From a virus: a DNA stretch of 30,481 nt. The translations under genes and the position numbers were made by a program. This document shows, in pieces, positions 1 through 30,481 of the stretch; position 1 is the stretch's first letter, and the number at the start of each line of letters is the position of its first letter. The notes beneath the pieces are model-generated. The model saw only the letters and a program-made list of their open reading frames with translations, was not told the DNA's origin and searched no databases. The DNA lies in IMG/VR virus record IMGVR_UViG_3300020056_000107, positions 1 to 30,481 of that record. The stretch is one strand, 5' to 3'.

Positions 1-123
1 ATGCAAAGCTCGAAAAGCTTCATGCATATTAAGTCGAGCACACTCTGCCTTTTCAGCTCGTACACGACATAACCTATCATTGAGATCTTCAACAATCTTT
101 TCAGCTGTTGTCACTTCACTCAT
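1..123 (-). CDS. Hypothetical protein, N-terminal 41 residues only (runs off window)
   Basis: The reading frame starts at an ATG at 123-121 and stays open to base 1, so only the first 41 residues are seen. They begin MSEVTTAEKIVEDLNDRL and are rich in charged residues and leucine, which suggests an amphipathic helix or coiled coil. A good ribosome binding site (GGGAAGG, 7 bases before the ATG) overlaps the stop codon of the upstream acetyltransferase-like gene. That places it as the next gene of the same tightly packed operon. No family is recognised and no function is proposed. Confidence 0.65.
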   Translation of the reverse strand, partial: MSEVTTAEKIVEDLNDRLCRVRAEKAECARLNMHEAFRALH

Positions 124-139
124 AGCAATACCTTCCCAT

Positions 140-676
140 TTATCCTGCGTAGGCGAATACGTAAAAGTTATTTTGCGTGTCATAAGGAGACACATCCTCA
201 TCGGTGACAAGCTCACCATCTTCACTTGATTCAAGATAATGCCATGCGCCGCGGCGGCCATAGCGACCAATAATACTTATGCCTGTAATATCAGCCAAAG
301 TATTCCAAATGTATCTACCACCAGGCGACTGACATGTACCAGCTTGAAGTGTTAAACCAAACACCTTAATAATTTTTGCATACACCTTTGGTGCAATACC
401 AAAGCCACGATATTTGCGATCAGTGCGCACCATATCTACATGGTATGCTCCAGTGTATGATCGACTTAAAGAAACTTCCATTGCTAGTTTATAACCATAT
501 CGATTGTAATCTTTTGGATTAATCACGAAAATTTCAATGTCATCATCTTGGATAGCGTCAGTATCGTAATAAGTAAGAATTTCCAAACCTTTAATACGAC
601 CAACGATTTGGTACTCATCTTCGTCGAGCTCAATACGACCAAGATTATGATTTTTTGGATAGTCAATGCGGTGCAT
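140..676 (-). CDS. GNAT-family N-acetyltransferase-like protein
   Basis: The product is 178 residues from the chosen start. Residues 87-99 (RKYRGFGIAPKVY) match the acetyl-CoA-binding motif A of GNAT enzymes (R/Q-x-x-G-x-G/A), preceded by a beta-strand-like segment at about 64-84 (KLAMEVSL and HVDMV). GNAT enzymes transfer an acetyl group from acetyl-CoA to an amine; the substrate here cannot be inferred. The open frame could start 16 codons earlier, at 724. I prefer 676 because that ATG overlaps the upstream stop by one base (TAATG) and has AGGGAG 8 bases before it, whereas the 724 start lies inside the protease gene. It belongs to the coupled small-gene operon. The GNAT assignment rests on one motif and is moderate. 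Confidence 0.6.
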   Translation of the reverse strand: MHRIDYPKNHNLGRIELDEDEYQIVGRIKGLEILTYYDTDAIQDDDIEIFVINPKDYNRYGYKLAMEVSLSRSYTGAYHVDMVRTDRKYRGFGIAPKVYAKIIKVFGLTLQAGTCQSPGGRYIWNTLADITGISIIGRYGRRGAWHYLESSEDGELVTDEDVSPYDTQNNFYVFAYAG

Positions 677-1293
677 TAAAGTGACTCCCTCACCATTTCC
701 ATATGTTGATATGATTTGTACCAAGACTCAGGTGACCGAGGCTGAGGTATACTAAGCTTGAGTTTTCTTTTCTTAAACTCACCTTTGAGTAGCTTAGCCA
801 TTTCGGTACCCATAAACCTTGATACTAATTTTAACAAATTAATGCGAAATTGTACACCATGGTGCATGCTATTGCGGGTCTGATGAGCAAGCTCATGGAT
901 GAGTGTATACTCGTCAAGTCCACACTTGCTTAGCTCGATTCTACCGCCAGGGAATGACATACCACCATAACTCGTAAGTCGTGTGTTAAGCTCTAGCCTA
1001 CACTTCTTACCGCCTGTAAGTTGTTCCCAAAGCTTTGAACGAGTGATTTGTTTGAATCGTTGCTCAGCTTCTTTAATATCTTTAAACTTTTTGATATTTG
1101 CTTTTTTGATAAAAGAAAACTCAGAGTCGTACACCTTACTGATTTCTGAGTCAGTATTAGCACGTCGACCTAGGCGACTTACCTTTACTTTGCGACGATA
1201 ATACTCGGCATACCTATCAATTACATAAGGATGCATGCCAAGTTTTTTGCATTTAGCAATGAGTGAATCACTGAGACCAGCGTAAATATACAT
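676..1293 (-). CDS. SprT-like / HExxH zinc metalloprotease
   Basis: This is a 205-residue protein with HELAH at residues 133-137, the zinc-binding HExxH helix of metallopeptidases. It is followed by HHGVQF (144-149), where a histidine-glycine pair would give the third ligand, as in SprT/WLM-type proteases. The N-terminal half is basic and helical, compatible with DNA binding; SprT and Spartan proteases cleave DNA-protein crosslinks, and similar small proteases occur in marine T4-like phages. I infer a role in clearing or remodelling proteins on DNA or in the virion, but the substrate is unknown. The start has the recurrent TAAGGAAT ribosome binding site. Its stop overlaps the next start by one base. 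Confidence 0.7.
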   Translation of the reverse strand: MYIYAGLSDSLIAKCKKLGMHPYVIDRYAEYYRRKVKVSRLGRRANTDSEISKVYDSEFSFIKKANIKKFKDIKEAEQRFKQITRSKLWEQLTGGKKCRLELNTRLTSYGGMSFPGGRIELSKCGLDEYTLIHELAHQTRNSMHHGVQFRINLLKLVSRFMGTEMAKLLKGEFKKRKLKLSIPQPRSPESWYKSYQHMEMVRESL

Positions 1294-1301
1294 AAGATTC
1301 C

Positions 1302-1625
1302 TTATACGTACTTATACTTTCTATCATCATGAATGTAAACGTCAAAGCGCTTAGCATTAGCAAGACCACCAACTAAGTCACCAAACCAAGTGTAGCTGCG
1401 GCCATTGACCTTTTCAATTGCTTCACGGCCTTTAACACGGACGCGTCGGTATGTTTTGACCTTAAGCTTTCGAACAATATCCCAATCGCCAAGATCTTCC
1501 CATTGAACATTATTGTTCATTACTTTAACACTACGCTTGATAGCATTAAGGATTTCCATATCTACACACGATTGTGGATCTAAAGAACATACGTAGCTAG
1601 GACTTCTACCTTCACGAACTTCCAT
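1302..1625 (-). CDS. Hypothetical protein, 107 aa
   Basis: I do not recognise this 107-residue protein. The middle is basic (KLKVKTYRRVRVKGRE, about residues 53-68) and the C-terminus is aromatic and charged (DDRKYKYV). There is no signal peptide or membrane segment. Its ATG overlaps the upstream stop by one base (TAATG), so its translation is probably coupled to the 72-aa gene before it. Eight bases separate its end from the SprT-like gene start. The basic patch would allow nucleic-acid binding, but that is only a possibility. Confidence 0.6.
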   Translation of the reverse strand: MEVREGRSPSYVCSLDPQSCVDMEILNAIKRSVKVMNNNVQWEDLGDWDIVRKLKVKTYRRVRVKGREAIEKVNGRSYTWFGDLVGGLANAKRFDVYIHDDRKYKYV

Positions 1626-1843
1626 TACTTTTCTCCATCTAAAAGGTCTTCAAGGTTCTGAATTACTCGGTTGAGTTCATTACGGAACTCGAGTGTCTTT
1701 TTCAATTGGTTAAACAACTGCAAACGAGTAGGGTGGCGTTCCGGCGGTTGATGACCAATAGTTATAAAATCATTTTCGCGAAAACTATACTGCTTGACAC
1801 CAGTAATATCAATACGATCTTCTAGCCAATCATAATTGCTCAT
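1625..1843 (-). CDS. Hypothetical protein, 72 aa
   Basis: This small acidic protein is not recognised. Its second half (about residues 38-72, ending LNRVIQNLEDLLDGEK) looks like one amphipathic helix with regular leucines, possibly a coiled-coil oligomerisation segment. Both ends are coupled to neighbours through TAATG one-base overlaps: its start with the 73-aa gene upstream and its stop with the 107-aa gene downstream. That argues for a real gene translated as part of a polycistronic unit. Confidence 0.55.
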   Translation of the reverse strand: MSNYDWLEDRIDITGVKQYSFRENDFITIGHQPPERHPTRLQLFNQLKKTLEFRNELNRVIQNLEDLLDGEK

Positions 1844-2064
1844 TAATAGATCACCTCGTTTTCTTCTGCGATGCCATCGAGCAAAGACTCGATAGTCACA
1901 TCGTAAGGATTAGAACTACCGGTGCAATCGAATACACCATAGGCATCACCTTGTTGATACTGATCAGGAAATTCTTCCCGCATTATCAAACGAAGTTGCT
2001 CAGCAGCATCTTCAATTTGCTGCTTGAGTTCACACATTTCTTCAAAAGAGTCTTGCTTAGACAT
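1843..2064 (-). CDS. Hypothetical acidic protein, 73 aa
   Basis: The product is a small, strongly acidic protein with no recognised family. Residues 5-30 (containing EEMCELKQQIEDAAEQL) form a likely helix, followed by a C-terminal DVTIESLLDGIAEENEVIY segment. Start and stop both sit in TAATG overlaps with the neighbouring genes, so it is very likely translated from the same mRNA. Small acidic early proteins of phages often bind host proteins, but nothing here identifies a target. Confidence 0.55.
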   Translation of the reverse strand: MSKQDSFEEMCELKQQIEDAAEQLRLIMREEFPDQYQQGDAYGVFDCTGSSNPYDVTIESLLDGIAEENEVIY

Positions 2065-2360
2065 TAGAGTACCTTCAATTTGTTGAAACCATCAAAAGAA
2101 ACTAACCAATATGCATGTTCACCATCATGAGTTTCGATGATATCACCAATACTCGTAGAGTGACCACGATCAATTCGAAGTACACGATCTTCGTCACCCC
2201 AATGATTGGTCAGAGCGAAGACATGGTTCAAATCGTCAGCATCTACACGAAAGACTGGAGTGTAGTGCTCGAAGTCACCTGGTAAATAGTTATCGTCGAA
2301 CGCGATACGTGAAGGTGCTTCTCGCTTGTTTTGAACCTGATGTACAGTGAATGTTGCCAT
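2064..2360 (-). CDS. Hypothetical protein, 98 aa; first gene of the small-gene operon
   Basis: This 98-residue, mostly beta-rich protein (many V/F/Y/W alternations, ending in SFDGFNKLKVL) is not recognised. It is the first gene after a 165-base non-coding stretch that holds a sigma70-like promoter, and it has a clear AAAGGAAA ribosome binding site 5 bases before the ATG. From here to base 1 the genes are chained by TAATG overlaps or gaps of 8-16 bases, so this gene most likely leads one early-type transcript covering at least seven genes. Confidence 0.6.
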   Translation of the reverse strand: MATFTVHQVQNKREAPSRIAFDDNYLPGDFEHYTPVFRVDADDLNHVFALTNHWGDEDRVLRIDRGHSTSIGDIIETHDGEHAYWLVSFDGFNKLKVL

Positions 2361-2388
2361 AAGAGTTTCCTTTGCTATTCCCTATTTG

Positions 2389-2425
2389 ATGGTACCATTC
2401 TACACCGTTTGAGGCCATTTGTACA
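2389..2425 (-). promoter_or_regulatory. Putative sigma70-type promoter with palindrome at +1
   Basis: On the minus strand, TGTACA (2425-2420) is followed by a 17-base spacer and TAGAAT (2402-2397), a near-consensus host-type promoter about 30 bases before the first gene of the small-gene operon. The -35 hexamer sits inside the palindrome TTGTACAA (2419-2426). A perfect 10-bp palindrome, ATGGTACCAT (2389-2398), overlaps the end of the -10 and the predicted start site, so it could be an operator. The promoter is inferred from hexamer match and position only. Confidence 0.45.
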
Positions 2426-2435
2426 ATAAAACAAA

Positions 2436-2491
2436 CCCTTACAAAACAACTACTTACGTGATCCATCATATAAGTTATTGATTTGTAAGGG
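2436..2491. repeat. 10-bp perfect inverted repeat, 36-base loop
   Basis: CCCTTACAAA (2436-2445) and TTTGTAAGGG (2482-2491) are exact reverse complements separated by 36 bases. They lie between the MazG-like gene and the promoter of the small-gene operon. On the minus strand the right-hand arm is followed by a T-rich stretch (TTTGTTTTATT), so it could act as a weak terminator for the upstream operon. It could equally be a protein-binding site. The long loop makes either role uncertain. Confidence 0.5.
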
Positions 2492-2543
2492 ATTAAAAAA
2501 ACTGTTAATTTTTAACAATTTTAAGTTATTGATCTGTAAAGGT
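2470..2543. repeat. Imperfect direct repeat at the 3' end of the MazG-like gene
   Basis: The segment AAGTTATTGATTTGTAAGGG (2472-2491) recurs as AAGTTATTGATCTGTAAAGG (2524-2543), with 18 of 20 positions identical. The second copy spans the last codons and stop of the MazG-like gene, and the first copy lies downstream in non-coding DNA. A duplicated gene end followed by spacer DNA is the kind of scar left when genes are gained or lost by short-homology recombination. That history is an inference. Confidence 0.5.
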
Positions 2544-2939
2544 TTTTTCCAGCATTCCATGGTTTCCAGAGTGATCCGGGCCTTTCCAGCCGTCTGGTTT
2601 GACCAAATCTGGCATCCCGAGGGGGTTCGGGCGGCTTGGTTTGACCCCTCGTTCTTTAGACATGTTAGCTCGATGGACGTCATCCCAAGCTTTATAGGCG
2701 TCAATACCAAAGGCATCTAGGGTTCCAATAGCAATAACACATACATCAATTAACCCATCGACGATTTCTTCAGCATCTCGACCATTGACTGCTAGAGAAG
2801 TCTCATTGTATTCTTCATAAAGAAACTTTAAACGAAAATCCAGAAACTGTTGGAGTCTTTCAGGGTTTTGTTTTACCCAATCATGTACTCCATACTTCTT
2901 GTGCATTTCATTAATATCTGCTACCCAATCTTTACTCAT
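2526..2939 (-). CDS. MazG-like nucleotide pyrophosphohydrolase
   Basis: The protein is 137 residues and mostly helical. It carries the acidic signature of the all-alpha NTP pyrophosphatase superfamily (MazG/HisE type): E42, E43 and E46 in YEEYNE, then E57, E58, D61 and D65 in EEIVDGLID, the usual ExxE...ExxD magnesium site. A conserved tail (HRANMSKERGVKPSRPNPLG) follows, as in single-domain phage homologues. Such enzymes hydrolyse nucleoside triphosphates to monophosphate and pyrophosphate; in phages they may sanitise the pool or adjust nucleotide alarmones, but the substrate is not determined here. Its start overlaps the deformylase stop (ATGA), so the two are translationally coupled. Confidence 0.75.
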   Translation of the reverse strand: MSKDWVADINEMHKKYGVHDWVKQNPERLQQFLDFRLKFLYEEYNETSLAVNGRDAEEIVDGLIDVCVIAIGTLDAFGIDAYKAWDDVHRANMSKERGVKPSRPNPLGMPDLVKPDGWKGPDHSGNHGMLEKTFTDQ

Positions 2940-3478
2940 TGTGCTAATACCTCTTCAAACATTTTTCTTGGAGATAAGTCTAGTCCTTTTGCTTTTCTCT
3001 TCAACATTTTCATTCTTTTCTTTGCTAGGTTCATATGATATGTTGAAGCTTTCTTAGTAAAGTCAGTCCCATCCAAATGATCTAACTCATGTTGAAAACA
3101 CCGAGCAGTTAATCCTGCAAGTGTTTTTGTTTGTATTTGACCAAGCTCATCAGTATAACGTACTCTTACCTCCACTGGTCTTTTTATTCTAACATACAAT
3201 CCTGGATATGTCAAACAGCCTTCTTCCATAAGAACAGTAGTATTACTATAGTTTACAATTTTTGGATTAAAGCATACTAAACTAGGATCACCTGCAATAA
3301 TAAAAACACGATAAGGTAAACCAATTTGATTTGCTGACAATCCAATACCTTTATATTCGTTAAGGTGCTCAAGTAAAGTCTGTGCAATTACAACTGGATC
3401 TTCGGGTGGATTAGCAAAGTCAAATAGTTCAACTGGATTGTTGAGAATTGCCTCGTTAGCTGGAACTAATTTATTCAT
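2936..3478 (-). CDS. def: Peptide deformylase
   Basis: This 180-residue enzyme removes the N-formyl group from newly made proteins. All three deformylase motifs are intact: GIGLSANQIG (44-53), EEGCLT (85-90, with metal-ligand Cys) and HELDH (130-134, two His ligands and catalytic Glu). The metal site therefore looks functional. Phage deformylases are known from cyanophages and other marine myoviruses, where they are thought to keep up processing of nascent proteins during infection. It overlaps the upstream 65-aa gene by 8 bases and the MazG-like gene by 4 bases, so it is embedded in the operon that follows the gp46/47 genes. Its own ribosome binding site is weak, which fits coupled translation. 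Confidence 0.93.
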   Translation of the reverse strand: MNKLVPANEAILNNPVELFDFANPPEDPVVIAQTLLEHLNEYKGIGLSANQIGLPYRVFIIAGDPSLVCFNPKIVNYSNTTVLMEEGCLTYPGLYVRIKRPVEVRVRYTDELGQIQTKTLAGLTARCFQHELDHLDGTDFTKKASTYHMNLAKKRMKMLKRKAKGLDLSPRKMFEEVLAQ

Positions 3479-3668
3479 CGATGGGTTCTGCCTCTATAAC
3501 TCGATATAGATCTTCTTTAAGCTTCAATGTTTTCTTAGCAAAATCTGCTGCGTCTTCTTCGTCAAGAAAAACTCGATCAACTCTTTTAGTTTTACTTAAC
3601 TTCATATCAATGACTGGATGCCAGTCAGATGACTCGGTAGTGAGTCGTGTTTCAAGTTTGCACGCCAT
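3471..3668 (-). CDS. Hypothetical protein, 65 aa
   Basis: This small protein is not recognised. Its second half (FLDEEDAADFAKKTLKLKEDLYRVIEAEPIDE) alternates acidic and basic residues and probably forms a helix. A strong ribosome binding site (GGAGAAAACA before the ATG) supports translation. It lies 9 bases after gene 46 and overlaps the deformylase start by 8 bases, so it is part of the same transcript and probably helps load ribosomes for the deformylase. Confidence 0.6.
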   Translation of the reverse strand: MACKLETRLTTESSDWHPVIDMKLSKTKRVDRVFLDEEDAADFAKKTLKLKEDLYRVIEAEPIDE

Positions 3669-3677
3669 TGTTTTCTC

Positions 3678-5381
3678 CTATGCTGCTATTTGAGAAAAGT
3701 TCTTAGTCTTTTCAAATTTAATATTGCTATGGAACTTATCAAACAACTGATCACCTTTATGGCTAATAACAAATACGTTGGTGTCATTTAATTGTGTAAT
3801 AAGTTTCATAAATTCATCTGTTCCAGTATTATCCAGTGAGCTGTCAAATACTTCATCCATAATAAGTAAGTTAGTAGAAACCGAGTTGCGTAATTTTGCT
3901 ACAGATCTCCAAGTAAAGAGAAGTGCTAAATCAATACGCATTTTCTCACCTTCACTAAAAGAATCATATGTAAACTCGTCTCTAAATCTTGATTTGATAC
4001 TTTCATTGAAGTTCTCATCTAAGTTAAACTGAACAAAGAACTCCATTGCTGCAAGATACTTATTCATAAGTTTATTTATGATAGGTATGTACTGCTTAAT
4101 AATTTTAGCTTTAATACCACCATCTTTGAGAAGATTGCTTGCAATGTCAAATCTTTCTTTTTCAATAAGTAATTGCTCATGCTCGCCTTGTATTTGCTTT
4201 AATGAATTCTTGAGCTCATTAAGCTTTTCTACTGAGTTATCTTCAACCAATGGCTGTTCTATCAATGAATCATTAAGTTCTCTTATGTTATTTGTATGAG
4301 ACATTATCTCACCATTAATGTTCATCACAACTTGATTGAGCTCGTTAATTTCATTTTGTACTTGAGTAATTTTATCTAGGCGAGTTTCTACTTCATTAAA
4401 GTGATCTTTCATTTGACCAATTGCTGACTCAATTTCTGTTTGTTTATTCTGTTGATCGCAGATATGATTTTCTTTAAAGGCAGAATCAATGTCTTGCTGA
4501 CACGTTGGACATTCATCATTATTTTTAAAGAACTCGATCGATTGTTGTATATTAGACACTTTAAAGTTGAGTTGATTTTTAAGATCATTAAGATTACTTT
4601 GCTTTTTCTTAATAGATTCTTTATCTGAAATACTTTGAGTTAATTCACTAATGTGATTCATCTTACCTTCACAAGCAAATTTGAGATCAGATATTTTTTC
4701 TTCTAGTTCTTTAATTTTATTTTCTTTATTTTGACGATCTGACTTTTTAATTGACATAATCTCGTTCATATGCTTTTTAGTCAAACCAATATTTTGCTCG
4801 AGCAAATCAATTTGGTATTTAATATCTACAATCTTATCTTTGTTTGTAAGAATTTTGTCTCTCAAAATAAGATGCATTTTTGTAAAGATTTCAATGTCAA
4901 GTAAATCTTCAATTACTTGACGTCGCTCGAAAGGCTTGAGCTGCATAAACGGTGTGAAACCTGCAGAACCAATAACAACGATTTGAGTAAATGACTTATG
5001 ATTCATTTTAAGAACATTAGTTTCAAATTGTTCTTGGTATTCTCTTACACTTGCATTTTGATCAATTAGTGTACCATCTTGGTAAACTTCAAAGATAGCA
5101 GGTTTGATACCACGGCGTACAAGATAATTCTTATTATTAGTAGTAAACTCAACTTCAACTAAGCACGCTTTATTGGTAATACTATTAATAAGCATTGGCT
5201 TGTTGATATTACGATAAGGTTTACCATAGAGAACAAACGAGATAGCGTCAAGAAAGGTAGACTTTCCTGCACCGTTTTCACCGACAATGAGTGTCGATGG
5301 GGACTTATTGAGTTTCAACTCAGTAAACTGATTTCCGGTCGACAAAAAGTTTTGCCACCGGATATTACGAAAATACAACAT
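3678..5381 (-). CDS. 46: Recombination endonuclease subunit gp46 (Rad50/SbcC-like ATPase)
   Basis: This 567-residue SMC-type ATPase is close to T4 gp46 in length. It has a Walker A motif, GENGAGKST (34-42); two long coiled-coil arms (about 175-290 and 300-415) around a zinc hook CPTC (291-294); the ABC signature SEGEK (476-480); and Walker B LLIMDEVFD (505-513). With gp47 it forms the Mre11/Rad50-type complex that resects DNA ends to give 3' single strands for strand invasion, driving T4's recombination-dependent replication and host DNA breakdown. It starts 3 bases after the gp47 stop with only a weak ribosome binding site, which fits coupled, stoichiometric synthesis. Confidence 0.95.
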   Translation of the reverse strand: MLYFRNIRWQNFLSTGNQFTELKLNKSPSTLIVGENGAGKSTFLDAISFVLYGKPYRNINKPMLINSITNKACLVEVEFTTNNKNYLVRRGIKPAIFEVYQDGTLIDQNASVREYQEQFETNVLKMNHKSFTQIVVIGSAGFTPFMQLKPFERRQVIEDLLDIEIFTKMHLILRDKILTNKDKIVDIKYQIDLLEQNIGLTKKHMNEIMSIKKSDRQNKENKIKELEEKISDLKFACEGKMNHISELTQSISDKESIKKKQSNLNDLKNQLNFKVSNIQQSIEFFKNNDECPTCQQDIDSAFKENHICDQQNKQTEIESAIGQMKDHFNEVETRLDKITQVQNEINELNQVVMNINGEIMSHTNNIRELNDSLIEQPLVEDNSVEKLNELKNSLKQIQGEHEQLLIEKERFDIASNLLKDGGIKAKIIKQYIPIINKLMNKYLAAMEFFVQFNLDENFNESIKSRFRDEFTYDSFSEGEKMRIDLALLFTWRSVAKLRNSVSTNLLIMDEVFDSSLDNTGTDEFMKLITQLNDTNVFVISHKGDQLFDKFHSNIKFEKTKNFSQIAA

Positions 5382-5384
5382 AAT

Positions 5385-6440
5385 TTAGTCTGCGCTCAAC
5401 GCCTCGTGATAGAGATCATAAAATAAATTTTCCATTGGCTTTGGTTCATTCAAATTAAGATTACCAATATAGTTTTTGATAATTGTAATAGTATCTTCAG
5501 CCTCATTTATTATATCATTATCATCAGAAATGTCAAGGTTAAAATTGTCTTCAACAACTTGCATATGTGCTGGGGCTGCAGCATTGAGTTTATCAATGTA
5601 TAGATCGAAAACATAAGGATTGTTTTTAGTCTTAACAATAACTTTTACATGTTTATCAACTAAGTGAGAAAAATCAACGTTAAGTAATTCTTCTTGATTA
5701 GACTCGCTGTCATCATAAAAAACTTTATGAAACATAGTGTGTGGATTTTTTACATACTCCATTTCACCAGTCTCAGTATCAAGAATGTGGAAACCACGAT
5801 CGTCATTATAATCTGACCACGTCATTTCATACGGTGCACCAAGATAGTGGATGTTATCTTTAGATGATTTGTGATGAAAGTGACCAGAACATACCATGTC
5901 AAACTTTGTAAAGTCACGATGTGATAAACCATGATCGTTCATAGCGCCACGATACATTTCAAATCCTTGGAACTCGAGATGACCAAGAACAACAGAAGCA
6001 TTAGTAGACTTAACAACTTCCATTGCACTTTCATAATTTTGATTATTGATCCAAGGTAGCATCAATACTTTAAGACCATCTAAGTCGACTTCAGTTGCTT
6101 CTTCATACACATCAAATGAGTATTCATTTAAGAGTAAGTTTGGTGCATTGACTCGGTTTGTATTTTTGAAATAGATATCATGATTACCTACAATACAATG
6201 TAATTTAATATCACGTTGTTTAATTTGATCGAACCAATAATCTTTACACCGACTTAACGTGTCATAGTTAACATACTTACGGCGATCAAAAATATCCCCA
6301 AGCTCAACAATTGTTGATATACCATGCTCATCGAGATATGGAAAGAAAAAGTTTTTATAGAACTCAGAAAAGAATTCATGAAATTGTATACTATCACCGC
6401 GAACTCCAAAATGTTGGTCAGTAATTAAAGCTACTTTCAC
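5385..6440 (-). CDS. 47: Recombination endonuclease subunit gp47 (Mre11/SbcD-like)
   Basis: This is a 351-residue calcineurin-type metallophosphoesterase. The phosphoesterase motifs appear in order: DQH (8-10), GDIFD (48-52), GNHD (85-88), GH (152-153) and GHFHH (185-189), all with metal-binding residues intact. It is the nuclease partner of gp46 in DNA end resection. The start codon is GTG, in a GTGA overlap with the gp55 stop and preceded by AGGAG 8 bases upstream, so the start is well supported. The order 55-47-46 matches T4-like phages, and the length is close to T4 gp47. Confidence 0.95.
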   Translation of the reverse strand: MKVALITDQHFGVRGDSIQFHEFFSEFYKNFFFPYLDEHGISTIVELGDIFDRRKYVNYDTLSRCKDYWFDQIKQRDIKLHCIVGNHDIYFKNTNRVNAPNLLLNEYSFDVYEEATEVDLDGLKVLMLPWINNQNYESAMEVVKSTNASVVLGHLEFQGFEMYRGAMNDHGLSHRDFTKFDMVCSGHFHHKSSKDNIHYLGAPYEMTWSDYNDDRGFHILDTETGEMEYVKNPHTMFHKVFYDDSESNQEELLNVDFSHLVDKHVKVIVKTKNNPYVFDLYIDKLNAAAPAHMQVVEDNFNLDISDDNDIINEAEDTITIIKNYIGNLNLNEPKPMENLFYDLYHEALSAD

Positions 6441-6961
6441 TCAGCATCTCCTACAAATTTTTCGACGCCGGCTAGCTTTTTCTCTTTTGGTTTATTTTTC
6501 TTTTCAAACTTATCAATGATTGGCTTCATTTTTTCGTTTGTAATATCAAAGTTAGAATAACCATTACCGCCTTCTTCTTCCAATAAATCACTACTAATAA
6601 CTAAATTTTCTAGAGATTTATATTTTACATACGTTTGCTTCTTTTCTTTTTCAATACGTCGCAAAAAAGCGTACCAAGAAATTTGAGTAAAGTATGCAAA
6701 TGGATTCTTTGATTTTTCAGGATTAAAGCTATGAACTGCGACAACACAATTTTCTAAAGCGTCACTAATCATTTCATCTTTATATGTATAACCGACAAAG
6801 TTACCTTTAGTAGCAAGTTTAGTAGCAATCATCACAAAACAATTACCAATGTTTTCTGGAATGCGAGGAACTGGTTTACCATCAGCTTCTGCTTGCTTAC
6901 ACTTTTCTTTATAGTCGCAAAGCAAACCATAAAATTCTTTATTGTTAATATACTGTGCCAT
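6437..6961 (-). CDS. 55: Late-transcription sigma factor gp55
   Basis: This 174-residue protein, near the length of T4 gp55, is a minimal sigma factor that directs host RNA polymerase to late promoters. Residues 86-109 (NPFAYFTQISWYAFLRRIEKEKK) form the sigma region 2-like core-binding and -10-recognition segment, preceded by an acidic helix (EMISDALENCVVAV). The C-terminus (LAGVEKFVGDAE) is hydrophobic and acidic, as expected if it contacts the sliding clamp as in T4; that contact is inference. It has a strong ribosome binding site (TAGGAG before the ATG). The TATAAATA boxes found before the structural genes in this window are its expected targets. Confidence 0.92.
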   Translation of the reverse strand: MAQYINNKEFYGLLCDYKEKCKQAEADGKPVPRIPENIGNCFVMIATKLATKGNFVGYTYKDEMISDALENCVVAVHSFNPEKSKNPFAYFTQISWYAFLRRIEKEKKQTYVKYKSLENLVISSDLLEEEGGNGYSNFDITNEKMKPIIDKFEKKNKPKEKKLAGVEKFVGDAE

Positions 6962-6969
6962 GTTAACTC

Positions 6970-7386
6970 CTAGTGAATCGCGGTGTTAGACGACATTCTT
7001 TCAATGAAAGCGTACATTTGTTCTTCGATTTCTGACTCGCTGACATATTCGTCTTCGTAATCGTCGAAGAGTTGTTGATTTCGCATTTGTTCTTCATGTT
7101 CATATGCTTCCTTAATACCAATTAAGTTTCTCTCATAATACCTAGAAACTGTTTCAAGCACATCATGATAGACATGCATCACACCTTCCATTTTAAAATA
7201 AGCTTCAAAGGATTTAGTATAGAACGGATACTTAGTAAAATATACGGAAGGACGACCATCCTCTGAATACCTATATTTTATCATAAGTGGGTCTATAATG
7301 TCAATCCCTCGATCATTAATACCTTTGAGTTTACCAATGATTTCTTCACCTATGATTGTTTTAATCATAACTATTTCGTGTTCCAT
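6970..7386 (-). CDS. Sm-like-fold small protein between uvsW and 55
   Basis: The 138-residue protein opens with alternating strands (EIVMIKTIIGEEIIGKLKG and IDIIDPLMIKYR, residues 4-39) in the pattern of an Sm/LSm beta-barrel, including the G-E-E-x-x-G turn. A helix-rich middle and a very acidic stretch follow (DDYEDEYVSESEIEEQM, 108-124), ending in a hydrophobic MYAFIERM. I recall small genes at this place beside gene 55 in marine T4-like phages. It overlaps the uvsW stop by one base (TAATG). No gp33-like coactivator is otherwise visible in the window, so a role with gp55 is possible but unproven. It could also be an RNA-binding protein. Confidence 0.65.
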   Translation of the reverse strand: MEHEIVMIKTIIGEEIIGKLKGINDRGIDIIDPLMIKYRYSEDGRPSVYFTKYPFYTKSFEAYFKMEGVMHVYHDVLETVSRYYERNLIGIKEAYEHEEQMRNQQLFDDYEDEYVSESEIEEQMYAFIERMSSNTAIH

Positions 7387-8831
7387 TAGATACCTACGCT
7401 ATAGATTTTGTAATCGAACTTTTCTTCATCATAAATTTTTACTCTTTCCATTAGGTGTTTAAGAGTAAAGTTTGTTTTGCTCTTCCATGTAAGATCATCT
7501 GATATATCATAAAGAGTTGCTTTAGTTTTTGTATCTGACTTACGAAGAGCGCGCCCAATTGATTGTAGATTACGTATTTTAGATTTAGAAGGACTTGCAA
7601 AAACAACAGAGTGCAAGTTTTTAATGTTTACACCAGTGGAGAACGTACCATAGCTAGCAATAATAATAGCATTACTTTCTCTTTCAACGATATGTCTAAT
7701 GGTATCTCGTTCTTCTCCAGATACTCCGCCATAAACGAAGAATACTTTTCTATCATTAGCTTTTTCCTGAATCATTTGTTCTAAAACTTTGCCATGCTTT
7801 TCTACATATTGGAAAAGAAGAAGTGTATTACCTTCTAATGACAAAGATAAGTTAGTAATAAATTTATTGCGAGCTTCATTTGTCACAAGAAAATCCATTT
7901 CATCCATGTAATTCATTTTTGAAACTAACTTTCTTGTTTCGTCTGGGTACGTTAAATTTATAATCTTGATATTAAAGTCAGCAAGGTGTTGCTGCTCCAT
8001 TAATTTCTTTGTGGTAGTTACTTTTTTAACAGGACCAAACAAACCTTCCAATACAAGTTTATGAGTTTGAGTCCCATCCAATGTTCCAGTAAACCCATAA
8101 CGATATGGTGTATCAATAAGCTTAGTCATAATTGAAGTAAGTGACTTTGCTTTAAAAAGGTGTGCTTCATCACCAATGACTACATCAAATTTTTCAAACC
8201 AATCTTTACGTAGTTTATAGATAGATTGCCACGTAGTAATAACAATAGGCTTTTCTGTATTTTTATCTTTACCAGAAAAAATCTTATGGCAATACTTTTT
8301 TGACTTAAATCCATAATCCTCAAAGTCAGAATACATTTGATGTACAAGCGTGGTGGTAGGTACAATGATAAGTGTTGGCCTTAAGTGCCAACGCATAATC
8401 ATGTATATAATAAACGATTTGCCAGAGGCAGTGGGAGAAAGATATAAACCGCGAGAATTACGTACGGCATCAACGAATGCATCAATTTGATAATCTCTTG
8501 GTTGCATTGTAAAGTTTTGTTCTTCAAGAAATTGTTTAGCTTCAACCAAAGAGAAATTATTAGCTGAGTGGTTATATTCATATTCGACCTCGTATTGTCT
8601 TTCTTTTGCGAATATTTCTACATACTTCATAAGACCAGCATAAAGATACTGGGTCATAGTATTGTATAGGCGAATATTACCATCCCAAACTTTATGACGA
8701 TAAGCCGGCATAAACTGCGCGCCTGGTACTTTAAACGTAAAGTAATCTGACAATTCTTGAGCAACACCCATATCGTCAGTCATTACTTGATTGTGCACTT
8801 CATCTACTTTACGTATATACAGTGTACTCAT
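7386..8831 (-). CDS. uvsW: UvsW superfamily 2 RNA/DNA helicase
   Basis: The product is a 481-residue helicase. An N-terminal domain of about 110 residues is followed by a superfamily-2 core: Walker A SPTASGKS (132-139), motif Ia VPTTTLVHQ (158-166), DEAH box (221-224), motif III GFTGT (246-250) and the motif VI arginine finger QSIGRALR. UvsW in T4 unwinds R-loops and branched DNA, which shuts off origin-dependent initiation and shifts the phage to recombination-dependent replication; it also drives fork regression and strand annealing. The ATG overlaps the uvsY stop (ATGA), so the two recombination proteins are coupled. Confidence 0.93.
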   Translation of the reverse strand: MSTLYIRKVDEVHNQVMTDDMGVAQELSDYFTFKVPGAQFMPAYRHKVWDGNIRLYNTMTQYLYAGLMKYVEIFAKERQYEVEYEYNHSANNFSLVEAKQFLEEQNFTMQPRDYQIDAFVDAVRNSRGLYLSPTASGKSFIIYMIMRWHLRPTLIIVPTTTLVHQMYSDFEDYGFKSKKYCHKIFSGKDKNTEKPIVITTWQSIYKLRKDWFEKFDVVIGDEAHLFKAKSLTSIMTKLIDTPYRYGFTGTLDGTQTHKLVLEGLFGPVKKVTTTKKLMEQQHLADFNIKIINLTYPDETRKLVSKMNYMDEMDFLVTNEARNKFITNLSLSLEGNTLLLFQYVEKHGKVLEQMIQEKANDRKVFFVYGGVSGEERDTIRHIVERESNAIIIASYGTFSTGVNIKNLHSVVFASPSKSKIRNLQSIGRALRKSDTKTKATLYDISDDLTWKSKTNFTLKHLMERVKIYDEEKFDYKIYSVGI

Positions 8832-9262
8832 CCACCAACCTTAAACTTCTCCCAATCAATTGCTGACTTAATTTGAAAACCTCGATTACTAATAATCTTA
8901 ATTATCGAATCAAGCAAATCAACTTTTTCTTGTTGATATGCAATCTTTAATGTAAACTGTATGACATCACTATCAGCGTCAACATAATTGCCAGCATCGC
9001 TGCGCAATATTCGTCCTTTAGCAGGTAACTTCCAACCTCTTTCAATATGCTCTTCAGTAGGTCCATCAATGTAAAACTCTTGTTTTTCTAACTTTAATTG
9101 TTTGAGTTCTGCTTTAAGCTTTGTTAATAACAATCTTTCTTTCGAAAAGATTTGATAATACTTGTGGTGCAACTTAGCAAGATCTAACGCTGACTGACCT
9201 AACTCAGTTCTATCAACTTCAGCATCGTTTCTCCACAAATCAAATATTTCTTCAAGTGTCAT
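8828..9262 (-). CDS. uvsY: UvsY recombination mediator
   Basis: This 144-residue, highly charged helical protein matches the UvsY pattern known from T4 and cyanophages. It opens MTLEEIFDLWRNDAEVDRTEL, where T4 has a similar LEDLQEELKKD.FIDSTKL. The middle contains LHHKYYQIFSKE, and the C-terminus is ISNRGFQIKSAIDWEKF, corresponding to the T4 SRGFAIKHIQDMRAF end. UvsY loads the RecA-like UvsX onto single-stranded DNA coated by gp32. UvsX itself lies outside the window. An AGGTGAG ribosome binding site precedes the ATG. It is the first gene after a sigma70-like promoter, and its stop overlaps the uvsW start. Confidence 0.88.
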   Translation of the reverse strand: MTLEEIFDLWRNDAEVDRTELGQSALDLAKLHHKYYQIFSKERLLLTKLKAELKQLKLEKQEFYIDGPTEEHIERGWKLPAKGRILRSDAGNYVDADSDVIQFTLKIAYQQEKVDLLDSIIKIISNRGFQIKSAIDWEKFKVGG

Positions 9263-9292
9263 GTATAGCTCACCTATTCATATTAATAAACT

Positions 9293-9321
9293 ATTATAAC
9301 ACAAAATTACAAAGAAGTAAA
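9293..9321 (-). promoter_or_regulatory. Sigma70-like promoter for the uvsY-uvsW-55-47-46 operon
   Basis: On the minus strand, TTTACT (9321-9316) is followed by 17 bases and a perfect TATAAT (9298-9293), about 30 bases before the uvsY ATG. The -35 matches four of six consensus bases and overlaps the 3' end of the preceding tail-tube-like gene. No TATAAATA late box is near, so this block is expected to be read by unmodified or middle-mode host polymerase before the late genes. Confidence 0.6.
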
Positions 9322-9825
9322 CTTATATGTAGTAAATCTAAAGCTGGCTGTCGCGGTTATGTATTCAATTGACGTGTCTTGTGTATTCATATCAATGTCT
9401 GTTAAAGTTGTAGGGAATAGATCTTCTATTTCTACTCGAACAACAGGCGTCATTGAACTTGACATAATTAAAAGATAAGCGTCTGAGTATATTCCATCAC
9501 CTGTATAGTTTGGCTTATCTGCTAAATCTTTGTATTGCTTATAATCTTCTGGGAATCCGAGTCCCTTAATCCAATTAAAGATTTCGATATAATTACCAAG
9601 ATCTTCATTAATTTTAAAAGTAACATTGAGTTCACCAAACGTAATATGATCTCCAATAACAGGAATAGCTTTAAATGGTGTTGGTCTATCTGATGTGCCT
9701 AGTGCAACGCCAGGTAATGTTACATTTTGAACAAAGAAATTAAACTCTGGTAGCTTCTTAATACTAAAAGAAAACCCAGTAGGTGACAGCATGTTTTTAT
9801 TGAAGTTTAGATCTGTTAAAGGCAT
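9307..9825 (-). CDS. Tail-tube-fold structural protein (gp19-like paralogue)
   Basis: This 172-residue protein shares the layout of the tail tube protein at 15972-16478: an N-terminal GFSFSIKKLPEFNFFVQNVTLPG strand pair, a central GDHITFGELNVTFKINED(L) hairpin, NYIEIFNWIKGLG helix, an EDY motif and a C-terminal ATASFRFTTYKF strand. This is the beta-barrel fold of gp19, which also occurs in the tube-initiating baseplate proteins gp48 and gp54. It is therefore probably a virion tail component, perhaps the tube-baseplate adaptor or a minor tube protein. It has its own perfect late promoter box 26 bases upstream and stands alone between the gp23 terminators and the uvsY promoter. The fold family is fairly sure; the exact T4 counterpart is not. 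Confidence 0.75.
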   Translation of the reverse strand: MPLTDLNFNKNMLSPTGFSFSIKKLPEFNFFVQNVTLPGVALGTSDRPTPFKAIPVIGDHITFGELNVTFKINEDLGNYIEIFNWIKGLGFPEDYKQYKDLADKPNYTGDGIYSDAYLLIMSSSMTPVVRVEIEDLFPTTLTDIDMNTQDTSIEYITATASFRFTTYKFTSL

Positions 9826-9850
9826 ACTCGTAATCTCATGTTAGATACTA

Positions 9851-9858
9851 TATTTATA
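9851..9858 (-). promoter_or_regulatory. T4-type late promoter (TATAAATA) for the tail-tube-like gene
   Basis: A perfect TATAAATA on the minus strand lies 26 bases before the ATG at 9825 and just past the terminator at 9866-9888. This gives the gene its own late transcript, separate from gp23. Confidence 0.75.
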
Positions 9859-9865
9859 CTACAAT

Positions 9866-9888
9866 AAAAAAGGGGGCCGAAGCCCCCT
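9866..9888 (-). terminator. Rho-independent terminator with C(UUCG)G loop
   Basis: On the minus strand a perfect 7-bp stem (AGGGGGC/GCCCCCT) with the extra-stable UUCG tetraloop is followed by TTTTTATT. It sits downstream of the 30-aa gene and before the late promoter of the tail-tube-like gene, so it ends the capsid transcript completely. Confidence 0.9.
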
Positions 9889-9904
9889 GTACATATTTTA
9901 ATTA

Positions 9905-9997
9905 CTACAACAACCAGAGCAATACTAAGACCAGCCCTCCTCCTAAAGCTGCTGATGGAAGATGAAGTTTTCCAATCAATGGTAAGTTAAGGTCCAT
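9905..9997 (-). CDS. 30-aa single-span membrane peptide downstream of gp23
   Basis: A 31-codon frame (ATG at 9997-9995, TAG at 9907-9905) encodes MDLNLPLIGKLHLPSAALGG followed by GLVLVLLWLL. It has a short polar and proline-containing head, then a hydrophobic segment from about residue 15 to 30 with a GGG run and a tryptophan near the end, enough for one short membrane span. The ribosome binding site is excellent (GAGGAG, 7 bases before the ATG). A small hairpin, GCCC-GCAT-GGGC (10028-10017), lies just upstream. It falls between two strong terminators directly after the major capsid gene, so only read-through of the first terminator would express it. No family is recognised. A membrane peptide (lysis-related or assembly-related) is possible but unproven. 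Confidence 0.6.
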   Translation of the reverse strand: MDLNLPLIGKLHLPSAALGGGLVLVLLWLL

Positions 9998-10033
9998 AGT
10001 TTTTCTCCTCGTTAATGCCCATGCGGGCGAAAC

Positions 10034-10063
10034 AAAAAAAAGGAGAGACCGAAGCCTCTCCCT
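10034..10063 (-). terminator. Rho-independent terminator after gp23, C(UUCG)G loop
   Basis: The minus strand folds into an 8-bp stem, GGAGAGGC/GUCUCUCC, with a UUCG loop and one G-U wobble, followed by TTTTTTTTG. The wobble is an A-C mismatch on the plus strand, so the hairpin is specific to minus-strand RNA. It begins about 35 bases after the gp23 stop and should attenuate transcription before the 30-aa gene. Confidence 0.88.
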
Positions 10064-10096
10064 AAAAAGTGATTCCTATAGGAATTCTTATTTTTA

Positions 10097-11440
10097 TTAC
10101 AACAGGTTGGCGACTACAGTACGACGGTAGTAAACGTTAGAGTCTTCCGTAAGAGCACCTGAAGAAGCACCAGCACCAGTGTGGAAAGGATTAGCGACCA
10201 TGCCGTAGCGAGTCTTGAATCCAATCTTAGGCTGGAAGGTGTCTTGGTCAACTGCACGGACCATCTGCAGAGGTACGTATGGGCAGTAGAACAAGCCAGC
10301 ATCAAATGCATTTGAACCCTTATAACCGATAGTCATGTAGTTACCGGTAGTGTAAGGATCGATGTAGACACGATAACGACCATTCAGTACACCAGCGAAG
10401 GTGTTACCAGTATCGTCAACTGCCAAAGAGTTAGAGTTCAGAGCAGGGGTGTAATCAAGAACACCGGCCATTTGAAGAGCAGAAGCTACGTCAGAAGAGC
10501 AGATGATGATGTTACCCTTACCGCGACGAGTTGCTTTTGCAATCGCGTTGGCTTCACGCTCGATGTGGAACATCAAGCCCTTGAACTTCTCTACAGACCA
10601 ACGACCGTTAGCGTCAACGTCAAGGTCAAACTTACCAGCAGTAGTAGTTCCAGCAGAAGAACCCTGTACAGCCGTTACGTTGATCGTACGAATAACTTCA
10701 CGGTTGATTTCAGCCAGGATCTCAGCAGCAAGGATGTTGCTGAGCTCAGCTTCAGCGTCCAGACCATGAACTGCTTTCAGATCTTGCGCCAGCTCTAAGC
10801 TGTAATCAGCCTTCAGAGCACGTGACTTGGCAGTTACAGTTACCTTATCGATAGAGAAGGCCATTTCGCCGAAAGCGAGTGAACTGTTGCTGCCCAGTGC
10901 TTCTGCAGTAGAAGTAGGCATACCGTCAGCGAAGTTGTATACGCCGTTAGCTGCCAGATCACCGTCAGTGTCTGCATCAAAAGAAGTACCAACATTCTTA
11001 TCACCGATAGCATCAGTGCCACCAGAGATAGTAGACTTAGCGGTATTAGCTTCGTTGTAGAATGCCTCGTCGCCAGTCTGGTTAGAATGACGTGACTTCA
11101 TGGCAAAGATGAGGCCAGTAGGACCAGTCATTGGCTGGACACCACAAACGTCATAAGCCATTAAGTTAGGAAGTGCACGACGTACCAAAGAAATCAGTAC
11201 AGGATCGAAACCTTTAATTTCGCCAGCAGTGGCACCCATGCCAGCACCAACAACGTTAGTTGGCGTTTCTGCGAGCAGAGATTGATCAGCACCCATCTCA
11301 GCATTCTCGCGGAGGGCACGCTCGGTGTTCTCAAGAACCATAGCCGTTACAGCGCGCTTGTGTGGATCAGCGATCTCAGGAAGATCAGGATGTGAAATCA
11401 CTGCTTTCCACTTGTTTTGAATTTGCTCATTTAAATTCAT
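10097..11440 (-). CDS. 23: Major capsid protein gp23
   Basis: The 447-residue precursor forms the head shell hexamers. It has the conserved T4-family regions ADPHKRAVTAMVLENTERALRE near the N-terminus, LISLVRRALPNLMAYDVCGVQPMTGPTGLIFAMK around residues 80-115, and the C-terminal GFKTRYGMVANPF. A gp21-type cleavage site (hydrophobic-x-Glu) is visible at LLAE after residue 58, giving a mature N-terminus TPTNVVGAG, analogous to T4 cleavage at Glu65. It is shorter than T4 gp23 (521 residues), as in marine relatives. Synonymous sites look more GC-rich than in neighbouring genes, consistent with strong expression. It has its own TATAAATA late promoter and is followed by a strong terminator. Confidence 0.96.
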   Translation of the reverse strand: MNLNEQIQNKWKAVISHPDLPEIADPHKRAVTAMVLENTERALRENAEMGADQSLLAETPTNVVGAGMGATAGEIKGFDPVLISLVRRALPNLMAYDVCGVQPMTGPTGLIFAMKSRHSNQTGDEAFYNEANTAKSTISGGTDAIGDKNVGTSFDADTDGDLAANGVYNFADGMPTSTAEALGSNSSLAFGEMAFSIDKVTVTAKSRALKADYSLELAQDLKAVHGLDAEAELSNILAAEILAEINREVIRTINVTAVQGSSAGTTTAGKFDLDVDANGRWSVEKFKGLMFHIEREANAIAKATRRGKGNIIICSSDVASALQMAGVLDYTPALNSNSLAVDDTGNTFAGVLNGRYRVYIDPYTTGNYMTIGYKGSNAFDAGLFYCPYVPLQMVRAVDQDTFQPKIGFKTRYGMVANPFHTGAGASSGALTEDSNVYYRRTVVANLL

Positions 11441-11476
11441 ATTAGTATTACTCCTATTATTGGGATTTTACTTATC

Positions 11477-11484
11477 TATTTATA
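11477..11484 (-). promoter_or_regulatory. T4-type late promoter (TATAAATA) for gp23
   Basis: A perfect TATAAATA on the minus strand lies 37 bases before the gp23 ATG, in the 50-base gap after the gp22 stop. An AGGAG ribosome binding site lies between the two. The box gives gp23 an independent late transcript. Confidence 0.8.
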
Positions 11485-11490
11485 AAAAAG

Positions 11491-12549
11491 TTATTTTCTA
11501 GACGTTTTAGAAATTGCTTGGAAATAATGCTTCATTTCTTCTGGAATTACTTCAGAATCTTCTGAATCATCATTAGAACCAACAGAAACTTCTTCATCAA
11601 TTAGACCAGTAGATCCCTCGTTATCTTTAGTAGATTCAGTGAAATACTGTTCCTTAATGATCTTCAGTTTTTCTTCATATTCTTCGTTAGAAGAGTACTC
11701 AATACCCTCTGACAAAGAGCGTAGCTTTTCAACTTGCGTATCAGCCAAACCTTCAGAAACTTCTTCGAAAGTATCTTCGATACGTGCTTCATTGACCATA
11801 GCAGTCAGCTTAACATTTTCAGCTTGGGCCGACTCTAATGATTCTTCCAATTCATTGACTTTAGTTTCAAGATCACCGATAAGGTCAACCTTTTCTTCAG
11901 GAACTTCAACGTAGCTCTCGGCAAAAAGACCTTTTAGACCTTCAATAAATTGCTCAGTGACCTGAACACGGAAGTTATTTTCAAGTTGTACTTGATTTTC
12001 TTCCATCCACTTCTCAACAACATAGTCCATATACTGATTAACTTGCTCGTGGAGCTCGTCAATAGATGCCGTTACTTGCTCTTCAAGCTTAGACTCAAAC
12101 TCTTCTTCGAGTCGAGCAACTTCAAGAACAACACGATTTTGTACAGCAGCTTCAAACAAAGTAGAAGCCTTGTCGCGGAAGTCTTCTGACAGATCATCTT
12201 GATCAGACAGGAGCTCATCCATATCTTCTTTCATTGCTTTAGCAGGAACTGCAACGCGTGGTGAAGGTACACCAGCACCGCTGTTTGAGATAGAACTTGC
12301 GTTTTTACCAGATGTATCAGGCACCGAGTCAGCTTCTTTTCCTACTTGAGCAAGAGTCTTGTCCAAGAAAGAAGAAAGATCCTGTTTCGTCATGCCAGCT
12401 ACATGCTTCATTAGGTCACCTAACATCTGTGACTTGCTTGAAGCTTTTGGCTTGAGTGAAGCGGCAGCTTCAGTTGCTTCGTCAAGAGTTTCCTCTTGCT
12501 CTACAACTTCCACATTCTCTTCAACTTCAATAGTATTTTCTTCAGACAT
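11491..12549 (-). CDS. 22: Prohead scaffold protein gp22
   Basis: This 352-residue, very acidic, coiled-coil protein is the major internal scaffold around which the capsid assembles, later degraded by gp21. The N-terminal third is low-complexity (runs of Glu, Ala and Ser). Long helices rich in E/L/V occupy about residues 130-300, and the conserved basic end HYFQAISKTSRK matches gp22 C-termini of T4-like phages. It is longer than T4 gp22 (269 residues). Position between gp21 and gp23 is diagnostic. A TATAAATA box lies 35 bases upstream. Confidence 0.93.
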   Translation of the reverse strand: MSEENTIEVEENVEVVEQEETLDEATEAAASLKPKASSKSQMLGDLMKHVAGMTKQDLSSFLDKTLAQVGKEADSVPDTSGKNASSISNSGAGVPSPRVAVPAKAMKEDMDELLSDQDDLSEDFRDKASTLFEAAVQNRVVLEVARLEEEFESKLEEQVTASIDELHEQVNQYMDYVVEKWMEENQVQLENNFRVQVTEQFIEGLKGLFAESYVEVPEEKVDLIGDLETKVNELEESLESAQAENVKLTAMVNEARIEDTFEEVSEGLADTQVEKLRSLSEGIEYSSNEEYEEKLKIIKEQYFTESTKDNEGSTGLIDEEVSVGSNDDSEDSEVIPEEMKHYFQAISKTSRK

Positions 12550-12583
12550 TTAAAATACTCCTATTTTATTTTGCATATTACAG

Positions 12584-12591
12584 TATTTATA
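12584..12591 (-). promoter_or_regulatory. T4-type late promoter (TATAAATA) for gp22
   Basis: A perfect minus-strand TATAAATA lies 35 bases before the gp22 ATG and just before the last bases of gp21. An AATAGGAGTATT ribosome binding region lies between the box and the start codon. Confidence 0.78.
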
Positions 12592-12595
12592 AAAA

Positions 12596-13261
12596 TTAAA
12601 TATTCGAGATTTCAGATAAAAATCGTTCAAATAGTTGTAATTTTTTCTGTTCATTGAGCTTTTTCTGACGAACAGAGTTTTCAACTTCTTGTTGAATTTC
12701 CTGGGTTGAACGTGCAACTGCTTTTCCCTGATCCCACACCCATTCGACACCTTCCATAATTCCGTTTACAAAAGCATCAGGTGCGGATGGATCAGCTACG
12801 ATATCTGCAGCAGTTGCAAGATAAAAATCATCCTGAACTTCCATCACCCCGTCTTTCCCTTCCTTAAGAGATCCCATTCCACGAGATGATACACCAAGTT
12901 GTGCGCCGTCAGAAAGTAAACCTTCAACGATTGTACCCATTGGTGTAGAAGAGATTTTTGCCTTACCAATAAAGTTATCGCCATCGCGACGTAACTCGGT
13001 AATGATATGAGAAACTCGATCGAGATTAATTCCTGGTCCGTCAGGATGACCGAGCTCACCGTATGCTCGACCTTTAGATACGTTTTCGCTTACATAACGA
13101 CTAACTTCCTTCTCAAGGATGTCAGCATCATAGCGTCGACCATTGCGGTTTGGAATATTGCCTTGCAGAAAGATACCTTCAATGAACAAGCTTTTCTTGC
13201 CGTCAGCATTCTCTTCTGTCAATACTTTAATTGACTCAGTAATCTCAGTGATGAGTTTCAT
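12596..13261 (-). CDS. 21: Prohead core protease gp21
   Basis: The 221-residue serine protease cleaves scaffold and capsid proteins after hydrophobic-x-Glu sites during head maturation. The prohead-protease signature is present: GRRYDADILEKEV (41-53), catalytic-His region GELGHPDGP (His72), nucleophile region LGVSSRGMG (Ser125/126) and a late acidic AADIVADPSAPDAFV block (151-165). Length is close to T4 gp21 (212). The start is set by the ATAAGGAATAAAC ribosome binding site, the same leader used before two tail-fibre genes here. It is followed by gp22 and gp23 in the usual order. Confidence 0.94.
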   Translation of the reverse strand: MKLITEITESIKVLTEENADGKKSLFIEGIFLQGNIPNRNGRRYDADILEKEVSRYVSENVSKGRAYGELGHPDGPGINLDRVSHIITELRRDGDNFIGKAKISSTPMGTIVEGLLSDGAQLGVSSRGMGSLKEGKDGVMEVQDDFYLATAADIVADPSAPDAFVNGIMEGVEWVWDQGKAVARSTQEIQQEVENSVRQKKLNEQKKLQLFERFLSEISNI

Positions 13262-13270
13262 GTTTATTCC

Positions 13271-13510
13271 TTATGAAATGTTATATGCTACTGAAGTAGC
13301 TTTTACATTAGCATCTGATTGTAAGTTTTGCGTAGGTAACTTATCAACAAAAGAAATTGATCCACCTGGCATGGTAAAACCATAACCAGTTTCTACAACA
13401 ATTACTAAGTGAGCAGCGGTGTCACTATTATAGAGTCTTACAACAGACGCGTCTGAAACAGTATTAGCAGTACCAATATTAATTTCAGCAGACTTTAAAC
13501 GTAAGATCAT
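13271..13510 (-). CDS. Small conserved virion-module protein, 79 aa (function unknown)
   Basis: This 79-residue protein lies between gp68 and gp21. It is predicted to be almost all beta strand: MILRLKSAEINIG, then ASVVRLYNSDTAAHLVIVV, GYGFTMPGGSISFVDKLPTQNL and a final ATSVAYN. I recall similar small proteins at this place in marine T4-like phages, where the function is also unknown. The compact beta pattern with a central GxxxMPGGS turn suggests a small structural barrel, possibly a capsid decoration or chaperone-like factor. That is inference. Its ATG overlaps the gp68 stop (ATGA), coupling the two. Confidence 0.7.
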   Translation of the reverse strand: MILRLKSAEINIGTANTVSDASVVRLYNSDTAAHLVIVVETGYGFTMPGGSISFVDKLPTQNLQSDANVKATSVAYNIS

Positions 13511-14043
13511 GACTTATCCTTTTTCTTTTTGTCATTTTCTTCTTCGTCATCATCTTCGTCTTCGTCATCATCTTCGTCTTCGTCATCTTCTTCGAAGATC
13601 ATGTCGAGAAACTTTTCAAAGCTTTCGTCGCTTTCAAGCATTTCATCAATCCATGCTTTTTCTTCTTCGTCAGCTTCTTCTTGGTAAAATTCTTGTACTG
13701 CTTCGTCGATGATATTTAAAAAATGAGTAGGTGAGTGATCTTGCAGATTTTCTTCTACTGCAAAAATAGTTTCTTCGTCGAGCTCGACTTCTGTTAGTGC
13801 TTGACGAACATCGTCAATACTAAAGAAATCAGCAGACTCATATACTTCTTCATCTTCACCAGGCTCGTAACCTTTGTGAGGAGAACGCTTATGCTTTTTA
13901 GCTTTAGCAGCTGCAGCATCGTGTTCTTTTTTGCCAGGCCCATCGGTAACTTGAACATTGTCAGTATGCTTATCCATAAAGCGCTGTTCATCTTCACCTT
14001 TAGCCTTATATTTTTCTAAAATACTACTTAAATATTCAGACAT
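13507..14043 (-). CDS. 68: Prohead core protein gp68-like
   Basis: The product is 178 residues from the chosen start, MSEYLSSILEKYKAKGEDE. It has a basic AAAAKAKKHKRSPHKGYEPGEDEE segment (about 45-67), a folded middle and an extremely acidic tail of Asp/Glu runs ending in KKKKDKS. Position between gp67 and gp21 identifies it as the minor core protein gp68, which shapes the T4 prohead scaffold. An upstream in-frame ATG at 14091 would add 16 residues. I prefer 14043, which is preceded by GGAAG, overlaps the gp67 end by only 8 bases and begins like an ordinary phage core protein. The acidic tail is encoded by an 18-bp tandem repeat. Confidence 0.78.
   Translation of the reverse strand: MSEYLSSILEKYKAKGEDEQRFMDKHTDNVQVTDGPGKKEHDAAAAKAKKHKRSPHKGYEPGEDEEVYESADFFSIDDVRQALTEVELDEETIFAVEENLQDHSPTHFLNIIDEAVQEFYQEEADEEEKAWIDEMLESDESFEKFLDMIFEEDDEDEDDDEDEDDDEEENDKKKKDKS
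13543..13588. repeat. 18-bp tandem repeat in the acidic tail of gp68
   Basis: TTCGTCATCATCTTCGTC occurs twice without a mismatch (13543-13560 and 13561-13578) and begins a third partial copy. It is in frame and encodes alternating Asp/Glu. Unequal copying of such units would lengthen or shorten the tail in steps of six residues without shifting the frame. Confidence 0.7.
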
Positions 14044-14305
14044 CTTGAGGTTCTTCCATTTCTGTTTCGAATTCTTGTTCCGGTTCTTCAACTTCTACTT
14101 CATCTTCAGCTGACATTTCAAGCTCATTCATTTCTGCTTCGTCATCAGCTTCAACTTGTGGGTTGAATACCGAGCTCGCTACTTCAGCATACTTAGTATC
14201 TAAAGCAGCATCAATTCTAGGTTGCATGGCCGCTGAAAAAGCTTTCATTGCTTTTACAGGTTTATCCTCTACAGCAGCACCAATAAAGTCAGTAACATCA
14301 GTCAT
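14036..14305 (-). CDS. 67: Prohead core protein gp67-like (PIP)
   Basis: The 89-residue protein has an N-terminal helical part (MTDVTDFIGAAVEDKPVKAM, then AMQPRIDAAL) and a strongly acidic C-terminal half. This composition and its place between portal gp20 and gp68 match gp67, the T4 core protein that is cut into internal peptides. It is close to T4 gp67 in length (80). A perfect late promoter box lies 29 bases upstream. It overlaps the gp68 start by 8 bases. Confidence 0.82.
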   Translation of the reverse strand: MTDVTDFIGAAVEDKPVKAMKAFSAAMQPRIDAALDTKYAEVASSVFNPQVEADDEAEMNELEMSAEDEVEVEEPEQEFETEMEEPQDV

Positions 14306-14333
14306 AATATTTCTCCAAATAAATTAATACCTA

Positions 14334-14341
14334 TATTTATA
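14334..14341 (-). promoter_or_regulatory. T4-type late promoter (TATAAATA) for gp67-68-21
   Basis: A perfect minus-strand TATAAATA lies 29 bases before the gp67 ATG, adjoining the gp20 stop region (14344). No other late box is seen before gp68, the 79-aa gene or gp21, so this one probably serves all four. Confidence 0.78.
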
Positions 14342-14343
14342 TT

Positions 14344-15909
14344 TTACTCTGTTTCTTGATCAGAATCCATTATATCAGCATCATTATAGCGTGGATCTGT
14401 TTTTTCTGATTTAATTTGTTGATCCAATTCTTGCATTTCATTTTCAGATTGTTGAAGAATATATTTACGAATGTATTCATGAGAATAGTATTTACCTACA
14501 TATTCATCCATTTCTCGCATGAGATTTGATCTATCTCTCATGATTTCCATATTTTTTAATTCTTCAAAATAATTATCAACTGCATACTTGTAGTTGATTC
14601 TGCCTTTCCACTCTTTCCAATCTTCTGGAGTACAAATGCCTTTTAAAAGTAGTTGTCTTTCTAAAAGTTTAGTAAACAACTCTGAGAACTTAGCTCTCAA
14701 TCGTGTAACAAATTTTGAAAACTTAACTTCATCACGACTAATTTCAGTTGCTCGACCCATTGTATATACAGAATCTGGATTTAAACGAGTATTTGGTACA
14801 TTCAATGAGCGATAAAGCAATGTTTGAAAGTACAAAATATCTTCAATCTCACCAAGATTTTGTCCACCTGGAAGTGTGGTAATTTCAGTACCTCGACCAC
14901 CTTCTCTTCGTGGTAACCAGAAATCTTCGAGCATCGTCATAAACTTACGGTCGTCTCGAATTTCACCAGTTGATGAGTCATAAACAACTTTATTTTTAAA
15001 TTTAGCCATGATATCGTTGAGGTATTGCTCTGCTTTAGCTTTTGGCAATCCACCAACATCAACATAAAAAATTCTACGCTCTGGTGCTCGTGAAATACGA
15101 TAAATCACCAAAGAGTCTTCCATTGATCTTAACTGATTCAATGGACGAATAGCCTTATGTAAATATGATAAAATAAGACTATTTTCTGAGTTTTGGTATC
15201 CACTAGTACAATATACTACTGAATCTTTTGCAATTTTCACACCTTCAGCTTGTGAAGTACTACCAATAGAGGTAGGTGAACCTGCAGCATTATAAGTTGA
15301 GTGTGATCCGGTTCTCTTTAAAAATCCTGATTGGTTATAGAGATAATATTCACCAACAAGCTTTTCAATCGTAACACCTGATTTATTCTTTTCTTTCTTT
15401 ACTTCTCTTACTTTTTTAATGTTACGTGGATCAATATAACGAATTTCTGCAATTCCATTTTTAGGATTAGAATCATCAATGAGTACATGATAATATAATC
15501 GACCATCAACGTACCAACGCCTAAACAACTCATAACTGAGTCTATTAAACTCTAACAAGTCTAATACATTTTCAAATTCTTTAATGATTGTTTTCTTGAT
15601 AGAGTCTTGTGTGTCAACATCATCTAAAATAATAGAAACTGTTTCTTCGTCTGAATCTTCAACGATTGCTTCATTGCAAACATCTTGTACAGCAAGATCA
15701 ACAATAGGATCTAAAGCAATCACTCTGTACTTGTTAACGAGCTCGGCTTCAGTTCTTACCGAGCCGTCCAAATCTACGTAAGTACCATAAACACCACCAG
15801 CCGTGACAGTTAACGCGCCGTCATCGTTAGTGGGTGGTACAAAGGAGACCAGCTTTTCTTGTTGCTGTTTCTCCTTTTTACGATTTATTTCAAATCCAAA
15901 AAGGTCCAT
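14344..15909 (-). CDS. 20: Portal vertex protein gp20
   Basis: This 521-residue protein, nearly the length of T4 gp20 (524), forms the dodecameric portal through which DNA is packaged and on which the head is nucleated. The family's conserved stretches are clear: YRISRAPERRIFYVDVGGLP (270-289), KAEQYLNDIMAKFKNKVVYD (292-311), and FWLPRREGGRGTEITTLPGG (330-349), the region used as a marker for environmental T4-like phages. The N-terminus is basic (MDLFGFEINRKKEK). It is preceded by a combined terminator/late promoter and followed directly by the gp67 promoter. Confidence 0.96.
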   Translation of the reverse strand: MDLFGFEINRKKEKQQQEKLVSFVPPTNDDGALTVTAGGVYGTYVDLDGSVRTEAELVNKYRVIALDPIVDLAVQDVCNEAIVEDSDEETVSIILDDVDTQDSIKKTIIKEFENVLDLLEFNRLSYELFRRWYVDGRLYYHVLIDDSNPKNGIAEIRYIDPRNIKKVREVKKEKNKSGVTIEKLVGEYYLYNQSGFLKRTGSHSTYNAAGSPTSIGSTSQAEGVKIAKDSVVYCTSGYQNSENSLILSYLHKAIRPLNQLRSMEDSLVIYRISRAPERRIFYVDVGGLPKAKAEQYLNDIMAKFKNKVVYDSSTGEIRDDRKFMTMLEDFWLPRREGGRGTEITTLPGGQNLGEIEDILYFQTLLYRSLNVPNTRLNPDSVYTMGRATEISRDEVKFSKFVTRLRAKFSELFTKLLERQLLLKGICTPEDWKEWKGRINYKYAVDNYFEELKNMEIMRDRSNLMREMDEYVGKYYSHEYIRKYILQQSENEMQELDQQIKSEKTDPRYNDADIMDSDQETE

Positions 15910-15920
15910 TCATTTCTCCG

Positions 15921-15964
15921 AAAAAATACTTAGCGGGGCAGAAATATTTATCTACCCCACTAAG
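15921..15964 (-). terminator. Terminator after gp19 with a 14-bp stem
   Basis: Minus-strand RNA folds as CTTAGTGGGGTAGA / TCTGCCCCGCTAAG (14 bp with two G-U wobbles) around the 8-base loop TAAATATT, followed by TATTTTTT. The wobbles are C-A mismatches on the plus strand, so the structure is strand-specific. It begins 8 bases after the gp19 stop. The loop and one arm contain the late promoter for gp20. Confidence 0.85.
15945..15952 (-). promoter_or_regulatory. Late promoter (GATAAATA) for gp20, inside terminator loop
   Basis: GATAAATA, one base off the TATAAATA consensus, lies 36 bases before the gp20 ATG. It spans the loop and last stem pairs of the terminator at 15921-15964. A transcript starting about 6 bases downstream would contain only one arm of the hairpin and so would escape termination. 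Confidence 0.65.
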
Positions 15965-15971
15965 AACTCAC

Positions 15972-16478
15972 TTATGAACCTGGCTGCATATAATCAAATG
16001 CCCAAGTCACCGTATACGTACCGATGGTGTCGGTAGTATTCCAATCTAATTCAATTGTTCCTACATCAGCTGGCCAGCAACCAGTTAGAGTATAAGTCTG
16101 CAAAGTTGATCCAGTCTTACCGTAAAGACGAATCGTACCATCTTCTTTATAATCTTCTGGTGAACCGTATGAACGAATGTTAGAAGGTCCGTCATTAACC
16201 TTACGAGCCCACTCTTCGAGTACACGTCGTTGGCTAAAATCTTCTTCAATCATTACAGTCGTAGTCCATTCTGCAAATGTCCTATCGCCAGCAATCTTAA
16301 CTTTTCGTCCGAAGTAAGGTACTTCAATGATACCAGTCGTAAACGTTGGTACCTGAGAAGACATACACAGAAGGTTAAACTCTTCACCGAGTGTAGTTAC
16401 CTGTACTTCGAACAGAGTGGGACGAAACCCACCCTGTGATAAAGCATTACTCTTAAAGTTCTCAACCGAAAATGCCAT
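15972..16478 (-). CDS. 19: Tail tube protein gp19
   Basis: This 168-residue protein (T4 gp19: 163) polymerises into the inner tube of the contractile tail. It shows the standard layout: MAFSVENFKSNALSQGGFRPTLFEV start, a PTFTTGIIEVPYFGRKVKIAGDRTF central hairpin, EEDFSQRRVLEEWARKVND helix, SPEDYKEDGTI, and a TIGTYTVTWAFDYM final strand. Gene order after sheath gp18 confirms it. A late box, AATAAATA, lies 30 bases upstream, and a strong terminator follows the stop. Confidence 0.95.
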   Translation of the reverse strand: MAFSVENFKSNALSQGGFRPTLFEVQVTTLGEEFNLLCMSSQVPTFTTGIIEVPYFGRKVKIAGDRTFAEWTTTVMIEEDFSQRRVLEEWARKVNDGPSNIRSYGSPEDYKEDGTIRLYGKTGSTLQTYTLTGCWPADVGTIELDWNTTDTIGTYTVTWAFDYMQPGS

Positions 16479-16507
16479 TAGTTTATTCTCCTATTAGTTT
16501 TCTCTTC

Positions 16508-16515
16508 TATTTATT
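16508..16515 (-). promoter_or_regulatory. Late promoter (AATAAATA) for gp19
   Basis: AATAAATA on the minus strand, one base off consensus, lies 30 bases before the gp19 ATG and overlaps the last bases of gp18. It would give the abundant tube protein its own late transcript ended by the terminator at 15921-15964. Confidence 0.6.
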
Positions 16516-18808
16516 AAAAATTACCGATAACTTCGGAGAATTCTACCCCAGTTCGTACAGCGACAAAGTTGAGCTGGATGAAGTTGATTGAGCGAGCCGG
16601 CTTGATGTAAATATCACCAATAAACTCGTTACGATCAATTACTTCGCCAGTGTTGTTTGTCTCGTCACATACTACTACGAAGTCAGTAATACCTCGTCGC
16701 CCTTGAACATCTCGCAAGAATGGAGAAACAAGGTTAACAAAAGAAGACCGAGTAAACTCATCATTGAATTCAAAGAGAGTAAACTTAGCAGCAGTTGCAA
16801 TCGCTTTCTCGAGGACGATAAAGAGGCGTCGTACGTTAATTCGGTCAAAGGCAGAAGGCTTGGCAAGAAGAGTCTTGTCGCCAAACATTACAATACCTTG
16901 GCCTGGGAAGTTAACAATTGGGTTGACACCATTCTTATAGAGAATATCTCTTTCAGCTTTACGTGGGTTCCAAGCCAACTTAATAACATTCTTAATGTTA
17001 CCACGGTTGAAACCAGCAGGTGACCACCATGGATCGCGTGATTCATCTGTGTAAGCACAGAGACCAGCAGTGTCGCCATTAATTGGTACCCAACGATAAA
17101 CATCATTATACTTATCATACATGTACTTATAACCACTATCAAGTACACCATAAGAAGATGATCGCATTGCATTTCTAAACTGTACAACGTCAGCTTCTTC
17201 ATCTTCGAAAACGTTATTTACAACATCATTGTAATGAGGTGAAGTAAAGACTACACAATCCTTACGCTTTTCAGCAATATTATCAATTAAGTAATTGCCG
17301 AGTTGCTCACCATGTACACCACCACGTGACTTACCAGTCAATACAAGAGAAATGTCAATGTCTTCAGCAGACTTAAATACATCGTATGACTGAATAACTG
17401 CGCCAATTGATGCGCTGCTCTCGTTTGGACCATCACGTCCACCAATCATTGACTTGGTGTATGGAGTAGTATTAGTTGAGGTGGCCAAATCATCAGCATC
17501 TGCAGAAGCAGCACCTGATAAATCGGTAGCCCACCATATATATCTTGAATTATTATTCAATACCTCTTTATAGTAAAGAGAAGCACCGTCTTCTGACTTA
17601 GCGTCAATAGCGCGTGACAAACCACCCCATACTTCTAAGATAGTGCCAGGAACTCCTGAAATTTTACCATCTTCGTCAGTTACAACAACATGAATTTCAT
17701 CTTGTGCAGAGGTGTTACCATTTAATAATTGGTAAGTTGTTTGACCTGGCGCGCCTTCAACGAGACCCCAGTTATCCCAGTAACGCTCAAAAGAGCTAGG
17801 AGTCGTTGCAGTTGAAAGACTATAGCGATCATCAAAAGTAATTGCAACAGTGGCCTCGCCGGTCTCAGTAGAAGCTACTTCAGTTTTGGTTACTGAACCA
17901 ATAGAAGTAATAGTAAGGTACTCTGTACCAATTGAGCTATTACCAACTTTGATTTTATCACCAACAGTCAGTAAAGCAATAGCTGAAGTTGCAACAGCAG
18001 CTGATGAGTTAGCATCACCAGTAGCACTATTTGAAATGGTGAGAGTTGCGGTATTAGATCCTACAACAAACGTTAAAGATTCGTCTTCGGTGTTTGCAGC
18101 ATCAAACGTAGTTAAATCAATTGAACTATTAAATGCAGCCGTACTATCACACACAGAAACTTTTAATGAGTTACCTAATGCACCTGGATATTTTGCAATA
18201 AACTGTACATCATCATCAAAAGATCGTGGTGAACCATTTGCTGATTCATAGTTATCTTCGTTTTTGACAATATGTGAAGCAAGATTAGCAACATTAGTAT
18301 TTGCAATTGCATTGAATACATATTCATCATCAAAAACTTGAATGCTTGCTGCAGCGTCTGTTGCAGTAGGAGCAGAAGTTAATTCAAAAACCGTTGAATT
18401 TGTTACTGCGTTTACAGTAGCAGACGCTGGAATACCAGGACCAAATACTGCCATACCTGCAACAACTGTAATAGCTGGAGCGGCCGAAAGTGTGACTGTG
18501 TTGTTTCCGCTTGACAAGGCGGCAGTCGCAGTTACTGTATTTCCTACAGTAGTACCCGCGCGACTTACATGCAAGCGATTACTATAAGCAAGATAACTTG
18601 CAGCTGTAAAGAACGTTTCTGCGTTAAAATTAGATGGCTTACCATAACGGGAAACGAGCTCGTCTTCACTAACTACGAGCGTAGATTTGCCCAATGGTCC
18701 CCAGCGAAATACACCACCAATTGCTGCATCGGTAGTTGCAACCGCAGGGATAACAGTAGTCAGATCAATTTCCGTTACGTTAACACCTGGACTTAATTGA
18801 AAAGGCAT
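16514..18808 (-). CDS. 18: Tail sheath protein gp18
   Basis: The product is the 764-residue contractile sheath subunit. The N-terminus PFQLSPGVNVTEIDLTTVIP followed by GGVFRWGPLGKSTLV and the C-terminal GRRGITDFVVVCDETNNTGE ... PARSINFIQLNFVAVRTG match phage sheath proteins. It is about 100 residues longer than T4 gp18 (659). The extra length lies in Ser/Thr/Ala-rich beta segments at about residues 90-330, which are probably domains on the outer sheath surface. A perfect late box lies 57 bases upstream, and gp19 follows. Confidence 0.95.
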   Translation of the reverse strand: MPFQLSPGVNVTEIDLTTVIPAVATTDAAIGGVFRWGPLGKSTLVVSEDELVSRYGKPSNFNAETFFTAASYLAYSNRLHVSRAGTTVGNTVTATAALSSGNNTVTLSAAPAITVVAGMAVFGPGIPASATVNAVTNSTVFELTSAPTATDAAASIQVFDDEYVFNAIANTNVANLASHIVKNEDNYESANGSPRSFDDDVQFIAKYPGALGNSLKVSVCDSTAAFNSSIDLTTFDAANTEDESLTFVVGSNTATLTISNSATGDANSSAAVATSAIALLTVGDKIKVGNSSIGTEYLTITSIGSVTKTEVASTETGEATVAITFDDRYSLSTATTPSSFERYWDNWGLVEGAPGQTTYQLLNGNTSAQDEIHVVVTDEDGKISGVPGTILEVWGGLSRAIDAKSEDGASLYYKEVLNNNSRYIWWATDLSGAASADADDLATSTNTTPYTKSMIGGRDGPNESSASIGAVIQSYDVFKSAEDIDISLVLTGKSRGGVHGEQLGNYLIDNIAEKRKDCVVFTSPHYNDVVNNVFEDEEADVVQFRNAMRSSSYGVLDSGYKYMYDKYNDVYRWVPINGDTAGLCAYTDESRDPWWSPAGFNRGNIKNVIKLAWNPRKAERDILYKNGVNPIVNFPGQGIVMFGDKTLLAKPSAFDRINVRRLFIVLEKAIATAAKFTLFEFNDEFTRSSFVNLVSPFLRDVQGRRGITDFVVVCDETNNTGEVIDRNEFIGDIYIKPARSINFIQLNFVAVRTGVEFSEVIGNF

Positions 18809-18864
18809 ATTATTTTTCTCCTATGAAATGATTCATTTTCAAATTTTACTATTAAACAATGAAT

Positions 18865-18872
18865 TATTTATA
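18865..18872 (-). promoter_or_regulatory. T4-type late promoter (TATAAATA) for gp18
   Basis: A perfect minus-strand TATAAATA lies 57 bases before the gp18 ATG, in the 84-base gap after gp17. The leader is longer than at the other late boxes in this window (26-37 bases). Confidence 0.75.
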
Positions 18873-18892
18873 AATTCTATGATTTTAGAACG

Positions 18893-20539
18893 CTAATCAT
18901 CAAACATCAAAAATGAGTCGCCCTTAGTAGAAACTACTGGTGCCTCTTCATATTGATCCATACCATTATCAATTATACCGAAAGGAGTTAACTCATTCAG
19001 TACTTGTTCGTCATTCATGTCTCTTAGTTGACTAATTGTATTTATATCTGTCAGCTCTTTAAAGAATTTTTGGTTACTTAACCAAGAAAATAAAACTAAA
19101 CACATGACAAGGTCATCATGCGATCCAGTCTCAGCTTCCCAACTTGTACCTTTCTTACTAAACGTTGATAATTCTTTAATAGTATTAAAATCATTGATAA
19201 TAACTTGGTTTTGTTCTACGAGTAATTTAAGCACAGAACAACCAAGCGATTTAACTGACTTTGTTGTTCTTACACCTTTATCACAACTTGTAGAAAAACC
19301 AGCAATAAGTCGTTTTCCACTTCTTCCATTGTTTTCGGTGAATAACATATTTTCATATTCATAATCTTCAAACAGGGTAGTAGAAACTTGCTCACCGATA
19401 TCATTAATTTCTACCATTACTTGTGCCATATTAAAATGTTTTGCAATTTGGAAAATCATTGCAGCATAGTCAGTAGGTGTAATCATATTATTACGATACA
19501 CTGCTACTTGATTATATGGCATAGTTGATACATCTATCACCTGAAATGCTGAAAAGTCTAATCCTTTACCACGAGATACGTCAACAACAATTGTGTATGT
19601 ATGTCCAGGCTTGGGTGGATAATATAGTGACAATCCATCTTTTTCGTGAATTGGTTCTCTGTGTACTAATTCTTTTAACTTCCAACCAGCAATAAGAGTA
19701 CCACTACTACCAAGAAACTCACATTCCATTTCTTGAGCGAATTTTTGTGTATCAAAATCCATTGCGGCAAGAGTTTCATCCCGCCATTTGTCATCTCTGC
19801 CTGGTACGTCTTTCCATTGTACTTTTACTAATTCATAACCATTAATTCTCTCCTCAGCACCTTTTACAGTCTTATAAAAATGATTAAGACCATTTGGTGT
19901 TGAAGTAAGAAGAATTTTGGTGGTTGTACCAGATGAGATCGTAGGCATTACTGAAGCGAAAAATTCGTCCCAGTTTTCTACGAATGCAGTTTCATCAATA
20001 TACAGAAAGGATACTGACTTACCACGAATTGCAGAAGACGATGTCGCTCCTGCTAAAATCTTAGATCCGTTTTCAAATTCTACGGATCCTTTGTTCCATT
20101 CCAAAACACCTTGTTGCATCCACTTAGGCAACGCTTCATAAGCTGTTTTAATCCTGTCCAAGATTTCACGAGCAGCATCTCCTTTATTTGCCAAAAGAGC
20201 CACAAGCTTATGATCATTAAACAGAATGTAATGAAGTATAAGACAGACTGCAGTCGTTGTTTTACCCGCCTGGCGACTTGTAACCACGCAGGTCCTACGG
20301 TTGTCTGTGGTTTTTTGAATGATGTCCTTCTGATAATCATAGAGTTGTATAGGTATAAGACCTTTATCTACGTGGACAATTTGAATATATTTCTCAGAAA
20401 AATATATAGGATCACCAGCACACTTTACAAATTCATGCACCATATCCTCGGTCCAATTAATATCAACATTGTTTCTTTTTAAGTTGACATTACCGAGATA
20501 TGATTTGTAATTATCAATATCAGGTATTTGGTTCATCAT
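18893..20539 (-). CDS. 17: Terminase large subunit gp17
   Basis: This 548-residue packaging motor pumps DNA into the prohead through gp20 and cuts the concatemer. The ATPase domain has Walker A SRQAGKT (88-94), Walker B FLYIDE (178-183) and coupling motif TSTP (212-215). The nuclease domain has the RNase H-like acidic site at D320 (VVDVSRG), E378/D380 (EIND) and HDD (474-476). All catalytic residues are present. The start is one of two adjacent ATGs (20539 or 20536) overlapping the gp16 end by about 20 bases. The ribosome binding site is weak, so translation is probably coupled to gp16. Confidence 0.97.
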   Translation of the reverse strand: MMNQIPDIDNYKSYLGNVNLKRNNVDINWTEDMVHEFVKCAGDPIYFSEKYIQIVHVDKGLIPIQLYDYQKDIIQKTTDNRRTCVVTSRQAGKTTTAVCLILHYILFNDHKLVALLANKGDAAREILDRIKTAYEALPKWMQQGVLEWNKGSVEFENGSKILAGATSSSAIRGKSVSFLYIDETAFVENWDEFFASVMPTISSGTTTKILLTSTPNGLNHFYKTVKGAEERINGYELVKVQWKDVPGRDDKWRDETLAAMDFDTQKFAQEMECEFLGSSGTLIAGWKLKELVHREPIHEKDGLSLYYPPKPGHTYTIVVDVSRGKGLDFSAFQVIDVSTMPYNQVAVYRNNMITPTDYAAMIFQIAKHFNMAQVMVEINDIGEQVSTTLFEDYEYENMLFTENNGRSGKRLIAGFSTSCDKGVRTTKSVKSLGCSVLKLLVEQNQVIINDFNTIKELSTFSKKGTSWEAETGSHDDLVMCLVLFSWLSNQKFFKELTDINTISQLRDMNDEQVLNELTPFGIIDNGMDQYEEAPVVSTKGDSFLMFDD

Positions 20540-20936
20540 CTTTATTCAATATTTTTAATAAATCACTAGTACTTCCCACAAACAAATTATTGTTGATAGT
20601 ATCACGCGCTACTTTATCAATATCATCCTTTGTTAATTTTTTCTTTTTTTCGTGTACATCAAGAAGATCTTTATTTGTTTCTACCATTGTTTTAATCATT
20701 GCAGCTAATACTTCATAGCTACGAGGATGTTGAGATTGATCGGCAATGGCCATCATCTCATCAATAGCAGAATGACCTTTTTCAATAAGATCATATAAAT
20801 TTTGACGAACGTAATTAGCATCAGTTTCAATCTGCTGCTGATTTTCAGTCATTGGTTCATATACAACCGGGACTGCTTTTTCTTCTTTTTCAATAGGATT
20901 AAGATTTAAAATCTCACCAATAGAATCATTAGCCAT
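20520..20936 (-). CDS. 16: Terminase small subunit gp16
   Basis: This small helical protein of 138 residues (142 if the ATG at 20948 is used; T4 gp16 is 164) recognises phage DNA and stimulates gp17. It contains a central coiled coil (TENQQQIETDANYVRQNLYDL and HPRSYEVLAAMIKTMVETNKDLLDVH) and KKLTKDDIDKVARD near the end, as in marine gp16 proteins. I prefer the second ATG (20936, MANDSIGEIL), because GGTGA lies 5 bases before it while the first ATG has no ribosome binding site. Its place just upstream of gp17 is decisive. Confidence 0.85.
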   Translation of the reverse strand: MANDSIGEILNLNPIEKEEKAVPVVYEPMTENQQQIETDANYVRQNLYDLIEKGHSAIDEMMAIADQSQHPRSYEVLAAMIKTMVETNKDLLDVHEKKKKLTKDDIDKVARDTINNNLFVGSTSDLLKILNKDDEPNT

Positions 20937-20937
20937 A

Positions 20938-21804
20938 TTATTCACCATCTAAAGGAGTTAGCGGTCCTTCAACATTTACGATATAATCATAGTTATCTGT
21001 CGATTTAATCTCTGAGCGGGCCACCGTCAAGTCTGCGTTCGTAGTAGGATTACCATTAGCATCCAATCCGGGAGTTACAGTTATACGATCAACTACTGAC
21101 GTATTTGCAATTGCATCGCTAATATCATCAAATAATGTTGCATCGTAGAACTGAGTATTTGCAAGGTTGATAATACCCTGCCGTTTGGTTGGTCCAAAGA
21201 AAAAGCCTTTCATTGTAAAATCTAATGTCCAAATCAAAGCACGTCTTTCTTCAAACGAACCTTCATACACATCGTCCTGCGCGGTACCGGTAAGTACTAA
21301 TGGAACGTCAAGTGTAATGTTAGGATCTGAAATAAGTTGAACTGTTGTCGTCCATTCTGGAGTAAAGTATGGAAGAATTTGTTCTATAATCATTGTACCA
21401 TCGGTAGTGTTTTTAACAAAGATAGATAATGAAAAATTAATATCATAAGGAACTGGGTTGTATTGATACTTCCTTATTGTATCATTTGTATCGTAATCTT
21501 TCTTAACAAATTTATTAATGGTTGATAATTTTCTTTCCGGTGCATAATTAAAACCAGTAATTTCAAATCCCATACGAGGAAGTGTAACTGCAAAGGCTCG
21601 TTCTTGTGGATCAAGGTCATCTAAATTAGCACCTTGTATTCTTGCTAAGAATTTTTCTCTTGGTCCATAAGCTAAAGGAACTTTAAACGAGCTAACAGTT
21701 CCACCGGTAGAGTTAGTACGATTTACAAAAATATCATTAAACAATGTGCCAAATAAGATAACATATTTTCTCAATGTGCCATGATAGAAAGTTGTTCCAA
21801 ACAT
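20938..21804 (-). CDS. 15: Tail sheath stabiliser / tail completion protein gp15
   Basis: The protein is 288 residues (T4 gp15: 272). The N-terminal MFGTTFYHGTLRKYVILFGTLFNDIFV block is the typical gp15 start in marine T4-like phages, followed by VPLAYGPREKFLAR and ITLPRMGFEITGF-type segments. In T4, gp15 caps the finished tail and joins it to the head's gp13/gp14 neck. Gene order 13-14-15-16 agrees. The ATG overlaps the gp14 stop by one base (TAATG), so these connector proteins are made in a coupled way. Confidence 0.92.
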   Translation of the reverse strand: MFGTTFYHGTLRKYVILFGTLFNDIFVNRTNSTGGTVSSFKVPLAYGPREKFLARIQGANLDDLDPQERAFAVTLPRMGFEITGFNYAPERKLSTINKFVKKDYDTNDTIRKYQYNPVPYDINFSLSIFVKNTTDGTMIIEQILPYFTPEWTTTVQLISDPNITLDVPLVLTGTAQDDVYEGSFEERRALIWTLDFTMKGFFFGPTKRQGIINLANTQFYDATLFDDISDAIANTSVVDRITVTPGLDANGNPTTNADLTVARSEIKSTDNYDYIVNVEGPLTPLDGE

Positions 21805-22544
21805 TAGACGTCACCCTCGCTAAATGGATCTATTTCTGTAAAGTCAATAATAGAATCACCTGAGGTTTCAAACGTACTATTTTCTGCAAAAGGATCACCG
21901 CTGAGATCATAATTATCTGTAAGACCAGCAGCTCGACCAGTATTTGCATTCATTGTAATTTCACCATTGGCCGCTACTGTAACATCATTGGCTGCAGCAA
22001 TTGCCACATTTTGTGAAAAGACTTCTTCAAATCTATCAATTTGTTGAATACCGGTATCGAGTTTTTCATTACTGTATTCAAACAATTCACATCGTAAATC
22101 ATAACATTGCAAAGCACCCATTTGATAAAACACAGGTGCCTCGTGTTCTGCAAACTTAATTACATATACTTTATCAGTGAGTGGGAAGTAAATAAGATCA
22201 CCTTCTTGTGGTCTATTATTAACTTCTTCTGAACCAATTTCTTCAGCATACACTCTTTGTGACACAGTAAATGTAATTTCATCACGTATTTGAACATTGA
22301 ATTTAGAAAGAAAGTCACCTTCACCTTCAAATCCTTCAACGTTCTTAATATACATTTCAATAAGATAAGCCCTATTATATTCTGAAACTCTATCTTCATT
22401 GAATACATTATCTACATTTTTTAAAGCCCGCGGACAATAGTATAGATCATGTCCATACATACGTATAGATTCAATGATGAGATCTTCGATTAAGTTTTGT
22501 TCTGCATAACTGTCGAAGTTATTAAAGAATACATTTGTGACCAT
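21804..22544 (-). CDS. 14: Neck protein gp14
   Basis: This 246-residue protein (T4 gp14: 256) seals the filled head with gp13. The start (NVFFNNFDSYAEQNLIEDLIIESIRMYGHDLYYCPR) is characteristic of gp14 homologues, followed by a beta-rich centre and an acidic, disordered C-terminus. The ribosome binding site is poor, and the 54-base gap before it contains a strong promoter pointing the other way. Reading the gene in this order (13 before 14 before 15) fits T4. Confidence 0.9.
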   Translation of the reverse strand: MVTNVFFNNFDSYAEQNLIEDLIIESIRMYGHDLYYCPRALKNVDNVFNEDRVSEYNRAYLIEMYIKNVEGFEGEGDFLSKFNVQIRDEITFTVSQRVYAEEIGSEEVNNRPQEGDLIYFPLTDKVYVIKFAEHEAPVFYQMGALQCYDLRCELFEYSNEKLDTGIQQIDRFEEVFSQNVAIAAANDVTVAANGEITMNANTGRAAGLTDNYDLSGDPFAENSTFETSGDSIIDFTEIDPFSEGDV

Positions 22545-22550
22545 AAACGG

Positions 22551-22579
22551 TTGACATTCTCTCGTTGTTTGTGTATAAT
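22551..22579 (+). promoter_or_regulatory. Perfect sigma70 consensus promoter, antisense to gp13
   Basis: TTGACA (22551-22556), a 17-base spacer and TATAAT (22574-22579) match the bacterial vegetative promoter consensus at all 12 positions with ideal spacing. It lies in the 54-base gap between gp14 and gp13 but reads the plus strand, where no gene is visible. The predicted RNA would begin near 22586 and run antisense through the gp13 3' end. I saw no convincing plus-strand terminator close downstream. Confidence 0.7.
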
Positions 22580-22598
22580 AATTCTAAGGTTTCTACTA

Positions 22599-23342
22599 TT
22601 AACCAATCATATCCATAACCGGAAGAGAATAGTTATTAATCATCTCGTCTTCTAGTCGTTTAATCTCTGTATCAGCATCGTCGTATATTTTGGCACCGTT
22701 AAAGGTTACACCGCCAGGAAGTTGCATACCTTCAAATTTTGTAAGGTTGCTTCCCCACTGTCTTTTAATTAATTGTGAGCAATAATGTTGTAGCCACCTA
22801 TCATTCCATGCGTCTGTATATACTGCTGGATCTACAATTTGATAGGCTTCAACTAAAAGGTATTGACCTTCGTTAAGATGTTGTTTTGTTTTATCTAAAT
22901 GAAGAATATTTCGGTGACGATTATATCGAATAGGTGTTTTGCCTACGAGAATTTCTTGTACTAAACCAAGATGTTGAAGAGTCATATAATAATTAACTAA
23001 TCCAACATTAGTAAGCGTATATAAATCGTTAAGTGCAATCTGATATCTAATATTAAAAAGATCACCGGCCGAAGTAGCAGGATCACCTAATTCAAATACT
23101 TTTACCACGCCAATAATGTTTTCTGGTAGCTCGATTGCTTGAGTACTAACTGTATTGGCGTCGATTTGGTGTTTATAATAAATTTTTTCTGTACCGTCAA
23201 AATGGTAATCATAATAAAATCGCAACGCCTGATCAACACGATCATCAATTTGATCGTCATCGACGTTAATTTCAATAACTGGTTTTCCTAAAGAGCGAAG
23301 GCAATATTCTTTAAATTCGTCTCTTGTAGTTGGAACTGCCAT
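22599..23342 (-). CDS. 13: Neck protein gp13
   Basis: The 247-residue protein matches the gp13 pattern: AVPTTRDEFKEYCLRSLGKPVIEINVDDDQIDDRVDQALRFYYDYHFDGTEK at the N-terminus, typical of T4-like neck proteins, then LYTLTNVGLVNYYMTLQHL and QLIKRQWGSNLTKFEGMQLPGG. It forms the ring between portal and tail with gp14. T4 gp13 is longer (309), as is usual relative to marine homologues. It is the first gene of the 13-17 run and has a late box 29 bases upstream. Its 3' end faces the antisense promoter. Confidence 0.92.
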   Translation of the reverse strand: MAVPTTRDEFKEYCLRSLGKPVIEINVDDDQIDDRVDQALRFYYDYHFDGTEKIYYKHQIDANTVSTQAIELPENIIGVVKVFELGDPATSAGDLFNIRYQIALNDLYTLTNVGLVNYYMTLQHLGLVQEILVGKTPIRYNRHRNILHLDKTKQHLNEGQYLLVEAYQIVDPAVYTDAWNDRWLQHYCSQLIKRQWGSNLTKFEGMQLPGGVTFNGAKIYDDADTEIKRLEDEMINNYSLPVMDMIG

Positions 23343-23370
23343 TTCTTATGACTCCGTGTATATACTATTT

Positions 23371-23378
23371 TATTTATT
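23371..23378 (-). promoter_or_regulatory. Late promoter (AATAAATA) for gp13-17
   Basis: AATAAATA on the minus strand, one base off the late consensus, lies 29 bases before the gp13 ATG in the 52-base gap after the tail-fibre gene. It is the only late box seen before gp13 to gp17, which would then be one transcript. Confidence 0.6.
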
Positions 23379-23394
23379 AAACCATGTTTTCTTA

Positions 23395-25356
23395 TTAAGT
23401 GTCTGTCATATAAACAGCATTAAATTGAACTACTACATTTGTTCTAGTGTCGGCTTTTCGCCAAGTATTTCCGCCGCCTGTTCCTGTTGCACCATTGTAT
23501 GTTTTTTCTGTTTGTGTATCTGTTAAATAGCATGTCGAGTTTCCAGCTGCCCATGCTAATACAGGCAATGCATATCCTTGATTTGGATTTAAACCATCAC
23601 TTATTCTTTCGAGATTTCTATGAATAGGTGATATACAACATCCACTATCTTTTGGTGTAAACGGCAACGTGCAAGACAATGTTAAATTACTATTAGCTGT
23701 GCCAGACAATTGAAAATACGAGCTAGCATTAGACCCTTCACTACCTCTAAATGGTCCTTCAATAGTGACAACTTTGCCTATTTTAACGTACTTCATTTTT
23801 AAAGTATCAGAACCACTATGTGAATCTGTTAAAGTAATATCAAAAGTGCCTTCTTCGTAGTCGTCTAAATAATTAGCCGAAACAGTACCGCCAAGATACG
23901 CACCGCCTGAGAGATAGAGGTCTTTAAATCTTCTACTATCTTGTCCTAAATCTATAGTAGCATCGATGGAAGCGCCGTTTCTAACTGGCAATATTTTAGC
24001 AGCGTTGCCATGACACAATAAACCAGCACCATTTGTAGTACCTCCCTGAATATATAAACTGTCACCACCCTCAATACCAATACTACCAATATTGGTGCCA
24101 TCTTCTCTGAATTGAATTAATTGTCCGCCAGCATTATTCGTTTTATTTAAATAAAGCGCAGCGCCATCGAAGTCTCTAGATATAGAAATATAGCCGTCAG
24201 TACCAGTTATTCCGATACCGTCACCGGTACTAGCTGATATAAGAGTAAGGGGCGTATCAGTAGTACCAACAAGCACGTCGCCGCCTGATGTGATACGCAT
24301 ACGCTCTACAGGGTCTGTACTAGAAGCATTAGTCCAAAACGATAACCCTGTTCCATTTCCTGTACCTGTATTCTCAGCTTTAATTGCTGACCATCTTGCA
24401 GTACTGCCTATATCATTCGGCTGGGTACTAGGAGCAAGCCTAATTTCTACAGCGGTATTTGCTGTTGTTTGATTATTTTGAAGAACTAACGGAGTTGTTG
24501 TGTTTCCACCAGACTGCGTAAAAATATGAAGTGGTTTATCAGGACTATCCGTGCCAATACCAACGTTGCCGGAGCCATCGTCAGTAATAATCTGAAGCCA
24601 ATCTTTATAGCTGCTAGCCCTATAGGCTCTAAGAAATGCATTATTGCCGTTTAGACCAAAAGCAAGCTGTGTATGGTTGTTAACGTTATGTCCAGCAAAC
24701 GTAACCAAAGAAGCTGGCCCACTACCGCCTATGGATGCGGGGTAATTTGTTGCTGTAGAAAGATCGTCTGTTTGATAAAACCCCGGTTGTGATGCCGTAT
24801 CTGCGTCTGATGCGGATATACCACTGTTTCCATACTTAAACGAACCACTTAAATCAACATCGCCAGAGCTATCAATCGTAATCGCAGTACTGGTAGAATT
24901 ATCAACAATACCTGTGGAGGCAAAGTTAGTTAGCTTAGATGCTGAAGCATCCCAAGTTAATCCAGAAGTAACACCATCATTCTCATAAAAGATAACGTCA
25001 CCGCTGGTATTAGTCTGGAAAATTTTTAAATTTGTCGTCCCGTCGTTTCGTTGAAATACATGAGCGCCGTTACCAGCAACCCCACGAGTCCTATAAAAAC
25101 TACTTCCGGTTGACTGAACAATTTTTAGTTCACCGTCTGCATTATCAGCATCGTCTAAAGTTATTGCCGGAGTAGCCTCAGAAATTACTACGTCGCCAGT
25201 GAAAGTTATTTCGCCTGACGAAGCAATTGTCATTACTGTGCTACTAGCGTTATCGTCTATACCAGTAGAACTAAAATTAGTTAGCGGATAACTAATATCC
25301 GCTGGCTCAACTGTTCCTGCCGGAATTGCTAAACTGTTAAGGCGTGTAATCGCCAT
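23395..25356 (-). CDS. Tail fibre-like protein, 653 aa
   Basis: This long, Gly/Ser/Thr/Asp-rich protein has the marine-phage fibre layout. The head-proximal block contains YPLTNFSSTGIDDNASSTVMTI, repeated in altered form further on (TNFASTGIVDNSTSTAITID). The shaft repeats are of the type GNVGIGTDSPDKPLHIF, and a conserved LDDYEEGTFDITL junction precedes a C-terminal domain of about 130 residues (from residue 520) that is unlike those of the two sister proteins. The C-terminal part is expected to bind the host. Its position next to gp13, where T4 has fibritin and baseplate genes, and the AAAGGAATAAACA ribosome binding site support a late virion protein. Which fibre it forms cannot be decided. 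Confidence 0.8.
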   Translation of the reverse strand: MAITRLNSLAIPAGTVEPADISYPLTNFSSTGIDDNASSTVMTIASSGEITFTGDVVISEATPAITLDDADNADGELKIVQSTGSSFYRTRGVAGNGAHVFQRNDGTTNLKIFQTNTSGDVIFYENDGVTSGLTWDASASKLTNFASTGIVDNSTSTAITIDSSGDVDLSGSFKYGNSGISASDADTASQPGFYQTDDLSTATNYPASIGGSGPASLVTFAGHNVNNHTQLAFGLNGNNAFLRAYRASSYKDWLQIITDDGSGNVGIGTDSPDKPLHIFTQSGGNTTTPLVLQNNQTTANTAVEIRLAPSTQPNDIGSTARWSAIKAENTGTGNGTGLSFWTNASSTDPVERMRITSGGDVLVGTTDTPLTLISASTGDGIGITGTDGYISISRDFDGAALYLNKTNNAGGQLIQFREDGTNIGSIGIEGGDSLYIQGGTTNGAGLLCHGNAAKILPVRNGASIDATIDLGQDSRRFKDLYLSGGAYLGGTVSANYLDDYEEGTFDITLTDSHSGSDTLKMKYVKIGKVVTIEGPFRGSEGSNASSYFQLSGTANSNLTLSCTLPFTPKDSGCCISPIHRNLERISDGLNPNQGYALPVLAWAAGNSTCYLTDTQTEKTYNGATGTGGGNTWRKADTRTNVVVQFNAVYMTDT

Positions 25357-25367
25357 TGTTTATTCCT

Positions 25368-25652
25368 TTATGGTGTGTTAGCAGAAGGTTCTTCATCAGC
25401 TACTGGTGCACTTGCTGCAACATGAGCTTCGTACGCTGCAATTACTTCAGCAGTATGAACCGTTGCACAAATTCCTTGCACCTCTGCTGATTCACCTGCA
25501 GTATTTGCGCCAGGCTCAACTACATGCCGGTGAAAAGATCGTGAAATTTCTTCACCGTCTTTTTCAATAACTGTAGCAGTTCGTACTTGCACATGCTTAT
25601 ACGGTCCTACAACTTCGATTTTATCTTCTTCTGTTCTTTCTGTTAAAGCCAT
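25368..25652 (-). CDS. Hypothetical protein between fibre genes, 94 aa
   Basis: This 94-residue protein is not functionally known. It has a beta-rich N-terminal part (EDKIEVVGPYKHVQVRTATVIEKDGEEISRSFHRHVVEPG), a helix (VHTAEVIAAYEAHVAA) and a disordered acidic tail. I recall similar small proteins beside fibre genes in other marine myoviruses. It has a strong ribosome binding site (AAAAGGAGAAAAGC before the ATG) and a GC-rich hairpin just upstream. A role as fibre chaperone or minor fibre component is plausible from context only. Confidence 0.65.
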   Translation of the reverse strand: MALTERTEEDKIEVVGPYKHVQVRTATVIEKDGEEISRSFHRHVVEPGANTAGESAEVQGICATVHTAEVIAAYEAHVAASAPVADEEPSANTP

Positions 25653-25672
25653 TGCTTTTCTCCTTTTGTCCG

Positions 25673-25691
25673 CCCCAATCTCCGAGTGGGG
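25673..25691 (-). other. Small intergenic hairpin (CCCCA/TGGGG)
   Basis: A 5-bp GC-rich stem with a 9-base loop lies between the fibre stop (25697) and the ribosome binding site of the 94-aa gene. No T-run follows on either strand, so it is not a clear terminator. It may protect or punctuate the mRNA. Confidence 0.35.
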
Positions 25692-25694
25692 TAA

Positions 25695-28160
25695 TTAAGT
25701 TGTTCTATATGTAATGGTAACTCTGCCATCAAATCCATTTCCAACATGGGCGTCAGTTAAAGCATTCATATTAGTGCTCGTATCTGTGGCTCTATAGTAA
25801 AACTGTACTGTAGAAGAACTATGCCACGCTGTCACCATGAGGGTACTATGGGTTACTGTAACTTCTTGATAATACCCCAAGGATCCCTGAGCTTCTAGTG
25901 CAGTTGTGCCCATTATATTAGCTACTGCGAATGGGAGACTGATAGCTACGGCACCTGTACTTGTTCCTTTAGTTGATTGAGTCCATCGAATATTTGCTGT
26001 TACTAAACTGCCTATTTTTACATAAGTACCTTCTATGTTAGAAGTCATAACTTGACCTGTATTACCCCCTCCATAGGTCAATGCAGGCGTCCAAGTCCCT
26101 TCTTCGTAATCGTCTAGTCCATTAGCCGCGGCTGTGTCGCCATTAAATTTAATACCGTCGGCGTCGATACGGATACGCTCTGTAGGTTCTTGATTGGACC
26201 CGTCTGCTTTATTACTGTCTGTGTGAAATGAGATATGTCCTAGTGGGCTTAACCTTAATTGCGCTGCCCCAGTGAAGCTATTAATGGCATAACTTTTCCA
26301 CTGATTATTATTGTCACGATAACCATTTGAGGTTAGACAAGTTTCAAAAGACCCTTGATGAGTTAAGTTACCTATTCCATTTATTTCAATGAATGTGGTC
26401 CCTTGAGACCAAAAATCAGCTGGCATGCTTTGAAAGAATTGTCCGGTTAGTTTAACATTTCCGGAAACGTCTAATTTTTCAGCAGGATTAGTCTGATTAA
26501 TACCTACTTTTCCACTGTCTTGATCTATAGCAAGATAATTTGCTTCAAAACCTCCAGTATCGGATGCTCTTTGAAACGTCAATCTACTATTATCAAATGC
26601 TATTCTAAATCCTTTTTCACCAACTGCACCGCCTGTATTTGTAAAGGTGATTATAGGATTAACTGCGCTTAGGTGTAGTAAACTTTGAGGGTCAGTCTCA
26701 CCAATACCAACGTTGCCGCTACTGTCGATACGCATACGTTCTGATGTGCCTGTGCTAAACGCCATTACGTTTGCACTGCCACCGTCAGGGTCTACAGATA
26801 TTTTTCCTGTTTGCGTACCTGCTGAGTCTTGAAAGAATATTTGCGCCCTGTTGTTGACGCTAGAGGATGATTGGAAAACAACGCCAGTATCATCTGATTT
26901 GAGATGCAAAATACCAATAGGATTTGTCTCGCCAATACCAACGAGGCCGCTTGAGTTGATACGCATATATTCAGTAGACCCTGCTTCGTTTCTAAATGTA
27001 TGCGTTTGAGAATCAATGTTTGATACTCGGTTATTAGTGCCAAACTCTATGTATCCATCCGTGTTGCCAAGACGCATACGCGCCGCGTTTGTACTTGCTT
27101 CATAAACATGAAGTAGCTCTGCAGGACTCGTAGTGCCAATACCTACATTGCCACTTGAGGCGATGCGCATACGTTCCGCGGCGTTAGTTTCAAACGCCAT
27201 GCTATCACCGCTGTGGCGATACAAAATTTTGCCAACTGTATCGCTGGCGCTGTCTCCAAATAGCACTTGGCAGTTATCGTCATCAGTAGAAACTAAAGAA
27301 AGTAAGGCGGCTCCTGATGCGCTTAGGGTCAGAAGCCTTGCAGGACTGTCAGTGCCAATACCAACATTGCCGCCATTAAAATTAAATGTATTAGCACTAA
27401 ATTGCATACGTTCTGTATCATTGTATGCAAAGATAGAACCCCATATTGTACCACTTGTATTAGAAAATTGAATTCTAGAACTTTGAGCGTCTGCAGTGGG
27501 TTCTAGTGTAATTTGTGGAGTAGATGATCTTATACCAAAATCTCCACTAGTATTATTAAGCGTTGGGCCAAGAGTGAGTTTAGCATTTAAAGTTGAAAAA
27601 TGTACGTCACCACTACCATTTAAAGCACCAACATTTAGAGCAGCGAGTGTAAATCCTGTACCGCTTCTATCAATCGTCGTTACAGAATTGTTAGCGTCGA
27701 GATCTGCATCTTCGAGACCATTAAACAAATAGTATTGTTCGTCAGATGCGTCTCTAAAGAAACCAGTATGAAGTGCTGTATTACCGTCATTAGAATAATG
27801 ACCAAAGAAACCGATATCAATGACATCTGACGTCTCATTGTTCGAAGCGAGTTGAATAAGAGAATCTTCTACACGTAGGCTATCAGCATCGATAGTAAAA
27901 TTATTTCCTTGCACAATAAAATCACCACCGACAGTTAAATTGTCAGCGGTGGTAATATTGCCGTAAAGACTAGGGATTGAAACAGAATTGTTCGCAGCAA
28001 TTGTTATTGCTGTAGAGGTTGCATTGTCATCAATACCAGTAGAACTAAACGTCGTTAAAGGATATGATAGTTTTGCAGACGTAACAGCACCATTAGCAAT
28101 CTCTGTTGCTTCAACAGTTGGATTAGAAATAAAATCTGCTAAGTTTCTTGCTTTAGACAT
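25695..28160 (-). CDS. Tail fibre-like protein, 821 aa
   Basis: This fibre paralogue has a complete N-terminus, MSKARNLADFISNPTVEATE, leading into AKLSYPLTTFSSTGIDDNATSTAITI, the head block shared with its two sisters. A DNLTVGGDFIVQGNNFTIDADSLRVEDSLIQLAS segment resembles other phage fibre N-domains. The shaft has five repeats of about 50-100 residues based on (E)RMRI-x-SSGNVGIGTTSP-x-LLH. A LDDYEEGTWTPALTYGG junction precedes a C-terminal domain of about 110 residues, probably the receptor-binding tip. The ribosome binding site is AAGGAATAATCA. It starts 10 bases after the upstream fibre gene stop and has no promoter of its own. Confidence 0.82.
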   Translation of the reverse strand: MSKARNLADFISNPTVEATEIANGAVTSAKLSYPLTTFSSTGIDDNATSTAITIAANNSVSIPSLYGNITTADNLTVGGDFIVQGNNFTIDADSLRVEDSLIQLASNNETSDVIDIGFFGHYSNDGNTALHTGFFRDASDEQYYLFNGLEDADLDANNSVTTIDRSGTGFTLAALNVGALNGSGDVHFSTLNAKLTLGPTLNNTSGDFGIRSSTPQITLEPTADAQSSRIQFSNTSGTIWGSIFAYNDTERMQFSANTFNFNGGNVGIGTDSPARLLTLSASGAALLSLVSTDDDNCQVLFGDSASDTVGKILYRHSGDSMAFETNAAERMRIASSGNVGIGTTSPAELLHVYEASTNAARMRLGNTDGYIEFGTNNRVSNIDSQTHTFRNEAGSTEYMRINSSGLVGIGETNPIGILHLKSDDTGVVFQSSSSVNNRAQIFFQDSAGTQTGKISVDPDGGSANVMAFSTGTSERMRIDSSGNVGIGETDPQSLLHLSAVNPIITFTNTGGAVGEKGFRIAFDNSRLTFQRASDTGGFEANYLAIDQDSGKVGINQTNPAEKLDVSGNVKLTGQFFQSMPADFWSQGTTFIEINGIGNLTHQGSFETCLTSNGYRDNNNQWKSYAINSFTGAAQLRLSPLGHISFHTDSNKADGSNQEPTERIRIDADGIKFNGDTAAANGLDDYEEGTWTPALTYGGGNTGQVMTSNIEGTYVKIGSLVTANIRWTQSTKGTSTGAVAISLPFAVANIMGTTALEAQGSLGYYQEVTVTHSTLMVTAWHSSSTVQFYYRATDTSTNMNALTDAHVGNGFDGRVTITYRTT

Positions 28161-28170
28161 TGATTATTCC

Positions 28171-30481
28171 TTATGCTGCTATATATGTTAATGACATAAA
28201 CATATCTACACCTGAATTAGTAAAATCATTATGTTGAAGGTTAACGTAACCACTACCTTGATTTCTACTTATATACAAATACAAATTAGATGAAGAACTG
28301 CCAACATATGTATTAAGCTGTGAGTCTGCTGTAGCGCCCGATATTTGTGATGCACCCTCTGTATCAATATTTCTAAACATAATAGATCCAGGTGACCGTG
28401 CACCACTCTTACTAGCATACGGCAAACTTACTATAAAATTTGCTGCAGTACTAATATCACTTACTCCATTTATATAAATTTGTACGTGCACCACATTGCC
28501 TATTTTAGTGTAATTTGCTTCATAACTTGTAATTGTTCCTGTTCCTAATGTAGGAGTCCAAGTTCCTTCTTCGTAATCGTCAAGCGCGTTTTGTGCTGTA
28601 GTATCACCATTAAACGCGATACCACCTCCGACAGCATTACCTCTAAATCTTGCTACTTCTGTCCAAGTGGTGCTATTTTCTCGAGAAGATATAACTAAAG
28701 GTGTTTGTCCACCAGGATCTTCATTTTGAATTCTCCATCCATAACCAGACCCAAATGTTGATCCACGAAACTCAATTCCACCGTGGCCACTATTAGTAAG
28801 TGCACCGCCGCCGAGTCTTATATGACCTTTGTGTGTAGGAGCTGATGCAGATCCTGAACCAACATCAAGTAAATGTTGAGGACTATTTGTATTAACGCCA
28901 ATATAACCATTTTCAGCAATTCTGAATCTTTCTGTTAAGGTTACAGGATCTCCGACAGTTGTAGTAGTGCCAACTGCATTTCTATATACAAATCTATCAC
29001 TTATACTTACAGCGCCGCGGTCCCAAGCAACATTATCAGCACTTGATAAAAAAGCATCAGCTGTAGTACTACTTGGAAAACACCCATATCCTAAAACAAG
29101 TGCTGCGGAAGAGCGACTCGTACCAATTGTAACTGCTTCATCACCGGAGCTATTATAATAACCTGCTAATAGTTTTGTTCCTGCAGTTGAAGCAGCAGTA
29201 CCTGTTAAAATATAACCATTGCGAACATCTAGTTTTGACGAAGGACTATCCGTACCAATCCCCACGTTGCCGCTTGGCAGCATATATAACGTATGAGTAT
29301 ACGCTGAACCATCAAAGTAAGACATTCTAAAAGTTGCATCTGTTCCATCACAATCTGAAAATAATTGCCATGCTACAACACTATTAGTATACCAATCTCC
29401 TTGTGGGCCATGATGTAAAATAAGTTGTGAAAAAGCAGAAGAACTTAATGGACTATTAACACCGAGAATTGAATTAGTATCTCCAGTATCAATCATTAAT
29501 TGTGTTGAAGGGGACGAATGACCAATTCCAACTTTTCCATCAGAGTCGATACGCATACGTTCAGTATTATCACCAGTTGCAAATCGGAGGTCGGTATCAC
29601 CAGATATATTAACGTGATGTGCTGCGATGCTTGAGCCTATTCCTGCTCCTCCGCTTGCGTCGTTTTGATAAAACTCAATCCCCCCTACTTTCCTGTCTAC
29701 CGCACCGATAGTTGCAGGGTCATTTAAGCGAAGCACTGGGCTAGAAGAAGATGAAAGTTCTAACAACGTAGACGGATTATCAGTACCAATACCAACATAA
29801 CCAGCACTAGAAAGCCGCATATACTCAGTCGGAGTGTTATTTAAAACCGAACTAAATGTTAATGCTACATCTCTACCAGCATTGGTAGCAAAACTTGCAT
29901 TTTCTTTGACTGCAGTTATTCTTGCTGTGCCGCCTCGAGTGTCAGGACCAAGTGCAAGTCCTGCAGTTTGTGTTGTGGTATCAGAATTGTCTTCGTTGTA
30001 AATTTGTACTAATACACCACCACCAGTTTTTTCTTCTCTAACGTCTAGTCTCTGAGCTGGATTCGCAACACCAATACCGACATAACCATCTTTAATGAGA
30101 ATATCTGCATGTGTTGTGCCAGAAATAATTGGCAATGAACCACTAGAAGTTCCTTCTCCAAATCCATAAGCACGATTTTCTGCATCATAGAACCAATCAA
30201 CAAATACAGAATCAGAAGCAGAATCATCTATTCCTTCTAATCTAACTCCAGTAACGCCTGTATTTGTAGATTTTAAGCGCGCTATTAATTGTTCATCAGT
30301 TGCAACTGACAATTTAGCATCAGGACTTGTAGTACCAATTCCTACCTTTTCATTAGAGTCGATAGTAACTGCTACTGCATCTGCATTGTCATCAATACCA
30401 GTTGAGCTAAACGTTGTCAGCGGATATGTTAACATTGATGATGTAATAGAATTAGAAGTTGGAACTTGTGAATTTTCTCTA
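28171..30481 (-). CDS. Tail fibre-like protein, N-terminus outside window
   Basis: At least 769 residues are visible. The first internal ATG at 30435 is not the real start: the frame stays open to 30481, and the 15 upstream codons (RENSQVPTSNSITSS) align with the residues preceding YPLTTFSSTGIDDNA in the complete sister at 25695-28160. The true start is therefore about 15-30 codons beyond the edge. The shaft holds six repeats (for example KVGIGTTSPDAKLSV, YVGIGTDNPSTLLEL, NVGIGTDSPSSKLDV). ALDDYEEGTWTPTLGTG leads into a C-terminal domain of about 110 residues, ending FMSLTYIAA. It is the third member of a fibre family and presumably a virion protein. Confidence 0.82.
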   Translation of the reverse strand, partial: RENSQVPTSNSITSSMLTYPLTTFSSTGIDDNADAVAVTIDSNEKVGIGTTSPDAKLSVATDEQLIARLKSTNTGVTGVRLEGIDDSASDSVFVDWFYDAENRAYGFGEGTSSGSLPIISGTTHADILIKDGYVGIGVANPAQRLDVREEKTGGGVLVQIYNEDNSDTTTQTAGLALGPDTRGGTARITAVKENASFATNAGRDVALTFSSVLNNTPTEYMRLSSAGYVGIGTDNPSTLLELSSSSSPVLRLNDPATIGAVDRKVGGIEFYQNDASGGAGIGSSIAAHHVNISGDTDLRFATGDNTERMRIDSDGKVGIGHSSPSTQLMIDTGDTNSILGVNSPLSSSAFSQLILHHGPQGDWYTNSVVAWQLFSDCDGTDATFRMSYFDGSAYTHTLYMLPSGNVGIGTDSPSSKLDVRNGYILTGTAASTAGTKLLAGYYNSSGDEAVTIGTSRSSAALVLGYGCFPSSTTADAFLSSADNVAWDRGAVSISDRFVYRNAVGTTTTVGDPVTLTERFRIAENGYIGVNTNSPQHLLDVGSGSASAPTHKGHIRLGGGALTNSGHGGIEFRGSTFGSGYGWRIQNEDPGGQTPLVISSRENSTTWTEVARFRGNAVGGGIAFNGDTTAQNALDDYEEGTWTPTLGTGTITSYEANYTKIGNVVHVQIYINGVSDISTAANFIVSLPYASKSGARSPGSIMFRNIDTEGASQISGATADSQLNTYVGSSSSNLYLYISRNQGSGYVNLQHNDFTNSGVDMFMSLTYIAA

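Follow-up and report, generated by a model that had tools for sequence, protein, structure and literature searches.

The minus-strand frame at positions 9905-9997 of the window, the whole 30,481-nucleotide stretch of viral DNA analysed here, is a genuine protein-coding gene, as settled by its homologues, because 11 distinct intact homologous coding sequences share a fixed length and purifying selection. Together with its flanking signals it very probably forms a T4-like phage cassette, whose order in most copies is late promoter, short 5′ hairpin of four base pairs, ribosome binding site, 30 codons and terminator, recombined at terminator/late-promoter seams. During late infection it would yield a small peptide of the inner membrane. 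Our favoured explanation as a whole, i.e. this cassette supplying a late accessory inner-membrane peptide with a membrane protein as its docking partner, comes close to an even call without quite reaching it. Conserved 30-codon phage genes thus go unannotated in the best-studied T4-like gene block.

Frame, signals and neighbouring genes in the window

The peptide gene is located between the major capsid gene and a tail-tube gene, and the following features were assigned:

9905..9997, minus strand: peptide gene, single-span membrane peptide MDLNLPLIGKLHLPSAALGGGLVLVLLWLL, 30 aa and stop
10005..10010, minus strand: ribosome binding site GAGGAG, 7-base spacer to the ATG
10017..10028, minus strand: leader hairpin GCCC-GCAT-GGGC, with covariation and cassette specificity
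10032..10063, minus strand: major capsid gene terminator, stem 10040-10063 and T run
9871..9888, minus strand: stem of the peptide gene terminator, followed by a T run
9851..9858, minus strand: exact TATAAATA, late promoter for the downstream tail-tube gene
10097..11440, minus strand: major capsid protein gp23, upstream neighbour
11477..11484, minus strand: gp23 late promoter TATAAATA
9307..9825, minus strand: tail tube protein (gp19-like), downstream neighbour, phrog_45, E=1.5e-30
6437..6961, minus strand: gp55-like late sigma factor, phrog_234, E=1.1e-56

The peptide comprises 30 residues (31 codons counting the stop), and residues 16-30 form its hydrophobic stretch. A single-sequence AlphaFold2 model gave one helix (residues 4-29) with a mean pLDDT of 77, which says little. 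The preliminary description had proposed an unannotated gene for a single-span hydrophobic peptide below the usual gene-calling length, placed after the major capsid gene, with a GAGGAG site at 7-base spacing and terminators on both sides. All of this was borne out by the open reading frame and its homologues, by the position of gp23 and by the signals at 10005-10010, 10040-10063 and 9871-9888. Its expectation of gp24 or nothing at this place in a T4-like phage was wrong: in the window the tail-tube gene is followed by UvsY and then UvsW, and marine relatives show the order gp23 - tail tube or gp3 - UvsY - UvsW, often with other small genes in the slot after gp23.

As a gp55-like factor is encoded in the window, T4-type late transcription is expected. 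The exact motif TATAAATA occurs six times in the window, always on the minus strand, and five of the six are located 33-64 bases ahead of a start codon. The terminase gene contains an exact TATAAATA in its 3′ part (19039-19046, coding strand), which may serve as an internal late promoter of the tail sheath gene. The tail sheath protein itself (16514-18808) has 764 residues versus the 496 positions of the PHROG profile that it spans, and therefore carries large insertions.

Dinucleotide-preserving shuffles of the 271-base slot yielded a ribosome binding site with a frame of 28 aa or more in 73 of 4000 cases and a hydrophobic frame with a ribosome binding site in 5 of 4000, so that the frame is unlikely to have arisen by chance alone.

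Homologues and selection

Close relatives sharing the slot were retrieved by a tail-tube protein search. A tblastn search of phage isolates with the 30-residue peptide found none; since so short a query makes a weak test, degenerate DNA patterns and a profile were used, and further copies were obtained via degenerate patterns of the peptide and a pattern of a neighbouring element. The collections searched were metagenomic, and the patterns used would overlook more distant members. An intact copy was present in 20 contigs (window included), corresponding to 11 distinct coding sequences and nine distinct proteins, and the intact carrier records that were searched matched the peptide profile at E values of 1e-16 to 1e-19. 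Every intact copy encodes exactly 30 residues, and the window copy and the 10 other distinct coding sequences fit LP-x-x-GK-x-H-x-PS-x3-GGG, with 15 invariant positions (M1, L5, P6, G9, K10, H12, P14, S15, G19, G20, G21, L24, L26, L29 and L30). An AGGAG-type ribosome binding site is present in all copies, the gene is single-copy per carrier record, and none of the five window-like contigs has a disrupted coding sequence.

Between the window and L117, 15 of 23 synonymous versus 9 of 67 non-synonymous sites are changed (Fisher p=5e-6). A synonymous excess was also seen for the window versus L091 (p=0.002) and for L091 versus L118 (p=0.005), and it was merely suggestive for L115 versus L126 (p=0.06), all p values being single comparisons of mutually dependent sequence pairs. 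The dN/dS ratio was ~0.1-0.35 for most diverged non-saturated pairs. The comparison of relatives downstream of gp23 that had been suggested as a check therefore returned copies at the same place, with far more synonymous than non-synonymous change. Absence or disruption of the frame in close relatives had been named as evidence against the gene, and this was encountered in part: several close relatives are without it and in one contig (L089/L111) the frame is truncated through a deletion, while the other copies are intact.

No copy was obtained when 50 capsid relatives were searched over their whole records, because the cassette, or its contig end, is missing there. A profile search of nine complete isolate phage genomes did not find the peptide in any of them, and one pattern scan of bacterial genomes gave chance matches only. 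Relaxed-pattern matches in L112, L119, L127, L128 and L150-L157 were rejected as chance, as they lie inside long or unrelated frames. The peptide had no PHROGs match at E<=10 and no match beyond chance in Pfam and NCBIfam, where one relative gave a sub-threshold chance match to Pfam Orthoreo_P10; an Rfam scan of the window and carriers returned only tRNAs and a chance snoRNA match. The idea of a cyanophage host was unsupported, since psbA did not turn up in the searched carrier records, which include several fragments.

Genomic settings, seams and leader hairpin

The peptide gene occupies the gp23 - tail-tube slot in the window group, L113, L114, L116, L118 and L120-L125, the slot position of L117, L122, L123 and L124 being judged via matching flanks. 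In L108/L110, L115 and L126 the gene stands alone in an orientation opposite to its neighbours, and the same peptide unit is thus found at two unrelated genomic places. The L110 copy is located near a glycosyltransferase and a clamp loader, the L115 copy near an alternative oxidase. This phage-borne alternative oxidase gene (L115:4862-5428; PF01786, E=1.5e-70) adjoins the peptide cassette, and a halogenase-like (flavin-dependent) gene, recognised by eye only, lies near the cassette at L110:10027-11469. In the phage of L110, gp23 is located elsewhere and its gp23 - tail-tube slot is filled by another small gene, which encodes an unrelated 140-residue secreted-looking protein (L149:958-1380).

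The same neighbours without the peptide were found in L087, L088, L090, L092, L093, L094 and L102. When L087 and L093, both empty at this place, were aligned to carriers, the first terminator plus TATAAATAATA ran straight into the sequence after the second TATAAATAATA; read from these junctions, one unit between direct repeats of TATAAATAATA is lost or, conversely, gained. Because close relatives lost it between the two repeats, the gene is considered accessory. Among 61 distinct slots, 36 measure 150 bases or less, and the longer ones hold diverse small genes. Judged by this content, small cassettes have a hotspot in the gp23 - tail-tube slot, where late ones are traded. In L098 the slot carries a cassette for a 111-residue secreted protein, whose gene stands alone there and after the peptide cassette in L101. 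This cysteine-bearing protein (MKYVLAFAMFLSASVVADTVV...; L098:2601-2937 and L101) is encoded behind a late promoter. The closest capsid relative (L001, gp23 85% identical) has a different 61-residue gene in the slot (L001:1994-2179), located behind its own TATAAATA, and the encoded protein (MEDKQSTFEMSLRVLGNEF...) has one hydrophobic span. Homing endonuclease-like proteins of the GIY-YIG type, recognised by eye only, are encoded in the gp23 slot of L051, L053 and L066.

Promoter-terminator cassettes known as PeSL were reportedly described by Arbiol et al. in 2010 and by Comeau et al. in 2014. PeSL cassettes of T4-type phages use an intergenic terminator stem-loop plus promoter as repeated seams for small-gene swaps (PMC4503421). 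The likeness consists of a repeated seam with gene gain and loss, the present and absent peptide alleles being joined at TATAAATAATA. The promoter of PeSL cassettes is early, whereas the seam of the peptide cassette consists of a terminator and the late TATAAATA and lies within a late structural block; in relatives, the TATAAATA ahead of the tail-tube gene forms the right-hand seam.

The stem of the leader hairpin is paired in nine of nine distinct leaders, with compensatory changes at three of its four pairs. Behind an exact TATAAATA, it was present in all five distinct peptide leaders versus 1 of 87 other late leaders among the loci compared, so that it belongs to the peptide cassette; the gp23 leader of the window is without it. 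The covarying 5′ hairpin and the late-promoter seams thereby provide a simple signature to find more such cassettes. An exact TATAAATA is located directly ahead of the hairpin in L113, L114, L116, L118 and L120-type copies. At the same place, L117/L125 carry the one-mismatch motif AATAAATA and L110, L115 and L126 a CTAAATA-type motif, which resembles the CTAAATAGTA ahead of the tail-tube gene in the phage of L110. Given a promoter few bases upstream, the RNA would begin at or shortly before the hairpin, which may stabilise the short mRNA.

In the window, and likewise in all five contigs of its lineage, no exact TATAAATA is present between the first terminator and the ribosome binding site; the hairpin was kept despite this. 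Read-through from the capsid gene, which had been proposed to set the dose of the peptide, is therefore plausible in the window, and expression in this lineage would depend on it. For the family the proposal did not hold: five distinct relatives have their own exact TATAAATA, and as relatives carry exact, one-mismatch or CTAAATA-type motifs, read-through is not family-wide. The window copy, with no recognisable late promoter, may be weakly expressed or decaying.

Possible roles of the peptide

The conserved N-terminal part of 13-15 residues (LP-hydrophobic-hydrophobic-GK-x-H-x-PS) is probably cytoplasmic, because K10 and H12 are on that side, and would be followed by a short Gly-Gly-Gly helix ending in the membrane at the C-terminus. 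With 15-17 residues, the C-terminal hydrophobic stretch is rather short to cross the membrane fully and might alternatively be interfacial or self-assembling. Conservation of polar N-terminal residues and of the GGG points to a specific partner. The preliminary description had suggested a lysis, membrane-remodelling or assembly peptide; close relatives that do not carry the gene speak against an essential part in lysis or head assembly. Through its N-terminal motif and GGG face, the peptide may dock on one larger membrane protein or complex and thereby adjust late timing or the physiology of the host membrane; a generic pore is the less favoured mode. CydX, KdpF, AcrZ and MgtS are bacterial membrane proteins of ~30-50 residues with a single span that dock on a larger complex. 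The peptide resembles them in size, in its predicted single span and in having invariant positions beyond plain hydrophobicity, but it has no sequence relation to them, is encoded by a phage, and its docking is putative. Function as a docking membrane peptide, similar to such small regulatory proteins, is proposed tentatively, with the balance tilted somewhat against it. Whether tiny phage membrane peptides engage one partner or damage membranes in general can be tested directly through the residue pattern. We consider it rather doubtful, although conceivable, that the copies represent a new family of mobile late 30-residue membrane peptides among uncultured T4-like phages, spread as hairpin-led mini-cassettes via terminator/late-promoter seams and acting late in infection on a conserved host membrane complex by a mechanism new for phages.

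Of the rivals to a docking peptide, lysis timing was ranked ahead of exclusion and assembly. Here the product would be a very small holin, pinholin, antiholin or timing helper that perturbs the inner membrane late, consistent with the late promoter of most copies, the membrane helix and the very small size. Like holins and pinholins it would be late, small and, by prediction, membrane-inserted, but it is accessory in its clade and matches no holin family in Pfam or PHROGs; to our knowledge, it is shorter than any holin. Close relatives with matching neighbour genes lack it or carry it truncated, which argues against a sole holin, and no endolysin was recognised among the neighbours. Short type I toxins likewise act on membranes: the short hydrophobic peptides IbsC (19 residues), ShoB (26 residues) and TisB depolarise or perforate them, and according to a review sequence conservation is lacking in type I toxins (PMC8309996). 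The phage peptide shares the single hydrophobic helix of ~19-30 residues with these toxins, but differs by its late promoter, its GGG and a strongly conserved polar N-terminal motif; no Rfam family indicative of an antisense RNA antitoxin was recognised in the loci scanned. A role in lysis is thus considered unlikely, while deserving attention.

The cassette is accessory, patchily distributed and self-contained, brings its own promoter and terminator and occurs at several genomic places, all of which would also suit a moron for superinfection exclusion or host takeover, altering the envelope and blocking injection by other phages. Whereas imm and sp, the classical exclusion genes of T4, act early, the peptide gene has a late promoter; similarity to known exclusion proteins was not found either, and this reading is quite improbable. 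Even less probable is a peptide for head or virion assembly, regulated together with gp23 and aiding membrane-bound prohead assembly: late timing and the position immediately behind gp23 in the window group and relatives fit, but in L110, L115 and L126 the gene lies apart from head genes and opposite to its neighbours, and close relatives manage without it. A leader peptide/attenuator or a chance frame between terminators, suggested by the short frame with a terminator immediately after it, deserves hardly any credence in view of amino-acid-level purifying selection and fixed length, and an attenuator was rejected because the gene past the terminator runs the opposite way in L110, L115 and L126, leaving nothing to attenuate in these three carriers.

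In the same three carriers, a strongly conserved element of ~60 bases, CAGTTTTCCCACTTACTCAGGTGACGGTGCG..TACCGACCAGAGCGAGT (L110:8526-8580, L115:4214-4265 and L126:4344-4395), is located between the peptide gene and its divergent neighbour. It has no Rfam match, can fold into a hairpin, and is possibly a leader RNA or promoter element. The region around it matched 107 phage records, nearly all of Synechococcus phages, and no annotated feature lay under the matches listed. In S-CAM22 and C48C1 it adjoins accessory genes or a tRNA, and in S-RIM44 a short match is located inside a gene annotated as tryptophan halogenase.
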